From NCBI GenBank assembly GCA_017470815.1, contig JAFUXT010000001.1, positions 1-64,000 on the forward strand: 64,000 bases of DNA. The letters run 5' to 3'. The position numbers were made by a program, and so were the translations under genes. Origin of the DNA: a bacterium. GTDB taxonomy: Bacteria > Cyanobacteriota > Vampirovibrionia > Gastranaerophilales > Gastranaerophilaceae. The notes beneath the pieces are model-generated. The model searched no databases. It was not told where the DNA came from and saw nothing but the letters and a program-made list of their open reading frames with translations. Shown here one piece after another: positions 1 through 64,000 of this stretch; the first letter of the stretch is position 1, and every line of letters starts with the position of its first letter.

Positions 1-505
1 CAACACTTACTTCAGGAGCGTTAGCAGTAACTTGTTCGTCTTCAGGTTCAACGCTTGCTTCAGGAGCGTTAGCAGTAACTTGTTCTTCGTCAGGTTCAAC
101 GCTTGCTTCAGGAGCGTTAGCAGTAAATTGTTCTTCTTCAGGTTCAACTCTTGCTTCAGGAGCGTTAGCAGTAAATTGTTCTTATTCAGGTTCAACGCTT
201 GCTTCAGGAGCGTTAGCAGTAAATTGCTCTTCCTGCGGTTCAACACTTGCTTCAGGAGCGTTAGCAGTAACTTGTTCTTCTTGCGGTTCAACACTTACTT
301 CAGGAGCGTTGGCAGTAACTTGTTCTTCTTCAGGCTCAACGCTTGCTTCAGGAGCGTTAGCAGTAAATTGCTCTTCCTGAGGTTCAACACTTGCTTCAGG
401 AGCATTTGCGACAGGAGTTTCTTCCTGCGGTTCAACACTTGCTTCAGGAGCGTTTGCGACAGGGGTTTCTTCCTGCGGTTCAACACTTGCTTCAGGAGCA
501 TTTGA
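1..505 (-). repeat. 48-bp tandem repeat, 11 units visible
   Basis: A 48-bp unit (16 codons on the minus strand) recurs with constant spacing: the shared word CAGGAGCR starts at 13, 61, 109, 157, 205, 253, 301, 349, 397, 445 and 493. Every unit keeps the minus-strand frame that encodes variants of NAPEASVEPQEE. The units differ by substitutions only, with no indels. The array reaches the window edge and probably continues. Because the period is a multiple of three, other frames are open too, which produces spurious overlapping reading frames on both strands. Confidence 0.95.
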
Positions 506-1732
506 AACAATCAGTTCTTCTTTTGAATCTGAACTTGATTCAGGTTCAGATTCTTTGCTTTCTTCATCCTGAGTACTTATTTTTTGAGAACCTTCTATAT
601 TTTTTATGCCCAAAGTGTTTTCAATGTGTTTTGCCTTAGCAGTATAGTCTATAGAAAATTCTACGGCTTCCTGTGTATTTTCGTTTGTTACATCCAGAAT
701 TCCTTCATTACCAATGTCTAACAAATCCTGACCGATTTTCTCAGCAACATAAGCGAGTTGCGTATCGTTTACATTGACCAATGCATCTTCTAATAACCCG
801 CTTCCTTTTTCAGCAATTTTGAAGGCGTGAACTTTTTGAAAAATATTAAGTCTGTTATCTAATTTGCTAAAGTTCTTTGACGAATCTATTGTTTTTTGTG
901 CTGTTATTAAACCTTCATTTGAATCATTTGTAAGGGTATCAATTGATTCTAAGAAATTATCCAAATCAACGGAATTTTTTTGAAGTTCATCAATTACTGC
1001 TCCGCCTTGTTTAAGATTTTTTGATAATTTCTTATATTTTGCTTCTTCAGAAGCATCAAGTTTACCTTCTTCTTGTTTCTTTTTATCAAGAGATTTCCAC
1101 TCATCAGCCATATCTTTTATTTTGTCAATTGAGTTATTTTGCAAAATATTTTTTTGTTTTTTTGCAATACTAATAGCGGTATCAGTTAATTCCCTTGATT
1201 TTTCTCTGTCTTTTTCTACATCTTCCTGTGCTTTTTTGGATTTTATGGCATTATCTTTGACTTCTGCTCTGATTTTGTTTATCTCAGATTCACCTGTTTC
1301 TTTATCCTGAGAATTTACATCATTATATTCAACATCATCAGATACAATGCTATAATCAATTACATCTGCTTCTCGCTGCGCTTGCGCCCATGCAAGAACT
1401 TCAGTCGGAATGTTGACACCGTTATTGGACATTGTAATAATTTCTTCATAAGAATATTGGGCATAATCAGAGTCCGGTACAGCATCTACACCTGGTAAAA
1501 CTTTGTCGAATTTTGAATTTTGTGTCATATTCAGCATATTTTTTGCATATTGCAAATAAAATTCATCACTAAACTGTTGGTGCATTATGCATTCATGCTG
1601 ATATTTTAATTTCTCTGCAAGATCAATGACATCACGACTATATCCGGTAGTAGAGCCTGAAGATAGCCCCATTCCCAGATTTGGATAATCCAAATGTCCA
1701 AAATTACTTGATGTCCCTGATGTTGATGTCAT
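182..1732 (-). CDS. repeat-tailed coiled-coil protein of unknown function
   Basis: A 516-residue protein of unknown function, with no signal peptide. Residues 1-45 are Gly/Ser/Tyr-rich. The middle (about 130-330) is highly charged and predicted helical or coiled. The C-terminal part from about residue 390 is acidic and ends in seven 16-residue Pro/Glu-rich repeats (ANAPEASVEPQEE type). The stop codon is a TAA at 182-184, exactly where the other repeats have GAA, and the same frame stays open through four more repeats to base 1. The annotated end may therefore be a nonsense mutation or a natural length variant. The gene follows trxA on the same strand but is separated from it by a strong terminator. 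Such low-complexity acidic tails are typical of surface or scaffold proteins; I cannot assign a role. The start at 1732 has no clear ribosome binding site. Confidence 0.75.
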   Translation of the reverse strand: MTSTSGTSSNFGHLDYPNLGMGLSSGSTTGYSRDVIDLAEKLKYQHECIMHQQFSDEFYLQYAKNMLNMTQNSKFDKVLPGVDAVPDSDYAQYSYEEIITMSNNGVNIPTEVLAWAQAQREADVIDYSIVSDDVEYNDVNSQDKETGESEINKIRAEVKDNAIKSKKAQEDVEKDREKSRELTDTAISIAKKQKNILQNNSIDKIKDMADEWKSLDKKKQEEGKLDASEEAKYKKLSKNLKQGGAVIDELQKNSVDLDNFLESIDTLTNDSNEGLITAQKTIDSSKNFSKLDNRLNIFQKVHAFKIAEKGSGLLEDALVNVNDTQLAYVAEKIGQDLLDIGNEGILDVTNENTQEAVEFSIDYTAKAKHIENTLGIKNIEGSQKISTQDEESKESEPESSSDSKEELIVSNAPEASVEPQEETPVANAPEASVEPQEETPVANAPEASVEPQEEQFTANAPEASVEPEEEQVTANAPEVSVEPQEEQVTANAPEASVEPQEEQFTANAPEASVEPE

Positions 1733-1812
1733 TTAAGCGCGCCTTTTTAATATTTACTCATGTCCTTTGACGGCATAAATTCTCATAATCTTTAACATTT
1801 AGAGCATAAAAA

Positions 1813-1857
1813 AATAATGCCGTTACAAATTGTTACAATTTAAAACGACATTATTTT
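1813..1857. terminator. bidirectional hairpin after trxA
   Basis: Imperfect palindrome AATAATGCCGTTAC.../...AACGACATTATT flanked by A and T runs on both sides. It lies directly downstream of trxA on the minus strand and can terminate it. Confidence 0.75.
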
Positions 1858-1874
1858 TTTATTAAATAATTTTT

Positions 1875-2198
1875 TTAAATATGTTTTTCAATATTTGAAA
1901 TAATAGTTGATTTTGGCATCAAACCTACCATTCTTTCAACAGGTTGCCCTTTGTCGAAAACTAATAAACAAGGGATACCGCTAATTGAATATTTTTTTGC
2001 AATTTCTTTGTTTTCTTCAACATTCACTTTTGCAAATTTTACTTTACCATCATAATCCTTTGCGATTTCTTCCAATATAGGACCTAATTTTCTGCAAGGG
2101 CCGCACCAAGTTGCCCAAAAATCAACAACAGTAGGGATATCAGATTGTTCAACTTCCTGTTCAAAGATATTTTCAGTTAATTCTAATATTTCTGCCAT
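1875..2198 (-). CDS. trxA: thioredoxin
   Basis: Cytoplasmic disulfide reductase of 107 residues, the usual thioredoxin length. The redox motif WCGPC is at residues 31-35, preceded by the typical VVDFWAT strand. The cis-proline motif ISGIPCLLVF lies at about residues 72-81. It would be reduced by thioredoxin reductase, which is not in this window, and supply electrons to enzymes such as ribonucleotide reductase and peroxiredoxins. A GGAG ribosome binding site precedes the ATG at 2198. The Cys after the cis-Pro (IPC in place of the common IPT) is a small peculiarity. Transcribed alone, divergently from the exonuclease gene. Confidence 0.95.
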   Translation of the reverse strand: MAEILELTENIFEQEVEQSDIPTVVDFWATWCGPCRKLGPILEEIAKDYDGKVKFAKVNVEENKEIAKKYSISGIPCLLVFDKGQPVERMVGLMPKSTIISNIEKHI

Positions 2199-2290
2199 AA
2201 TTCCTCTCCATAATTTTGTAACATGACATATTTTAACATAGAAAATATTTTTATGCTATTATCTAAAGTAGGAATACTTAGGATAGAGAA

Positions 2291-3211
2291 ATGGCAAGAA
2301 AAAAGATAATTGAGATAGTTTTGGACACTGAAACAACGGGGCTTGATTACACAAAAGAAAAAATGGTCGAATTTGCGGCGGTAAGACTTGAAAACGGCAA
2401 AATAAAAGACCAGTTTCAAACTCTGATTAATCCCCAGCAGCATATAAGAAAATCAAGTATCGCAATTCACGGAATTACACCTGAAATGGTAGAGGATGCT
2501 CCGACAGAAGAAGAAGCAATGCCAAAAATTTTGGAATTCATGGGGGATTACCCTATGGTTGCCCACAATGCAATTTTTGATTATTCATTTATAAATGAAG
2601 CCGCAAAAAGAGTTACAGGCAAAGGTATTGAAAATGAAAGAATTGATACTCAGCAAATGTTCAAAGAAATTTATCCTGATTTGGATGCTCACGGTCTTAA
2701 TGCCCTGACAGATAAATTTAAAGTAGAATTAAAAGACCACCACAGAGCGATGGGTGATACTATGGGACTTGCGCTTGCTTATCCGAAATTGAAAAAACTT
2801 TATCTTCAGAGAAACGACTGGGCAAATAAAGAACTTGAAAATGTCGAATATCTTTTTGAAAGATTTTTAAGAATACAAAATACTGTTACCACTTTACAGT
2901 CCGAATTACAGGATTTGAAATCAGTATTCAAATTATACTTTGATTTGGGCGGAAAACCTTTGACTTCCGAAGAAGGTGATTTGCTCATTTATAATTCAAA
3001 ACAAACTTTCGGATATGATTTTGACGCAATAAAACCTGTTTTGGAAGAAATAGGCGCATTATCAAAAGCCGCAAGGATAAACACAGGATTTATTGACAGA
3101 CTCGCAAACGGTCACAGTATTGATGATGAGAAAAGAGAAATTCTTAAAAATGCAAGAACTGAACTTACAGAAACAAGAAATGTGCAGATAGTAAAAAATA
3201 ATAAATTGTAA
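2291..3211 (+). CDS. DEDDh 3'-5' exonuclease (DnaQ/PolC type)
   Basis: 306 residues. The N-terminal domain (about 8-175) is a DnaQ-like exonuclease: ExoI motif LDTETTGL, ExoII motif HNAIFDYSFI, ExoIII motif HRAMGDT, giving the acidic metal-binding residues and the catalytic His of the DEDDh group. These enzymes remove 3' nucleotides from DNA or RNA and act in proofreading or repair. The C-terminal 130 residues are helical and I recognise no domain there. It lacks the polymerase III theta/alpha-binding tail features that would let me call it dnaQ, so the general name is safer. Stand-alone gene, divergent from trxA; the weak ribosome binding site GGATAG precedes the ATG. Confidence 0.85.
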   Translation: MARKKIIEIVLDTETTGLDYTKEKMVEFAAVRLENGKIKDQFQTLINPQQHIRKSSIAIHGITPEMVEDAPTEEEAMPKILEFMGDYPMVAHNAIFDYSFINEAAKRVTGKGIENERIDTQQMFKEIYPDLDAHGLNALTDKFKVELKDHHRAMGDTMGLALAYPKLKKLYLQRNDWANKELENVEYLFERFLRIQNTVTTLQSELQDLKSVFKLYFDLGGKPLTSEEGDLLIYNSKQTFGYDFDAIKPVLEEIGALSKAARINTGFIDRLANGHSIDDEKREILKNARTELTETRNVQIVKNNKL

Positions 3212-3214
3212 TTA

Positions 3215-3287
3215 TGTCATCCTGAACTTGTTTCAGGATCTCCTAAATTTGCATAAGAAGAAATTCCGGAATAAATTCGGAATAACA
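3215..3287. repeat. TGTCATCCTGAA palindromic element, degenerate copy
   Basis: The left arm TGTCATCCTGAAC-TTG-TTTCAGGATC is a hairpin. The right arm carries a degenerate inverse (TTCCGGAATAAATTCGGAATAACA). The left arm is identical to that of the element at 57632-57718. Sits in the gap between the exonuclease and transporter genes. Confidence 0.8.
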
Positions 3288-3320
3288 TATATTTAATCTA
3301 TAACAAGGAGAAAATAATAA

Positions 3321-4730
3321 ATGTTTAAAAAATTAGGGGCTTTTTTTGCAGAACCACCTGCGGCAGAACCGATACAAGATGTACAAAAAGTCGCATCTAT
3401 GTATAAACACTGGAGATGGAGAATTTTCTATTCAAGTTTTATCGCTTATGTAGTTTTCCATTTGTGCAGAAAAAATATCGCAGTTGCACTTCCGTCAATG
3501 GGTCAGGCTCTAAATCTTACTAATACCCAACTCGGTATTTTAGGTTCAACTTTATATGTAACTTATGGTATCGGGAAATTTGTAAACGGTGTAATTGCAG
3601 ATAAATCAAATGTAAGAACATTTTTGCCGACCGCTCTTATTTTGTCTGCAATATGTAATATATGTTTTGTCTTAAGTGCGTTATTTGTAACTCCGGGGCA
3701 TATAAGTTTCTTCGGATTACCTTCAGCAACCGTACTATTATGGCTATTGTCATTTTTCTGGGGCGCAAACGGTTGGTTTCAATCATGCGGATTCCCGCCT
3801 GTTGCAAAAAGCCTTTCATATTGGTTTTCAAATTCTGAAAGAGGTACAAAATGGTCTATTTGGTCAACCTCTCATCAAATCGGGGTTTTTGCATCAGTTG
3901 CACTGTCAGGTATCGTAATTGACAAATTTGGCTGGATGGCCGCATTTTATGTTCCTGCAATTATTTGTTTAATCACAGGTGTCTGGTTATTTAACAGATT
4001 GAGAGATAAACCGCAGTCTTTAGGATTGCCTGATATTGAAAAATACAATAACGAACCCGTTAAAGAAGAAGAAAAAGATGAGCAGGCAGATGTTTCTTAT
4101 GTTCAGATATTCAAAAAACATATTTTGTGCAACCCGATTATCTGGATGCTTGCAATTTCTTACACTTTTGTTTATATCATTCGTTTCGGTACGGAAGATT
4201 GGCTTGTAAAATATCTTGTCGAAGTTAAGAACAATACATTGCCGATTGCGAGTGCAAAATTGAGTACACTCGCTCTTGTAGGTTCGGCAGGCGCAATTAT
4301 GGCAGGGGTAATATCCGATAAACTCTGCAAAGGCAACAGAACACCTGTTAATATTGTGTTCTTATGTTTGTTGATTTTAAGTTTATTCCTGTTTGCAACT
4401 AACCCGACAGGCAAACCGATATTTGAAGTTTTGGATTATGTTTATGCCGCAATGATAGGGGTATTTACAGCAGGGCCTCAAATGTTAATCGGCGGGCTTT
4501 GCGCAGTTGAAAGCAGTTCAAAGCGTGTAGCATCGGCTTCTATCGGATTTACCGGAATTTTTGGTTATGTCGGTGCGGCACTATCAGCAAGCGGAACAGG
4601 GTTCTTTGTTGATAAATTCGGATGGAACGGTGCAATTTCATTCTGGATGATTGCAACAGTTATTTGCGTTGTAATTTGTACGATTCTTTTGATATTTGAA
4701 AAAATCAGAAAAAGAAAAGCGCAGGCTTAA
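3321..4730 (+). CDS. MFS organophosphate:phosphate antiporter (UhpC/GlpT-like)
   Basis: A 469-residue inner-membrane protein with about 12 transmembrane helices and a charged central loop near residues 235-255. The motifs FHLCRKNIAVALPSM near the N terminus, YGIGKFVNGVIADKSN, and GANGWFQSCGFPPVAKSL are characteristic of the OPA branch of the major facilitator superfamily (GlpT, UhpT, UhpC). These import sugar phosphates or glycerol 3-phosphate in exchange for phosphate, or in UhpC act as a sensor. The Arg in 'LCRKN' corresponds to a substrate-phosphate-binding position in GlpT/UhpT. No two-component uhpAB partner is adjacent, so transport seems more likely than sensing. A strong ribosome binding site AAGGAGA precedes the start. 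Ends at a bidirectional terminator. Confidence 0.88.
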   Translation: MFKKLGAFFAEPPAAEPIQDVQKVASMYKHWRWRIFYSSFIAYVVFHLCRKNIAVALPSMGQALNLTNTQLGILGSTLYVTYGIGKFVNGVIADKSNVRTFLPTALILSAICNICFVLSALFVTPGHISFFGLPSATVLLWLLSFFWGANGWFQSCGFPPVAKSLSYWFSNSERGTKWSIWSTSHQIGVFASVALSGIVIDKFGWMAAFYVPAIICLITGVWLFNRLRDKPQSLGLPDIEKYNNEPVKEEEKDEQADVSYVQIFKKHILCNPIIWMLAISYTFVYIIRFGTEDWLVKYLVEVKNNTLPIASAKLSTLALVGSAGAIMAGVISDKLCKGNRTPVNIVFLCLLILSLFLFATNPTGKPIFEVLDYVYAAMIGVFTAGPQMLIGGLCAVESSSKRVASASIGFTGIFGYVGAALSASGTGFFVDKFGWNGAISFWMIATVICVVICTILLIFEKIRKRKAQA

Positions 4731-4752
4731 TAAAAAACAATTGGACAATTAG

Positions 4753-4795
4753 GAAATAAGGCAATAAGTTCATTTACGAATTATTGCCTTATTTC
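4753..4795. terminator. bidirectional terminator, perfect 15-bp stem
   Basis: GAAATAAGGCAATAA pairs perfectly with TTATTGCCTTATTTC across a 13-nt loop. It lies between the converging transporter gene and the 71-aa gene, overlapping the last bases of the latter. Confidence 0.9.
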
Positions 4796-5004
4796 TTTAA
4801 TAATACGATTTGGCTCAAATTTTCAATGTTTTCAGTCATTTTTTCAAATTCAGCCAATAAATAATTCATTGCCGATAAAACATGTGTCCCATCTTGAACT
4901 TCGTCCGCATTATGCTGTATGGCATCACGGATTGTTTGCATAAAATCTTTTAGGTTTAGTGCATTTTCATATAAGTTATCTAATTTTTTCAATAATTCAT
5001 TCAT
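4789..5004 (-). CDS. small helical protein of unknown function
   Basis: 71 residues, largely predicted alpha-helical with heptad-like Leu spacing (NELLKKLDNLYENALNL at the N terminus), and no signal peptide or Cys. It is divergent from an XRE regulator 83 bp away and shares the intergenic region with paired direct repeats, so it is a candidate target of that regulator. I recognise no family. A small helical protein facing an XRE gene could be an antitoxin-like partner, phage-type regulator target or structural peptide; nothing in the sequence decides this. It ends in a strong terminator. Confidence 0.6.
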   Translation of the reverse strand: MNELLKKLDNLYENALNLKDFMQTIRDAIQHNADEVQDGTHVLSAMNYLLAEFEKMTENIENLSQIVLLKK

Positions 5005-5008
5005 ATAA

Positions 5009-5045
5009 TTAAACCATATATATTGTGCTTTAAACCAAATATATC
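5009..5045. promoter_or_regulatory. direct-repeat operator candidate between divergent genes
   Basis: TTAAACCATATATAT (5009-5023) and TTAAACCAAATATAT (5030-5044) are direct repeats with 21-bp periodicity, two helical turns, in the 83-bp gap between the 71-aa gene and the XRE gene. This is the layout expected for cooperative binding by an autoregulating XRE repressor; binding is inferred. Confidence 0.5.
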
Positions 5046-5087
5046 ATGTTGTATATTGTTTGTCAATAAACTAATATAATTGTTAAG

Positions 5088-5324
5088 ATGATAAATAAAG
5101 ATAGTAATATAAATAAAATAGTTGGCAAGAAAATTAAACTTGAGAGAATAAAGAGAGATTTATCTCAGGAACAACTTGCAGACCTTTCTAATATCAGTAA
5201 AAATTTTGTTGGGGCAATAGAAAGAGGGGAATCTTCCCCAACAATAGAAACACTTGCAAAAATTGCAAATGCATTTGAAATTTCTCTGCCTGAACTTATT
5301 GACGTTTCAAAAGTTGAAATTTGA
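5088..5324 (+). CDS. XRE-family HTH transcriptional regulator
   Basis: 78 residues, almost entirely one Cro/C1-type helix-turn-helix: RIKRDLSQEQLADLSNISK, then FVGAIERGESSPTIETLAKIA, then a short tail ending ELIDVSKVEI. The family binds operator DNA as a dimer. It probably controls itself and the divergent 71-aa gene through the direct repeats at 5009-5044. The ATG at 5088 lies seven bases after TATAAT (5075-5080) with no Shine-Dalgarno sequence, so its mRNA is probably leaderless. Downstream it converges on atpC after only 11 bases. Confidence 0.88.
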   Translation: MINKDSNINKIVGKKIKLERIKRDLSQEQLADLSNISKNFVGAIERGESSPTIETLAKIANAFEISLPELIDVSKVEI

Positions 5325-5335
5325 TAAATAAGGGT

Positions 5336-5737
5336 TTAGACATCAGCATCATTGAGTTTTGCTTTTAGTCTTGCTTTTGCCCTTGCAATAGAGGCTTCAA
5401 CTCTTTTGGAATCTATCTTTGCATTGGCCTCTTTTAAAAGTCTGCGCCCACGCTCTAATGATTCTCTTGCTCGCATTTCGTCTATTTCTTCACCCGGTTC
5501 TGCAAGAGTAGTCAAAATCAGACATTCTTCGTCTTTAAACTGCAAAACTCCGCCCATTGTGGTAAAAGCCTTTGTTTCGTTATTTATTTTAACTCTTGTA
5601 ACCCCGATATCCAAAGCCGCCATAACAGGAACATGACCTTTTAAGATGCCGAACTCTCCATCTACACCTCTTGTGTAGATTTCATCAACATCACTATCAA
5701 ATACAACTTTTTCCTGTGTAATTATTTTTAAATTCAT
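5336..5737 (-). CDS. atpC: F1F0-ATP synthase epsilon subunit
   Basis: 133 residues, the normal length. The N-terminal beta-barrel is recognisable by FDSDVDEIYTRGVDGEFGIL and GHVPVMAALDIGV. The C-terminal helical hairpin is rich in Arg/Ala (ARESLERGRRLLKEANAK). Epsilon couples the F1 head to the c-ring and inhibits futile ATP hydrolysis. It follows atpD on the same strand after 124 bp that hold an inverted-repeat element. The beta-epsilon pair detached from the other ATPase genes is the cyanobacterial arrangement (there named atpB-atpE). Confidence 0.95.
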   Translation of the reverse strand: MNLKIITQEKVVFDSDVDEIYTRGVDGEFGILKGHVPVMAALDIGVTRVKINNETKAFTTMGGVLQFKDEECLILTTLAEPGEEIDEMRARESLERGRRLLKEANAKIDSKRVEASIARAKARLKAKLNDADV

Positions 5738-5752
5738 ATAAATCCTTTTAAG

Positions 5753-5857
5753 AGTGAATCGTGAATTGTGAAAAACGAATTGACCTTTATAAGTTTATGA
5801 ATTGTGAAATGTGCCTTAATCCTTATAACGACAACTCACGATTCACTATTCACTACT
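5753..5857. repeat. GTGAATyGTGAAT inverted-repeat element, copy 1
   Basis: Left end AGTGAATCGTGAATTGT and right end (read inverted) AGTGAATCGTGAGTTGT are near-identical terminal inverted repeats around a ~70-bp centre. It fills the atpD-atpC gap. Related elements occur at 41868-42053 and 56013-56123. Confidence 0.75.
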
Positions 5858-5861
5858 CGCT

Positions 5862-7318
<1,457 letters not shown>

Positions 7319-7537
7319 AATTTATTATACAATAAGAAAAATCTTTTTTCACTTTTTTTTACATTTTAATGAAAATTATATACAATTTTACAGTAAATAT
7401 TTGTGGTTACTACAGGTAATATTTTTTATGTTAATTATTGCTTTACAAATATAGCAACAACATACAATTGTAAAATCGTATATTATTAGCATTTTAATTT
7501 AATTGATTAAAATATTTTTTTAGATTAAAATTTAACT

Positions 7538-8674
7538 ATGTTTTCAAAAATTTTGGAATATTTAAATAAGAAATATAACCGTACAAAAGTTTTGGACAGA
7601 TACATTCTCAAACAAATTATTATGATGTTTTTGATGGGGGTATTTGTTTTTACAACTATTATTTTTGCATCAGATACTTTTATTACTCTTATTAAACAAA
7701 TTTCTCAATTCGGAATACCTTTTAAAATTGCTTTGATAATGATTTTGTTAAATCTTCCTGCGGTTATTGTTATGTCAATTCCGATGGGGGTATTGTTATC
7801 AACTGTAATGGTTTTGAATAAACTGAGCCTTGCATCCGAAATTACCGTCATGCGTTCATGCGGTATCAGTTTGAACAGAATTGCAAAACCTATATTTATT
7901 TTTTCAATAATAATGTCATTATTAACCTTCGCAATAAACGAAAGTGTTGCACCTGTTATGAGAAAGACCTCAAAAGATTTGGCATTGTGGTCTTTGGGAC
8001 AAAAACACATTCCTGCCGGAAAGGAAAATTTTGTGTTCAAAGAATTAGGTTCAGGCTCGTACTTAAAACGTCTTTTTTATGTAGGAAAAAGTACAGGTCG
8101 TACACTATATAATGTTACAGTACTCGATAATTCAAAACCTGAAACTATACAGGTTTTACAAGCAAGAGAAGGAAAAACTTCTCCTAAAGGCTGGGTATTT
8201 GATAAAGGGGCAATTTATACAATAGATGTCAACGGACAGGTTTTGAATACAACATTATTTGATACTTCTACAGTTCAATTCGGTCTTGATTTGTCCAAAG
8301 CAATGGATGAAGATGTCGCAGATGAAATGAATTTTACTAAATTAACAAAGTATCTGAACAAAAAAGACCTTACCGATGAAGACAAAAGGGCTTTGACTGT
8401 TCAACTATATGATAAACTTGCACTTCCGCTTGCGACAATAGTTTTTGTCCTGTTAGGTGTTCCACTTGCTATTACACCGCCAAGAGTTCGCTATAACAGA
8501 GGATTTTTGTTCACAATTTTGATTATATTCGCGTTTTATGTTTTAAGAGCGTTGTCAATTTCTATGGGAGAAGCGGGTACAATCCCGCCAAATCTTGCCG
8601 CATGGATACCTGATGTAACTCTTGCAATTTTAGGCGGGATTTTATATTACAGAAAAGTTTATACGATTTCTTAA
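7538..8674 (+). CDS. LptF/LptG family lipopolysaccharide export permease
   Basis: 378 residues of the YjgP/YjgQ type. Three transmembrane helices lie N-terminally (about residues 25-125), a periplasmic beta-jellyroll in the middle, and three helices at the end (about 290-375). Typical motifs are LDRYILKQ, LNLPAVIVMSIPMGVLL and LASEITVMRSCGISLNRI. LptF and LptG form the membrane part of the LptB2FGC ABC transporter that lifts LPS from the inner membrane. Only one permease gene is here and no lptB or lptC, as in other cyanobacteria-related genomes where a single or scattered gene is found. There is no Shine-Dalgarno sequence; TAAAAT (7526-7531) lies six bases before the ATG, suggesting a leaderless transcript. 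Confidence 0.85.
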   Translation: MFSKILEYLNKKYNRTKVLDRYILKQIIMMFLMGVFVFTTIIFASDTFITLIKQISQFGIPFKIALIMILLNLPAVIVMSIPMGVLLSTVMVLNKLSLASEITVMRSCGISLNRIAKPIFIFSIIMSLLTFAINESVAPVMRKTSKDLALWSLGQKHIPAGKENFVFKELGSGSYLKRLFYVGKSTGRTLYNVTVLDNSKPETIQVLQAREGKTSPKGWVFDKGAIYTIDVNGQVLNTTLFDTSTVQFGLDLSKAMDEDVADEMNFTKLTKYLNKKDLTDEDKRALTVQLYDKLALPLATIVFVLLGVPLAITPPRVRYNRGFLFTILIIFAFYVLRALSISMGEAGTIPPNLAAWIPDVTLAILGGILYYRKVYTIS

Positions 8675-8702
8675 TTTTTTAATTTGATTGTAATTAAGCA
8701 AT

Positions 8703-8726
8703 AAAAAAGGAACCTTTGGAGGTTCC
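8703..8726 (-). terminator. GGAACCT hairpin with minus-strand T run
   Basis: GGAACCT and AGGTTCC form a perfect 7-bp stem with a TTGG loop. On the minus strand it is followed by TTTTTT, so it is a good terminator for leftward transcription and only a weak one for the upstream lptF-like gene. Confidence 0.6.
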
Positions 8727-8742
8727 GTTATTGTAGTAGGGG

Positions 8743-8769
8743 AAAAGGAGGAAATTTATTATGTTTTAG
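8743..8769 (+). other. start-stop mini-ORF behind a perfect Shine-Dalgarno sequence
   Basis: AAAAGGAGG (8743-8751) is followed nine bases later by ATG TTT TAG (8761-8769). The spacing and sequence are ideal for initiation, but the reading frame has two codons. It lies in the 234-bp gap between the lptF-like gene and pgi and no longer frame starts there. It may be a relic or a ribosome-stalling leader. Confidence 0.4.
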
Positions 8770-8840
8770 TTACATGATATTTATCGGTTCACTTTAATAA
8801 AAACTTTAATAAATTTATCCTGATGTTTACAATTCGTAAC

Positions 8841-8874
8841 AAAAAGCGGCAACCGTACAAGGCTGCCGCTTTTT
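8841..8874. terminator. bidirectional terminator at the pgi 3' end
   Basis: AAAAAGCGGCA and TGCCGCTTTTT form an 11-bp stem with T runs on both strands, just downstream of pgi (minus strand). Confidence 0.9.
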
Positions 8875-8908
8875 CGTATTGTATTAAAGTATTAAAAATT
8901 ATAAGTTA

Positions 8909-10207
8909 CTAAGAAATTCTTCCCGGAACTACAACTCCGCCTTTTAAGTTCTTTTTATAAAATTCAACATGTGGTTGAAGTACGCTATCAAGAACTTCAG
9001 GGAATCCGGAATTGTTCATAATTCTGGTTACAATTTCCTGATAAACAGTTGCAAATGCTCTTAACTGAGTTAATCTGCCTGCTGCTTCAGGAGTTAAACC
9101 CATTCCAAGAGTTTCTACTCTTTCAACAAATAATGAACCTGTTACAGAATATGATTTTGTTAAAGCATCAATGTAACTTTCGGAATTTTCACGACATTCA
9201 CCCTTATCAACAGGAACGGTGAGTGCAAATACGAGTTTATTTGCAGGGTTAAAATGTGCTTCTGCACTGTGATGCATTGCATCTGGAACTTTTGCAACCT
9301 GTTTTAGAGTATCCTTTACTGATTCATTCTGCATTTGTGCATGCCAATAAACAGTATTTTCAAAGATTGCTCCCATATATTGATGAACTGAAGCATCAAT
9401 ACCGTTTGATTTTGCATCTGCCCAGAAAATACCTTCTTTTAACGCATCATTCAATTCCAAATCTGCGCTTAATGATTCTTGTGAAACAGTTTGAGCAGAA
9501 TTTAACATCGTAAGCATATCTTCTTTTTTCATTCCTGCATAAGCGAGAGTAAAAAGTGCGTGGTCGTCAAATGCGCTAAATCTTCCTCCTACATCGTCAT
9601 GAATAAACAAATCGCCTATCCAATTATTTTCGTTTGATGTTCTGCGCAGTTCTGATTTTTCTGAATTAGCATCAGTTACGGCAATAAAATGTTTGTTTGC
9701 AAAAACTTTTGCTTCACTTTCAGATTTGCCCTGAGATTTGTATGCTTCAATAAGTCTGTTTAAAATTCTCAAAAATCCGTCTTTTGTTTCAAAAGTTGAA
9801 CCTGATTTTGATGCAATAAGGTAATTTGAACTTGTAACATCACCGCCTAAACGGTATAAAAATCTTTCCCAACTTGAAGAATCTATATCAGAATAAAATT
9901 CGATATCTGTTCTGTTAATATTCAGACCATTAATTGATAACATGTGTTCAACTGTGTGTTTTGAACCGCCGATACCCATAACGCTCAATGTCTTGGCACC
10001 TGTCGCATTTTTGAGTGCCGATACCATTGAATAGATATCATCAATTCTTTGTGCCTGTTTAGATGGCAAATCTACCCAATTTAAAAATTGTCCCTGTTTA
10101 TTTGCTCTTGAAGAAAATTCATTCACAAATTCAGATACTTTTGAAGTGTACTTGCTAAAATCTATACCTGAGAAATTAGCCGTTAAACTTGAACTTTTAG
10201 TCAACAT
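8909..10207 (-). CDS. pgi: glucose-6-phosphate isomerase
   Basis: 432 residues, the compact bacterial form. The phosphate-binding region SVMGIGGSKHTVEHML and LIASKSGSTFET are PGI signatures, followed by the DVGGRFSAFDDHALF segment and the conserved His in AMHHSAEAHF. It interconverts glucose 6-phosphate and fructose 6-phosphate in the cytoplasm, feeding glycolysis together with gpmI (36892-38418). Monocistronic, ending at a strong bidirectional terminator. Ribosome binding site AAAGGGAAAA precedes the ATG. Confidence 0.93.
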   Translation of the reverse strand: MLTKSSSLTANFSGIDFSKYTSKVSEFVNEFSSRANKQGQFLNWVDLPSKQAQRIDDIYSMVSALKNATGAKTLSVMGIGGSKHTVEHMLSINGLNINRTDIEFYSDIDSSSWERFLYRLGGDVTSSNYLIASKSGSTFETKDGFLRILNRLIEAYKSQGKSESEAKVFANKHFIAVTDANSEKSELRRTSNENNWIGDLFIHDDVGGRFSAFDDHALFTLAYAGMKKEDMLTMLNSAQTVSQESLSADLELNDALKEGIFWADAKSNGIDASVHQYMGAIFENTVYWHAQMQNESVKDTLKQVAKVPDAMHHSAEAHFNPANKLVFALTVPVDKGECRENSESYIDALTKSYSVTGSLFVERVETLGMGLTPEAAGRLTQLRAFATVYQEIVTRIMNNSGFPEVLDSVLQPHVEFYKKNLKGGVVVPGRIS

Positions 10208-10324
10208 ATTTTCCCTTTCTTTTTTACTGTCCCCTTTACGAAAATAATTTTAACACAAAAGCATAATTTTTATCACAAATCCTATAAATAACGGATATAC
10301 TATATTTATAATTTTCTTTAAAAT

Positions 10325-10657
10325 ATGAATATGGATTACTATGCGTCATTAGAAAACGAGGATAAAGAACTGAAGGCAGTCGGATTGGAACTGATGTTTT
10401 TAACTCCGGAAAAATATTCGTCAAAAGACGGCATTACTGCTGTTGAACTGTCTAAGCGTGTAAATATTCCGGTTGAAACAGTAAAGAAAAAATTAACTAT
10501 TCTCAAAAACAAAAATATTGCAATAGTGAAAGGAATAAACCCTAAATATTGGACTTTTGACCAGTATAATTTTCAAAGACTTCCGGATGATGATGATATA
10601 TTCCTGCTTTTGTGCAGTTTTGATGATGTGGATTTTGATAAATTTTTCGCTTATTAA
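10325..10657 (+). CDS. small winged-helix-like protein of unknown function
   Basis: 110 residues. The middle (about 33-80) reads as a helix-turn-helix or winged helix: ITAVELSKRVNIPVETVKKK followed by a second helix and a short wing. The C terminus is very acidic (DDDDIFLLLCSFDDVDFDKF). This suggests a DNA-binding regulator, but no family is recognised. TATAAT at 10307-10312 lies 12 bases before the first ATG and 18 before a second in-frame ATG at 10331, and there is no Shine-Dalgarno sequence, so the mRNA is short-leadered. It is monocistronic between pgi and lysA. Confidence 0.6.
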   Translation: MNMDYYASLENEDKELKAVGLELMFLTPEKYSSKDGITAVELSKRVNIPVETVKKKLTILKNKNIAIVKGINPKYWTFDQYNFQRLPDDDDIFLLLCSFDDVDFDKFFAY

Positions 10658-10740
10658 AACGCAAAAAAACATATATTTTTAAAAATGAATATGGTAAAAT
10701 AATTTAAAGAGAGAAATAAAAACACTAACCTCTCCCTGAC

Positions 10741-10760
10741 TCCCTCCCACGAGGGAGGGA
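10741..10760 (+). promoter_or_regulatory. GC-rich hairpin enclosing the lysA ribosome binding site
   Basis: TCCCTCCC-ACGA-GGGAGGGA is a perfect 8-bp hairpin. Its 3' arm contains the only purine-rich Shine-Dalgarno sequence before the lysA ATG at 10773, so folding would hide the site. A similar CTCCTCCCC-AGAG-GGGGAGG hairpin lies at 31714-31734, so the element may be a dispersed repeat that was co-opted. Confidence 0.5.
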
Positions 10761-10772
10761 AAGTACAAATAA

Positions 10773-12104
10773 ATGACAAATTCGGCAAATCAATCACAAA
10801 AACCGCTAACAACAAAAATTAATTCGCTCGGCAATATTGAAATCGGCGGATGCGATTTGGTTGAACTTGCCGAAAAATACGGTACTCCGCTTTATGTCAT
10901 TGACGAAAATACTTTAAGAACAATTTGCAAAGATTATAAAAAAGCATTTGAAAAATACCCCAAAACAAATATAATGTACGCATCAAAAGCATTATGCACA
11001 AGTGCTATCAGCGCAATATTATCACAGGAAGGTTTGGGGTTTGACACTGTTTCGGGGGGGGAAATTTATACGATATATAAAGCCGGAGCCGATATGAATA
11101 AGGTTTTATTCAACGGCAACAACAAATCCATTGATGAACTTAATCTTGCGATAGATTTAGGTGTTGGCAGAATTTCTGTTGATAATTTTTATGAACTTGC
11201 GCTTTTAAATACAATTGCACAAAGTAAAAATAAAACAGTAGATATTCTATTGAGAATTACTCCCGGAATAGAATGTCACACTCATCAATACATTCAGACA
11301 GGGCATCTTGATTCAAAATTCGGATTTGACTTAACTCAAATTGATGAAGCCGTCGAACTTATCCTCAATGAATATACAAATCTTAAATTGCACGGCTTAC
11401 ACGCTCATATAGGTTCTCAAATTTTTGAAACAAGCGTTTATTCCGATGAAATAGATATTTTATGTTCAGAACTGGCAAGGCTTGATGAAAAATTTGGTTT
11501 AAAACTTGATGAAATCAATATAGGCGGCGGTTTGGGCGTAAAATACACTGAAGAAGATGTTCCTCCATCGACCTATGAAATCGGTGAAGTTATTGTTAAT
11601 GCATTAGATAAGGCAATAAAAAAATATAACATTGAAGCACCTGCGATATTTTTAGAACCGGGAAGAAGTATAATTTCTATGTGCGGGGTTACTCTTTATA
11701 CCATAGGGAGTTCAAAACAAGTTCCCAAAGGCAAAAAATATGTTTCAATAGACGGCGGTATGGCTGATAATCCTCGTCCGAGTCTTTATCAGGCAAAATA
11801 TCTTGCCCAAGTAGCAAATAAAAAAGAAACTGATGAAACCGAAGAAATTACAATTGGTGGCCGTTTTTGCGAATCGGGAGATATTTTAATAGAAAATATT
11901 ACCTTACCAAAACTTGATGAAGGTGATATATTGTGTGTTTATAATACAGGTGCATACAATTATTCAATGGCTTCTAATTATAACAGAGTTGAAAAACCTG
12001 CAATGGTGCTTGTAAATAACGGTGAATCCGAAGTTATTGTAAAACGTGAAACTTTGGATGATTTGATAAGATGTGATGTAATTCCTGATAGGTTGAAAAA
12101 ATAA
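10773..12104 (+). CDS. lysA: diaminopimelate decarboxylase
   Basis: 443 residues of the fold-III PLP decarboxylases. The PLP lysine is K72 in MYASKAL. Other signatures are LHAHIGSQI, the glycine-rich phosphate loop NIGGGLGVKY, EPGRSI, and the C-terminal CESGDIL / GAYNYSMASNYN segment that completes the active site across the dimer. It converts meso-diaminopimelate to L-lysine, the last step of the pathway that also supplies peptidoglycan. It begins a run with cdaA and yitT with gaps of one base, so these are probably co-transcribed. Translation may be limited by the hairpin at 10741-10760. Confidence 0.96.
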   Translation: MTNSANQSQKPLTTKINSLGNIEIGGCDLVELAEKYGTPLYVIDENTLRTICKDYKKAFEKYPKTNIMYASKALCTSAISAILSQEGLGFDTVSGGEIYTIYKAGADMNKVLFNGNNKSIDELNLAIDLGVGRISVDNFYELALLNTIAQSKNKTVDILLRITPGIECHTHQYIQTGHLDSKFGFDLTQIDEAVELILNEYTNLKLHGLHAHIGSQIFETSVYSDEIDILCSELARLDEKFGLKLDEINIGGGLGVKYTEEDVPPSTYEIGEVIVNALDKAIKKYNIEAPAIFLEPGRSIISMCGVTLYTIGSSKQVPKGKKYVSIDGGMADNPRPSLYQAKYLAQVANKKETDETEEITIGGRFCESGDILIENITLPKLDEGDILCVYNTGAYNYSMASNYNRVEKPAMVLVNNGESEVIVKRETLDDLIRCDVIPDRLKK

Positions 12105-12105
12105 T

Positions 12106-13008
12106 ATGGATAGTATTTTAATTGGTCTGCAAAATTTAATAGTTGATTGGCAAACAAACATTAAAGATGTTTTCGGTTGGAAAAATATTTTTGAAGTATT
12201 GATAATTGTGTCAATACTTATGCTTGTATATCAAAAATTTATTAAAAATTCCCAATCCGAGAAATTTGTCAAAGGGGCTTTTGCTCTTGTATTTATTTGG
12301 ATATTAAGTGAGATACTCATTGCTATAGATTTACAAATTATAGGTGTATTTTTGCGTTCGGTTGTTTTATTTGTATCATTGAGTTTGATTGTCATATTCC
12401 AGCCTGAATTAAGAAAATTACTTGGTTATTTAGGGCAGGTAGGATTTATTAATAGGCTGTTATCGGGTAAAAAGTCCGTAAATGCAAAATCCGTAGATGT
12501 AATAAAGGAAGTAGTTGAAGCGGTAAAATATTTATCCAAAACTCACACCGGTGCGCTAATGGTGTTTCAAAAAGATTTGAGTAATACTTTTAAAGATGTC
12601 GGAACAATTCTTAATGCAGATGTTTCAACCGAACTAATTTTGACAATTTTCCATGTTAATACCCCGCTACATGACGGCGCAATAGTAATTAATGGGGATA
12701 AAATAATTTCAGCAGGAGTTTTACTACCATTGACTGAAGATCCAAAACTCAGTTGGAAATACGGAACACGCCACAGAGCGGCAATTGGGATGACAGAAAA
12801 TACAGATGCCGCTTGCCTTGTAGTTTCGGAAGAAACAGGTGATGTTTCAATTACAATGGACGGAAGCCTTAAAAAATATGATGATATTCCGTCATTAAAA
12901 GCCGATTTGGAAAATATTTTGGGAATAAAAAAATCAGAAGATGATTCAAAAGAAAACAGGTTTAGCCTTGAAAAATTGATTACAAAAAATAAAAATACGG
13001 AAAAATAA
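12106..13008 (+). CDS. cdaA: diadenylate cyclase (c-di-AMP synthase)
   Basis: 300 residues. Three transmembrane helices (about residues 28-100) precede a DisA_N-type DAC domain. The catalytic motifs DGAIVINGDKIISAG and GTRHRAAIG are intact, so it should condense two ATP to c-di-AMP at the membrane. That messenger controls osmolyte and K+ balance and cell-wall homeostasis in firmicutes and cyanobacteria. The gene starts one base after lysA ends. The cdaR/glmM partners common in firmicutes are absent; a YitT-family gene follows instead. Confidence 0.93.
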   Translation: MDSILIGLQNLIVDWQTNIKDVFGWKNIFEVLIIVSILMLVYQKFIKNSQSEKFVKGAFALVFIWILSEILIAIDLQIIGVFLRSVVLFVSLSLIVIFQPELRKLLGYLGQVGFINRLLSGKKSVNAKSVDVIKEVVEAVKYLSKTHTGALMVFQKDLSNTFKDVGTILNADVSTELILTIFHVNTPLHDGAIVINGDKIISAGVLLPLTEDPKLSWKYGTRHRAAIGMTENTDAACLVVSEETGDVSITMDGSLKKYDDIPSLKADLENILGIKKSEDDSKENRFSLEKLITKNKNTEK

Positions 13009-13009
13009 A

Positions 13010-13858
13010 ATGACTCGTCAAAAAGTAAAAGTTTTAAAGTTGATAAGAAAATTAATTTTTATAACCCTTGGTGCTATACTAACAGGCTTTGCACTCGGGT
13101 CGTTTTTGTCGCCAAATGATATTATTGATGGCGGGGTAATCGGTGTTTCAATGATTTTGAGTAATGCATTTAAACTCAATTTAGGTTTACTCATTATGAT
13201 TTTAAACCTGCCGTTTATTTTGATGGCTTGGAAAAAGATGGGTACAAGGTTTGTCATACTTACCGCTTATGCAAACGTAGTTCTTGCATTGGCGACTAAC
13301 TTTTTCCATGATATTCATGCTACAAACGACTTGCTTTTGGCAACTGTTTTTGGCGGTATAATGCTTGGGGTCGGTGTTGGTACAATTTTAAAAAGCGAAG
13401 CATCACTTGACGGAACTGAAATGCTTTCGTTGATTGTATCTCGCAGATTCGGGTTTAGTGTCGGAGAATTTATATTATTTATCAATGTATTTATATATGC
13501 GGTTGCGGGTTTGGTTTTTGGCTGGGAAAGTGCAATGTATTCCGTTATGACCTATTTTATAGGGTCAAAAGTCATAGATAGTGTTATGGAAGGCTTTAAC
13601 AGTTCAAAATCCGTAAGGGTAATCAGCGATAAATCCGCTCAAATCGGCGAAGCACTTATTGAAAAATTAGATATAAGTGTAACTTATCTGCAAGGTGTCG
13701 GCGGGTATTCGGGCTTGAGTAAAGAACTTATTTACTGCGTAATTTCTCGTTTAGAACTCCCCAAAATGCTTGATATAGTAAAAGAAATTGATGAAAGAGC
13801 ATTTGTTTCGGTTGTTGATGTTCACGAAGTCTATGGCGGAAGTTTCAAAAAACATTAA
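13010..13858 (+). CDS. YitT family membrane protein (DUF161 + DUF2179)
   Basis: 282 residues. Five or so transmembrane helices occupy residues 10-190 (motif GFALGSFLSPNDIIDGGVIG), followed by a soluble DUF2179 domain (GVGGYSGLSKELIYCVISRL, ending IDERAFVSVVDVHEVYGG). Function is not established for the family, which is widespread in firmicutes and cyanobacteria and sometimes annotated as a putative transporter. It starts one base after cdaA, so it belongs to the lysA-cdaA operon; whether its C-terminal domain senses a nucleotide messenger is open. Confidence 0.88.
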   Translation: MTRQKVKVLKLIRKLIFITLGAILTGFALGSFLSPNDIIDGGVIGVSMILSNAFKLNLGLLIMILNLPFILMAWKKMGTRFVILTAYANVVLALATNFFHDIHATNDLLLATVFGGIMLGVGVGTILKSEASLDGTEMLSLIVSRRFGFSVGEFILFINVFIYAVAGLVFGWESAMYSVMTYFIGSKVIDSVMEGFNSSKSVRVISDKSAQIGEALIEKLDISVTYLQGVGGYSGLSKELIYCVISRLELPKMLDIVKEIDERAFVSVVDVHEVYGGSFKKH

Positions 13859-13915
13859 ATTATAGACAAGTAAAAAAAAATATTATATACTTATTTTAGA
13901 AAACGAGGAAATAAA

Positions 13916-14263
13916 ATGGCTAAAAATAATGATACAGTTCCAATAGAAGTTACTATTTTGACATCTGACCACGATATTAAAGGGGTGGTGCATGTTTCAA
14001 AATATACAAATACAAACAGAGAGCTGACAGACCTTTTAAACGACAGAGAAAGAAGATTTTTGGCTGTAACTAATGCTGAAATTTATCCCCGTACGGGTAA
14101 TCAGTCCCCAAGAAGATATAATTTCCTTGAAATACACATGGATTATGTATTGATGGTTCATCCGACAACTCAAGCAGTATTCAGGGATTCAGGCAAAACT
14201 CAGGAAGATATTGCAAGATTCAGAGATTTGAGAGCAAAATTAAATCAGACAAAACCGTTTTAA
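13916..14263 (+). CDS. conserved small protein of unknown function
   Basis: 115 residues, soluble, beta-rich: EVTILTSDHDIKGVVHVSKY, then RRFLAVTNAEIYPRTG, then EIHMDYVLMVHP. The strand pattern with short turns suggests a small beta-barrel or PilZ-like fold, but no diagnostic residues let me name it. A good AACGAGG ribosome binding site precedes the ATG. It stands between the lysA-cdaA-yitT run and the HExxH protein gene on the same strand, with about 40-60 bp gaps on either side. Confidence 0.65.
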   Translation: MAKNNDTVPIEVTILTSDHDIKGVVHVSKYTNTNRELTDLLNDRERRFLAVTNAEIYPRTGNQSPRRYNFLEIHMDYVLMVHPTTQAVFRDSGKTQEDIARFRDLRAKLNQTKPF

Positions 14264-14299
14264 ATAGCAAAAAATATTTTTACCGTTTTTTAAATATCC

Positions 14300-15463
14300 A
14301 TGACGAGCGGATATTACTTGATTTCAAAGGTAGAAAAACTTCCTTATCACAAGTATAAGGGGGATGCTTTGCGTTTGGTTAATCAAACCGCAAGAACAGT
14401 TGATGAAGTTGTTGTCGGATTAAAAAATCGTCCTGAAATAATCAGAAAAATAACCACTTTTAAAGACTCAAAAGGGAATATAATAGAGCGAGCGATTAAT
14501 TTTTCCGACAAACCGTACAGAAACAGAATTTATACAACTCGTTATAATGTAATAGGCGAAGATGAATTTGTAACTTCTGTTCATACAAAAGAATATACAT
14601 TGCCAAGAACATTAAAAAAAACTCATGAACAATCAGTGATTGCCCGATACCCAAGAACATTGTTTAGGACTCCTGTTAAGTTTTTTACAAATCACACAAG
14701 TGAAAATGTTGACACAGGCGACAAAATCTTAACACAGGTAAAACAGACAAACCTTTTAAAACCTCAAAAAGAAACGCATACGTTTATTGAATTTCCTCAT
14801 ATTATCAATGGTAAAATTGAAAATAAGAAAAAAAAGATTTTAAAATTTTCTGTCAATACGCTCAGACATACAATTAATGCAAAAAATATTCTTGAGCAAA
14901 ATGCAAAACTTCCTCAAAATGATTCCTTTTTAGGGATGAGGGCATTAGATATAAATGATTCAAAAACAGCATTTGCGCAAAAATTTTTGAGTGAGAGAGG
15001 CTTAAAAAATAAAAGAATAACAATTAATCCTGAATATTTGCCCGTAGATGACAGAGAAGAACTTGCAAAAGCACTTTTTGATCCCAATGAAGGCTCTATA
15101 AATTTTGTAAAAGGGCACAAATTTACATCAAAATCAGAAGTTTGTACGACTTCACGACACGAAACAGAACACGGTTGGCAATTCTATCTGCATGCAAGAA
15201 ACACTCAAGGCGGAACAACATATTGGGAAGAAAAAATGTATGATCTGTTTAAGGATTTGCCAAAATCATTAAAAAAAGAGGCACAGGAATATACCGAGTC
15301 CATTCGTTCTTATGTAACAATAGCCGAGGACAGAGCAAAATACCGCAAAAACCTGATTGAAATTAAAGCCAGTGAACAGGGTGAAAAAGCAAGAGTTTTA
15401 TATGATTACGAAAGAGCGGAAATCCAAAAAGAATTTCCGCACATTCCAAAAGAACTTTTATAA
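14300..15463 (+). CDS. HExxH-motif protein of unknown function
   Basis: 387 residues, basic, no signal peptide or transmembrane segment. Residues near 285-297 read TSRHETEHGWQFYLH, containing HETEH, which fits the HExxH zinc-metallopeptidase motif. Acidic residues follow in ...YWEEKMYDLF. The N-terminal 250 residues resemble nothing I recognise. If active, it would be a gluzincin-like peptidase; the third metal ligand cannot be fixed by eye. It starts 36 bases after the 115-aa gene without a clear ribosome binding site and converges on ndk seven bases away. A second HExxH protein, exported, lies at 33885-34583. Confidence 0.6.
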   Translation: MTSGYYLISKVEKLPYHKYKGDALRLVNQTARTVDEVVVGLKNRPEIIRKITTFKDSKGNIIERAINFSDKPYRNRIYTTRYNVIGEDEFVTSVHTKEYTLPRTLKKTHEQSVIARYPRTLFRTPVKFFTNHTSENVDTGDKILTQVKQTNLLKPQKETHTFIEFPHIINGKIENKKKKILKFSVNTLRHTINAKNILEQNAKLPQNDSFLGMRALDINDSKTAFAQKFLSERGLKNKRITINPEYLPVDDREELAKALFDPNEGSINFVKGHKFTSKSEVCTTSRHETEHGWQFYLHARNTQGGTTYWEEKMYDLFKDLPKSLKKEAQEYTESIRSYVTIAEDRAKYRKNLIEIKASEQGEKARVLYDYERAEIQKEFPHIPKELL

Positions 15464-15470
15464 ATTATAA

Positions 15471-15944
15471 TTAGTCAGCATCAAGATATTCTGTAACAAG
15501 TTCTGACATGCACTTGCGTTCATCAAAAATTTCGTTTTCATTAAAGTAAATTGCTATTTCTCTTTCTGCGCTTTCAACACTGTCAGAACCATGAACAACA
15601 TTGTATTCCATAACTTGAGCGTAATCAGCACGAATTGTTCCGACTTCCGCTTTATCCGGATCTGTTGAACCCATCAAATGCCTTACTCCGGCAACGGCAT
15701 TGTAGCCCTCAACAACCATCGCAACTATCGGACCGCTTTGAATATATCTGATAAGTCTCGGGTAGAAAGGTTTTCCTTCGTGTTCCGCATAATGTGCTTT
15801 TGCCTGAGCATCTGTAACCTGAAGCATTTTTAATGCCGTAACCTTATATCCTTTTGTTTCAAATCTTTTTACAATATCACCGATAAGTCCTCTTTGTACT
15901 CCGTCAGGTTTTATCGCAACAAATGTTCTCTCCTCTGCCCGCAT
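15471..15944 (-). CDS. ndk: nucleoside diphosphate kinase
   Basis: 157 residues from the ATG at 15944, chosen because AAGGAGA lies seven bases upstream; an upstream TTG would add eight residues without a ribosome binding site. N terminus ERTFVAIKPDGVQRGLIG and active-site NVVHGSDSVESAEREI with the phosphorylated His are diagnostic. It balances nucleoside triphosphate pools using ATP. The C-terminal extension is slightly longer than in the E. coli enzyme. Monocistronic, converging on the HExxH gene. Confidence 0.96.
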   Translation of the reverse strand: MRAEERTFVAIKPDGVQRGLIGDIVKRFETKGYKVTALKMLQVTDAQAKAHYAEHEGKPFYPRLIRYIQSGPIVAMVVEGYNAVAGVRHLMGSTDPDKAEVGTIRADYAQVMEYNVVHGSDSVESAEREIAIYFNENEIFDERKCMSELVTEYLDAD

Positions 15945-16026
15945 AATAAATCTCCTTAAAAATTTCAATACATTTTGAGTGTAGCATAAATTTAATATTT
16001 TTACAAATCTATGTTATAATATCACT

Positions 16027-16965
16027 ATGAAAAAAATAGTTTTATCGTTAATTTTATCGGCATTAATTTGTTATGCTCCTGCATTTTCAAATGAAATAGA
16101 AGATGATTATTTTGATATTGCATCAAATTATTGTGTTACGGGTGATTATAATTCAGCATTAGAATATCTTGAAAAAATACTTCAGATTAATCCGTCAAAT
16201 CAGCATGCACTTGATTTAAAAAAAGGATTAAATCATGTAATTTCAAACGATAAAAAATCATTTATAGATAATGTATCACCGCTTGTAAGACAGGCAATGG
16301 AATATAAGCGCGCCGGAGATGAAACAGGAGAATGGAACACGCTTGTTAAAGCAACTCAGGATTCCAATGCTTATATTGCTTATTATTATCTTGGCAATTT
16401 TTATCGTTCAAAAAAAGAATACAAAAGTGCGTTAAATGCTTATAGCGCATCATCTTCTGCCAGACCCGATTTTGCACCTGCATATTTGGGAACGGCAATA
16501 GTTCTTTATGAAATGGGGCAGTTTAGCAGTGCAATAAATCCGATAGATAAATATTTGTCATTTAATCCCGAAGATGATTTGGCGTATGCAATAAAATCAA
16601 GAGCAGAATTTGAACTTGGAATGATTTCTCAGGCTCAGGAGGATAACGAGATTGCAATTCAAATAAATGATTGCCCCGAATATAGATTTGACAAAGCGAA
16701 AATTTTATTTAAACAGGGAAATGCCAAAGAAGCAAGAGAACTTTTTAAATCTCTTTTAAATGATATTCAAATATCAAAAATATATGAATACATGGGCTTG
16801 TGTGACCTTGCGCTAAATGATTATACTCAGGCGGTAACAGATTTTGACCGTGCAATCCTCTTAACTAATGATGACGAATATCTTGAAATGAAATATAATG
16901 AAGCAAAACAAATGCTGGAAAGTAAGAATAATGGCTCATCATCACAAACAGAATTACCATACTAA
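16027..16965 (+). CDS. exported TPR-repeat protein
   Basis: 312 residues with a signal peptide (KKIVLSLILSALICYAPAF, cleavage near residue 20-23). The mature part is made of tetratricopeptide repeats, for example YNSALEYLEKILQINPSNQHA and YLGNFYRSKKEYKSALNAYS. TPR arrays bind other proteins; the periplasm is the likely site. TATAAT (16015-16020) lies six bases before the ATG and there is no Shine-Dalgarno sequence, so the transcript is probably leaderless. Its 3' end overlaps the start of the metallophosphoesterase gene by 35 bp, indicating an operon. Confidence 0.8.
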   Translation: MKKIVLSLILSALICYAPAFSNEIEDDYFDIASNYCVTGDYNSALEYLEKILQINPSNQHALDLKKGLNHVISNDKKSFIDNVSPLVRQAMEYKRAGDETGEWNTLVKATQDSNAYIAYYYLGNFYRSKKEYKSALNAYSASSSARPDFAPAYLGTAIVLYEMGQFSSAINPIDKYLSFNPEDDLAYAIKSRAEFELGMISQAQEDNEIAIQINDCPEYRFDKAKILFKQGNAKEARELFKSLLNDIQISKIYEYMGLCDLALNDYTQAVTDFDRAILLTNDDEYLEMKYNEAKQMLESKNNGSSSQTELPY

Positions 16966-17920
16966 ATCGGGCAGTTTTTTGTCAAAAGTAACAAACACTT
17001 TTGCAACAATTGTAATGACCGTTGCTTTGATGTGGGGTTTGCAGGCATGCAGTAATGTTTCAGCCCTTCGTTTTGTGCAGTTAAGTGATATTCATTTTCT
17101 TGAAAACGGTTCAAATACAACATTCAAAATGATAGGTGAATCCCCACGCTTGCTTGATGATGCAATAGAACAAATTAACGAACAGAAAGATATTGATTTT
17201 GTCATGGTTACGGGCGATTTAATAGATAAACCGCTTGAAAAAGAATTAAAAGCAGTTTTACCTCATATGCAAAATCTAAATTATCCGTGGTATTTTGCTT
17301 TTGGGAATCATGACAGATGCGTTGGCGGATATTTAGACACAAATTTATATCTGAAAATGCTTCGCGAAGCAAATCCTGATTTCACTTATGATAATCCTTA
17401 TTATTCTTTTGTCCCTAAAAAAGGTTATAGGGTAATAGTTTTAGATGATATTATAACAAAAGAAATAACTTCACAGGGGTATATAGACGAAAAACAGTTA
17501 AAATGGCTTAAAAGAGAACTTGACAGAGCCAAAAACGATACGGCATTAATCTTTATGCATATACCGTTAATTGAACCTTTTGCAAGCCCAAATCACAGAT
17601 TAAGAAACGCATCACAGGTTATGGGGCTTATAGAAAGTTATAAGAATCCGATAGGAGTTTTTCAGGGGCACTATCACGCAACAAGAGTTGTACAGCATGA
17701 AAATGTTTTGTATGTAAATACTCCTGCGTTGGTGTCGTATCCTGATGCTTTTAGAATAATATCCGTTCAGAATTATAAAGACAAAACAGTTTTTGAACTC
17801 AAATGGTTCGAAACGAGAGAAAAAACTATTCAAAAAATGGCAAAACTTCTTGTAATCGCATCTTCAATCTATACGGGAGAAGAAAATGAACGCAACGGAG
17901 TTTATGAGATAAAAAAATAA
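16931..17920 (+). CDS. calcineurin-like metallophosphoesterase, putative lipoprotein
   Basis: 329 residues from the ATG at 16931, chosen because GGAAAG lies about ten bases upstream; an ATG at 16898 in the same frame is also possible. An N-terminal hydrophobic stretch ends in GLQAC, a plausible lipobox. The metal-binding motifs of the family follow in order: LSDIHF, VTGDLID, FGNHDR, MHIPL and GHYHATR. It would hydrolyse phosphomono- or diesters with a two-metal centre in the cell envelope; substrate unknown (cyclic-nucleotide phosphodiesterase-like or UDP-sugar-type activities occur in the family). Overlaps the preceding TPR gene, and is followed 20 bp later by an MBL-fold gene. Confidence 0.85.
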   Translation: MAHHHKQNYHTKSGSFLSKVTNTFATIVMTVALMWGLQACSNVSALRFVQLSDIHFLENGSNTTFKMIGESPRLLDDAIEQINEQKDIDFVMVTGDLIDKPLEKELKAVLPHMQNLNYPWYFAFGNHDRCVGGYLDTNLYLKMLREANPDFTYDNPYYSFVPKKGYRVIVLDDIITKEITSQGYIDEKQLKWLKRELDRAKNDTALIFMHIPLIEPFASPNHRLRNASQVMGLIESYKNPIGVFQGHYHATRVVQHENVLYVNTPALVSYPDAFRIISVQNYKDKTVFELKWFETREKTIQKMAKLLVIASSIYTGEENERNGVYEIKK

Positions 17921-17940
17921 ACATAAAAGGTTAATAAATT

Positions 17941-18864
17941 ATGAAAGATTTTAAAGTAAAATTCAGAGGTGTAAGAGGCAGTTTTCCCGTTGCTGATAAG
18001 AAATTTTTGCAATACGGCGGAAATACCTCCTGTGTGGAAATTAATGCAGGCGGGCATGTTATTATACTTGATGCGGGAACAGGTATTGTCAAAGTCGGGG
18101 ATGAACTTATGGAAAAATATATTTCTTCCGCGCTTGAAGTAAAAGACAGAACCCCTGTCTGTGCATCTGTTTTACTTTCTCACATTCATCAGGATCATAT
18201 TCTCGGACTGACATTTTTTAAGCCAATGCATCTGAAATCATCAAAAATCAGTATTTTTGGAGATGGAAATGACAGTGATATTTTAAAAGACAATCTTTCA
18301 AATCTTGTTTTCGGAAAAACATTTCCGCTTGATTTAAACGATATTCAATGTGAACTTGATATTCACAATTTAGATGAAAATTATGTAATTTTGCTTCGGG
18401 ATGATTGCAATGCGCAACTTGTAAGAAAAGACAAATTTGAACCGCAGGAAAATGATGTCGTGGTGACTTTTTACAAATCTTATGTTCATCCGCAAAACGG
18501 AGTGATTATTTATAAAATAACTTATAAAGGTAAATCCGTTGTTTATGCAACAGATAAAGAAAGTTATTTTGGGGGGGATAAAAAATTTGTGCAGTTTTCC
18601 AAAAATTGCAATCTTTTAATCCATGATGCCCAATACACTTCAGAAGATTATCTGAATTCTCATTCACCAAAACAGGGGTTTGGACATTCCACTTATGACA
18701 TGGCACTTGAAGCAATGCATCAAACAGGCGCAAAAAATCTTGTATTTTTCCACTATGAACCATCTTATGATGATTCAAAACTTGATAAAATAAAAGAACT
18801 TTATACTTCACAAAATAAAAATGTTTATATGGCTTACGAAGGTCTTGAATTAAACATTGAATAA
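17941..18864 (+). CDS. MBL-fold metallohydrolase
   Basis: 307 residues, cytoplasmic. The N-terminal GVRGSFPV and GGNTSCVEI, the LDAGTG loop, then SHIHQDHILGL (HxHxDH metal motif), and later ATDKE and GHSTYDMALEA are the pattern of RNase Z/PqqB-like metallo-beta-lactamase-fold proteins. The C-terminal NLVFFHYEPSYDD supplies the last metal His. In this subgroup many members are phosphodiesterases or response-regulator-linked hydrolases; the substrate is unknown. Part of the run TPR - phosphoesterase - MBL - TPR, with a GGTTAATAA upstream instead of a strong ribosome binding site. Confidence 0.85.
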   Translation: MKDFKVKFRGVRGSFPVADKKFLQYGGNTSCVEINAGGHVIILDAGTGIVKVGDELMEKYISSALEVKDRTPVCASVLLSHIHQDHILGLTFFKPMHLKSSKISIFGDGNDSDILKDNLSNLVFGKTFPLDLNDIQCELDIHNLDENYVILLRDDCNAQLVRKDKFEPQENDVVVTFYKSYVHPQNGVIIYKITYKGKSVVYATDKESYFGGDKKFVQFSKNCNLLIHDAQYTSEDYLNSHSPKQGFGHSTYDMALEAMHQTGAKNLVFFHYEPSYDDSKLDKIKELYTSQNKNVYMAYEGLELNIE

Positions 18865-18890
18865 ACAAAATTTATTATTAAAAGATTAGT

Positions 18891-19460
18891 ATGAAAAAAC
18901 TGCTCACAATAATTGCAATATTTATGATTACACTTCCCGTATTTGCAAAACCGGGAACTATTGTCACGTACACCATAGACCCTGAAAAAAATGCATGGGA
19001 GCATAACAATGTTGGTGTAAATTATATGGAAGAAAAATGTTATTATGCCGCAATTCAGGAATTTAAAATCGCAATAAGTTTAAACCCAAAAGCGCAATCA
19101 ACAGCAATTTATATGAACAATTTGGGCAAAGCATACCTGACAATCGGTTACCCCGAACTTGCTTTGGGATGTTTTGAAGATGCACTTAAACAGTATAGTC
19201 TGAATTTTGAATTTTATGATAATCTTGCAAAATGTTACGGACAGTTGGGAAGAACAAGTGAACAACTTGCGAAATATAAAAGTCAAATTGACAAAAATCC
19301 TGTTGCAAGAGTGATGGTTGGACTTTTGCAGGAGCAAAGCGGAAACAAAAAACAAGCAATCACTACCCTTGATGATTTTGTAATGTCAGAGCCGGATTTG
19401 ATTATTACTCCCGCAGTTAAAAAACACATACAAGATTTGGTAAGTGAAATAAATAAATAA
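18891..19460 (+). CDS. exported TPR-repeat protein
   Basis: 189 residues with a signal peptide (KKLLTIIAIFMITLPVFA, cleavage after about residue 19). About three TPR units follow, e.g. YYAAIQEFKIAISLNPKAQ and YPELALGCFEDALKQYS. Probably a periplasmic adaptor. Last gene of the 16027-19460 run, 26 bp after the MBL gene. It ends directly against a convergent gene with no intervening base and no obvious terminator between them. Confidence 0.75.
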   Translation: MKKLLTIIAIFMITLPVFAKPGTIVTYTIDPEKNAWEHNNVGVNYMEEKCYYAAIQEFKIAISLNPKAQSTAIYMNNLGKAYLTIGYPELALGCFEDALKQYSLNFEFYDNLAKCYGQLGRTSEQLAKYKSQIDKNPVARVMVGLLQEQSGNKKQAITTLDDFVMSEPDLIITPAVKKHIQDLVSEINK

Positions 19461-20132
19461 TTAATATTTCAACGATTTTGAAATCTTTGAATGAATAGCA
19501 TTTGCTTTGCTTAAATATTGGGTGAGTTTATCATAATTCCCACCTCTTTCTCCATAAGGAATATTCATATCCATAAGTTCATCAACGCTTTTGCTTATTT
19601 GAGATAACTGTTCTAATGAATCACTTAAAGTTACAACAGAATTCACTTTTTTTGAAATTTTTGCAAGAATTTTTCGCGATACAAATGACTGAATTTTGTA
19701 CATGACAGGCATTTTTTCTTTCAAAGTTTCGTGCAGTATTTTTTCTTTATCTCCCAAAACACGACCACCGTAAGCACGTTGCTTTTCAAGTGTCGATAGT
19801 TCCTGCAAATATCTTTGGCGTTTTGCCTTTAAACCGAGTGACTCATTTTGAGTACCATAATTATCGGCAAGTTTAATTTTTTCGTCTAAATCTTTTATAG
19901 ACTGTTCTTTTTCTTTTATTCTATAATCAATACTCAATTCCTGTTCTTCTGTTTCATCAAATTTAGAATTGTTTAGTATTGTCGAATCATATCCGTTTAA
20001 TCTTTTTTGCGAATTCTGAGTGAATGATACTTGATTAATATTTTTTGCATTAAAAGGATTTACCGGAGAAAAACCGAACTCTCTGGTAAAAATATTGGTA
20101 TTAATACTGTTTTTTTGAGTATTGTTATCCAT
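19461..20132 (-). CDS. coiled-coil protein with FG/FT N-terminal motif
   Basis: 223 residues from the ATG at 20132; a TTG seven codons upstream is in frame but TATAAT (20139-20144) ends exactly six bases before this ATG, which fits the leaderless starts seen elsewhere in the window. The first 45 residues are low-complexity Asn-rich with FGFSPVNPF and QVSFTQNSQ. The rest is strongly helical (KEKEQSIKDLDEKIKLADNY and onwards), consistent with a coiled coil. No signal peptide, no family recognised. Convergent with the TPR gene and divergent from the RND operon. Confidence 0.65.
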   Translation of the reverse strand: MDNNTQKNSINTNIFTREFGFSPVNPFNAKNINQVSFTQNSQKRLNGYDSTILNNSKFDETEEQELSIDYRIKEKEQSIKDLDEKIKLADNYGTQNESLGLKAKRQRYLQELSTLEKQRAYGGRVLGDKEKILHETLKEKMPVMYKIQSFVSRKILAKISKKVNSVVTLSDSLEQLSQISKSVDELMDMNIPYGERGGNYDKLTQYLSKANAIHSKISKSLKY

Positions 20133-20267
20133 ACCTATATTATAAACCGTCAAAAAAAATTTTTTGCCCTTTAAAAGTAGTATATTTACACAATATATTA
20201 TTTATATTGCTTGAATGTTAGTGATATTTATGGTTTAATTTAAAAATGGTAAAAATGGAGAAAATCT

Positions 20268-21440
20268 ATGAAATTAAATATTAAAATGACAAGAAAAAAA
20301 CTTGCAATACTTGTTTTGATAATAATTATTGCTCCTATAGTTTATAACAAATTATCAGGGCTTGTTACAGGCCTTATTATGATGCAAATGATGAAAATGC
20401 CTAAAGAAGTCGTTGTTGATTATCCTGTTAATGCAGATTCTTATGTCAGCGCAGAATCAACCGGCAGAGTCGAAGCCAAGTATTCAATTGATGTTATGGC
20501 CCGAGTTGCAGGCTTTTTACAGAAAAAATACTTTAATGAAGGTGATTTTGTAAAAAAAGGTCAAACATTATTTCAAATTGACCCTCAGGAATTTCAACTT
20601 GAAGTGCGTAATTCACAGGCAACAGTCAATCAGTATAATGCATTGCTTGTAAATTCTCAACAGGAGTTAGACAGAGCAAATGCTTTGATTAAAGAGGATT
20701 TGGTCAGCCATTCTTATGTGGACCAATCTCTTGCATCAAGAAATCAAAATCAGGCATTGTTAGATGCGGCAAGACAAAAATTGCAACTTGCAAAAGTAAA
20801 TTTAGGCTACACAACAATAAAATCCCCAATAGATGGCAGAATAGGGAAAGTAAAAATTACCGAAGGGAATTATGTATCACTTACTTCAGGGCCGTTGGTC
20901 AATGTGTCAAGTATGGATCCTGTTTATGTAACATTTAGCCTCAGAAGTTCAGACTTTATAAAAATGCTCAAAGCAAGTAACGAATTTAAAGATGTAAAGG
21001 TAAAAGTTCAGTTTGAAGGCGGGAAATGGTATGGCAAGACGGGTGTAGTTGATTTTGTTGATAACCAAATTGATAAAAATTCCGGTTCAATTCAGATGAG
21101 AGCAACATTTGATAACTCTGACTGGTGGCTTGTCCCCGGAGATTATATGAAAGTGTCTTTGGTCTCTCCTAAAAAATTCAAATATATGACTGTCCCGCAA
21201 GCCTGCACGAAAGGTGATGCTATGAGCGGATACTATGTTTGGGTTGTAAATAAAGACAATACTGTTAAGAGAAAAGATATAAAAGTTTCTGACCAGATTG
21301 ATAATCACTGGATTGTTGAATCAGGTCTTGATAAGAATGACAAAATAGTTGTCGCCGGTGTTCAAAATATCGGTGTTGAAGGACAAAAAGTTAAAATTAT
21401 TACAAAAAAAGAGTACGAAAAGAAACAAAAAAGCGAATAA
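20268..21440 (+). CDS. RND efflux pump periplasmic adaptor (MFP/HlyD type)
   Basis: 390 residues. An N-terminal signal anchor (residues about 10-30) is followed by the lipoyl half-motif GFLQKKYFNEGDFVKKGQTLFQID, a coiled-coil hairpin (residues about 100-160), the second lipoyl half with TTIKSPIDGRIGKVKITEGN, and beta-barrel/membrane-proximal domains. It links the inner-membrane RND permease to TolC. First gene of a three-gene operon, with GGAG before the start; AcrA/MexA class. The unusual Met-rich stretch MMQMMKMPKE just after the anchor is worth noting. Confidence 0.93.
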   Translation: MKLNIKMTRKKLAILVLIIIIAPIVYNKLSGLVTGLIMMQMMKMPKEVVVDYPVNADSYVSAESTGRVEAKYSIDVMARVAGFLQKKYFNEGDFVKKGQTLFQIDPQEFQLEVRNSQATVNQYNALLVNSQQELDRANALIKEDLVSHSYVDQSLASRNQNQALLDAARQKLQLAKVNLGYTTIKSPIDGRIGKVKITEGNYVSLTSGPLVNVSSMDPVYVTFSLRSSDFIKMLKASNEFKDVKVKVQFEGGKWYGKTGVVDFVDNQIDKNSGSIQMRATFDNSDWWLVPGDYMKVSLVSPKKFKYMTVPQACTKGDAMSGYYVWVVNKDNTVKRKDIKVSDQIDNHWIVESGLDKNDKIVVAGVQNIGVEGQKVKIITKKEYEKKQKSE

Positions 21441-21461
21441 CCTTAATTTAGGATAAATACA

Positions 21462-24400
21462 ATGAAAAAGATATTTGATAAAAAAAACTTATATTTCTTT
21501 ATACAAAAACCTAGATTTGCACTTGTAATTTCAATCTGTATAGTTTTAATGGGTTTAATTTCACTTGCAGGGCTGAAACAGGAAAGTTATCCTGATGTTA
21601 CCCCTCCGCAAATTCAGGTAAGTGCGAATTATATGGGGGCAAGTGCAGAGGTTGTAGAATCTTCTGTTGCAACAGTTCTTGAACAAAAATTGAACGGGGT
21701 TGAAAACCTTACATATATGACATCAACCTGCTACGACGGTATGTACCAGTTAAAGATGTTCTTTAAGGTCGGGACAGATAAAAACGTAAACCTTATGAAT
21801 GTTCAAAACAGAATCCAACAGGTACAATCACAACTTCCTGAAGATGTTCAAAGGACAGGGGTTACGGCTCTTAGTAGGTCTGCGGGTTCAGGTGCTCTGA
21901 TTTTGACACTTATTCCGGAAAGAGGGAATTGGTCGCAATTAGACCTGACAAACTACGGGTCAATTTATGTAAAAGATGAATTGAAGCGTGTCGAAGGGGT
22001 TGCAGATGTCGATGTTTACGGTTCCGGCGATTATGCAATGAGAATATGGCTCGACCCTCAAAAAATGGCAGGGCTGAATATTTCCACAAGCGAAGTGAAG
22101 GCTGCAATAGCCGCTCAAAATACTCAGGTTACGGCAGGTGCTTTAGGGCAAAGACCAACCGAAGATGAACAGGCATTGCAAATTACATTAAAAACTAAAG
22201 GCAGATTACAAGATGTCAAAGAATTTGAAAATATAATTATCCGTTCAAATATTGACGGCTCAAATGTAAAAATTAAAGATATTGCAAAAGTCGAACTTGG
22301 TGCGCAAAACTATCAGAACTTAGGTTTGGTTGACGGTAAACCGTCTGCGGTTATTGTAATTTCGCAATTGCCCGATGCCAACATTATAGAGATGTCAAAA
22401 GCCGTACACAAAAAAGTTGATGAACTTAATTCAAGATTAAATAACGGCTTGGTTATAAGTACAACCAAAGATGATGCAGATTATATTGAAGAATCAATGT
22501 CAGAGGTTGAATTTACAATTCTTTTGACCGCCTTAATCGTTGTATTGATAATTTATTTGTTCTTGGGTGATGCTATGGCAACCCTTGTTCCGTGTGCAAC
22601 AATTCCTGTTTCTCTCATCGGTACATTTTTTGCATTAAAAGTTATGAATATGTCTATCAACCTTCTGTCCTTATTTGCATTAGTTTTGGCAGTCGGGGTT
22701 GTTGTTGATGATGCTATTGTTGTAATTGAAAATGTTAAAAGGCATATTGACGAAGGCAAATCAGCCATTATGGCAACCCAATTAACAATGGAGGAAGTAG
22801 GTTCATCACTTGTTGCAATGGCAATGGTTTTGATGGCAGTATTTGTTCCTATTATCTTTATGGGCGGAATGACAGGGGTTATGTATAAGCAGTTTGCTGT
22901 TTGTATTGCTGTTTCTATTGCGATTTCTGCAATTTGTGCATTGTCATTGTCTCCTGCAATGTGTTCTCATTTCTTGGGCAAAAAACAAAGTGATAAAATT
23001 GATATGCATGAGTCATCTTTACGTTCACATTTAAAGCATGTTTTAAGCAGAATAAACAGACGAACCTTGCGTTATGTTTCAAAATTTAATCGTATTTTTG
23101 ATAAGATAGAAAATTTCTATATGGAATTTGTTGAAAAATTTGTCTATGACAAAAAGTTGACTATCATATTTTATATCGCAATACTTTTAATTACCGCAGG
23201 GACATTCAAAATTACTTCAACAGGGTTTATTCCTGACGAGGATCAAAAGGTTTTGATTTCAAGTATAACTTTACCTGACGGTGCATCTTTACCCAGAACC
23301 GAAGAAGTTGCAAGACGATTTGTTGCTCAGGTAGGAGAACTTGACGGTGTTGATAAGAAAAAACTAACTGTATTCGGCGGAAATGGGGCATCAAACACCG
23401 CATTTGCAATAGTATTGTTAAAAGACTATGATTACAGAAAAATCGGACCTTTGAGATGGATAAAACGAAAACTTCAGGGACGTGAGACAAACCTTTCTCA
23501 TACGGCAATTTTGAATAAAATCAGACAAATCGGGGCAAATACAAAGGAAGCCTCAATTATATCATTTTCTCCTCCTGCAATTCAGGGTATGAGTATGATG
23601 GGCGGTTTTGAATTCCAAATGCTTTCACAAGGGGATTACACCCCTCAACAGATGGAGCAGTGGGCAAATAAACTCATTATGGAAGCAAATCAGAACGAGT
23701 CACTTTCAGATGTCAATACAACATTTCAGGCGAATGTTCCGCAATATATTCTTGATATAGATTATGCAAAAGCAATGGCGCAGAATGTTGATTTGCAGGA
23801 ATTGTATGCAACACTTGCCTCAATGCTCGGGACTTATTATGTAAACGATTTCAATAAATACGGGCGTGTATTTAAAGTAGAATTGCAAGCATTGAGTAAA
23901 TTCAGAGATAAAGCAACCGATTTGGAAGGGATTTATGTTACAAACAGAACAGGAGTTCAGGTACCGGTCTTGTCACTTGTAAAATTAAGACAAACTATCG
24001 GTACGGCTTCAATTACAAGATATAACTTATATACATCTGTTCAAATTCAAGGGCAACAGGCTCCGGGTAAGAGTTCCGGTGATGCGATGAATGCTATGGA
24101 AGAAGTGGCAAAAAAAGTTCTGCCGTCAGATATGACATTTGACTGGTCGGGTACATCCGCACAGGAAAGGGAAGCATCGGGACAAACTATTATGATAGTC
24201 AGTTTTGCTTTGATATTTGTATATTTGTTCCTTGTTGCATTGTATGAAAGTTATACAATACCGTTTGCGGTACTTTTGATTTCTCCTGTTGCGGCGCTTG
24301 GCGCACTAATATTCCAATTAATGATAAATCAGGCATTTGATATATATTCTCAGGTCGGGATGATTACGTTGATTGGGCTTGCGGCAAAACAATCTATTTT

Positions 24401-24722
24401 GATTGTAGAATTTGCAAAAACCGAACACGAAGAAAACGGTTTGTCGGTTCGGGATGCTGCAATAAAGGCTGCCAAATTGCGTTTTAGGGCAATTATGATG
24501 ACCGAACTTGCATTTATTATCGGTGTATTACCTATGATTTTTGCCACCGGTGCCGGTGCAAATTCAAGAATTTCGGTTGGTTCAACAGTATTTGGCGGAA
24601 TGGTTGCCGCAGCAACTTTAGGGGCAGTTTTGACTCCTGCCTTTTATGTAATCGTTCAGGAATTTGTTGATAAATTCCCAAAACGTCCGATTACGCAAGA
24701 AGATTTAACTTATGAAGAATAA
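21462..24722 (+). CDS. RND multidrug efflux permease (HAE1, AcrB-like)
   Basis: 1086 residues, close to AcrB length, with 12 predicted transmembrane helices and two large periplasmic loops. The proton-relay pair appears in TM4 as [17 protein letters not shown]. The N-terminal [18 protein letters not shown] and the TGFIPDEDQ motif in the second loop are typical HAE1 features. The pump uses the proton gradient to push hydrophobic compounds into the adaptor-TolC channel. A central insertion around residues 515-560 and another (residues 665-690, basic) are longer than in AcrB. Lies 21 bp after the adaptor gene. Confidence 0.96.
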
Positions 24723-24725
24723 CAA

Positions 24726-24753
24726 ATTGTCGGCATAACAAGCTCCGACCTAC
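24726..24753. repeat. GTCGG...CCGACCTAC hairpin repeat, copy 2
   Basis: ATTGTCGG-N12-CCGACCTAC, matching the copy at 7292-7318. It lies in the 45-bp gap between the RND permease gene and the TolC gene. Confidence 0.55.
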
Positions 24754-24767
24754 AAAAAGGATAAAAT

Positions 24768-26354
24768 ATGAAAAAGATTTTAAATATAGCATTGATAATT
24801 TCAATAACTGCAATGGGCATAAATAGTTCATTTGCAAAAAAAGTTAATATAAATATGCCTGATGAAGAAATAGTTCAGCAGATTAGAAATGACAAAGCAA
24901 ATGTGCTTGCATCTTCTAAAACCACTAATACGGTTACACCTGTTCAAATTGTCAAACCTGAAAAGCAGAAAAAAGTAAACAAAAGACAAGAAAATAAAAA
25001 GACAAAACTAAAAGCAGTAACAAAAGAAAAATCTTCAAAAGAAGCAGAAGGAATGTATGAATCAAAATTTCCTGTCATTGACAGTCAGATAAATTTTTAC
25101 GATACATCAAATATTCCTCAGGAAGTAACGCTCAAAGACTGTATAAAACTTGCAATTACTCACAATCCGACAATTATGTCTGCGATTAGTAATGCAGAAA
25201 TATATAAGACCAAAATCGGTCAGGCTTGGAGTAATTATTTCCCAAAATTAACTGCAGGAATAAGTTATTCACGAAACAATATGCTTATGACGATGGGTGG
25301 AGCAATGGCTGGTATGATACCACAGACATATAATATGTTCTATGTTCCTAATCTGTCAGCGGATATGCTTTTATTTGACTTTGGTAAAACCAAAGCGCAG
25401 GCTGATAATGCCAAAAGAATTTATGAATCAACCCGTTATGATGCCGAAACAAGTATTGAAAATGTAATATACAAAGTGAAAGTTGCATATTACAATATGG
25501 TATTTGCAAAGGTGCAAAAAGAAGTTTACGCCGAAACAGTAAAAGATTATGAACTTCAGTTAAAACAGGCAAGAGCATACTATGAAATCGGTAAAAAACC
25601 GAAAATTGATGTAACTTATGCTGAATATAACCTTGGAAAAGCGCAACTAAACGAAATTAAAGCAAAAAATACTCTTGAACTTGCTGCGGTGCAACTTGCC
25701 AATGCCGTTGGTATTCCTGAACTTGCAGGAGTTGTATTGAAAGACGAATTAAATTCAAAAGAATATCAGGTTAATTTTACGGATTTAATAAAAACTGCGC
25801 AAGAATCAAGACCGTCACTTCTTTCGGCTAAGAAAAAAATGGATGCCGCAGAATTAACGGTTCGTGCATCAAAAAGAGCCTACACTCCAAATATAAGTGC
25901 ATTTGGTTCTTATCAGCATGGCGGACGAGAAATCAATAGTGACTACGGCTATCAATTCGGTGCGCAATTGCAGTATTCGGGCGTGAATCTTATGAAACTC
26001 AAAAAACAAGTTGACGAAGCGACTGCAACATACAAAAAAGCCGTAGCGGATTATGAAAAAGAAAGACAAAATGTCTATCTCGATGTAAAAAGCGCATATA
26101 TAAGTCTTATGAACTCTTATGACAGTATAAGAGTTTCAAAACTTGCGCTTCAACAGGCAAAAGAACAACAGTATCAGGCATTCAGGCGCTATCAGGTAGG
26201 TTTGGGTGATGCTATCGAATTTAAAGATTCCGAAAATACATACCTCAATGCCCAACTTGATTACTACAATGTGTTATTGAATTACAATATAAATGCGGCA
26301 GAGATTGAACGTGTAATCGGTGCTCCTATTCACGAATCTGATGTGGAACTATAA
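24768..26354 (+). CDS. TolC-family outer membrane efflux channel
   Basis: 528 residues with a signal peptide (KKILNIALIISITAMGINSSFA). A Lys/Thr-rich linker of about 80 residues precedes two OEP domains; LKDCIKLAITHNPTIMSAIS and the second-half equivalent FTDLIKTAQESRPSLLSAKKK mark the two structural repeats. Trimeric outer-membrane duct of the tripartite pump encoded with the adaptor and permease directly upstream. The basic linker after the signal peptide is longer than in E. coli TolC. A ribosome binding site AAAGGAT precedes the ATG. No convincing terminator follows; the 109 bp to engB look featureless. Confidence 0.92.
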   Translation: MKKILNIALIISITAMGINSSFAKKVNINMPDEEIVQQIRNDKANVLASSKTTNTVTPVQIVKPEKQKKVNKRQENKKTKLKAVTKEKSSKEAEGMYESKFPVIDSQINFYDTSNIPQEVTLKDCIKLAITHNPTIMSAISNAEIYKTKIGQAWSNYFPKLTAGISYSRNNMLMTMGGAMAGMIPQTYNMFYVPNLSADMLLFDFGKTKAQADNAKRIYESTRYDAETSIENVIYKVKVAYYNMVFAKVQKEVYAETVKDYELQLKQARAYYEIGKKPKIDVTYAEYNLGKAQLNEIKAKNTLELAAVQLANAVGIPELAGVVLKDELNSKEYQVNFTDLIKTAQESRPSLLSAKKKMDAAELTVRASKRAYTPNISAFGSYQHGGREINSDYGYQFGAQLQYSGVNLMKLKKQVDEATATYKKAVADYEKERQNVYLDVKSAYISLMNSYDSIRVSKLALQQAKEQQYQAFRRYQVGLGDAIEFKDSENTYLNAQLDYYNVLLNYNINAAEIERVIGAPIHESDVEL

Positions 26355-26463
26355 GAAAAATATTTTAAAAAGTTCAAATATTTGGTACTACATGAAAAGC
26401 GTTTTGTAAGCAATTTTGTATCAAAATATTTAATCTTCTTAATTCTTATACTCTTAACCAAAA

Positions 26464-27039
26464 TTAACTGTTAGTTGTAAAAAACTCCAAAATTTTATCA
26501 TTATAGCGATTATTATTTGCACTAAACGGAAAAACTTCTCCGCCAAATTCTTTTTTTACATAGGCAAGAGCCTGCGCAACTTTATTATGCGAAGAAATAC
26601 AATCCGTTTTTGTTACAATCGTTATAATAGGCAGATTGTACGCACTAACCCACTCTCTCATTTGATAATCATTTTTCTGAATTTCGTGTCTTGCATCAAT
26701 CAGTTGAACAAGGCATTTTATATCTTCTCTTTTTAATAAATATTCTTCCAAATTTTTCTGCCATTGATTTTGAACTTCTTTTGAGACCTTTGCATAACCG
26801 TATCCGGGCAAATCTGCAATAATGAATTTGTCACTGAAATTAAAAAAATTGATAAGCCTTGTTTTACCCGGAGTATTTGATGTTTTAGCAAGTTTTTTAT
26901 TATTAGACAAACAATTTATAAACGACGATTTACCTACATTTGAACGCCCCAATAAAGGAAATTCACTTAGGTTGAACTTCGGGCACTGTGAAAGTTTTTC
27001 CGCGCTCTGTATAAATTTTGCCTGCATAAAATTACTCAT
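26464..27039 (-). CDS. engB: ribosome biogenesis GTPase EngB/YsxC
   Basis: 191 residues, standard length. P-loop GRSNVGKSSFIN, switch I TSNTPGKTRLINFF, switch II DLPGYGYAKV, and TKTD base specificity are all present. It helps assemble the large ribosomal subunit in the cytoplasm. The start codon overlaps the stop of the upstream 88-aa gene (ATGA at 27036-27039), so the two are translationally coupled. Confidence 0.95.
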   Translation of the reverse strand: MSNFMQAKFIQSAEKLSQCPKFNLSEFPLLGRSNVGKSSFINCLSNNKKLAKTSNTPGKTRLINFFNFSDKFIIADLPGYGYAKVSKEVQNQWQKNLEEYLLKREDIKCLVQLIDARHEIQKNDYQMREWVSAYNLPIITIVTKTDCISSHNKVAQALAYVKKEFGGEVFPFSANNNRYNDKILEFFTTNS

Positions 27040-27302
27040 TTTGACATCTTATCTTTCTGTTCTAAAAGTTTCTTCTTATATAATACAGTCTGAAAAAGAT
27101 TATACATTTTTGAATTATTTACAAGTGTTAATTGAGTTTTACCGTTTACAAAATCAATATTGAATGATTTTTCTTTCGCAAAAAAATTTTCACCCTCAAT
27201 ATTAACAATTTGGAACAAACCGTTTGTCAAAACACTCAACGGTTCTGCTAAAAAAGATTCAAATGTTCTTCTAATATCAAATTTTTTCTTTTTCATACTC
27301 AT
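27036..27302 (-). CDS. small basic protein coupled to engB
   Basis: 88 residues, Lys-rich at both ends (MKKKKFDIRR and LYKKKLLEQKDKM), with a beta-rich centre (GLFQIVNIEGENFFAKEKSF). No family recognised and no signal peptide. Translation is coupled to engB by a 4-bp overlap. A second in-frame ATG two codons on (27296) could be the true start. Basic charge and the engB link fit an RNA- or ribosome-associated role, but that is only inference. Confidence 0.6.
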   Translation of the reverse strand: MSMKKKKFDIRRTFESFLAEPLSVLTNGLFQIVNIEGENFFAKEKSFNIDFVNGKTQLTLVNNSKMYNLFQTVLYKKKLLEQKDKMSK

Positions 27303-27323
27303 GAAATATTAAAACATAAAAAG

Positions 27324-27354
27324 AAAAAGTTTGCGCAGAACACGCAAACTTTTT
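27324..27354. terminator. bidirectional terminator
   Basis: AAAAAGTTTGCG and CGCAAACTTTTT form a 12-bp stem with a 7-nt loop, directly downstream of the 599-aa TPR gene on the minus strand. Confidence 0.9.
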
Positions 27355-27376
27355 CAATATTACTAACTATTATCAA

Positions 27377-29176
27377 TTACATTTCCTGAGAAAATACCTG
27401 AATTCTCTGTTCAACTGCTGATTTATCAGAAGCATTCGGCGCTAAAGATAAATACTGCTTATAGTATTTAACTGCACCTTCGTAGTTCTTCTCTGCTTCA
27501 TAAGCCTGCGCTTTGAGTTTTGCAATAGATGGAGCATTGTGATAGAAATCAATTGCCCTGTTACAATATTCGATAGTTGATGCGAAATTACCTTCTTTAT
27601 ACTGTCTTAAAGCAATTTCAAAGAATTCGTTTGATTTCATTTCGCATAAATCAATATAATGCAAACCGTTTAACGCAATCTTGTTATCAGGATCAGACAT
27701 CAAAACTTTTTCCAAAGCCTTTCTTGCAGTTCTGAACTGCTTGTGCTGAACAAGAATTTCTGACAAGTACAATTCATCATCAATACTATTTGCAAAATTG
27801 ATTGCGTTTTCGAATGTATAAACTGCATCAGATTCACGACCTAATGATAAATATGCCTCCCCTTTGATTACCGTATCAACCAAATTGTTTGAAGCAGACT
27901 GAACAATATAATTTAGATTATCTTCAGTCATTTCGACCTGATGAGTCAATTTAGCCAATTTGATTTTTGCAAGATGAAGTTTCAAATCATTCGGAGTTCT
28001 TTGAATTGCTTCATTTACATAATCATACGCCAAATATACATCTTTATTTGTTGTGAAATCTCTTGAATCAGCCGTATCTCTTGCCATTTCGTAATAAGTA
28101 TTTGCAAGACCTACGATTGCAGCATTATTATATGTTGCATCACCCAATAATCTTGAATAAAATTCCAAAGCCTGCTGATATTTCTTTGTTTCCAAAGACA
28201 TATTCCCGACTCTGTAAATACCTTCTTTATAATTCGGGTTCAAAATAATTGCGGTTTTCAATTCTTCCATAGCAAATTCGTGGTCGGCACGGCGTTCATA
28301 TACACCTGCCAAATTTACATAAGGTCTGAAGTTTTCAGGTTTTACATATTTTGCTTTTTTGAATGAATTGATTGCTGCTGCCTGGTTACCTTGTTTTAAG
28401 TACAACTCACCCTGCAAGTTCCAGCCAGGGGAAGACTGCGGATTGATATGAAGTGAGTGGTTTAACCAAGTTAAAGCCTTTGTATAATCACCTCTGCGTG
28501 CTTCAACCTGACCCATGTGGTACATTGAAGTAGCATTGTGAGAATTGCATTTGATTGACTGCAAGTAATATTTTTCTGCTTGGTCCAAATCTCCGTCAAG
28601 CATTGCTATATTACCTAAATTATCATAAGCCGGCGCAAATTGAGGATTGATTTTTAATGCAACCTTGAACAAATCGGCAGCATCCTTTTTGTTGCCGAGT
28701 TTTAAAGTTGCAACACCCATTGCGTTGTATGCTTCAAAATATGTACTGTCTAAATCAACCGCTTTTACAAATTCCTGAATCGCAGCATTAGACAAGTTTG
28801 TAATGTTTTTGATATATTCAACGTCTGATGATGTTTCTCTCATCAAATATACAAGCCCTTGTGCATAATGGAATTGAGGATTATTTGGATATTTTTCCAA
28901 TAACTTGTCCAATTCTGATTGTGCAGGTGCTAATTTCCATTGTTTTGCAAATGACATCAATTGCAACGCTTTTGCTTCCAAATCATTAGGATTCTTTTGC
29001 AAAATCTCTTTCAACTTCGCATCTGCTTCTGCATAGTTGGTATATTCTATCATTCTGCCGATATCAACATAATTCTTTGATATACCCGCTTTTAACGGCG
29101 CTGAAAATGATGCAGGAGCAAAAAGAACACAAGAAGCCAAAATCATTGATGTTACTAACAATTTTTTACAATTCAT
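27377..29176 (-). CDS. large exported TPR-repeat protein
   Basis: 599 residues with a signal peptide (LLVTSMILASCVLFAPASFS, cleavage near residue 26). It contains at least ten tetratricopeptide repeats across residues 40-590, for example FEAYNAMGVATLKLGNKKDA and FAPAYDNLGNIAMLDGDLDQ. Periplasmic TPR solenoids commonly scaffold envelope machinery; no enzymatic domain is visible. It has a strong GGAG ribosome binding site and its own terminator, and is divergent from the Xer recombinase gene. One of four TPR proteins in the window, unusually many for 64 kb. Confidence 0.85.
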   Translation of the reverse strand: MNCKKLLVTSMILASCVLFAPASFSAPLKAGISKNYVDIGRMIEYTNYAEADAKLKEILQKNPNDLEAKALQLMSFAKQWKLAPAQSELDKLLEKYPNNPQFHYAQGLVYLMRETSSDVEYIKNITNLSNAAIQEFVKAVDLDSTYFEAYNAMGVATLKLGNKKDAADLFKVALKINPQFAPAYDNLGNIAMLDGDLDQAEKYYLQSIKCNSHNATSMYHMGQVEARRGDYTKALTWLNHSLHINPQSSPGWNLQGELYLKQGNQAAAINSFKKAKYVKPENFRPYVNLAGVYERRADHEFAMEELKTAIILNPNYKEGIYRVGNMSLETKKYQQALEFYSRLLGDATYNNAAIVGLANTYYEMARDTADSRDFTTNKDVYLAYDYVNEAIQRTPNDLKLHLAKIKLAKLTHQVEMTEDNLNYIVQSASNNLVDTVIKGEAYLSLGRESDAVYTFENAINFANSIDDELYLSEILVQHKQFRTARKALEKVLMSDPDNKIALNGLHYIDLCEMKSNEFFEIALRQYKEGNFASTIEYCNRAIDFYHNAPSIAKLKAQAYEAEKNYEGAVKYYKQYLSLAPNASDKSAVEQRIQVFSQEM

Positions 29177-29268
29177 TGTTTTCTCCTAACCTTTATCGCT
29201 TAATATTATTCCAAATTCTATGAGGATATTGTATAATAGTTATTACAAAAAAGCAATAGAGTTAAAAA

Positions 29269-30183
29269 ATGGCAATAAATTCAAATTCAAAAAAAGATTT
29301 GGAAGATTTTAAAGGGTATATTTTGGTTGAAAAAAACTTCTCCGAACATACCGCAAAAGCCTACTGTTCAGATATTTTGAGTTATCTTATATGGCTCGGA
29401 GATGAGGGTTGTGAAGGGGCAGATTTTTCAAAAATTCGTGACTACTTACACTTTATTCAAAAGTTTGACTACAAAAAAACTACAATTGCCCGAAAGATAG
29501 CATCCATAAGGACTTTCTACAAATATTTGTCAAGAGAAAGAAAAATTGAAAACAATCCGGCGCAAAATATAATTTCCCCCAAACGACCGAAATCTTTACC
29601 AAAATTCCTCTCAACAGAGGAGATAGAAGATATATTAAACAACATAAATATTTCAACTCCGGCAGGCTTCCGCAACAGAGCAATTCTTGAACTGCTTTGG
29701 GCAAGCGGAATGAGAGTTTCGGAGTTAAGCAACCTTAATTTCGGTAACCTTAACCTTGAAAACAACGAAATTACGGTATTCGGCAAAGGTGCAAAAGAAC
29801 GAATTATCCTAATTACAGACAGAGCAAAAACCTATCTGCAAAACTATATTGAAACAGCAAGACCGCTTATTGCCAAAGGTTACGATATCCCGCCAATTAA
29901 TGACAACTCTCCGGTGTTTATAAACAAAACAGGTTTCAGACTCCAAACCCGTATGATTAGAAATGTCATTAACGAAACAGTTGAAAAAATTGAACTGCCC
30001 AAAAAGGTTACACCACACATGTTTCGCCACAGTTTTGCAACACACCTCATTGAAAACGGAGCAGATTTGAGAATCGTACAAGAACTCCTCGGGCACGCAA
30101 GCATTTCAAACACTCAAATATATACCCACGTCTCAATGCAGCACATGAAAGAAGTTTACGACCAAACTCACCCCAGAGCGTAA
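29269..30183 (+). CDS. tyrosine recombinase XerC/XerD
   Basis: 304 residues, standard Xer length. The N-terminal SAM-like core-binding domain (about 10-95, with ISPKRPKSLPKFLSTEEIE linking) precedes the catalytic domain: Arg in LLWASGMRVSELSNL, HMFRHSFATHLI (HxxR), GHASISNTQIYTHVS with the following His and nucleophile Tyr. It resolves chromosome dimers at dif. Only one is present here, so C or D cannot be decided; single-Xer genomes use XerH/XerS-like enzymes, but the sequence resembles XerC/D. TATAAT at 29232-29237 is a plausible -10 box. Confidence 0.9.
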   Translation: MAINSNSKKDLEDFKGYILVEKNFSEHTAKAYCSDILSYLIWLGDEGCEGADFSKIRDYLHFIQKFDYKKTTIARKIASIRTFYKYLSRERKIENNPAQNIISPKRPKSLPKFLSTEEIEDILNNINISTPAGFRNRAILELLWASGMRVSELSNLNFGNLNLENNEITVFGKGAKERIILITDRAKTYLQNYIETARPLIAKGYDIPPINDNSPVFINKTGFRLQTRMIRNVINETVEKIELPKKVTPHMFRHSFATHLIENGADLRIVQELLGHASISNTQIYTHVSMQHMKEVYDQTHPRA

Positions 30184-30320
30184 AGTTCTTAATATATCTT
30201 AATATAAATATATGGTGCAATTATTTTAGTTGATTGTTCCTTTCCCATCGGAAAAGTGCAATTAATTATCAATATAGGTTTGTCGTATCAGACGATTTAT
30301 ATATTTAAAATTTTAAATAA

Positions 30321-30349
30321 TTGGAATTCTTATAAAATAGAATTATAAT
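30321..30349 (+). promoter_or_regulatory. sigma-70-type promoter for the 28-aa peptide gene
   Basis: TTGGAA (30321-30326), 17-bp spacer, perfect TATAAT (30344-30349). This would start an RNA near 30356 with a leader of about 105 nt before the small ORF. The gap from 30184 to the promoter holds nothing else I can assign. Confidence 0.55.
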
Positions 30350-30405
30350 TAAGTTATTGCACATTAAAATAATTGACAATAAGAGTAGGACAGTCGCGTG
30401 ATTTT

Positions 30406-30440
30406 CCTTTTTATGCACGACAAACTTTTCTGCATAAAGG
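30406..30440 (+). promoter_or_regulatory. leader hairpin upstream of the 28-aa ORF
   Basis: CCTTTTTATGCA pairs with TGCATAAAGG (one bulge) across 13 nt, ending seven bases before the AAAGGAGGG ribosome binding site at 30447-30455. A stable leader stem next to a strong ribosome binding site is a common place for translational control. Confidence 0.5.
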
Positions 30441-30462
30441 TGTAAGAAAGGAGGGTCAATCA

Positions 30463-30549
30463 ATGATGTCAGAGCAAATCAAAGAAAAAATAAAAGGCAT
30501 CCTATTGGTAGTAGGAAACCTTTTATTATTGATTTCTTCATTATTGTAG
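30463..30549 (+). CDS. 28-residue membrane peptide
   Basis: ATG-ATG start behind AAAGGAGGG, the strongest Shine-Dalgarno sequence in the neighbourhood. The peptide has a charged N terminus (MMSEQIKEKIKG) followed by one hydrophobic stretch (ILLVVGNLLLLISSLL) that reaches the stop. It resembles in form small membrane proteins and type I toxins, but I cannot match it to a named family. It has its own promoter at 30321-30349 and a structured leader. A GC-rich hairpin (GGGGGTATC...GGATACTCCC, about 30558-30584) follows and may terminate it. Too short for normal gene-calling limits. Confidence 0.55.
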   Translation: MMSEQIKEKIKGILLVVGNLLLLISSLL

Positions 30550-30557
30550 GGACTGCA

Positions 30558-30584
30558 TTGGGGGTATCTCTGCGGGATACTCCC
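30558..30584 (+). terminator. hairpin after the 28-aa ORF
   Basis: GGGGGTATC-TCTGC-GGGATACTCCC forms an 8-9-bp stem. The T-rich tract comes only 20-30 bases later, so termination strength is uncertain. Confidence 0.4.
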
Positions 30585-30646
30585 TCCCTACTCTCATTAT
30601 AAATCATTTTTTTTATTTTACAAGTGTAATTTTTCAAATTTGTAAC

Positions 30647-30886
30647 TTATTCAATTAATATTTTCGTTTTACATTTTGGACAAATATAATTGTAAATATT
30701 ATTTTTAGCATCATTTTCACAAATTTCATGCATTCTCACAAGTTTATCATTAAAATCAAAACAACACGAGCAATATGGTCCATCTTTTTCACCGCAGTAG
30801 TCCTTATAGTAAGCATCATTTTCAAATTTAATATCCAAGTCTAACATTAATTCTTCTTTTTTCTTTAAATCTTCAATTTTACCCAT
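30647..30886 (-). CDS. small Cys-rich zinc-ribbon-like protein
   Basis: 79 residues from the ATG at 30886, chosen for the AAAGGG ribosome binding site just upstream; a longer form would overlap the preceding gene. The Cys pattern YCSCCFDF then YICPKCKTKI gives two CxxC-like knuckles 30-odd residues apart, as in small zinc ribbons. The N-terminal part is acidic and helical (KIEDLKKKEELMLDLDIKFE). Comparable small proteins occur in prophage and mobile regions. Same strand as, and 27 bp after, the exported Cys-rich protein gene. Confidence 0.65.
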   Translation of the reverse strand: MGKIEDLKKKEELMLDLDIKFENDAYYKDYCGEKDGPYCSCCFDFNDKLVRMHEICENDAKNNIYNYICPKCKTKILIE

Positions 30887-30912
30887 GCTATACCCTTTTA
30901 CAGTATTTACAA

Positions 30913-31200
30913 TTAACAACCGCCCAACATTCTCATCTGATTATAAATGCGTCTTGCACTTGCACATTCTTCGCTATTAGAATCAAGACTGCATTCAATT
31001 TGAAGACGCCTTAAAGCTCTATCGCATCTTATTTCATTTTCATTTGGCATATAACCACTACTACCGAAATTCATATTTTGTCTTTCCAATGCTTCTGACA
31101 TTCTGCATCCATAATCATTATTTGCACACCATGTATATCCAATTTGAGCAATGCCAAAAGCTAAAACCAATGCTGTAGATAAGATAATTACCTTTTTCAT
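30913..31200 (-). CDS. small exported Cys-containing protein
   Basis: 95 residues with a signal peptide (KKVIILSTALVLAFGIAQIG, cleavage near residue 20-23). The mature part has six Cys (WCANNDYGC, IRCDRALRRLQIECSL, EECASA, final GC), an even number suited to disulfides in the periplasm or outside. No family recognised. A strong AAGGAGA ribosome binding site precedes the ATG. Upstream 160 bp (31201-31359) are shared with the divergent XRE gene and are very AT-rich. Confidence 0.7.
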   Translation of the reverse strand: MKKVIILSTALVLAFGIAQIGYTWCANNDYGCRMSEALERQNMNFGSSGYMPNENEIRCDRALRRLQIECSLDSNSEECASARRIYNQMRMLGGC

Positions 31201-31359
31201 ATATTCTCCTTAATTTCTGTTAAATTGCGTATTATATGAATAGTATAAGATATTTTTTCGTATATTTCAATGATTTGTATATATTATTTACATGATTTAA
31301 CATAAAACTATAGATTATTTACGCTGTTAATTTATTATAAAATTATTTATCATAATTGA

Positions 31360-31671
31360 ATGGACAATAATAAAAAACTTTTAGGAAAAAGAATTAAAGA
31401 ACTGCGTAAAAATGCCGGATTGACACAAGAACAACTTGCAGAAATGATTAATATTGAAACTACATCACTCAGCGGTATAGAAAGTGGACGGCATTTTCCT
31501 TCCTTACCCACATTAGAAAAAATTGCATTAAGTTTAAACAAAGAATTAAAATCATTATTTGATTTCAATCATTTACACTCAATAGATGCAATGAAAAATG
31601 TTATAAAAAATAACATAGATAAACTCAGTGAAGAAAAAATTTCTTTCATTTACCGATTTTTTGAAACATAA
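31360..31671 (+). CDS. XRE-family HTH transcriptional regulator
   Basis: 103 residues. HTH domain at about residues 8-62: LRKNAGLTQEQLAEMINIET then SLSGIESGRHFPSLPTLEKIA. A C-terminal helical tail (KNVIKNNIDKLSEEKISFIY) may dimerise. Similar in design to the regulator at 5088 and divergent from small secreted-protein genes, which may be its targets. No Shine-Dalgarno sequence precedes the ATG. Nothing indicates its ligand. Confidence 0.85.
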   Translation: MDNNKKLLGKRIKELRKNAGLTQEQLAEMINIETTSLSGIESGRHFPSLPTLEKIALSLNKELKSLFDFNHLHSIDAMKNVIKNNIDKLSEEKISFIYRFFET

Positions 31672-31713
31672 AGTTATAGGTCTAGTTTTAACCCGATAAA
31701 ATATGTCTGCTCA

Positions 31714-31734
31714 CTCCTCCCCAGAGGGGGAGGA
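31714..31734. repeat. CTCCTCCCC/GGGGAGG hairpin
   Basis: CTCCTCCCC-AGAG-GGGGAGG hairpin 43 bp after the XRE stop. It has the same design as the hairpin in front of lysA (10741-10760), suggesting a dispersed element. Confidence 0.5.
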
Positions 31735-31750
31735 ACTATTGATTTGCTTG

Positions 31751-31841
31751 CGCCGAACTTGATATAACAAGTTCTCGCCAAAATATCGCATTATAAAACC
31801 CCCGATTCTCTCGGAGGCTCTATGGTGGGCGATACAAGGCT
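31751..31841 (-). repeat. tRNA-Val 3'-end module, copy 1 (fragment)
   Basis: Read on the minus strand: the last 16 nt of tRNA-Val plus CCA, a terminator hairpin (CCTCCGAGAGAATCGGGGG), then an inverted repeat GAACTTG-N6-CAAGTTC. The rest of the tRNA is missing. Nearly identical to copies 2 and 3. Confidence 0.9.
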
Positions 31842-31931
31842 GTCTTGCTGCGCTCGCCTTCGACGTGACTACGCTTTTTGCTTTTTGTGCCTTTCGTCAC
31901 AAGCAAAAAGGCTTCGCACTTGGCTCGCTTG
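31842..31931. repeat. foldback spacer 1 between tRNA-Val modules
   Basis: 90 bp. Central stem CTTTTTGCT...AGCAAAAAG with a second stem TGTG...CACA around CCTTTCGT. It has the same architecture as spacer 2 (32023-32114) but different bases in the stems. Confidence 0.65.
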
Positions 31932-32022
31932 CGCCGAACTTGATATAACAAGTTCTCGCCAAAGTATCGCATTATAAAACCCCCGATTCTCTCGGAGGTT
32001 TTATGGTGGGCGATACAAGGCT
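31932..32022 (-). repeat. tRNA-Val 3'-end module, copy 2 (fragment)
   Basis: Same 91-bp module as copy 1 with a few substitutions; 181 bp downstream of it. Spacer of the inverted repeat is ATATAA as in copy 1. Confidence 0.9.
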
Positions 32023-32114
32023 TGTCTTGACCTGCTCGCTATAAACGGCATTTCGCATTTTGGCTTTTGTGCCTATGGCACAGCCAAAATCTGCTCCAGC
32101 CTCTGCTCGCAGGT
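32023..32114. repeat. foldback spacer 2 between tRNA-Val modules
   Basis: 92 bp forming a long imperfect hairpin: GACCTGC at the left pairs with GCAGGTC at the right; inside, ATTTTGGC pairs with GCCAAAAT and TGTGCC with GGCACA around TA. Confidence 0.75.
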
Positions 32115-32205
32115 CGCCGAACTTGATATTACAAGTTCTCGCCAAAGTATCGCATTATAAAACCCCCGATTCTCTCGGAGGCTCTATGGTGGGCGATACA
32201 AGGCT
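32115..32205 (-). repeat. tRNA-Val 3'-end module, copy 3 (part of the intact tRNA gene)
   Basis: The copy attached to the complete tRNA-Val gene, 183 bp after copy 2. Terminator CCTCCGAGAGAATCGGGGG followed by TTTTAT lies at 32163-32181. The inverted repeat is GAACTTG-ATATTA-CAAGTTC. Confidence 0.9.
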
Positions 32206-32262
32206 CGAACTTGTGACCCCTTGAATGTCGTTCAAGTGCGCTACCAACTGCGCCAATCGCCC
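32187..32262 (-). tRNA. tRNA-Val (GAC), CCA encoded
   Basis: Cloverleaf folded by eye: acceptor GGGCGAT/ATCGCCC, D-stem GCGC/GCGC, anticodon stem CTTGA/TCAAG with loop ACGACAT giving anticodon GAC, T-arm ACAAG-TTCGAGC-CTTGT. Discriminator A, and CCA is encoded. Reads GUC and GUU valine codons. Followed by its own terminator. Fragments of its 3' end (two) and 5' end (one) lie around it. Confidence 0.95.
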
Positions 32263-32447
32263 ATAAAATTATTTAATTGTTTTGCGCCCTTACCGAAACG
32301 CTTCGCTTTTTCGGGACTGCGCTACCCCTCTCGTTCCCTCACCCGAATTTCTAAATTCGCTGACGCTTATTAAGAAATTCTGCCCTCTCCCGCACACAAA
32401 CACTGCGGGCGAGGGGAATAAGATTGAGTGCCAATCGCCCAATAAAA
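32263..32447. repeat. foldback sequence between tRNA-Cys and tRNA-Val with a tRNA-Val 5' fragment
   Basis: No gene. Contains three hairpins: CCGAA...TTCGG, GAATTTCT...AGAAATTC and CCTCTCCCGC...GCGGGCGAGGGG. At 32429-32440 the minus strand reads GGGCGATTGGCA, twelve bases of which eleven match the first 12 of tRNA-Val, so the tRNA start is duplicated here. Confidence 0.7.
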
Positions 32448-32520
32448 AAGGAGACACCCGGATTTGAACCGGGGATAAAAGCTTTGCAGGCTTCTGCCTT
32501 ACCACTTGGCCATGTCTCCC
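32448..32520 (-). tRNA. tRNA-Cys (GCA)
   Basis: Acceptor GGGAGAC pairs with GTCTCCT (one G-U), D-arm GGCC-AAGTGGTAA-GGC, anticodon loop CTGCAAA giving GCA, T-arm CCCGG-TTCAAAT-CCGGG. Discriminator is U as usual for Cys. CCA is not encoded, unlike the neighbouring tRNA-Val. Confidence 0.95.
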
Positions 32521-32569
32521 TAATTCGTATTTCTAATATACGAAAGACATAAACCTATGTCAAGATAAT

Positions 32570-33808
32570 TTATTGCACCCTGCTCAAAAGCATTTTGCCA
32601 AGCATTTCTTTCGCTCTTTCGAGTTGAGAATCGGTCTTTGTTTCCATATCATTTTTTGTAAAATTTACTTTATAATCAGGACTTATTCCCCGCTTATTTA
32701 TATCTGCACCGTTAGGAGTTAAATATCTTGCAATAGTCAGATTTAACCCTGTTTCATTTGGCATAGGGATAATTTTTTGCACCATACCCTTGCCGTAAGT
32801 CTTTGTACCTACAAGTTTTGCCCTGTGATAATCCTTCATCGCACCTGCAAAAATCTCTGTTGCACTGGCGCTTGTTTCATCAACTAATATTACAACAGGT
32901 TTTTGAATTCCTACATTTGTATCCTGTGCCATTACATCATACCGGTATCCGTTTCGACCAACAATACTGACAAGCCTGCCCTTATCTATAAACAAATTTG
33001 CTATAAATACAGCATTTGAAAGCAATCCGCCCGTATTACCCCTTAAATCTATTATCAATCCTTTTGATTTTGAAGTATTTTCTAACGCTTCTAAAAATTC
33101 GTTTGGAACCGTACTGCTGATAAAACTTGATATCTGAATATAACCGATTTCATCTTCAACTGAACTTTTTATACTCTTTATTGCAATCTCTTTTCTTATA
33201 ATCTGCTTGGTTAATTTTGTATTTCCCCTTAAAATATCAAGACTGACAAGAGTGTTCTGCGGACCTTTGACCAAATTTGAAACCTGTGAAATCGAAAGAC
33301 CATTAGTGTCTTTACCATTCACGGACAAAATTATATCCCCGTTTCGCAAATCGGCAAACTGTGCAGGAGTCTGCTCAAGTACATTAATAATCTTTATTTT
33401 ACCGCCGTCATTTGCTATGCTCACCCCAATTCCGTAAATTTTTGAGGCGATATTTGTATTTTGTTTTGCAAATTCTTCTTTGGACAAATATCTTGAATAC
33501 GGATCATTCAGACTTGCAAGCATTGTATCTGTTGCAACTTTTACATCATCAGGTGTTTTGATTTTATTCTGATAATGATGTTTCCATCTGCTCCAATGCT
33601 GATGATTAAAAGTCGAATCATAATATTCACTTTTTATAACATGCCAGTTTTTATCAAAAAGTTTTTGGGGTGTAACCTTACGGCTGTCAACTACTTTTTG
33701 GCTGCCGGACAACACGGGATTTTTATTTGCAATATAAAATGAATGACCTGTATAAAATACAAGTGCTGCCCCTGCAAGCAATATTAAAGTGGTAATCCTC
33801 CGTTTCAT
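32570..33808 (-). CDS. S41 C-terminal processing peptidase
   Basis: 412 residues. An N-terminal signal anchor (RRITTLILLAGAALVFYTGHSF), a linker, a PDZ domain (about residues 115-195, with ISKIYGIGVSI and LRNGDIILSVNG), then the S41 catalytic domain: DLRGNTGGLL, VDETSASATEIFAGA with the nucleophilic Ser, and GTKTYGKGMVQ with the Lys of the Ser-Lys dyad. CtpA/Prc family; cleaves C-terminal tails of envelope or photosystem-type proteins. No photosystem here, so cell-wall regulators are likely targets. Lies 49 bp downstream of tRNA-Cys on the same strand. Confidence 0.94.
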   Translation of the reverse strand: MKRRITTLILLAGAALVFYTGHSFYIANKNPVLSGSQKVVDSRKVTPQKLFDKNWHVIKSEYYDSTFNHQHWSRWKHHYQNKIKTPDDVKVATDTMLASLNDPYSRYLSKEEFAKQNTNIASKIYGIGVSIANDGGKIKIINVLEQTPAQFADLRNGDIILSVNGKDTNGLSISQVSNLVKGPQNTLVSLDILRGNTKLTKQIIRKEIAIKSIKSSVEDEIGYIQISSFISSTVPNEFLEALENTSKSKGLIIDLRGNTGGLLSNAVFIANLFIDKGRLVSIVGRNGYRYDVMAQDTNVGIQKPVVILVDETSASATEIFAGAMKDYHRAKLVGTKTYGKGMVQKIIPMPNETGLNLTIARYLTPNGADINKRGISPDYKVNFTKNDMETKTDSQLERAKEMLGKMLLSRVQ

Positions 33809-33884
33809 ACAAACAATTTAACATCAACGAAGTTTTTTTATCAATATACTTTTTGAGTAAGACATTCAAAGTATTCAAAACTTA

Positions 33885-34583
33885 TTACAAATCTTCAAAC
33901 CCCGGAGAATATGAAGGCAAATTTTTATACCCTGAATTTTGCATAACTGATTTTTTGATATATTTATTTGTATAATTGCCTTTTTCAAGAAGTTTTTTCA
34001 ATGTATTTTCTCTTTTTACAAGCGAAGAACTTTCGTCATTACATTCGGGGTAAAGTTTTAATATCTCATCCCACACAACTGCTTCCATGTGCCACGCATA
34101 AGTTTCTTCCGCAAGAGAATTGTATTCGTCCTGATGCAATGCTTCATGAGATAACAATGCGGCAATAGCACCTGCCGGAGCGTTACGGTGTTTTTGGTTT
34201 ATATAAATATACAATCTTTTGCCTCTTTTCCAGCCCAATGCGTCAAATGTAGCATAATCGGCACTAATCTTGCTCAAATCCCTGAATTCAATTTTGACAG
34301 GTTTTTGAGATAAATTACTGCCTAAAATTGCATTGCGGGAAAACATTCCTGTCGTATCTTTCAGCATATCAAGAGCAACATAAAAGATTTCATCCTGACC
34401 GACAGATTTATACCCCGGAGCAATTTGTTTTATATAAACAGGTGTATATTTTGCCGGATATTGTTTTGGAACGACCTGACTTGTAATATCTTTATCTTCC
34501 GCAAATGCAAAAGTTCCGATATTTACGACAAGTAACGCTCCGATTAAAAATTTTGCTAATACATTTCTTGGTTTAAATTTCAT
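33885..34583 (-). CDS. exported HExxH-motif protein
   Basis: 232 residues with a signal peptide (AKFLIGALLVVNIGTFAFA, cleavage near residue 28). HEALH at residues 146-150 fits HExxH, and EE at 159-160 followed by TYAWHMEA could give the third zinc ligand, so a secreted metallopeptidase is likely. It is similar in motif but not in overall sequence to the HExxH protein at 14300. TATAAT (34590-34595) lies six bases before the ATG with no Shine-Dalgarno sequence, predicting a leaderless mRNA. Follows nothing closely; the S41 protease gene lies downstream on the same strand. Confidence 0.75.
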   Translation of the reverse strand: MKFKPRNVLAKFLIGALLVVNIGTFAFAEDKDITSQVVPKQYPAKYTPVYIKQIAPGYKSVGQDEIFYVALDMLKDTTGMFSRNAILGSNLSQKPVKIEFRDLSKISADYATFDALGWKRGKRLYIYINQKHRNAPAGAIAALLSHEALHQDEYNSLAEETYAWHMEAVVWDEILKLYPECNDESSSLVKRENTLKKLLEKGNYTNKYIKKSVMQNSGYKNLPSYSPGFEDL

Positions 34584-34656
34584 ACTTTAATTATATCCCT
34601 CATTAATCTCTGATATAATTATTATATTTATGTTTTTACAAAAGGCAAATTTATTT

Positions 34657-36225
34657 TTACTTTTTTCTGTTCAGTTTTACAAGTTCAGAGTATCTGTATT
34701 TGTATTCATTTGAATCATCAAGATTTTGTGCTTCTGACATATATTCAAGTGCGGATTTGTAATCTTCTTTTGCCTGATAAAATTCATTCATTTTTGCATA
34801 ATATTTGGGATTATTCAAATCATATAAAATTGCGCGTTTCATACATTCAATCGCTTCTTCGGTATCGTTTGTATTTTGTCTTGAAAGTGCAAGATAGTAA
34901 TACCCTGACGCACAATTTATATCAAGAGAAAGAATATCCTGTGCAAATTCTTTAGTCTTTTCATAATCCTGTTTCAGATATGATGCCTTTGCGCCTAAAA
35001 TATATGCGCTGATGTAATTTTCATTCTCATTTATAATTTCTTTTGATAATTCAAGTGCCTTATCATAATTCTTTTGATAAATATAAATTTCCCCCAAATC
35101 ACAAAGCGATGACGGTAGTTTTCTTTTTACACCATCAGTCTGCTCAAGAATCTTTTGTGCTTTATCATAATTCCCCAATTGTACAAATATTGAACTTAAT
35201 GAAGTTTTTGCAAAATCATCATTCGTATTTTTTTGAACACAACTTTCCAAAATCTCAACACTTTCAATAAATTTTTTATCATTAGCAAGCAAAAGTGCTT
35301 TCAGAACAAGTGTTCCGCTATGTTCAGGGTTTATACCTAATATTGCTTCCACTTCATTTGATGCTTTTTGGTATTCTTTATTTTCATAATATAGATAAGC
35401 AAGTGAATAGCGATAATCTGCATTATCAGGGCTTAAATATATTGCCTGTGAATATGCTCTTTGCGCTTCTTTTATCCAGCCGTTATAAAAATATGCATTA
35501 CCCAAATTGTAATAGTACTTTGAATTTTGCTTATCTAACTCTATCGCTCTTGAAAAATGCTTTATTGCTTCCACAAAATTAATATTTTCTAAATCAAACA
35601 AACCTAAAAAGTTTAATATTTCTGGATTTTGGCTGTTTGAAGTTATTCTGTTAAAAATTTCTTTAGAGGACTCAAAATCTCCCTCGTCAAATTTCATTTT
35701 ACCTTTTAAAAGCAAAACTTTTTCGTTATTTTCATCACAACCTGTCAATAATTCTTTCGCTTTTTCAGTTTCACCATTCAAATAGAGAGAATCTGCACAT
35801 TCAATTTTTACATCATTATCAAAATACTGACTGCTCTCATACTTTTCAATTTCAGTAAACAATTTAAGCCTTATAAGAGTTTTGACAAGTCTTTTTAAAT
35901 TATCGCCGTTTTGATTGTTGTCAAAAAGTTCCTGTGCAAGGGCAAGAGCAGAATTCAAATTTCCTGTTCTTGTATAAATTTTGCATACAAGTTTTTTGGA
36001 AGCCTCATGATTTGATTCAAAACTAAGAGCCTTTTCAAGATACTGCATTGAACGTTCATAATTATTAAGCAAAAAATATAATTCGCCGATTTGATAAAGA
36101 ATTTCTACATTATCATTTTCGATTTCCAAAGCCTTATAAAGCATTTCTATCGCAGGTTTATAATATTTTTGCTCCTTTAACTCAAATGCCTGTTTTATAT
36201 AATTTATTACCTGATTATCTTCCAT
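34657..36225 (-). CDS. TPR-repeat protein (cytoplasmic)
   Basis: 522 residues, no signal peptide, TPR units almost throughout, e.g. YKPAIEMLYKALEIENDNVE, YERSMQYLEKALSFESNHEA and FVEAIKHFSRAIELDKQNSK. A protein-protein interaction scaffold; the client is unknown. It lies eight bases downstream of the FtsB/DivIC-like gene on the same strand, so the pair is probably co-transcribed, which hints at a link with division or envelope assembly. Confidence 0.85.
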   Translation of the reverse strand: MEDNQVINYIKQAFELKEQKYYKPAIEMLYKALEIENDNVEILYQIGELYFLLNNYERSMQYLEKALSFESNHEASKKLVCKIYTRTGNLNSALALAQELFDNNQNGDNLKRLVKTLIRLKLFTEIEKYESSQYFDNDVKIECADSLYLNGETEKAKELLTGCDENNEKVLLLKGKMKFDEGDFESSKEIFNRITSNSQNPEILNFLGLFDLENINFVEAIKHFSRAIELDKQNSKYYYNLGNAYFYNGWIKEAQRAYSQAIYLSPDNADYRYSLAYLYYENKEYQKASNEVEAILGINPEHSGTLVLKALLLANDKKFIESVEILESCVQKNTNDDFAKTSLSSIFVQLGNYDKAQKILEQTDGVKRKLPSSLCDLGEIYIYQKNYDKALELSKEIINENENYISAYILGAKASYLKQDYEKTKEFAQDILSLDINCASGYYYLALSRQNTNDTEEAIECMKRAILYDLNNPKYYAKMNEFYQAKEDYKSALEYMSEAQNLDDSNEYKYRYSELVKLNRKK

Positions 36226-36233
36226 AATTTTTC

Positions 36234-36689
36234 CTATTCTTCGTCAACTGTCTGCGGGATATACGGGATTTCATTAACTCCCTGCTGATTTGAATTTTGT
36301 TTCGGTTTGAACCACTGTTCAAAATCAAATTGTCTCTTTTTCTTTTTCGGTTTTGCGACTTTTTTGTTTATTATAATCAAAACTTCATCCGACTGAGCCA
36401 TTTTGAGATTATTTCTTGCAATTCCCTCAAGACTGTTATCAGAAGTCACCATTTTCTTTTGACGTTTTAAATCCTGATTGTGAAGTCTGGTCTGTTCCAA
36501 AACACGCTCTAATGTGATTACTTTTGACTTGTACGAAACAATTTTACCGACATTTAATATCGCTCCGTAACCGATTTGAATAAGGCAAAAAACAAGAACA
36601 ATAGTCAAAAAAGAATAATAAAACCCCGACTGCCTGTTACGGCGTTTTTCTTCGTAATTATTCAGATTTTCCTGTTTTATTTTGCCCAT
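36234..36689 (-). CDS. FtsB/DivIC-family septum formation initiator
   Basis: 151 residues. A basic cytoplasmic head, one transmembrane helix (YYSFLTIVLVFCLIQIGYGA, residues about 24-45), then a coiled coil (SKVITLERVLEQTRLHNQDL) ending in the family signature EGIARNNLKMAQSDEVLIII. FtsB/DivIC proteins bridge FtsL and FtsQ in the divisome and activate septal peptidoglycan synthesis. The Lys/Gln-rich C-terminal tail (about 40 residues) is an extra. Ribosome binding site CAGGGA precedes the ATG. Confidence 0.8.
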   Translation of the reverse strand: MGKIKQENLNNYEEKRRNRQSGFYYSFLTIVLVFCLIQIGYGAILNVGKIVSYKSKVITLERVLEQTRLHNQDLKRQKKMVTSDNSLEGIARNNLKMAQSDEVLIIINKKVAKPKKKKRQFDFEQWFKPKQNSNQQGVNEIPYIPQTVDEE

Positions 36690-36891
36690 ATTATCCCTGT
36701 AACTTGATTATAAACAAAATTTTTTGTAAAAACAAAAATATTTTACAAATTTTACAGTAAAAAATTTTGAGAATTATATACGGTATTACAGAAAAAAAAG
36801 TTGTAATTACTATGACTTTTTATTTTCTCTTGAAAAAAAAACATGTTTTTGATACCTTTATTCATATTTATATTTAAAGAAGGGATAGAAA

Positions 36892-38418
36892 ATGAATAAA
36901 AGAGTATTACTTTGCATTATGGACGGATGGGGAATTTCATCAGGTTCAGAAAAATTTGATGCCACAAAATTAGCACACCCCGTTAATGTACCAAAATTAG
37001 AAAAAGAAGAAAAATTTATACAAATTCATGCTGACGGCGAAAATGTAGGGCTGCCTGAAGGTCAAATGGGCAACAGTGAAGTCGGACACCTTAATTTAGG
37101 AGCAGGCAGAATTGTTTATCAGGATTTGTCTAAAATTAATAATGCAATAAAAGACGGTTCATTTTTCAAAAACGAAAGATTTTTAAATGCAATTAAACAC
37201 GTCAAAGAAAACAATTCCGCATTACATATCTACGGACTTGTTTCAACAGGCGGAGTTCATTCATCTCTCAATCACGTTTTAGCATTAATTCAACTTGCCG
37301 CACAAAACGGAGTAGAAAAATTTTATGTTCACGCATTTTTAGACGGTCGTGACACCCCTCCTGCAAGCGCATGCGAATATTTGCAGATTGTTGAAGACGA
37401 ACTTAAAAAATACAATCTTCCTCCTGTTGCAACGGCTATCGGTCGTTATTACATTATGGACAGAGATAATCGCTGGGAAAGAGTTGAAAAAGGCTACAAC
37501 GCATTATTGTTTGGAGAAGGAAACCACGCATCAAGCGTAATAGAAGGAGTTAAGAAATCTTATGAAGAAGGAATCACAGACGAATTCGTTCTCCCTGTCA
37601 TTGCAGGAGGCGATGAATCAAGAATACACGATAACGATGCAATCATATTCTTTAACTTCCGTCCGGATAGAGCAAGAGAAATCACAAAGGCAATTAACTT
37701 TGCTGATTTTACCGGATTTGACAGAAGAAAAGTCTTAAAAAATATTCTATATACAACAATGACAAGTTATGAGGCAACATTTGATTTTCCTGTTGCATTC
37801 CCGAAAGAAAAACTTGTCAATATATTAGGGGATGTTTTGGAAGCAAACGGAATAAATCAGTTCCGTACCGCAGAAACAGAAAAATATGCCCACGTTACAT
37901 TCTTCTTTAACGGCGGTATAGATGAACCTCAGCCACACGAAACAAGAGTACTTGTTCCGTCACCAAAAGTTGCAACTTATGATATGCAGCCTGAAATGAG
38001 TGCCCCTGAAGTTTGCGAAAATGTATTAAAAGCAGTAAATAATCCAAAATATCAGTTCATTTTGGTAAACTTTGCAAATCCTGATATGGTTGGACATACA
38101 GGGGTTGTTGAAGCCGCAACAAAGGCTTGCAAAGTAGTTGATGAATGTGTAGGAAAAATTGCAGATGCATGCAAACAAAACGGGGTAACAATGCTTTTAA
38201 CTGCAGACCATGGTAACTCTGAAACAATGGTAAACGAAGAAACAGGCAAACCTCATACAGCACACACAACAAACCCTGTTCCGTTTGTTTTAATCAATGC
38301 ACCGAAAGAATTAGAACTCAAAGAAACAGGCAAACTTTGCGATATCGCACCGACAGTTCTTGAACTTCTCGGAATCGAACAACCGAAAGAAATGACAGGA
38401 ATTTCATTGATTAAATAG
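36892..38418 (+). CDS. gpmI: 2,3-bisphosphoglycerate-independent phosphoglycerate mutase
   Basis: 508 residues, the normal length. Metal site CIMDGWG near residue 10, catalytic S62 in GNSEVGHL, HIYGLVSTGGVHSS, DGRDTPP, and the C-terminal DHGNSE all match alkaline-phosphatase-superfamily mutases. It interconverts 3- and 2-phosphoglycerate in glycolysis using two Mn ions. Ribosome binding site GAAGGGATAG. The SNF2 helicase gene begins seven bases after its stop, so they form an operon. Confidence 0.97.
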   Translation: MNKRVLLCIMDGWGISSGSEKFDATKLAHPVNVPKLEKEEKFIQIHADGENVGLPEGQMGNSEVGHLNLGAGRIVYQDLSKINNAIKDGSFFKNERFLNAIKHVKENNSALHIYGLVSTGGVHSSLNHVLALIQLAAQNGVEKFYVHAFLDGRDTPPASACEYLQIVEDELKKYNLPPVATAIGRYYIMDRDNRWERVEKGYNALLFGEGNHASSVIEGVKKSYEEGITDEFVLPVIAGGDESRIHDNDAIIFFNFRPDRAREITKAINFADFTGFDRRKVLKNILYTTMTSYEATFDFPVAFPKEKLVNILGDVLEANGINQFRTAETEKYAHVTFFFNGGIDEPQPHETRVLVPSPKVATYDMQPEMSAPEVCENVLKAVNNPKYQFILVNFANPDMVGHTGVVEAATKACKVVDECVGKIADACKQNGVTMLLTADHGNSETMVNEETGKPHTAHTTNPVPFVLINAPKELELKETGKLCDIAPTVLELLGIEQPKEMTGISLIK

Positions 38419-38425
38419 GATTAAT

Positions 38426-41404
38426 ATGACTAAAAATACCGTTGACAACCTCAATATTGATTTCTCATTCAAAAAGAATGATGTAGATGAATTGTTCTTT
38501 AATTTGGGTGAAAGCCCTGAAGGTTTTAAGAACAAAGATTTTCGTTATACTTTGAGCATGATTTATCAGATTGTTGAAGATGAGTTTGCAGGGGTATTTT
38601 TAAGCCCTAATATGCCGACAAGAAATACTAATTTCTATCTTATTAATAAAGACGGCAAATATTCATTTTTTGTCACTCCGACGAATAATTTTGAATATTA
38701 CCTCAAATCTAAAGGCTCTTTATTCAGATTTCGTCCGGAAGAACTTCCTGACGGAACGAGAGGATATTTCTTATCATGGGATATTGTGATGGATTATTTC
38801 GGCGGATTTGGTAATGTCGTTGATTTTGAAGCCTTATCACCGACTTTTGTCTATTTCAATAAACTTACTTATTTTGTAATGAAGTTGATTGAAAAACTTT
38901 ACTTTATTCCGACTGTCAAACGCAACGGCACAATGTTTCGCATAATCTATGAACCGATTATAAATTCGACTCAAATGGCAAGAATAGTAAATCTGTTTGA
39001 AGAAAATATGCCGCAAGATTTATTTGTTATCGGCGAAAAACCGAAAAATTTTATATACGAATTTATTTATACATACCTCAATTACCTTGTGTATAAATTT
39101 CTCGGAATAAAGATGTTTCGCTTCAAAGATGTTCAGTCAGGGACTTATCTGCTCAAAGATTTGGAACGCAAAATTATGTTCAAAAATCGTGATTTGGCGG
39201 AAAGTTTTAACACCTGGTTTGATGAACTTTATTTAGGGAAATATGATGTTATTCCACTACTTAAAATTGAAAAACAAACTGACGAAATATTCCGTCTTAA
39301 AGTTTATATCAAAAACAGAAAAACAAATGAAGAAGTACTTATTGACAAACTTTACACAGATGAAGAAGTTTTTGGTGCTAAAGCAAGTGATATTTCACGG
39401 ATTGTAGAGAAACAATTAAATTATGCTCTGCGATATATGCCTGAATTAGAGCAGTTGTTTGAAGATGAGGAGAAATTGTATCTTGATTTCAACCTGAACG
39501 AAGTTTATCAGATAATAACCAAAACCGCTTATTATCTGCAAAAAGCACAGATTGAGGTTGTTCTTCCTGACGAACTTACAAATATTGTAATTCCGAGAGC
39601 ATCAATTAATGCAAAAGTAAAATCCGCAAGAGCAGGGGATTTATCAGATATATTTAACAGCAATACTGCAGGTAAATTGTCTTTAGACGATATTCTGGAA
39701 TTTTCGTACGAAGTTTCTATCGGAGATGAAAAGTTATCACTTGAAGAATTTAAGAAACTGACCTCTGAAAATAACGGTCTGATTAAGTTTAAAAACAAAT
39801 ATGTTCTTGTGGATAAGGAAGAATCAAAGAAAATATTTGAACAAATTGCAAAAACCAATCTCAAATCAATGTCAAGAATGGAACTTATCCATGCATCATT
39901 ATCAAAACAGTTTGACCAATACGACTTTGACTATGATGCAGCATTTGCAAGAGTACTTGCGGATTTCACAAAACCTGTCGATATTACTTTGCCAAAAGAT
40001 TTGAATGGGGAATTAAGACCATATCAGCAAGTTGGTTTGAAATGGCTTTGGACAAATATTGCCAAAGGCTTTGGTGCATGTATGGCTGATGATATGGGAT
40101 TAGGTAAAACCATTCAGGTTATAAGTCTTTTACTCAAGATGAAAGAGGAGAAAAAACTCAAAAAACCTGTTCTTGTCATTTGTCCAACAACATTGATGGG
40201 TAACTGGATGAAAGAATTACAAATGTTTGCTCCATCTTTAGATGCGGTAATTTACCACGGTACAGACAGAGTTCTTGATGTTAAGCACGATGTAATTCTT
40301 ACAACTTATGCTATTATGCGAATTGATGTTGAAGAACTAAAAAAACAGGCTTGGAGTGTCATTATTGTTGATGAAGCACAAAATATCAAAAACCCTGACA
40401 CCGCCCAAACTCTTGCAATCAAGATGTTGAAATCAGATGTTAAAATAGCAATGACAGGTACACCTGTTGAAAACAGATTAACAGAATTGTGGAGTATATT
40501 TGACTTTATCAATAAAGGTTATTTGGGTTCGCTGAGAGAATTTCAAAAAAGTTATGCGATACCTATTGAAAGGTTTAAAGAACATTCAAGAGCCGGAAAA
40601 CTCAAAATGTCTATTTCTCCGTTTGTTTTAAGGCGTTTGAAAACGGATAAGAATGTAATTTCTGATTTACCTGAAAAAATGGTACTCAACGAATACTGTT
40701 ATTTGTCTAAACCTCAGGCTGTTCTTTATGAAAAGACTTTAAATGAAATGATGGAAAAAATCAGCGGATTTACCGGAGTAAACAGACGCGGAAACATCTT
40801 TAAACTCATTACCGCCCTCAAACAAATCTGCAACCATCCTTATCAATTCCTCAAAGCAGGCGAAATGGGTGTCGAATTATCAGGCAAAATGGCAAAATGT
40901 TTAGATTTGGTGCAAGGTATACTTGACAGAGGGGAAAAGACGCTTATCTTTACTCAATATAAAGAGATGGGAGATATTTTATGCAAAGTTCTTGCGCAGG
41001 AATGTAATATTGAACCTTTATTCTTCCACGGCAGTCTGACAGTACCGCAAAGAGAAGAACTTATTAACAAATTCCAAAACGACCCTGAAACAAAGGTTAT
41101 GATTTTGTCACTCAAAGCAGGCGGAACAGGTTTGAACCTTACAAGTGCAACGAATGTAATTCATTATGATCTGTGGTGGAATCCTGCAGTTGAAGATCAG
41201 GCAACAGACAGAACTTATCGTATCGGTCAGGACAAAAATGTAATGGTTCACAGAATGATAACTTTGGGTACTTTTGAAGAAAAAATTGACGAAATGCTCA
41301 AATCCAAAAAAGAACTTGCCGACATGGCGGTTTACGAGGGAGAAAAGATTATCACAGAACTGACAGACGAAGAAATTTACGAAATCTTTACGCTGTCTGC
41401 TTAA
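38426..41404 (+). CDS. SNF2-family helicase/ATPase
   Basis: 992 residues. About 530 N-terminal residues are unassigned, with the basic and acidic strands seen before bacterial SNF2 cores. The helicase core follows: DDMGLGKTIQ (motif I), ICPTTLMGNW (Ia), DEAQNIKN (II), MTGTPVENRLTELWSIFDF (III), then the second RecA lobe with GSLTVPQREELI, LSLKAGGTGLNLTSA and TDRTYRIGQ (motifs V-VI). These translocases remodel protein-DNA complexes, e.g. RapA-like RNA polymerase recycling; the exact role here is unknown. Directly follows gpmI. Confidence 0.93.
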   Translation: MTKNTVDNLNIDFSFKKNDVDELFFNLGESPEGFKNKDFRYTLSMIYQIVEDEFAGVFLSPNMPTRNTNFYLINKDGKYSFFVTPTNNFEYYLKSKGSLFRFRPEELPDGTRGYFLSWDIVMDYFGGFGNVVDFEALSPTFVYFNKLTYFVMKLIEKLYFIPTVKRNGTMFRIIYEPIINSTQMARIVNLFEENMPQDLFVIGEKPKNFIYEFIYTYLNYLVYKFLGIKMFRFKDVQSGTYLLKDLERKIMFKNRDLAESFNTWFDELYLGKYDVIPLLKIEKQTDEIFRLKVYIKNRKTNEEVLIDKLYTDEEVFGAKASDISRIVEKQLNYALRYMPELEQLFEDEEKLYLDFNLNEVYQIITKTAYYLQKAQIEVVLPDELTNIVIPRASINAKVKSARAGDLSDIFNSNTAGKLSLDDILEFSYEVSIGDEKLSLEEFKKLTSENNGLIKFKNKYVLVDKEESKKIFEQIAKTNLKSMSRMELIHASLSKQFDQYDFDYDAAFARVLADFTKPVDITLPKDLNGELRPYQQVGLKWLWTNIAKGFGACMADDMGLGKTIQVISLLLKMKEEKKLKKPVLVICPTTLMGNWMKELQMFAPSLDAVIYHGTDRVLDVKHDVILTTYAIMRIDVEELKKQAWSVIIVDEAQNIKNPDTAQTLAIKMLKSDVKIAMTGTPVENRLTELWSIFDFINKGYLGSLREFQKSYAIPIERFKEHSRAGKLKMSISPFVLRRLKTDKNVISDLPEKMVLNEYCYLSKPQAVLYEKTLNEMMEKISGFTGVNRRGNIFKLITALKQICNHPYQFLKAGEMGVELSGKMAKCLDLVQGILDRGEKTLIFTQYKEMGDILCKVLAQECNIEPLFFHGSLTVPQREELINKFQNDPETKVMILSLKAGGTGLNLTSATNVIHYDLWWNPAVEDQATDRTYRIGQDKNVMVHRMITLGTFEEKIDEMLKSKKELADMAVYEGEKIITELTDEEIYEIFTLSA

Positions 41405-41405
41405 G

Positions 41406-41567
41406 TTACAACAAAAAGAAATTGTTGCTATAGTCGGGTTTGAAATATTGCTTATGAATCTTAAAATTTTGGTCTATAAATGACGGGTAATTGTCCTTTT
41501 TGTCTTTGAATTTTGACAGTCCGACAGCATCTACATCCTCTTTAAAGATAAAACTTAACAATTCCAT
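41406..41567 (-). CDS. 53-residue protein of unknown function
   Basis: ATG at 41567 behind AGGAGGT (41575-41582), a near-perfect Shine-Dalgarno sequence, then 53 codons to TAA. The protein is charged with aromatic residues (MELLSFIFKEDVDAVGLSKF at the N terminus; QYFKPDYSNNFFLL at the end), not membrane-spanning. Nothing in it is recognised. It is divergent from the DUF1858 gene 80 bp away and converges on the SNF2 gene with a one-base gap. The strong ribosome binding site is the main reason to call it a gene; it is below common length limits. Confidence 0.55.
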   Translation of the reverse strand: MELLSFIFKEDVDAVGLSKFKDKKDNYPSFIDQNFKIHKQYFKPDYSNNFFLL

Positions 41568-41647
41568 TATTCAAACCTCCTAAAAATTTTTAGCGTGTAT
41601 AATGTATTTAATAAAGTTTTTTAAAAAGTCAAAAAAGGAGAAAAATT

Positions 41648-41866
41648 ATGGCAGAATTAGTAACAAAAGATATGAACATTATCGAAATCGCACAAAAACA
41701 CCCTGAAAGCATTGAAATTTTCCACAAATACGGTTTGGGTTGTTTAGGTTGTGCGGCTGCAAGATTTGAAAACTTGGAAGCAGGTGCAAAAGTTCACGGT
41801 TTTGATGTCGATGCTATGGTAAACGATATCAATGCCGCTATTGAAGCAAACGAAACTGAAGCGTAA
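41648..41866 (+). CDS. DUF1858 redox-disulfide protein
   Basis: 72 residues. VTKDMNIIEIAQKHPESIEIFHKYGLGCLGCAAARFENLE matches the DUF1858 / TIGR03980 pattern with a CLGC CxxC motif; these small proteins often occur near hybrid cluster proteins and sulfur or nitrite metabolism in anaerobes. The two Cys could form a redox disulfide or bind metal. Followed by a strong terminator. Ribosome binding site AAGGAG. Function is not established for the family. Confidence 0.85.
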   Translation: MAELVTKDMNIIEIAQKHPESIEIFHKYGLGCLGCAAARFENLEAGAKVHGFDVDAMVNDINAAIEANETEA

Positions 41867-41867
41867 A

Positions 41868-42053
41868 TAGTGAATCGTGAATAGTGAATTGTTCATTTAG
41901 AATATTAGAAATTTCAAAAAACACCAAGAAATTATTACTTGGTGTTTTTTGCACTTTGTTCTTATCATTGTTATAAATATTACTGCGAAATTGCAATAAT
42001 TACCTAAAATTTTTGTATAGAACTACTCACTTTTCACAATTCACTACTTACAA
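41868..42053. repeat. GTGAATyGTGAAT inverted-repeat element, copy 2
   Basis: Left end ATAGTGAATCGTGAATAGTG; right end contains TTTTCACAATTCACTACT. The terminator of the DUF1858 gene lies within it. Same family as 5753-5857 and 56013-56123. Confidence 0.65.
41920..41950 (+). terminator. terminator after the DUF1858 gene
   Basis: AACACCAAG pairs with CTTGGTGTT, 9-nt loop, then TTTT. Confidence 0.9.
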
Positions 42054-42057
42054 GACA

Positions 42058-44103
42058 TTACGCTACATTTTTATTCAAAAAACCTGCCATTGTTGGCTTA
42101 CTTGACGGAACAAGTGGTGCCTGTTGCGCTTGTGTAGCGGATTTTATTTTGTTTTCTTCTGCTTTTCTTTTATCCGTCATCGCTTTACAAATATCAGTTA
42201 ATGCGATAATTAAGCCCGGAACAAGAACTAATGTAGATAATGCGCCAAAGAAACTGTTGCAGGTTTTTGCTCTGTTAAGCAGTTTATTTGGTTTTTCAAA
42301 CAATTTATAAAATTCATTAAGTTTTTCTGATTTGCTTATTCTTGCCTGATGCAAAGCGTCTTTGATTTCTTCTTTTGTTGCATCAGCATAAGATTTTCCG
42401 CCAAAGTCTTTTAAAATATTTTCGACTGCCTCTTTAACTTTTGAATCATTTGCAAATGCTTTTTTAATATTTCCGCCTGATTTTTCAATAAAATCAATAA
42501 ATCCGTCAACACCATCTTTATACAATTTGATATTTGTATATTTTGAATCAAGTTGCTTACTTGAAAGTATTGAATGTCTTGAATCAGAAGGATTTAAGTA
42601 ATCAATAACTTTTTGGAATGTATTACGACCTGCAAGATTTTTGCTATTCAGTGCAAGCCCTGTCAATTTTGTAAATCCGTCAGAGAACAGTCTTGCAAGT
42701 GCTTTTGCTCCGAATAACAACGCTGAGAATGCAGTCATATCACGGACAAGAATTTCACCGTAATCATATTTATCCTGAGCATGTAACAACCTCGGAGGAA
42801 TACAAGCACCATATAACAACACTGCCATTGCATTACCCTGAATTATAGGGCCGTTAAGTTCAAATATATCTGAAATCTTTTTCATTTTTGAACTTCCGAT
42901 AACTTTATCGCCTGCTTTTTCAAGGGCAGAGGAAAGCCCGCCGAATGAAACCTGTTTGTTATCAGCCGTATCCTGCGCTTTTTCTGTAGTTCCGTTTTGC
43001 AACGCCGGTTCTTCATCATTCATCAATGCAGGATTTTTACCACCTGTTCCCATATTATACAATTTAGGGATTTGCGTATAGAATAGTGCAACCGTAGCAA
43101 ACAAACCAAGATTTGTTAAAATTCTTGAGCCCATTCTGCGGCTTGTAAATTTCTTTATAATATCGTCTAAGTTAGCATCCGCAGTTTTTTTCAATGCGTC
43201 ATGGGTATTTTTAACGGCATCTCCGAAATAATTTTTCATTGATTTGGTTAGTTCACCAATGCTGCCGCCTTTTACTTTACCGTCAGAAGACAACATCTGA
43301 ATTGCCATATCACCGCTTGCTCCGCCGACATGACTCTTTCTTAATCGCATAAAATCATCTTCAACAGAAGACCCAAGTTCTGCCAACTTTTGTTCTCTTA
43401 TTTTTCTGTTTTTGAAACCTTTGTATTGATTTTGAATATCTTCGGTTGCAATAAGTTTATCAGCGTATTTTTCTGCAAGAACATCAAGTTTTTTAATCTG
43501 AATAGCACCCGGCTGCTTATTGATACTTTCATCAAGAACATTCTTAAATACTTCTGTATAGAAAGCCTTTTTGTCAGCATTACCCGCTTTTATTGAATCA
43601 ATATTTTCTTTTGCGTATTTACTGAAAATATTTTTAAATCCGTCAAGATAATCAAGTTTAACACTGTTACCCGTACCGTATTTTTTATTTATACCTTTTA
43701 ATAAAAACCATGGAATCAAAAACGCACTCGGACCTGTGATAATTTCTCTTATGCCTTCTTTTCTTGCATAAGCCCAATTAAGTTCACGTTTTGGTTCGCC
43801 GTTTTTATTTAAAATTTCGTTACCGTTTTCGTCATGCTTTTTCTTACCGCCGCGCAAAAGCCCTTTACCGACACGGGGAGCGATAAAACCTAAACCGTCC
43901 TGAATACAAAATGATGCAGCAAAGCCGCCTGCAGCAATAAAATCCATCAAACCGACAATGAAATTAGGGGCATTTTTGAACGCTCCGCCTGTGAAAGCAA
44001 CACTATCAGCCTGCGCACTCATTCGAGGGGGTTGTATATTTTCGGTTCTTTTGCGATTATTGTTGACTGAACCTATATTTTGTCCTACTGATTTTACCTG
44101 CAT
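42058..44103 (-). CDS. large membrane protein of unknown function with FTGG motif
   Basis: 681 residues from the ATG at 44103 (GTAGGGA upstream); a TTG six codons earlier is in frame but less likely. The N-terminal 55 residues are disordered and end in DSVAFTGGAFKNAPN. Several hydrophobic segments follow (IVGLMDFIAAGGFAASFCI, SAFLIPWFLL, TNLGLFATVALFYTQIP, near residue 430 and 640), separated by charged helical regions. It resembles membrane proteins of unknown function common in the Gastranaerophilales type of genome. No partner gene is adjacent; trmFO lies 200 bp upstream on the same strand. The 182-bp gap between them is plain AT-rich. Confidence 0.7.
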   Translation of the reverse strand: MQVKSVGQNIGSVNNNRKRTENIQPPRMSAQADSVAFTGGAFKNAPNFIVGLMDFIAAGGFAASFCIQDGLGFIAPRVGKGLLRGGKKKHDENGNEILNKNGEPKRELNWAYARKEGIREIITGPSAFLIPWFLLKGINKKYGTGNSVKLDYLDGFKNIFSKYAKENIDSIKAGNADKKAFYTEVFKNVLDESINKQPGAIQIKKLDVLAEKYADKLIATEDIQNQYKGFKNRKIREQKLAELGSSVEDDFMRLRKSHVGGASGDMAIQMLSSDGKVKGGSIGELTKSMKNYFGDAVKNTHDALKKTADANLDDIIKKFTSRRMGSRILTNLGLFATVALFYTQIPKLYNMGTGGKNPALMNDEEPALQNGTTEKAQDTADNKQVSFGGLSSALEKAGDKVIGSSKMKKISDIFELNGPIIQGNAMAVLLYGACIPPRLLHAQDKYDYGEILVRDMTAFSALLFGAKALARLFSDGFTKLTGLALNSKNLAGRNTFQKVIDYLNPSDSRHSILSSKQLDSKYTNIKLYKDGVDGFIDFIEKSGGNIKKAFANDSKVKEAVENILKDFGGKSYADATKEEIKDALHQARISKSEKLNEFYKLFEKPNKLLNRAKTCNSFFGALSTLVLVPGLIIALTDICKAMTDKRKAEENKIKSATQAQQAPLVPSSKPTMAGFLNKNVA

Positions 44104-44303
44104 AATCCCTACTGTATTCAAAACCTGCTACATAATAGATAAAAACAATACATTTTTTTAAATTGTCTTTTTATCGGGTAATGTTTCAAAACTTTTACAT
44201 TCATTTACACAATTGTTTTAAAACAAGTGTACTTATTATACTTAATCTGAAAAAATTTTTCAAGTTATTTACTACAATTATAACATTTCTGTTACAAAAC
44301 TTT

Positions 44304-45620
44304 TTAAATTATATTATTTGTCAGGTATTTTCCCAATACCTCAATAGATCTTTGGGACATCAATTCGCCTTTTAGTTTTTTATTCTTGCGCTCTTTTTTC
44401 GGCATTTCAACACTCGGAATTATTCCCCAATTGGAATTTATCGGCTGAAAATTATCGTTTTCGGGATTAGTTATATAATGAGTCAACGCTCCGAGCATGG
44501 TTTCAGACGGCAGTTCAAGCAAAGGCTCATTATTGAGAAATTTTGCCATGTTTATCCCTGCCAAAAGTCCTGATGCAATTGATTCGGTGTAACCTTCCGT
44601 TCCTGTTATCTGACCTGCAAAGAACAAATCCTTTCTTTCTCTTGTCTGCAAAGTAGGATTTAAAAGTTTTGGCGAATTTATAAAAGTATTTCTGTGCATA
44701 ACACCATAGCGGACAATATTACAATCTTCAAGCCCCGGAATTAACTGCAAAAGTTCTTTCTGCGCACCCCATTTTAGATTGGTCTGAAATCCGACAAGGT
44801 TAAAAAGTGTTTTTGCGCTGTTATCCTGCCTTAACTGAACAACTGCATAATTCTTTTCCCCTGTTCGTTTATCAATCAAACCGACAGGCTTCATAGGACC
44901 AAAGCGCAAAGTATCTTCCCCGCGAGATGCCAAAACTTCAATAGGCAGACAACTTTCAAAAAATTTTGCTCCTTTTTCAAAATCATGTCGCTCAATTCTT
45001 GGAGCATTGATTAAAATATTATAGAATTTTTCATACTGCTCTTTATTCATCGGGCAATTTATATAAGATGCTTCCCCTTTATCGTATCGGCTTGCCCAAA
45101 ATGCTATATCAAAATTTATACTGTCGCACTCTACAATCGGTGCTATTGCATCAAAAAAATGCAGGTATTCACTTTTTGTAAATTCTTTTATGCTGTCAGC
45201 AAATTTATCACTTGTCAGAGGTCCTGATGAAATAATAGTCGGTGTATCATGAATTTTTGTTACTTCTTCTCTTATTAAATTAATATTAGGATTTGATGTA
45301 ATTTTTTTGGTTACCGTTTGAGAAAATTTGTGTCTGTCAATTGCAAGTGCGTTCCCTGCAGGAACTGCACAATCTTTTGCAATCTCTATTAATTCTCCGC
45401 CTAAGATTTCCATTTCGTGTTTTAAAAGACCGCTGCCGTTTGTAATATCATAACTGCCTAAACTGTTTGAACAGACAAATTCTGCGCAATCTTCTGTGGT
45501 ATGCGCACCTGTTTCAACATTTGGGCGCATTTCGTATAAATTAACTTTGAACCCTCGTTTTGCAAGTTGCAAAGCCGCTTCCGAGCCCGCAAGCCCTGCC
45601 CCGATAACATTCACTTCCAT
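44304..45620 (-). CDS. trmFO: tRNA (uracil-5-)-methyltransferase TrmFO
   Basis: 438 residues. The FAD-binding VIGAGLAGSEAALQLAKRG and YEMRPNVETGAHTTEDCAEF motifs are characteristic of TrmFO, as are GPLTSDKFADSI and the C-terminal GALTHYITNPENDNFQPINS. It methylates U54 of tRNAs to ribothymidine using methylenetetrahydrofolate and FADH2, replacing SAM-dependent TrmA. Its presence is typical of firmicutes and cyanobacteria-type lineages. Stand-alone gene, no clear Shine-Dalgarno sequence. Confidence 0.96.
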   Translation of the reverse strand: MEVNVIGAGLAGSEAALQLAKRGFKVNLYEMRPNVETGAHTTEDCAEFVCSNSLGSYDITNGSGLLKHEMEILGGELIEIAKDCAVPAGNALAIDRHKFSQTVTKKITSNPNINLIREEVTKIHDTPTIISSGPLTSDKFADSIKEFTKSEYLHFFDAIAPIVECDSINFDIAFWASRYDKGEASYINCPMNKEQYEKFYNILINAPRIERHDFEKGAKFFESCLPIEVLASRGEDTLRFGPMKPVGLIDKRTGEKNYAVVQLRQDNSAKTLFNLVGFQTNLKWGAQKELLQLIPGLEDCNIVRYGVMHRNTFINSPKLLNPTLQTRERKDLFFAGQITGTEGYTESIASGLLAGINMAKFLNNEPLLELPSETMLGALTHYITNPENDNFQPINSNWGIIPSVEMPKKERKNKKLKGELMSQRSIEVLGKYLTNNII

Positions 45621-45755
45621 AGTAATAAAAGTTTAGGACAAAGAAGTAAGCATGTAAACAAGTTTAACAAATTTACATAACCTCTCGACAAATGAGTTTG
45701 TTTGGTGTAAGGTGGTGCTACACGCAGAAATATAAGTACAAAGGAGAATATTATT

Positions 45756-46259
45756 ATGCAAATTATATTGAAAAAAGATGTTCAAAACCTTGGCGAAGCC
45801 GGTGACATCATCAATGTTAAAGACGGTTATGCAAGAAACTTTTTATTACCTCAAAATGTTGCAGAAGTAGCAACTAAAGGTGCTTTGGAAAACAGAGAAA
45901 AGAATATTGCAAGAATCAAAGCAAAACAAGAAAAATTGAATGCAGAAGCATTAGAAAAAGCAGGCAAAATTGAAGAATTTGGCAAACTTGAATTATCCGC
46001 AAAAGCAGGTGAATCAGGTAAATTGTTTGGTACAATAACTACCAAAAAACTTGCAGAAGAACTTCTTGCTAAAACAGGTATTGAAGTTGATAAAAAATCA
46101 ATTTCTCTTAATGCTCCAATCAACAAAATCGGCGAATACAAAATGCTTATCAAATTAACATCAAAAGTTAAATGCGAATTGGCTGTTGTTGTAACCGCTT
46201 CAGAAGTTGTCAAAGAAGCAATTGAAGAAGAACCTGCAACTAAAGAAACTGCTGAATAA
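45756..46259 (+). CDS. rplI: 50S ribosomal protein L9
   Basis: 167 residues. N-terminal MQIILKKDVQNLGEAGDIIN and VKDGYARNFLLPQNVA are the L9 signature. The C-terminal domain (about 80-150) follows the long connecting helix. Binds 23S rRNA at the base of the L1 stalk. An acidic tail (EEEPATKETAE) makes it longer than the usual ~150 residues. AAAGGAG ribosome binding site. The leader contains GTGTA-AGGTGGTGC-TACAC and other small stems. Gene stands alone, without the usual rpsF-ssb-rpsR neighbours. Confidence 0.97.
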   Translation: MQIILKKDVQNLGEAGDIINVKDGYARNFLLPQNVAEVATKGALENREKNIARIKAKQEKLNAEALEKAGKIEEFGKLELSAKAGESGKLFGTITTKKLAEELLAKTGIEVDKKSISLNAPINKIGEYKMLIKLTSKVKCELAVVVTASEVVKEAIEEEPATKETAE

Positions 46260-46281
46260 TGCAAGCAGGCATACAGACTCA

Positions 46282-46329
46282 ACAGTTATAAAATTGTAAC
46301 TGTCATTCTGAAATAAATTCAGAATGACA
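46282..46329 (+). terminator. two tandem palindromes after rplI (one of the TGTCAT repeat family)
   Basis: ACAGTTA-N8-TAACTGT is followed immediately by TGTCATTCTGAA-ATAAA-TTCAGAATGACA, a perfect 12-bp stem. The second is a compact copy of the element found at 3215 and 57632. Likely serves as the rplI terminator although the T run is weak. Confidence 0.6.
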
Positions 46330-46354
46330 GTTTCGTTATAAAGGCTAAATTAGT

Positions 46355-47425
46355 ATGAAAAATGATTTAAAACTTCAACCGCTTGGAATAGGTTCATTAC
46401 CTCACAAAAATCCTGATGAGGCGATGAGAATTGTAGAGCAAAATTTTTCTCAAATTCCGTTTTTCCCTCAACTTGCAAATATCAGCAAAAATGAAGATAT
46501 GATGCTTCAGTTTTTGGAAGGATTGCCTACATTTTCACCCGATAAGAGTGAAAAATTTATTCTGAATAGTGAAAGTGAAGAATTTTTATCAGGTTTGGAA
46601 GAGTTTTTCAGCGACTATGAAGAAATTATGGCTGATATAAATTCACCTTTACTTGATAAATATGCTATCAGTAAAAAATCATCTTCAACTTTTGAAAAAT
46701 TTGAGCAATTTATAAAAGAAAACAAACCCAAATATGCAAAAGGTCAAATTGTCGGAGCGTTTACTCTTTGCACATCTCTAAACGATCAAAACGGCAGGGC
46801 AGTAATATATGACGAAACCTTGCGTGATATAATTGTCAAACTCTTAACTTTAAAAGTTTTATGGCAGATTAAGCGCATAAAATCCGCAAACTCTGACACT
46901 ATTCCGATAATTTTTATGGACGAGCCGTCTGTTTCTCAAATCGGTTCATCTGCATATTTGACGATATCAGAAAATGATGTTATTTCGATGATTAATGAAA
47001 TATCAGAAGTTATAAAATCAAACGGGGCGCTAAGCGCAATGCACTGCTGCGGGAAATGTGACTGGCGGATTCCGATAAAAACCGGAGTTAATATTATAAA
47101 TTTTGATGCCTATACTTACGGACAAAATTTTAATGTATATCATAAAGAGATTTCAAAATTCTTAAATAACGGCGGGAAAATTGCTTGGGGATTTGTGCCG
47201 ACACTTGACGGAGAGGTTTTGCGCAAATTAAATACAGAAAATTTGGTACAAAAGTTTCACGATAGTGTAAATTATTTGACTAAAAACGGCATAAATGAGA
47301 AACTTATTTTAGATAATTCACTGATTACATCATCTTGTGGTGCTGGAGGATTAAGTGTTAAAGATGCAGAACTTGCAATGCATTTAGTCAAAGAATTATC
47401 AGACAGTTTAAAAAGTGAGGAGTAA
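46355..47425 (+). CDS. MetE/uroporphyrinogen-decarboxylase-like methyltransferase family protein
   Basis: 356 residues. LGIGSLPHKNPDEAMRIVEQ at the start and MHCCGKCDWRIPI with DAYTYGQNF near residue 225-255 match the 'core' cobalamin-independent methionine synthase/UROD-like group, which lacks the N-terminal half of MetE. The Cys in HCCGKC and preceding His would bind zinc to activate a thiol. Members transfer methyl groups, often from a corrinoid protein. The gene is followed, three bases after its stop, by a CooC-like ATPase gene. Heme-synthetic UROD is less likely because its Arg/Asp substrate motifs are not seen. Confidence 0.75.
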   Translation: MKNDLKLQPLGIGSLPHKNPDEAMRIVEQNFSQIPFFPQLANISKNEDMMLQFLEGLPTFSPDKSEKFILNSESEEFLSGLEEFFSDYEEIMADINSPLLDKYAISKKSSSTFEKFEQFIKENKPKYAKGQIVGAFTLCTSLNDQNGRAVIYDETLRDIIVKLLTLKVLWQIKRIKSANSDTIPIIFMDEPSVSQIGSSAYLTISENDVISMINEISEVIKSNGALSAMHCCGKCDWRIPIKTGVNIINFDAYTYGQNFNVYHKEISKFLNNGGKIAWGFVPTLDGEVLRKLNTENLVQKFHDSVNYLTKNGINEKLILDNSLITSSCGAGGLSVKDAELAMHLVKELSDSLKSEE

Positions 47426-47428
47426 ATT

Positions 47429-48178
47429 TTGACAATAAAATTAGCCGTAACAGGTAAAGGCGGAAGCGGGAAAACAACAATTGTAAAAGCGTTTATGCAC
47501 ATTTTTGAAGAAATGTACCCCGATAAATCAATTTTGTTGTTTGATAATGACCTGACAAGCGAACTCGCTCACAGTTTCGGACTTGACATAAGAAATACAA
47601 TTTACGGTATCAGGAGCGGAAAACACGAATATAAAACCGGTATTCCTGACGATATGAGTAAATCTGAATTTATTGAATGGGCGTTAGAAGAAATTCTTGT
47701 CCCGATAAATGATAATGTTGACATTATAGAATCCTGGTTTGTCGGTTCAAAAGATTGCAGATGTCCGATTACAAAGCAAATCAATGATGCGGTGTACAAA
47801 CTAATCAATCGTTATGATTTTTGTATTTTTGACTGCGAATTTGACCTGAAATACTTAAACCAACTTGTCGATATTGAAATTGACTCCACTATAATTGTTG
47901 CTAATCCGTCTGAAGAATCTGCGCATTTGGCTCAACGTATAAAAGAGTTTAGCGCAAAACATGCAGCAGGAACACAGTTAGGTGTTGTCGTTAATAAAGT
48001 TGATAACAGTAAAATGCTTGCACTGTCTGAACTTTTGCACAAATATGATTTGGATATTTTAGGTGCAATTCCTTATGATAGCGAACTTGAAAGAAATCCG
48101 ATATCAAGAGAATCGCAGGTTGTCAGAAACGCAATAAAGGCATTTTATTCACGGCTAAATTTACCGCAAGAACTTTAA
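47429..48178 (+). CDS. CooC-like P-loop ATPase (MinD/ParA superfamily)
   Basis: 249 residues. Starts with TTG at 47429, supported by GAGGAG eight bases upstream; an ATG alternative would lie 37 codons in, after the P-loop, so TTG is right. Deviant Walker A GKGGSGKTT, FDNDLTSELAHSFGLD where MinD has a DxD, and CRCPIT resembling the CXC metal motif of CooC. CooC/AcsF proteins use ATP to insert nickel into CODH or reactivate corrinoid enzymes. Coupled to the MetE-like gene, so it may serve a corrinoid methyl-transfer step. No CODH gene is present. Confidence 0.8.
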   Translation: MTIKLAVTGKGGSGKTTIVKAFMHIFEEMYPDKSILLFDNDLTSELAHSFGLDIRNTIYGIRSGKHEYKTGIPDDMSKSEFIEWALEEILVPINDNVDIIESWFVGSKDCRCPITKQINDAVYKLINRYDFCIFDCEFDLKYLNQLVDIEIDSTIIVANPSEESAHLAQRIKEFSAKHAAGTQLGVVVNKVDNSKMLALSELLHKYDLDILGAIPYDSELERNPISRESQVVRNAIKAFYSRLNLPQEL

Positions 48179-48268
48179 GTTAATATTTCTTAATATTCGA
48201 CAAAAATTTGTCAATTTTTAATTAATTTTGTACTTAATTAATATATAAGGGAAAAATCAGGAAACACT

Positions 48269-48493
48269 ATGGGAATTAATGTATCAAAATTATTTGGTTC
48301 AAATGTTATAGCAGGCACAAGAGGAAATGTACCGGCACAAAGAGTTGTATCTAATCCTATTCAAAACAAAGGATTATATGCTTCTATCAACGGTTTGGAC
48401 AAAACTTACGGTCAATCTCCTGTCGTTGAAGATTATGCAAACGCAGGAAAATATTTTGGCGACCCCGTACTAAAACATCTTGCATATTGCTAA
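48269..48493 (+). CDS. small protein of unknown function
   Basis: 74 residues, no signal peptide, Asn/Gly-rich (MGINVSKLFGSNVIAGTRGN) with YGQSPVVEDYANAGKYFGDP near the end. Nothing recognised; the FG motif near residue 10 recalls other proteins in this window (42058, 52253). Ribosome binding site CAGGAAA. Its stop codon overlaps the stop of the convergent 67-aa gene (48490-48493). Confidence 0.5.
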   Translation: MGINVSKLFGSNVIAGTRGNVPAQRVVSNPIQNKGLYASINGLDKTYGQSPVVEDYANAGKYFGDPVLKHLAYC

Positions 48494-48693
48494 GACAGAA
48501 TATCCAATTTATTCGCAGTCGTAGAATTTTGAACATTCGGATGAAAAGGATTAAACGAATTTGGACTCTTTTGGTTTATGAAATCAAAAGAGTTTTTTGA
48601 TGCAACGGGTGAATTTTTTGTTTCAAACAGTTGCACAGGGGTTACGGCAAACATATATTGCCTTTGTACAGCATTTATCGAATTGTTCATCAT
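48490..48693 (-). CDS. small protein of unknown function
   Basis: 67 residues from ATG 48693; 29 further in-frame codons upstream are AT-rich and lack a ribosome binding site, so I prefer this start. Asn/Ser-rich with FETKNSPVASKNSFDFINQK; no hydrophobic segment. No family recognised. Converges with the 74-aa gene, overlapping by four bases. The ribosome binding site (AAGAAG) is weak, so this call is uncertain. Confidence 0.4.
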   Translation of the reverse strand: MMNNSINAVQRQYMFAVTPVQLFETKNSPVASKNSFDFINQKSPNSFNPFHPNVQNSTTANKLDILS

Positions 48694-48854
48694 AATCAAT
48701 CTTCTTTGGGTACTTTTTGTAATTGCGAACCGATTTTTGCGGCTAAGCAATTCATTACTTACATAAATATAAAAATACAAAAAAAATATAAATTTCAGTT
48801 TTAAAAATTTTCGTTACAATTTTAACAATCTATATTTTGTAATATAATAAATTT

Positions 48855-50558
48855 ATGAAAAGATTGGGCTTAATTATTTTAATTTTAGGGTTATGTATTT
48901 GTCCAGTATCCGCAAATTACGCAGACAATTCAAATCAAATTACTAAAATAATTGATTCTTTTAAAACACAAAATTTTAATAACGGAAAAATCGTCAGAGT
49001 TGGTATCGGGAACCAAAATTTTTCAAATTATTTGTGGAACAATGTTTCTGTTTACGGAACAGAAGAATACGAAGTTTACAATAACAAGAACTATATAAAC
49101 ACTTTTGACGGCAATAATCAGGTCAATATTTCTATGGTCGGCAAAATTTTTGTACTAAAAGACAGTAATGATAATGTCATAGCAAAAGTATCAGGACCGA
49201 TAATTTTCAAATCTGATTACGGTTTTATCGGAATAAAAGATTTAAAACGCGCCGGAAAAGATGCTCAATACAGAGGTCAAATTGAACTTATATGCCCCAA
49301 AGAAGGCTATTTTCATATAGTAAATTCTTTGCCTGTTGAAGAATATTTAAAAGGTGTTGTACCAAATGAAATGCCTGTTCATTTCGGACTTGAAGCCTTA
49401 AAAGCACAGGCAGTAGCAGCAAGAAATTATGTATTAACACCAAGAGTAAAAGCCAACCCCAATTATGATGTTGTGGATTCTGTTGCAAGTCAGGTTTATT
49501 TTGGTGCAAATACGGAAAAAGAATTGTCTGACAAAGCAGTTGAACAAACAAAAGGAATTGTCGCAACTTATGACGGCGAAATGATACTTGCCCTGTATTC
49601 TTCAACGGCAGGCGGATACACAGAAAGTTATCATAATGCTTTTTCAGAACCAAAAACAAAAGTTTTTCCTGCTGCGCCAAAACAATATCTGCGTGGAGTT
49701 CCGGATTATGAGGATTTCGGAACACTTGAAAACGAAGAAGATGCTCTGAATTTTTACACAACAAAACCAAAAACTTTTGATAATAAATCCTCTTATTTCC
49801 GTTGGGAAAGAGAATGGACACCTGAAGAACTGCAAACGGAAGTGCAAAATCATATTGCTGCCCAAAGTGACGCAGGTTTTGTTCATCCGTCTGTGAGCAA
49901 AGGCGAAATTATTGATAAAATAACAGGTCTAAAAGTCATCAGACGAGGAGTTTCCGGTAAAGTAATGCAAATTGAAATCCATACGGGATTATTTCATTAT
50001 ACTGTTGAAAAGGAACTTGTCATCCGCAGACTTTTTACTGTTAAAGGCAAAGCCCTGCCAAGTGCCAATTTTGTAATTAAAGAAGAACATGACATTGACG
50101 GTAATCTCACAAAAATTAAAATATACGGCGGAGGTTACGGACACGGAGTCGGCATGAGCCAATATGGTGCCGGTTATATGGCAACACACCTGCACAAATC
50201 TTTTGAAGAAATTTTGAAACACTATTATCAGGGAATAACTCTTTCTACAGAACCAATTTATTTAACCTCTAAAACACCTGATAACAAAAAAACTCAAACT
50301 TTTTACACCAAAAACGGAACGGGAATTTTGGTTATCGATAACAGGTACAAACTTGATTATATAGACCTGACAATAAACGGGATTTATGAAGCAGTCAGAT
50401 TAAACAAAAAAGAACGCTTTAATCGTATAGATTTAGGGCAATATTTACAAAACGGAATGAATACGATAACATTTACATATCCGTCATACATAAACACAAC
50501 AGGCGGAATGAGATTGTATGTGGAAGTAGCAGGAAACAATGACAACACAAACCGATAA
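48855..50558 (+). CDS. SpoIID/LytB domain cell-wall protein
   Basis: 567 residues with a signal peptide (RLGLIILILGLCICPVSA). The SpoIID domain spans about residues 160-450: VEEYLKGVVPNEMP, ALKAQAVAARNYVL, LYSSTAGGYTE, GGYGHGVGMSQYGAGYMA. Domain members are lytic transglycosylases or amidase enhancers acting on denuded peptidoglycan. Spore formers use it for engulfment; in cyanobacteria-type lineages it is a general cell-wall protein. TATAAT (48843-48848) lies six bases before the ATG, so the transcript is probably leaderless. Overlaps murJ by 20 bp. Confidence 0.93.
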   Translation: MKRLGLIILILGLCICPVSANYADNSNQITKIIDSFKTQNFNNGKIVRVGIGNQNFSNYLWNNVSVYGTEEYEVYNNKNYINTFDGNNQVNISMVGKIFVLKDSNDNVIAKVSGPIIFKSDYGFIGIKDLKRAGKDAQYRGQIELICPKEGYFHIVNSLPVEEYLKGVVPNEMPVHFGLEALKAQAVAARNYVLTPRVKANPNYDVVDSVASQVYFGANTEKELSDKAVEQTKGIVATYDGEMILALYSSTAGGYTESYHNAFSEPKTKVFPAAPKQYLRGVPDYEDFGTLENEEDALNFYTTKPKTFDNKSSYFRWEREWTPEELQTEVQNHIAAQSDAGFVHPSVSKGEIIDKITGLKVIRRGVSGKVMQIEIHTGLFHYTVEKELVIRRLFTVKGKALPSANFVIKEEHDIDGNLTKIKIYGGGYGHGVGMSQYGAGYMATHLHKSFEEILKHYYQGITLSTEPIYLTSKTPDNKKTQTFYTKNGTGILVIDNRYKLDYIDLTINGIYEAVRLNKKERFNRIDLGQYLQNGMNTITFTYPSYINTTGGMRLYVEVAGNNDNTNR

Positions 50559-52125
50559 AACACCAAGTCTTTTAAAAGCCGCATGGATTATTATGGTGGT
50601 GACGATTATCAGCAAGTTAATCGGATTTGTGCGAGATATTATAATTGCAAACTACTACGGTGCATCAATGGTATCTGATGCTTATTACTATGCGTATCAA
50701 ATACCGTCATTATCGCTGATTTTGTTAGGCGGTGTAGGTGGACCTTTCCACAGTGCAACGGTTGCAATTTTTTCAAAACTCATACCGAACTTAAAAGAAA
50801 AACCGCCCGAAGCCGTCAATAAGTTGTATTCAACTTTTATGACGGCAACAATTATATTTTTCGTGCTGTTATCGGTTTTGATGTATATTTTTCCCCGACA
50901 AATAATGAAACTTATTATTTCCGGAGGTTCTGATCAATTGGTTCATCTTGCATCGGTTCATTTGCAAATTATGACACCTTTGCTTGTTATAGGCGGAATT
51001 GTCGGGATTTATTACGGTATTTTAATTATCTATAAACAATTCATGCTGCCGAATTTGTCGCCTATAATTATGTCACTTGCGATTATCGGGATAGTAATTG
51101 CCGTACCGAATGACCAAAAGGGTTATGCGCTTGCGTGGGCAACAACTGTTGGTGCGGTATTACAACTTATTATTCAGTACCCGAATATAAGAAAACTCGG
51201 TTATAAACTGAAACCTAATTTTGAATTTGTAAATAATCCGCATTTTAAAGAAATCGGCGAACTTTTGTTTCCTGCTGTTTTGAGTTCAACTGTCGGACAG
51301 GTGCATATATATGTTGATATGTTTTTTACCTCATCAATTTCCGAGGGTGCATGGACGGCAATCGGCTATGCGAACAGAGTATTTCAGTTTCCTGTCGGAA
51401 TTTTGGTTACAGCGTTTTTGGTCCCGCTATTCCCGATTTTTGCAAGACTTGTTGCGGATAAAGATTTTGAAGGGATAAAAAATTATTTTAACAAAGGTGT
51501 CGGAGTGCTTTTATTTGGAGCAATTCCGATTATTATAGGTATTTTGGTTGTCGGAACGGATGCAATAAGACTGATTTTCGAGCGTGGAGAATTTGATGCA
51601 AACGCAACATTTATGGTAACAGAAGCCTTGTGGTTTTTGTCTGTTTCAATTATTCCCTATGTATTCAGAGATTCTATAACAATAGTTTTTTATTCGTTTA
51701 ATGATTCTGCAACTCCGTTTACCGTTGCTTTTTCATCTATCGTTCTAAAAGTATTTTTAAACTGGATTTTAATCTCAAAAATGCACTTTGGCATCGGCGG
51801 AATTACGCTTTCAACATCTCTTGTAACGCTATTCAATGCCTGTGTTTTAGGATATTTTATTACAAGAAAAATGAAAATGGATTACAAATCTTTGTTTATA
51901 AATCTGATAAAAATGTGCGTGGCAGGAGTAGTCGCAGGTGTAATTTGCTGGATTTGCGCCGGTCAATATGATAAATTTGTTCATCTGTCAAAAATACCGT
52001 TTGAATTTCTGAAAATCAGTTTAATCGCCCTTGTTTGCTTAATTGTTTATATTCCTCTTAATTTGGTAATGAAAATGGAATATGCAAACGAATTATTTGA
52101 ACGTATAAAATCAAAATTTATATAA
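50539..52125 (+). CDS. murJ: lipid II flippase MurJ
   Basis: 528 residues, 14 predicted transmembrane helices. The N-terminal IISKLIGFVRDIIIANYYGASMVSDAYYYAYQIPSL contains the conserved Arg and motif of MurJ (MVN family). Flips lipid II across the inner membrane for peptidoglycan synthesis. The start lies within the 3' end of the SpoIID-like gene, so the two cell-wall genes are coupled. Polar residues along TM2 and TM8 are conserved. Confidence 0.93.
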   Translation: MTTQTDKTPSLLKAAWIIMVVTIISKLIGFVRDIIIANYYGASMVSDAYYYAYQIPSLSLILLGGVGGPFHSATVAIFSKLIPNLKEKPPEAVNKLYSTFMTATIIFFVLLSVLMYIFPRQIMKLIISGGSDQLVHLASVHLQIMTPLLVIGGIVGIYYGILIIYKQFMLPNLSPIIMSLAIIGIVIAVPNDQKGYALAWATTVGAVLQLIIQYPNIRKLGYKLKPNFEFVNNPHFKEIGELLFPAVLSSTVGQVHIYVDMFFTSSISEGAWTAIGYANRVFQFPVGILVTAFLVPLFPIFARLVADKDFEGIKNYFNKGVGVLLFGAIPIIIGILVVGTDAIRLIFERGEFDANATFMVTEALWFLSVSIIPYVFRDSITIVFYSFNDSATPFTVAFSSIVLKVFLNWILISKMHFGIGGITLSTSLVTLFNACVLGYFITRKMKMDYKSLFINLIKMCVAGVVAGVICWICAGQYDKFVHLSKIPFEFLKISLIALVCLIVYIPLNLVMKMEYANELFERIKSKFI

Positions 52126-52252
52126 CCATTCACTGCATACATAAGACATATTATCTGCGCCTAAACTAATAATATGATTTATATGATTAATATTTAGATT
52201 TCAATAGCAAAATTAATTTTTAGCGTTTTTATAAAACAAAAAGGAGGAAAAT

Positions 52253-52648
52253 ATGCAAATAAATAATGTAAATTCAAACCAAAATTTCGGTATGGCTATG
52301 ATTATACGCAAAGATGCACAAAAACTTTTGGCTCAAAAAATTAAATCTAATGCAGATATTCAATTGTTAGATTCACTTGTTGAAACTCAGAAAAAGAATC
52401 CGTTTGAAATAGATATAAGAGAAGAATTAGGAAAACTTTATGGTTATATTGCGGATACGACCAAAGGAGTTACAGATTATCAAGTGGAAGTTCTTCATCA
52501 AGGCTTTTTTGAAAAGCATTTCAAAAGCCCGTTAGCATTTATTGAAAGATGCTGCAAAGTTGCCGACAAAAAGAACGAAAAAACTTATGCTCCTAATATG
52601 AATAGCAAACTTAAAGATATTTTTGAAAAAACAAAAGTAGCACAATAA
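52253..52648 (+). CDS. small helical protein with FG N-terminal motif
   Basis: 131 residues, soluble, mostly helical. Begins MQINNVNSNQNFGMAMIIRK, an N-terminal motif shared in style with other proteins of unknown function here. The C terminus (HFKSPLAFIERCCKVADKKN) has a CC pair. No signal peptide or family recognised. A strong AAGGAGGA ribosome binding site and its own terminator show it is expressed as a single gene. Confidence 0.7.
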   Translation: MQINNVNSNQNFGMAMIIRKDAQKLLAQKIKSNADIQLLDSLVETQKKNPFEIDIREELGKLYGYIADTTKGVTDYQVEVLHQGFFEKHFKSPLAFIERCCKVADKKNEKTYAPNMNSKLKDIFEKTKVAQ

Positions 52649-52660
52649 GACTTAATCATT

Positions 52661-52694
52661 AAAAAGACCGAAACAAATGTTTCGGTCTTTTTTT
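52661..52694. terminator. bidirectional terminator
   Basis: AAAAAGACCGAAA and TTTCGGTCTTTTT form a 13-bp stem with a CAAATG loop, between converging genes. Confidence 0.92.
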
Positions 52695-52713
52695 CATTTA
52701 ATAAATCCATCAA

Positions 52714-53310
52714 TTATATTTTTTTTGCATCTTTGTTATTTGCCCAGCCTCTGTTATTTTGCTGGTTAGGTTGTGGAGCATATCTTGCATTGTCATTTTT
52801 GATTTGTTCCATATAAATCTGACCGTTTTTAACAACCTGCTGCAATTGAGTCAAATTATCTTCAAGACTTGTTAGAACCTGTTTTGCATAAAGTTCTGCG
52901 CCCTCTCTGATTTTCATTGATTCTTCCGTTGCCTGAAGTCTGACCTGTTCTGCATCCTGCATTGAAACATGTTTAATATTTTCCATTTCTGCAACAACTT
53001 CATTTTTTAATCTTATACCATCTCTTTCAATGGCTTTTCTTATTTCTGATTCGCTAATCAGACGATTTGCTTCGTTTTGAGCATCCTGAACAATTTTTGC
53101 AGCCTGAGCCTGCGCTTCATTTAACAATTCTTCTTTGCGCTTCATAAACACTCTTGCTTCCTGAACTTCCGGAGGCAATGCCGCATATATTCTGTCAATT
53201 AACGTTTCTATTTCTCTTTTATTGACTACCGCATACTTTGAAATTGAAAATCCATCATCTAAAGTCATTTCAAGTATCTTAAGTAAATCATACACTTCAT
53301 TTTGAGGCAT
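52714..53310 (-). CDS. coiled-coil protein next to coaD (DivIVA/ATPase-B-like)
   Basis: 198 residues. Residues 1-50 form a compact head (VYDLLKILEMTLDDGFSISK, ETLIDRIYAALPPEVQEA) and 55-165 a long continuous coiled coil, then a Gln/Asn-rich tail. The layout matches a family found beside coaD in clostridia, often labelled ATPase or DivIVA-like; DivIVA proteins mark curved membrane and division sites. It has no transmembrane segment. Same strand as coaD, 98 bp downstream. The family name is from context and pattern, not alignment. Confidence 0.65.
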   Translation of the reverse strand: MPQNEVYDLLKILEMTLDDGFSISKYAVVNKREIETLIDRIYAALPPEVQEARVFMKRKEELLNEAQAQAAKIVQDAQNEANRLISESEIRKAIERDGIRLKNEVVAEMENIKHVSMQDAEQVRLQATEESMKIREGAELYAKQVLTSLEDNLTQLQQVVKNGQIYMEQIKNDNARYAPQPNQQNNRGWANNKDAKKI

Positions 53311-53407
53311 GCTAATATCCCTTATCCCTTTCGCATTTATTTACAATAATATATTACATAAGCAATTTTTAATTGTCAAATAATTTTATACGGGCAAATT
53401 ACATATT

Positions 53408-53893
53408 TTAACATGGTTTTGCAATTTTTTCGTTTAAATATTTATCGACCGCTTCAGGTACAAATTTTGAAATATCTCCGTTGTTTTGGTAAATCTCTTT
53501 GATAGTTGAAGACGAGATAAAATTATATTTAGGTTTTGTCGTCAAAAAAACCGTTTTTATCTCATCACAAAGCGCACTGTTTGTTTGAGAAAGTTGCATT
53601 TCAAATTCAAAATCCGAAACTGCACGCAAACCTCTTATCAAAACATTTGCGCTATGCTTTTTTGCATATTCAACAGTCAAACCTTCAAAGTAGTCAACTT
53701 CAACATTTTCAATATCTTGTACGCTTTTCTTTATTAATTCAACCCTTTCTTCAACACTTAAAAACCCTGTTTTTGCACCGTTATGAGCAACTGCAATAAT
53801 TACTTTGTCAAATATTTCAGATGCATTTTTTAAAATATCCAAATGACCATAAGTTATCGGATCAAAACTTCCGGGATATATCGCTATTTTCAT
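53408..53893 (-). CDS. coaD: pantetheine-phosphate adenylyltransferase
   Basis: 161 residues from ATG 53893, preferred because AGGAG sits eight bases upstream; a GTG three codons earlier is also in frame. The T/HxGH-type site YPGSFDPITYGHLDI, LIRGLRAVSDFEFE and the C-terminal ISSSTIKEIYQNNGDIS are CoaD signatures. Adds AMP to phosphopantetheine, the penultimate step of coenzyme A synthesis. Forms a pair with the coiled-coil gene downstream. Confidence 0.96.
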   Translation of the reverse strand: MKIAIYPGSFDPITYGHLDILKNASEIFDKVIIAVAHNGAKTGFLSVEERVELIKKSVQDIENVEVDYFEGLTVEYAKKHSANVLIRGLRAVSDFEFEMQLSQTNSALCDEIKTVFLTTKPKYNFISSSTIKEIYQNNGDISKFVPEAVDKYLNEKIAKPC

Positions 53894-53982
53894 AATTGGC
53901 ACTCCTTACACTGAGATTATAACATAAAAAGCAGATAAGTTCTTTTCAGAAATTAATCATGTTAAATCTTTACTCCTAAGCA

Positions 53983-54011
53983 AAAAAAAAGCCTCTTTAA
54001 AAAAGAAGCTT
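53983..54011 (-). terminator. terminator (minus strand)
   Basis: GCTTCTTTTTTAAAGAGGC hairpin with a run of nine T on the minus strand, upstream of coaD. With the terminator at 54187 it brackets a 170-bp AT-rich gap (54012-54186) that shows only repetitive AGTAGGTAG/TAGAAGGTAG words and no gene. Confidence 0.6.
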
Positions 54012-54186
54012 CCTTGGAATCTGTTACAATTCCTCGTGTAAAAGGTTAGTAGGTAGAAAGTAGAAGGTAGTAGTTATATAATTTTGAATAAATTATATAC
54101 TTCTTATATACTTAATAAGTATTTTAAAATTCTAAAATTGCACAACCTTAAACATGTTGTTACAAAAATTCACAAATAAACATGAA

Positions 54187-54222
54187 AAAGCGGGATTTGA
54201 AAGAATTTTCAAATCCCGCTTT
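54187..54222. terminator. terminator after the 173-aa gene
   Basis: AAAGCGGGATTTGAAA and TTTCAAATCCCGCTTT form a 16-bp stem with a four-base loop. On the minus strand five T follow. Confidence 0.9.
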
Positions 54223-54264
54223 GTAGGGTTAGTTATTTTAAGGTAAGTTATATCAATCTTTTAT

Positions 54265-54786
54265 TTATGCGTTAGCCGTATATTTAGGAGCCATCATTTT
54301 TATATCTTCATCTCTTGCTTTTTTGGCTTCCTGTAATTCTGCGGTTATTTCATCAAGAAGTGTTTTCAAAGTTTCTTGCTCCTGTGCAAGTTTACCTTCT
54401 TCAACTTTTAAATTCTTTTGTTCTTCTTGAGCTGCCTGTTCACGCCCCTGTATGTACAATGTTCGCATAATGTAATTTTGCATTTGCTGCGGATTTTGCA
54501 TTGCTCCGCCCATTTGCTGCTGATACATCATTTGCATCATTGGGGCATTTTGCTGCATATACTGTAATGCCATATTGTGAGCATAACCAATATATGCCAT
54601 TGATCTGCCCATCATTGACCCCGGAGAACCTAAAATATCTCCGATAGAGATATTGCCATTTCCAACCATAGCGGCGTACTGCTGCAAATCTCGTAATTTT
54701 CGCGAGATTTTCAATAACTTGTACTGAATGTTTGATTTTTGTCGGCACAAGTCATGAACTCTTGCGGTAAACATTAGAAATCCCAT
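54265..54786 (-). CDS. coiled-coil protein with 'TAR' N-terminal motif
   Basis: 173 residues. N-terminal MFTARVHDLCRQKSNIQYKL resembles the start of the 604-aa protein at 58947 (LLTITARKADCEFQSMKL). The middle is rich in Met and Gln (PMMQMMYQQQMGG, NPQQMQNY) and the end is a coiled coil (ERKK/QEEQ type helices from about residue 120). No signal peptide. Unknown function; shape and composition suggest a structural or secreted filament-like protein. Own terminator; AGG ribosome binding site. Confidence 0.65.
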   Translation of the reverse strand: MGFLMFTARVHDLCRQKSNIQYKLLKISRKLRDLQQYAAMVGNGNISIGDILGSPGSMMGRSMAYIGYAHNMALQYMQQNAPMMQMMYQQQMGGAMQNPQQMQNYIMRTLYIQGREQAAQEEQKNLKVEEGKLAQEQETLKTLLDEITAELQEAKKARDEDIKMMAPKYTANA

Positions 54787-54846
54787 AACTAACCTACCTT
54801 TTTAAATTTTTAAACTAACCTATTTTTTTAACCTACATATATATAA

Positions 54847-54877
54847 AAACATGCAATTCCAAGTAATTGCATGTTTT
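54847..54877. terminator. terminator after clpP
   Basis: AAAACATGCAATT and AATTGCATGTTTT form a 13-bp stem with a CCAAGT loop downstream of clpP. Confidence 0.88.
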
Positions 54878-54912
54878 TAGCCTTTTATTAAGTTTTGTAA
54901 AGTTCTTGTAAA

Positions 54913-55533
54913 TTAATTGCTTGAAGGTACCTTTTCCACAACCTTGTCAATAAGACCGTAATCTTTTGCTTCATAAGCAGATAAGTAGTGGTCACGTTCG
55001 CAATCTTCACGAACTTTTTTCGGATCTTGTCCTGAATTTTTAGAAATTATATCAATTAACATATCCTTCATGCGCATAATCTCTTTTGCTTCAAGTTCAA
55101 TATCCGTTGCCTGACCTTTCGCACCACCCAACGGTTGGTGAATCATAATCCTTGAACTCGGCAGGGACATTCTTTTGCCCTTTGCACCGGAGCATAGCAA
55201 AAATGCACCCATTGATGCGGCTTCTCCTAAACAAATTGTTGCAACATCTGCCTTAATAAGGTTCATAGTGTCATAAATTGCCATTCCTGCAGTAATTACA
55301 CCACCCGGACTGTTGATATACAGCATAATATCTTTATCCGGATTTTCACTGTCTAACAACAATAACTGTGCAACAACCGAGTTTGCTACATCATCATCAA
55401 TTTCAGTTCCCAAAAATATAATTCTTTCTCTTAGCAGCCTTGAAAAAATATCAAAAGAACGTTCTCCTCTTGAAGATGCTTCGATGACTGTCGGGACATA
55501 ACCCATTATTTTCATATAAGTTTCCTGATCCAT
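54913..55533 (-). CDS. clpP: ATP-dependent Clp protease proteolytic subunit
   Basis: 206 residues, standard length. Catalytic S107 in [10 protein letters not shown]132 in RIMIHQP, and the Asp of the triad follow. Starts [20 protein letters not shown]. It forms a tetradecameric barrel with ClpX or ClpC to degrade unfolded or tagged proteins. Single gene; clpX is not adjacent. Strong AAGGAGAGG ribosome binding site. Confidence 0.97.
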
Positions 55534-55722
55534 TACCCTCTCCTTTTTAACAAAATTTTATCCCAAATATTATATTTACGCAAGATAATATATATTTACA
55601 TGAAAAAATTATCTGAATATCTTTGGGAGTTAATCTGATTATATGTTTTATGAAAAAACGTCATCAGATAGAAAATTTATATTTATATTTATTGTCAATT
55701 TTATTATTATTTGTTTACAAAT

Positions 55723-55806
55723 TGTTTGATTTTTTTCATGTTTGATATATTATGACATCATAAGCCGAATTAAAAGAGAATGTGAGGAAACCACATTCTT
55801 TTTTAA
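55723..55806 (+). promoter_or_regulatory. promoter and attenuator-like hairpin before rpmG
   Basis: TTGTTT (-35, about 55723) and TATATT (-10) with 18 bp between them, then AGAATGTG-AGGAAAC-CACATTCT followed by TTTTT (about 55780-55806). The hairpin is a complete intrinsic terminator sitting 40 bases before the rpmG start, so it may attenuate the ribosomal operon. The rest of the 310-bp gap (55534-55722) is AT-rich with no gene. Confidence 0.5.
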
Positions 55807-55843
55807 AGGTCAAAAAAATAAGTAAAATAAAGGAAATAAAACA

Positions 55844-56011
55844 ATGGGAATTAAAGGAAAATTAGACAAAATGGTAGTTCTTGCATGTGAAGAATGTAAA
55901 GAAAGAAACTACACAACAACAAAAAACAAAAAAACATTAAAAGAAAGAATGGAATTAAACAAATATTGTCCAAAGTGCAAAAAACACACTGCACACAAGG
56001 AAACGAAGTAA
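55844..56011 (+). CDS. rpmG: 50S ribosomal protein L33
   Basis: 55 residues. Two CxxC pairs (CEECKER, CPKCKKH) mark the zinc-binding form of L33, and [15 protein letters not shown] is typical. Part of the large subunit near the E site. First gene of the L33-tRNA-Trp-SecE-NusG-L11-L1 run; AAAGGA ribosome binding site 10 bases upstream. Below common length cut-offs. Confidence 0.95.
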
Positions 56012-56012
56012 A

Positions 56013-56123
56013 AGTGAATTGTGGATTGTGAGTCGTGAATTGAGGTTATCAAGGATTTTTCATATTTTTTGATTTGCAAATTTGAAAAGGACTATTCACT
56101 ATTCACAACTCACTATTCACTAA
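56013..56123. repeat. GTGAATyGTGAAT inverted-repeat element, copy 3
   Basis: Left end AGTGAATTGTGGATTGTGAG, right end CTATTCACAACTCACTATTC. It sits between rpmG and tRNA-Trp. Confidence 0.7.
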
Positions 56124-56126
56124 TTT

Positions 56127-56199
56127 GCGTCCTTAGTTCAGTTGGTAGAACGTCGGTCTCCAAAACCGGATGTCGAGGGTTCGAGTCCTTCAGGGCGCG
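56127..56199 (+). tRNA. tRNA-Trp (CCA)
   Basis: Acceptor GCGTCCT/AGGGCGC, D-arm GTTC-AGTTGGTA-GAAC, anticodon loop CTCCAAA giving anticodon CCA, T-arm GAGGG-TTCGAGT-CCTTC. Discriminator G; the CCA end is not encoded. Its place between rpmG and secE is the usual bacterial order. Confidence 0.96.
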
Positions 56200-56225
56200 A
56201 TTTATAAATATAAGGATATTCAAAT

Positions 56226-56447
56226 ATGATGAACGGTTCAGATAAAAAACAAAACGAAACAATTGAATCAATTAAGGCTTATTTTAAAGGCGTAAAAGCC
56301 GAATGGGGCAGAATTAGTTGGCCTGAACGCAGACAAATTGTTGCCGAAACTCTATCGGTAATAGTAATTGTTTTTGTATTTACCGTTGCAATATATTGCA
56401 TGGATTTAATTTTCAAAGGGCTTTTGAGTCTCGTAAATAAAATATAA
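56226..56447 (+). CDS. secE: preprotein translocase subunit SecE
   Basis: 73 residues (or 72 from the second ATG). The amphipathic segment YFKGVKAEWGRISWPERRQI and one transmembrane helix (VIVIVFVFTVAIYCMDLIF) are the minimal SecE. It clamps SecY in the Sec translocon. Followed by nusG after 27 bp. Confidence 0.95.
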   Translation: MMNGSDKKQNETIESIKAYFKGVKAEWGRISWPERRQIVAETLSVIVIVFVFTVAIYCMDLIFKGLLSLVNKI

Positions 56448-56474
56448 ACAAAAAATTTATAATAAAGGTGGCTT

Positions 56475-57101
56475 ATGACTAAAAAAGAAAAAACAATGGA
56501 AGAACAACTAAACGAAGACATCGCAGAAGAAAAAGCGTTGGAACAAGAAGAAGTTGAAGCACAGGAAGCGAAGAAAAACCAAAAAAGATGGTATATCGTT
56601 CACACATACTCAGGGTACGAAAACAAGGTTAAAGTGAATCTTGAAAAGCGTGTCGAATATATGAATATGGGTGATAAAATCTTTAGGATTGAAGTTCCTC
56701 AAAAAACCGTTGTTCAGGTAAAAAGCGGTAAGAAACAGGAAAAAGAAGAAAAGATTTTCCCGGGGTATGTTCTTGTTGAAATGATTATGGATGAGGACAG
56801 TTGGTATGTTGTAAGACACACTTCAGGTGTTACAAAATTCGTTGGCTCTGTCAAAAAACCAATTCCTGTCAAAGAAAGCGAAATCAAAAGAATATTACAC
56901 AGAACATCATCACAAGTGGAAAAAGTTGAACTTGATGTTAAAGTCGGTGATAAAATCAGAATTGTATCAGGTCCGTTTGCTGACTTTGATGCAGATATTA
57001 TCGAAGTTTATCCTGATAAATCAAAACTTCGTGCAAATGTTTCAATCTTTGGTCGTGAAACGCCGGTTGAACTTGAGTATAATCAAATAAACAAATTATA
57101 A
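56475..57101 (+). CDS. nusG: transcription termination/antitermination protein NusG
   Basis: 208 residues. An acidic 35-residue N-terminal extension precedes the NGN domain (RWYIVHTYSGYENKVK, FPGYVLVEMIMDEDSWYVVR). A KOW domain (VGDKIRIVSGPFADFDADII) ends the protein. NusG binds RNA polymerase and couples transcription with translation or Rho. The acidic extension is longer than in E. coli. Confidence 0.97.
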   Translation: MTKKEKTMEEQLNEDIAEEKALEQEEVEAQEAKKNQKRWYIVHTYSGYENKVKVNLEKRVEYMNMGDKIFRIEVPQKTVVQVKSGKKQEKEEKIFPGYVLVEMIMDEDSWYVVRHTSGVTKFVGSVKKPIPVKESEIKRILHRTSSQVEKVELDVKVGDKIRIVSGPFADFDADIIEVYPDKSKLRANVSIFGRETPVELEYNQINKL

Positions 57102-57143
57102 TAAGTAAGGTGTGATTAATTCGCATCAAAGGTACACACAAAC

Positions 57144-57175
57144 TGTGGAAGAGGTCTGACCTCGCTATTACCACA
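57144..57175 (+). promoter_or_regulatory. L1-binding leader hairpin before rplK
   Basis: TGTGG-AA-GAGG-TCTGA-CCTC-GCTATTA-CCACA: two short helices separated by an asymmetric internal loop (AA opposite GCTATTA). This mimics the 23S rRNA site of protein L1 and, by known L11-operon control, lets L1 repress its own operon. Ends eight bases before the AAAGGAG ribosome binding site. Confidence 0.7.
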
Positions 57176-57188
57176 AAAGGAGAAAAAA

Positions 57189-57617
57189 ATGGCAAAAAAA
57201 GTAGTAGGAAAAATCAAACTTCAAATTGAAGCCGGAAAAGCAAATCCGTCACCACCTGTTGGTCCTGCATTAGGTCAGCATGGTGTTAACATTATGGATT
57301 TTTGTAAGCAATTCAATGCGAAAACACAAGACAAAGCAGGATATATCATTCCTGTAATTATTGATGTATATGAAGACAGAAGTTTTACTTTTGTAATCAA
57401 ATCACCACCTGCTCCTGTGTTGATTAAAAAAGCCTTAAATCTTCCAAAAGGTTCATCAGTTCCTAACAAAGATAAAGTAGGCGAAATCACAAGAGCGCAA
57501 TTGGAAGAAATTGCAAAAACCAAAATGGATGACTTAAACGCTACAACAATGGAAGCAGCAGTCAAAATGATTGCCGGTTCTTGCAGAGCAATGGGCGTAA
57601 CAGTTAAAGAAGATTAG
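57189..57617 (+). CDS. rplK: 50S ribosomal protein L11
   Basis: 142 residues. [40 protein letters not shown] and the C-terminal [15 protein letters not shown] are the L11 signature. Forms the GTPase-associated region with the L7/L12 stalk base. Preceded by an L1-type regulatory hairpin. Paired with rplA after a TGTCAT repeat element in the gap. Confidence 0.98.
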
Positions 57618-57631
57618 TACAAAATCAATTA

Positions 57632-57718
57632 TGTCATCCTGAACTTGTTTCAGGATCTCACATAGAACATTATTGAATATGTATTATAAGGAGATGCCGG
57701 AATAGATTCGGCATGACA
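57632..57718. repeat. TGTCATCCTGAA palindromic element, full copy
   Basis: 87 bp with terminal inverted repeats: TGTCATCCTGAACTTGTTTC on the left, and the right end inverted reads TGTCATGCCGAATCTATTCC. Each end also folds into its own hairpin. Inserted between rplK and rplA. Confidence 0.85.
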
Positions 57719-57781
57719 TTTAAAAGTAAAACAGCATGGAAGGACAGTTTGTCCGTTAACACCACGAAAGGAAAAATTAAA

Positions 57782-58504
57782 ATGTCAAGATTAACTAAAA
57801 AACAACAAAAAACTCAACAACTGCTTGAAGGTTTCAATCAGCCGGCAACTGCTGTTGATGCAATAAAGAAGTTACAGGAAATTTCCAAAGAAGTTTCTAA
57901 ATTCAATGAAACGGTTGAATGTCACATGAGATTAGGTATTGATGTTCGTCAGGCTGATCAACAGATTCGTTCAACAGTTGTATTACCTGCAGGTTTAGGC
58001 AAAACAGTCAGAGTTTGCGTTATAGCAAAAGGTGCAAAAGCATCTGAAGCAACAGAAGCAGGCGCAGATTTTGCAGGTGCAGAAGAAATCATTGATAAAA
58101 TTTCAGACGGATGGTTTGAATTTGATACATTGATTGCGACTCCTGATTGTATGGGTATGCTTGGTAAACTCGGTAGGGTTTTAGGGCCAAAAGGCTTGAT
58201 GCCAAACCCAAAAACAGGTACAGTAACAATGGACATTGCAAAAGCGGTAAAAGATGCTAAAGCAGGTAAAGTTGAATACAGAGCCGATAAGCAAGGTATG
58301 ATTCACTGCCCTATCGGTAAAGTTCAGTTTAGCGAAGAAGATTTGGTCAAAAACTATGCAACCTTAGCAGATGCAATTTTAAAATCAAAACCATCTTCAG
58401 CAAAAGGAACTTATGTTAAATCAGTTTACTTATCAACAACAATGGGACCTGGGATTAAATTAGATCCGAAAACATTTGCTGCTGAAGTAAAAGAATTGGT
58501 TTAA
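57782..58504 (+). CDS. rplA: 50S ribosomal protein L1
   Basis: 240 residues from ATG 57782, chosen for AAAGGAAA upstream; an earlier in-frame ATG (57713) overlaps a repeat element and is unlikely. [21 protein letters not shown] and [20 protein letters not shown] are L1 signatures. Binds 23S rRNA at the L1 stalk and its own mRNA at the rplK leader. The expected rplJ and rplL do not follow; instead a structured RNA candidate and a terminator do. Confidence 0.98.
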
Positions 58505-58514
58505 TAAAACATTA

Positions 58515-58599
58515 TTTCCTCTCGCCCACAGCGTCAATTGAGTGGGAGATGGTAGAAAATCAAAACGAGGATTGAGTTTTAGATTTTCGGGTGAGGAAA
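58515..58599 (+). ncRNA. three-way-junction RNA candidate after rplA
   Basis: P1 TTTCCTC (58515-58521) pairs with GAGGAAA (58593-58599); P2 CCCAC (58525-58529) with GTGGG (58542-58546); P3 GAAAATC-AAAAC with GTTTT-A-GATTTTC (58555-58588). A seven-codon ORF MKIQNKK (58599-58622) begins at the end of P1, with its ribosome binding site inside P1. It stands in the position of the L10 leader. Identity unproven. Confidence 0.4.
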
Positions 58600-58620
58600 T
58601 GAAAATACAAAATAAAAAGT

Positions 58621-58648
58621 AAGTTGGGGTTTCGACCCCAACTTTTTT
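58621..58648 (+). terminator. terminator after the rplA region
   Basis: AAGTTGGGGT-TTCG-ACCCCAACTT followed by TTTT, a 10-bp stem with a TTCG tetraloop. Confidence 0.92.
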
Positions 58649-58694
58649 GTTGGTTATAGTTTTAAGATCGCACAAAAAATTTTGTTGAATTAAT

Positions 58695-58826
58695 GTAGTT
58701 AAGTAGTCGAGTAGTTAGTAGATAAGTTCGTTTCAAAATTAATTATTTTAAATATAAGTACTATTATTACTAATATTAATACCCCGATACGAACTTATCA
58801 ACATAAAGACTTAACGTCTTAACGAC
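58695..58826. repeat. GATAAGTTCGT inverted-repeat element
   Basis: Left end contains GATAAGTTCGTTTC; the right end is its inverse GATACGAACTTATC with one mismatch, flanked by GTTAAG-type words on both sides (GTAGTTAAGTAGTCGAGTAG and inverse). ~130 bp, with an AT-rich centre. It fills most of the gap before the 604-aa gene; 58827-58946 is AT-rich promoter sequence. Confidence 0.65.
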
Positions 58827-58946
58827 TTTTTAACTTATTTTGTAAACATTTGTAACAATACGATTTATAACCTAAAGTTTAAGGTAAAAAATGCCGTCAA
58901 ACCACATGATAGAACATGTCTGAAACCAATTTTAGAAAGGAAAAAA

Positions 58947-60761
58947 ATGGGATTAGCGGCATCACAAGCGAGATTGTTAACTATCACAGCCAGAAAAGCA
59001 GACTGTGAATTTCAATCTATGAAATTATCTCATGAGAAAATTGCTCTATCTCGTGATATGGAGCGAATTTCTGATGAATACCAAAACGCTATGAACAAGA
59101 CAAAACTTATCTATGACTATTATGGTACAGGCACAAGTGATATGTCTTTAACATACGGATTATTGATGACTCCGTCTGTTTATAACGATTATTATCCGAG
59201 ACTATTGACAGATAAATCAAACAGAGTTGTATTATCAGGAGTATATGCCTCTGCAGCAAAAGCAGCAGGTATTCCTGCAGAAGGTTACAACGGAACACCA
59301 TCTTCAGAAGTTCGTAATTCATTTGTTGAAGCATTAAGAGATTTGGGTGTAATTTCGGCTTCAACCGCAGCAAGTATTGAAAGTGTATCATATAACAATG
59401 CAATAGGTTTGGGTGCAACTTTCTCTGCAACAGTCGCCACTCAGGATATTACCGCTAATGATTTTATGGAATTGGTAAAACAACAATGTAAAGATACAAC
59501 TGATTATGGCATTGTAAGTCAATTTGATAATCATGGTACATGTGCTTATCCTAAAGAAACATTACTAAGTAGCGGCAACAGTGACTGGAATTTTAGACTT
59601 TCAGTCGGAGACGGAAAAGATAACTGCGAAAATCAAGTTACAACACTCAATCTTTACGATTTATTAAAAAATGAAAAAGATAAACAATATACGGTATCAT
59701 TCAGAACCGGTGAAGGTGCAACTATTCCGGCAGGTGAAAGTGCATTCCTTCAACAATGGGTAATCGGAACTGAAAACAGCCCGTCGTTTTTAAATTGGAT
59801 GGTTGACCAATTTAGTTCAATCTTTGGCGGAGTTGCAGAAAACGATTTGGCTCTTCAATATGCTTATAACCAAGTATATGATTTATTATACCCAAATGAA
59901 GAAATTCAGGATATGGCAGGTAAATTACCGAGCAATTATAATGATTGCGATGAAGAAGACCGTGGTGAAACGACTGCAAGAATTACAGATGGCGGAGATC
60001 TAAAAAATTATGAACAAAGCATAAACCTTGTATCTACAAAAGTTTGTCACAACTATGATGACGATGATTCTGATGTAGCAAGAAATTCTGCAATAGACTA
60101 TATCGGCAGCGTATATACAGGTTGCGGAAACGGTTCGACTTCTTGGTGGGATGGCGGCGGCGGAAGACGTCAAGGTCTTGCTCTTAACTTAAGCCACATC
60201 ACAGAAATTTTTATGACTGCCTTTGTAGAATACTTAAATGGTATCGACACTTCTCAATATTCTTATGAAAAAGGTGAATACTCAAAAGCATCATTATACA
60301 AGATTAATGAACACGGTGATGATATTTTCAAAATCAAAGCACCTACAGATGTTACTGACGGCACAGATAACCTTCTTGCCGGATTCTATGATGCATTATT
60401 TAACAGAATTTGCATAAGCGGCTGGACTGAAAACGAGAATATTGAAAGTGTTGAATATATGCAGGAACTTATGAAATCGGGTGCCGTATATATTTCATCT
60501 ATCAATAATGACGGTAATTACTACCAAAGCGGCTATTCAACAGATACATACATTGCAGAAGTCGCTGACCTTGAAGGTGTTGCTCAGGCGGAGGCAAAAT
60601 ATAACGCTGCCAAAGCAAAAATAGAAAACAAAGAAAACACTATTGATATGAAGATGAAAAATCTGGATACTGAAATATCATCTCTTACAACCGAATATGA
60701 TGCCGTTAAAGGAATTATATCCAAAACAGTCGAAAAATCATTTAAGCGATATGATGCATAA
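58947..60761 (+). CDS. large filament-like protein of unknown function
   Basis: 604 residues. An N-terminal helical segment (MGLAASQARLLTITARKADC, then QSMKLSHEKIALSRDMERIS) and a C-terminal coiled coil (KYNAAKAKIENKENTIDMKM to the end, finishing TVEKSFKRYDA) bracket a soluble centre rich in Ser/Thr/Asp/Tyr. Paired terminal helices with a variable centre are the plan of flagellin and hook-type filament proteins, but no flagellin signature is present and there is no signal peptide. Its start resembles the 173-aa protein at 54265. Function unknown; surface structure or type-III-like export substrate is possible. Strong AAAGGAAA ribosome binding site. Confidence 0.7.
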   Translation: MGLAASQARLLTITARKADCEFQSMKLSHEKIALSRDMERISDEYQNAMNKTKLIYDYYGTGTSDMSLTYGLLMTPSVYNDYYPRLLTDKSNRVVLSGVYASAAKAAGIPAEGYNGTPSSEVRNSFVEALRDLGVISASTAASIESVSYNNAIGLGATFSATVATQDITANDFMELVKQQCKDTTDYGIVSQFDNHGTCAYPKETLLSSGNSDWNFRLSVGDGKDNCENQVTTLNLYDLLKNEKDKQYTVSFRTGEGATIPAGESAFLQQWVIGTENSPSFLNWMVDQFSSIFGGVAENDLALQYAYNQVYDLLYPNEEIQDMAGKLPSNYNDCDEEDRGETTARITDGGDLKNYEQSINLVSTKVCHNYDDDDSDVARNSAIDYIGSVYTGCGNGSTSWWDGGGGRRQGLALNLSHITEIFMTAFVEYLNGIDTSQYSYEKGEYSKASLYKINEHGDDIFKIKAPTDVTDGTDNLLAGFYDALFNRICISGWTENENIESVEYMQELMKSGAVYISSINNDGNYYQSGYSTDTYIAEVADLEGVAQAEAKYNAAKAKIENKENTIDMKMKNLDTEISSLTTEYDAVKGIISKTVEKSFKRYDA

Positions 60762-60789
60762 AAACAACCCCTAAATATAGTTAATGTAA

Positions 60790-60825
60790 AAAATGGGATT
60801 TTGTAATTATACAAAATCCCATTTT
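60790..60825. terminator. bidirectional terminator
   Basis: AAAATGGGATTTTGTA and TACAAAATCCCATTTT form a perfect 16-bp stem with an ATTA loop, between the converging 604-aa gene and thrS. Confidence 0.95.
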
Positions 60826-60840
60826 AACTTTTTAGTTTAA

Positions 60841-62643
60841 TTATTCAGCATCTTTTTTAGCAAATGAATGATTTGCTCTTGAATTTATTTCTTCTTCAAT
60901 TTTAGAAATAAATTCATCAACACTGAATGTGCCAATTTGACCGATACCTCTTGCTCTTACTGCGACAGTCCCTTCTTGTGCTTCTCTGTCACCTACTACA
61001 CAAACATAAGGAATCTTTTTGTCCTGCAAAGATTCTCTGATTTTGTAGTTCATTGACTCGGAACGGTCATCTAACGAAGCCCTGATACCTGCATCACGCA
61101 TTTTTTTATAAACGCTTTCTGCATAATCAGTATGTTTATCATTAGAAATCGGAACAACATTAACCTGAACAGGTGCGAGCCAAGTCGGGAATGCTCCTGC
61201 ATAGTGTTCAATTAAGATACCGTGAAATCTTTCCATTGAACCAAAGATTACTCTATGAAGCATTAACGGAGTTTTTAATTGACCGTCTTTGTCTTGATAT
61301 TTAATATCAAATCTTGCCGGCAAATTGAAGTCTAACTGAATTGTAGCACATTGCCAGGTTCTTCCGATAGCATCTTTTACCTTGAAGTCAATTTTTGGAC
61401 CGTAGAATGCACCGTCACCTTCATTGATGTCATATTTCATTCCACGTTTTTCCATAGCTTCTTTTAAGCCTGCTTCAGCCTTGTTCCAATTTTCAATTTC
61501 TCCGACAAAACTCTCCGGTCTTGTAGAAAGTTCAACTTCAAATTCCATATTGAATATAGCCATTGTATCAGCCACAAAATCAATAATTCCGTTGATTTCA
61601 TCAACCAATTGTTCAGGAGTACAGAAGATATGCGCATCATCCTGCGTAAAGCCCTGAACACGAGTCAAACCTGACAATGCACCGGATTTTTCTTTACGGT
61701 AAACCGTACCGAGTTCTGCCATTCTTAATGGTAATGAACGGTATGAATATCTGTTTGATTGATAAATCAAAATGTGGAACGGGCAGTTCATTGGTTTTAC
61801 AACATACTGATCGTCAGAATCTTCATCTTTCTGAATAAAGAACATATTTTCTTTGTAGTGATCCATGTGTCCTGAAATTTCCCAAAGAGTAGATTTTGCA
61901 ATTTGAGGAGTATTAACTATTACATAACCTCTCTTGCGGTGTTCTTCTCTCCAATAGTTTTCAATTTGTTCACGAACACAGGCCAAATTCGGGTGCCACA
62001 AAACAAGACCTCCACCCATTTCTTCACGGGTTGAGAATAAGTCTAATTGCTTGCCGAGTTTTCTGTGGTCGCGTTTTTCTGCTTCTTCCAAGAAAGTTAA
62101 ATATGCCTGCAAATCTTCTTTATTCCAGTATGCAGTAGCATAAATTCTTTGAAGCATTTTATTTTTTTCGTTACCGCGCCAATATGCACCTGCAACTTTT
62201 AATAATTTGAACGCATTTGCTTTGATATATGAAGTATTTGGCAAGTGAGGACCTGCACAAAGATCATTAAACAAAGCATTTCCGTCTTTGTCTTTTGTTA
62301 TATACAAAGTCGGATTGTCGTTGCGGTGTTCTTCTAACAGTTCCGCTTTGTAGATTTCGCCCTGAGCCTTAAATTCATCAATCTGCGCCTGAACATCAGG
62401 AATTTCGTATCTTTCAAATGTCAGATTTTGTTTAACAATTTCTTTCATTTTTTCTTCAATTTTGTCTAAATCTTCCTGCGTAAAAGCATGACCGTCTGTT
62501 AAATCAAAGTCATAATAAAAACCGTCAGCAGTAGATGGACCGATTGCCAACTTTGCATTCGGGAATAAACTTTGAACAGCCTGAGCCATAATGTGAGATG
62601 TCGAGTGTCTTAAAATCGACAAAGTTTCGTTGTTCTTTTCCAT
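60841..62643 (-). CDS. thrS: threonyl-tRNA synthetase
   Basis: 600 residues from ATG 62643 (AAAGGAC upstream; a TTG two codons earlier is unlikely). Begins at the editing domain (LRHSTSHIMAQAVQSLFP, HxxxH) without the usual N-terminal TGS domain. The catalytic core has MNCPFHILIY, RMAELGTVYRKE, and IQLDFNLPARF; the C-terminal anticodon-binding domain has ASLDDRSESMNYKIRESLQD. Charges tRNA-Thr and edits Ser-tRNA. Promoter at 62751-62778. Confidence 0.96.
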   Translation of the reverse strand: MEKNNETLSILRHSTSHIMAQAVQSLFPNAKLAIGPSTADGFYYDFDLTDGHAFTQEDLDKIEEKMKEIVKQNLTFERYEIPDVQAQIDEFKAQGEIYKAELLEEHRNDNPTLYITKDKDGNALFNDLCAGPHLPNTSYIKANAFKLLKVAGAYWRGNEKNKMLQRIYATAYWNKEDLQAYLTFLEEAEKRDHRKLGKQLDLFSTREEMGGGLVLWHPNLACVREQIENYWREEHRKRGYVIVNTPQIAKSTLWEISGHMDHYKENMFFIQKDEDSDDQYVVKPMNCPFHILIYQSNRYSYRSLPLRMAELGTVYRKEKSGALSGLTRVQGFTQDDAHIFCTPEQLVDEINGIIDFVADTMAIFNMEFEVELSTRPESFVGEIENWNKAEAGLKEAMEKRGMKYDINEGDGAFYGPKIDFKVKDAIGRTWQCATIQLDFNLPARFDIKYQDKDGQLKTPLMLHRVIFGSMERFHGILIEHYAGAFPTWLAPVQVNVVPISNDKHTDYAESVYKKMRDAGIRASLDDRSESMNYKIRESLQDKKIPYVCVVGDREAQEGTVAVRARGIGQIGTFSVDEFISKIEEEINSRANHSFAKKDAE

Positions 62644-62750
62644 ATTCAATTGTCCTTTTCTATCCTTTGGGGTAAATTTAATCCGGCAATCGTTACATCG
62701 AAAAGCCTAAACCTACCCTCAGGGTGGATCCCCTTAACAAGTACAAAAAT

Positions 62751-62778
62751 ATTATACATATAAAATCAGATTTTGCAA
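62751..62778 (-). promoter_or_regulatory. thrS promoter
   Basis: On the minus strand TTGCAA (62778-62773), 16-bp spacer, TATAAT (62756-62751). The leader of about 100 nt contains CCACCC-TGA-GGGTAGG, a short hairpin, but not the large T-box structure of firmicute thrS genes. Confidence 0.6.
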
Positions 62779-62781
62779 TAA

Positions 62782-64000
62782 TTAAAACCTGAAATCACGC
62801 TGACCGTGTTCAATTTTTTCAAGATATTCTTTTGTTTTATCTTTTACAACCTGAGTTGTTTCAAGTTCATTTAATTCTTTATCTATGAGTTCATAACCGA
62901 TTTTTTTTGTTTCTTCGGATGCGTAATCTTCAAGATATTCTTTTAAGGTTATAAGCGCATTCGGGTGGCAGAAATTGTGGATTTGCTTTTCTTTGCATAT
63001 CTCCATAAATTTTTCTCCAACTCTGCCTGCTCTATAACAAGCGGTGCAAAAACTCGGAACATAACCGATTTCCATAAGCCATTTTATAACATCATCCAAG
63101 GTTCTTCTGTCTTCAACATCAAATTGTGCGGTTTCTTCTTCGGATTCATCTTCAGGGTGGGCATAACCTCCAACACTTGTTTTTGAACCTCCTGAAATTT
63201 GAGATATGCCCAAATCCAAAACTCTTTTCCTTGTTTTTGCACTTTCTCTTGTAGATATAATCATACCCGTATAAGGTACGGCTATCCTTATACAAGCGAC
63301 AATTTTTGCAAAAGTATCATCATCAATACCGTTTTCAAAAGCACTCGGATCAATATCGTCGGCTTTTCGTATTCTCGGAACAGAAATCGTATGAGGTCCT
63401 ACACCAAAAACGGCTTCTAAATGTTCTGCATGCATCAAAAGTGCGCTGAATTCATATTTATAAGTCGAAAGCCCGAACAAAACACCCATTCCGACATCAT
63501 CAATACCGCCCTGCATCGCTCTGTCCATTGCTTCTGTATGGTAATCATAATTATGCTTTGGACCTGTCGGATGAAGTCTTTCATATCTTTCTTTATCGTA
63601 AGTTTCCTGAAACAGAATATAAGTTCCAATTCCGGCATCTTTTAGTTTGCGGTAATTTTCAACGGTTGTTGCCGCAATATTAACATTAACTCTGCGAATT
63701 GCACCGTTTTTGTGGTTTATGGAATAAATAGTTTTGATAGACTCCAAAACATATTCAATGGGATTATTAACAGGGTCTTCGCCTGTTTCAAGCGCAAGTC
63801 TTTTATGCCCCATATCTTGCAGCGCAATCACTTCTTGTTTAATTTCTTCCTGTGTCATTTTTTTGCGGGGAATATGCTTATTTTTTGCATGATACGGGCA
63901 ATATACACAACCGTTTACGCAATAATTAGACAGATAAAGCGGAGCAAAAAGAACAATCCTGTTTCCGTAATACTCCTGTTTAATCTTTTTGGCAAGCGAG
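62782..64000 (-). CDS. hydG: [FeFe]-hydrogenase maturase HydG, partial (N terminus beyond window)
   Basis: The frame stays open to base 64000, so the gene starts outside the window; about 406 residues are visible of a usual ~470. The radical-SAM cluster motif CVNGCVYC (CX3CX2C) lies about 27 residues from the visible start, then HAKNKHIPRKKMTQEEI. The C-terminal cluster motif FCTACYRAGRVGEKFME is present, distinguishing HydG from HydE and ThiH. It cleaves tyrosine to give CO and cyanide for the hydrogenase H-cluster. It implies a hydrogen-evolving or oxidising anaerobic metabolism. The ATG at 63858 is internal. Confidence 0.96.
   Translation of the reverse strand, partial: SLAKKIKQEYYGNRIVLFAPLYLSNYCVNGCVYCPYHAKNKHIPRKKMTQEEIKQEVIALQDMGHKRLALETGEDPVNNPIEYVLESIKTIYSINHKNGAIRRVNVNIAATTVENYRKLKDAGIGTYILFQETYDKERYERLHPTGPKHNYDYHTEAMDRAMQGGIDDVGMGVLFGLSTYKYEFSALLMHAEHLEAVFGVGPHTISVPRIRKADDIDPSAFENGIDDDTFAKIVACIRIAVPYTGMIISTRESAKTRKRVLDLGISQISGGSKTSVGGYAHPEDESEEETAQFDVEDRRTLDDVIKWLMEIGYVPSFCTACYRAGRVGEKFMEICKEKQIHNFCHPNALITLKEYLEDYASEETKKIGYELIDKELNELETTQVVKDKTKEYLEKIEHGQRDFRF

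What the first reader, a model, noticed from the sequence alone, without database searches (positions are those of the whole stretch)
31751..32262. Triplicated tRNA-Val 3'-end + terminator + 7-6-7 inverted repeat
Copies at 31751, 31932 and 32115 repeat the last 16 nt of tRNA-Val with CCA, the terminator hairpin and GAACTTG-N6-CAAGTTC, but only the last belongs to a complete tRNA. Spacing is 181 and 183 bp. Tyrosine recombinases use arm-spacer-arm sites of this form and integrative elements duplicate tRNA 3' ends, so these may be stacked attachment sites. Alternatively, the tRNA with its tail was duplicated and shortened.
Basis: partly seen in the sequence, partly recalled or inferred. Interest (0 to 1): 0.6.

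Follow-up and report, generated by a model that had tools for sequence, protein, structure and literature searches.

The report
Gene-less mini-elements stacked behind tRNA genes
The triplicated tRNA tail is a stack of tiny (about 190-bp) gene-less DNA elements that insert into the T-loop of tRNA genes and repair the tRNA they split; hundreds of relatives sit behind many different tRNA genes across this bacterial order, and I found no description of them.

Summary
In detail: 3 copies of 103 nt (94 and 89% identical), spaced 181 and 183 bp, each with the tRNA-Val 3' end, terminator and GAACTTG-N6-CAAGTTC. Two belong to complete units of a mobile repeat; the third is a remnant. A unit (171-214 bp, median 189) carries the tRNA 3' part from T-loop A58, its own terminator, an inverted T-arm copy (S), a T-stem-like half (L) and a ~100-nt structured element (E). 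After E comes the displaced old tRNA 3' end. E folds with strong covariation (96% of cells paired; 316 double-change cells against 85 in shuffles). It occurs in 37/40 same-genus and 100/117 order genomes, and nowhere outside the order in 194 phylum genomes. Of 84 copies, 63 lie behind a tRNA or tmRNA (22 isoacceptors plus tmRNA); the right flank matches the adjacent tRNA (12/14 or better) in 79%, against 0.6% for other tRNAs. Empty and filled tRNA-His and tRNA-Glu loci in close relatives show insertion with a new terminator and displacement of the old one. Units encode no protein. I judge these trans-mobilised, tRNA-targeting mini integrative elements. Movement is inferred; the enzyme is unknown.

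The parts
32187..32262 (-). complete tRNA-Val(GAC), the target; its 3' part from A58 (32187-32205) is the restored copy
32163..32181 (-). terminator stem of unit 1
32132..32143 (-). S of unit 1 (GGCGAGAACTTG): inverted copy of the T-arm with un-inverted GA core
32118..32125 (-). L of unit 1 (CAAGTTCG): T-stem-like half-copy; with S it makes the 7-6-7 inverted repeat 32119-32138
32023..32122 (-). E1, structured element type a (GACCTGC..GCAGGTC)
   Evidence: model R1, 100.7 bits
32004..32022 (-). displaced tRNA-Val 3' end no. 1 (A58..CCA)
31980..31998 (-). terminator stem of unit 2
31949..31960 (-). S of unit 2
31935..31942 (-). L of unit 2; inverted repeat 31936-31955
31841..31939 (-). E2, structured element type b
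   Evidence: model R1, 95.1 bits
31823..31841 (-). displaced tRNA-Val 3' end no. 2
31768..31817 (-). terminator and S of the distal remnant unit
31739..31761 (-). L and truncated start of a third E; G015 keeps the same truncated E junction with no full unit before it
32430..32440 (-). partial copy of the tRNA-Val 5' end (GGGCGATTGGC)
32318..32429 (-). palindromic insert 'D' in the D-loop of the 5' partial copy, ending GAGAGGGGTAGCGCA
29269..30183 (+). Xer-type tyrosine recombinase (housekeeping-like), neighbour of the array; possible but unproven actor in trans
   Evidence: NCBIfam XerD 318 bits against cut-off 330, XerC 318 against 335, PRK00283 tyrosine recombinase 300 against 279

Best explanation
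The array is a stack of non-autonomous, gene-less integrative mini-elements that use the tRNA T-loop as attachment site. A unit (A58..CCA - own terminator - S - L - E, about 190 bp) inserts between G57 and A58. The resident 3' end and terminator are pushed downstream; the unit's own 3' end and terminator complete the tRNA. Later insertions enter at the tRNA again, so the youngest unit lies nearest it. Shown here: the architecture, the target specificity of R, S and L, the conserved fold of E, and insertion with displacement by comparing filled and empty loci. Inferred: that units move as DNA, probably as small circles resolved across the repeated A58..CCA segment; that a trans-acting site-specific recombinase does it, with the two near-universal Xer-like tyrosine recombinases as the first candidates; and that the tandem-GA hairpins (T-arm/S and the two ends of E) are what the enzyme reads.
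For: E followed by the adjacent tRNA's own 3' end: 50/63 match 12/14 or better against 0.6% for other tRNAs; 22 isoacceptors plus tmRNA; distance from tRNA end to E 63-94 nt for 48 units, one or more units further for the other 15. S matches the adjacent tRNA: R' perfect 31/47 (control 1.9%), L' perfect 25/48 (control 0.6%), GA kept un-inverted 40/47. E covariation: 15 of 18 pairs with compensatory change on the seed; on 82 distinct copies 96.2% of cells paired, covariation score 0.584 against 0.164 shuffled and 0.15 or less when slid. Empty versus filled: tRNA-His own L052 against G003 L156, tRNA-Glu own L054 against G003 L149 and G015 L172, with the new proximal terminator differing from the displaced old one. 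26/40 units carry a terminator clearly different from the displaced one. Family-wide spread with 1-31 copies per positive genome, absent outside the order. De novo survey without the model: 6 of 31 own tRNA genes have a displaced own 3' end, control 0. G012 and G020 (96% complete) have E copies (3, 13) but only two tyrosine recombinases.
Against: No unit encodes an enzyme and no circle was seen. Zero-E genomes also have the Xer-like proteins. E number correlates only weakly with tyrosine-recombinase number (rho 0.27, p 0.09). In 14/40 units both terminators are similar, and at tRNA-Val the terminators are species-typical rather than unit-typical, so duplication or gene conversion also acts. 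Some 'empty' loci are deletion scars (tRNA-Lys, tRNA-Gly(gcc)). A subset of E copies sits in a ~600-bp MITE-like element away from tRNAs. The E copies examined were the best model matches, and the model was seeded from tRNA-linked copies.
Confidence: 0.7

Rival explanations
1. Single-strand DNA transposition: the hairpins are recognised by an IS200/IS605-like or REP-associated Y1 transposase, with S acting as a target-matching guide.
For: Units are built of imperfect hairpins with conserved mismatches, and S is complementary to the target T-arm. Y1_Tnp genes occur in 20/40 same-genus genomes and correlate weakly with E number (rho 0.35, p 0.025).
Against: No Y1 match in the window's own genome (19 E copies) nor in G014, G060, G062 (16-21 copies). 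The restored tRNA end plus displaced fragment is the signature of recombination across a shared segment.
Confidence: 0.15
2. Tandem duplication and decay: the tRNA with its tail was duplicated by slippage or unequal crossing-over, then palindromic repeats entered the spare copies.
For: Some arrays consist of near-identical units (G112 tRNA-Met, G127 tRNA-Lys and tRNA-Ala), so tandem expansion does occur. The window's terminators are nearly alike.
Against: Same breakpoint (G57/A58), same spacing and same S-L-E order at 22 isoacceptors and tmRNA; new terminators unlike the displaced ones in 26/40; E types differ within one array.
Confidence: 0.08
3. Regulatory RNA arrays: the units are kept because the transcribed tail (T-arm/S hairpin, E) controls tRNA processing or makes small RNAs, as the tyrT repeats of E. 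coli make RtT RNA; mobility is incidental.
For: Strong conserved folding of E and of the whole tail (z = -10.3), with S complementary to the T-arm.
Against: S and E lie beyond an intrinsic-type terminator; presence is patchy between close relatives; E families occur at unrelated tRNAs and inside a MITE-like element.
Confidence: 0.07

Closest known systems
tRNA/tmRNA-targeting genomic islands, ICEs and prophages (Islander class, PMC4383910)
   Same: Target gene split inside the tRNA, element restores it, displaced fragment marks the far end, tandem stacks occur, T-loop is a known subsite.
   Different: No integrase gene and no genes at all; about 190 bp, while Islander requires an integrase and at least 2 kb, so its filters would discard such units. 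The unit also carries a terminator, an inverted T-arm copy and a covarying structured module.
E. coli tyrT tandem repeats / RtT RNA (from memory, not retrieved)
   Same: Tandem units of about 180 bp behind a tRNA, each holding the last ~19 bp of the tRNA.
   Different: One locus there; here 22 isoacceptors plus tmRNA across an order, with an alternating structured element. No Rfam RtT match in the window.
Integron attC sites and cassettes (PMC2727003)
   Same: Folded site with conserved structure rather than sequence, outer and inner stems around an unpaired spacer, variable terminal hairpin, stacking at one entry point.
   Different: No IntI found in the window; no GTTRRRY/RYYYAAC ends; spacer is GA/GA; entry point is a tRNA T-loop. 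Analogy only.
MITEs and REP/REPIN palindromes
   Same: Short, gene-less, palindromic, multi-copy, presumably mobilised in trans.
   Different: Site-specific to tRNA T-loops with target-specific flanks; REP-type transposase not found in the window's genome.

Membership tests
tRNA-targeting integrative element (genomic island) | insertion inside a tRNA gene at a known subsite | tested here: met
   E is followed by the adjacent tRNA from T-loop A58 in 50/63 copies
tRNA-targeting integrative element (genomic island) | element restores the gene; old fragment displaced on the same strand downstream | tested here: met
   His and Glu filled/empty pairs; new terminators
tRNA-targeting integrative element (genomic island) | encodes a tyrosine integrase | tested here: not met
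   units are 171-214 bp; no ORF of 80 aa or more lies between the copies
tRNA-targeting integrative element (genomic island) | excised circular form | not testable with these tools
   no reads available
Integron cassette / attC | folded site with paired R and L boxes, unpaired central spacer, variable terminal hairpin | tested here: inconclusive
   covarying outer and inner stems around conserved GA/GA and a variable hairpin, but no box sequence homology
Integron cassette / attC | integron integrase IntI | tested here: not met
   the window's recombinase scores 143 against cut-off 265 for integron integrase and fits Xer models; other recombinases of the genome were not tested
REP/IS200-IS605 Y1 system | Y1 transposase in the genome | tested here: not met
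   no PF01797 match in the window's genome; 20/40 genus genomes have one
IS110 / bridge RNA | IS110-type recombinase | tested here: not met
   PF02371 in 3/40 genus genomes, none in own, G003, G015
RtT RNA (tyrT repeats) | match to an Rfam family | tested here: not met
   only tRNAs matched in the window at gathering score; no family overlapped an E in the permissive scan of 10 other loci

The most novel reading that the evidence does not exclude
A so far undescribed recombination system in which an enzyme recognises folded hairpins with a tandem-GA centre: the tRNA T-arm paired with its inverted copy S, and the two ends of E. On this reading the T-loops of most tRNAs and tmRNA serve as universal entry sites for gene-less cassettes, and S re-targets each lineage to its own tRNA. 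A mirror-image system at the D-loop carries a promoter and tRNA 5' end instead of a terminator and 3' end.
Probability: 0.3. Interest if true: 0.92.

Novelty: new variant of a known kind. Interest (0 to 1): 0.8.

Why it matters
tRNA-targeting mobile elements are usually thought of as kilobase islands with their own integrase, and the Islander search discards anything under 2 kb or without an integrase (PMC4383910). Here gene-less units of about 190 bp do the same architectural trick at 22 isoacceptors and tmRNA, with a conserved fold and an inverted target copy that tracks the tRNA. If confirmed, they would be the smallest tRNA-restoring integrative elements I know of, would show how an element can be re-aimed from one tRNA to another by changing a few bases, and would rewrite tRNA terminators (and, on the 5' side, promoters) across an order of gut and rumen bacteria. 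The His and Glu loci make the movement directly testable with existing reads.

Tried and rejected
(1) The 7-6-7 repeat as a classical recombinase core site: rejected, because its arms are pieces of the T-arm and vary with the tRNA. (2) Known RNA family: a weak 'cow-rumen-3' match in L086 (28.7 bits against cut-off 86.7) lies beyond E, owes most to its 3' end shared with DUF3800-XI, and a genus scan found no member over the cut-off. (3) Phage origin: an exact 20-nt motif gave no IMG/VR hit; shorter motifs led to two prophage-like contigs (L229, L331) carrying full E units. In L331 and at one of the two E sites of L229 the units look like host DNA displaced by a prophage at the same tRNA, not phage genes. 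(4) IS110 bridge-RNA system: enzyme nearly absent. (5) Integrase genes beside tRNA-Arg(tct) and tRNA-Met in the own genome showed no S/E at that side. (6) E copies away from tRNAs: they are internal to a ~600-bp non-coding element with terminal inverted repeats ACATAATATATGTTAT. (7) Literature: searches for tRNA-linked miniature or palindromic elements, Gastranaerophilales repeats, tyrT/rtT and attC found no description; the library lacks most subscription journals.

Full report
CHECK. The repeat is real. Three copies of 103 nt lie at 31739-31841, 31920-32022 and 32103-32205, spaced 181 and 183. One complete tRNA-Val(GAC) lies at 32187-32262 on the minus strand. GAACTTG-N6-CAAGTTC occurs three times in the window against 0.3 expected with 2 mismatches. 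In the rest of the genome the full repeat is found only on contig C59, an identical copy of this locus. Read along the tRNA, each copy is A58..CCA, terminator, a segment S (GCGATACTTTGGCGAGAACTTG), six bases, and CAAGTTCG.

WHAT LIES BETWEEN. The spacers are two different members (E1, E2) of one family. Each sits exactly as if inserted in a T-loop: CAAGTTCG|E|AGCCTTGT, against the tRNA's CAAGTTCGAGCCTTGT. I aligned 16 copies found by motif searches. RNAalifold gives 18 pairs, 15 with compensatory changes. A covariance model (R1) finds E in 37 of 40 same-genus genomes, in 100 of 117 order genomes with 1-31 copies each, and in 74 of 194 genomes drawn from the phylum at a stricter threshold, all positives in the window's own family. 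On 82 distinct copies 96.2% of cells pair, 316 cells show double changes (shuffled mean 85), and sliding the partners destroys the signal. Two GA dinucleotides facing each other inside the outer stem (GCGAGC/GCGAGC) are conserved while neighbouring pairs covary.

TARGET SPECIFICITY. I examined 84 copies chosen by model score, plus the first motif-found ones. Of these, 63 have a tRNA or tmRNA upstream on the same strand: 48 at 63-94 nt, the others one or more units further. The sequence after E matches the adjacent tRNA's 3' part at 12 of 14 positions or better in 79%, against 0.6% for other tRNAs; 22 isoacceptors plus tmRNA are represented. S is an inverted copy of the adjacent T-arm, written R'-GA-GAAC-L'. 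R' is perfect in 31/47 (control 1.9%), L' is perfect in 25/48 (control 0.6%), and the GA is not inverted in 40/47. T-arm/S and the two ends of E are thus analogous: stems with GA facing GA, capped by the terminator hairpin or by the variable hairpin of E.

INSERTION. Comparing near relatives: at tRNA-His the own genome has the tRNA followed by terminator CTAAAAAGCAGATAAC.., whereas G003 has the tRNA, a different terminator (TAATAAAAATAAGCACCC..), S, L, E, then ATCCCACCACCCGCCCCA and the CTAAAAAGCAGATAAC.. terminator. tRNA-Glu shows the same: own empty of a full unit (with an older remnant), G003 one unit, G015 two, with the unit shared with G003 lying distal. So a unit brings its own tRNA end and terminator and displaces the old ones; the newest lies next to the tRNA. 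Over 48 first-position units the length from A58 to the end of E is 171-214, median 189; 26 of 40 carry a terminator clearly unlike the displaced one. At tRNA-Val: own two full units and a remnant, G003 one, G015 only the remnant, and L022 (another species) the E types in the opposite order. Some arrays have near-identical units, and tRNA-Val terminators are species-typical, so tandem duplication or conversion also occurs. Some empty-looking loci are deletion scars (tRNA-Lys, tRNA-Gly(gcc)). A survey that did not use the model found displaced own 3' ends behind 6 of 31 own tRNA genes, control 0.

A MIRROR SYSTEM. The same survey found partial copies of the own 5' end upstream of 8 of 31 tRNA genes, control 0. 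Many carry a palindrome (ACTCTGCCGAG..CGAGAGG) in the D-loop, with the upstream region and tRNA 5' part duplicated. The window has one at 32263-32440.

MECHANISM. Shown: architecture, specificity, conserved fold, insertion with displacement. Inferred: movement as DNA, circle intermediate, enzyme in trans. The units contain no gene. Two Xer-like tyrosine recombinases of about 293 and 305 aa occur in nearly all the genus genomes listed; several genomes with E (for example G012 and G020, 96% complete) have no other tyrosine recombinase. One of the two lies beside the array in the window. But genomes without E have them too, and E number correlates weakly with tyrosine-recombinase number (rho 0.27) and with Y1 transposases (rho 0.35). 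IS110 enzymes are nearly absent. The enzyme is therefore open.

COMPARISON. It works like a tRNA-targeting genomic island. It fails the defining feature of carrying an integrase and is about ten times below the size limit used to find such islands (PMC4383910). The fold recalls integron attC sites (PMC2727003), but neither the box sequences nor an IntI were found. The E. coli tyrT repeats (from memory) are the nearest look-alike at one locus. No paper found in the held library describes the family.

LIMITS. Copies were taken from high model scores, so old or divergent ones are under-sampled. Nothing about transcription or excision could be tested.

Noticed in passing
window 32263-32440; own-genome loci L035, L047, L048, L051, L052, L032, L040, L030: Partial copies of tRNA 5' ends upstream of intact tRNAs; many carry a palindrome (ACTCTGCCGAG..CGAGAGG) in the D-loop or anticodon stem and a duplicated upstream region: a mirror image of the 3' units.
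   Followed up: partly
L145, L146, L147, L159, L160, L162, L170, L171: A ~600-bp non-coding element with terminal inverted repeats (ACATAATATATGTTAT..) contains an internal E-like module without any tRNA.
   Followed up: partly
L229 and L331 (IMG/VR contigs): Prophage-like contigs whose end lies at a tRNA 3' end followed by displaced E units; L331 also encodes a 386-aa protein that looks like a reverse transcriptase (not tested).
   Followed up: partly
L024, L089, L094, L166: Another dispersed repeat (TACCTTTTTTCAGGACATTTGGTCGGAAG..) lies next to or truncates E units and tRNA tails.
   Followed up: no
L086 699-745 minus: Sequence resembling the Rfam DUF3800-XI RNA 3' end next to the tRNA-Gly array, below the gathering score.
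   Followed up: no
G000 contig C59 against window: The locus is present twice at 100% identity in this assembly, probably redundancy (7.3% contamination).
   Followed up: no
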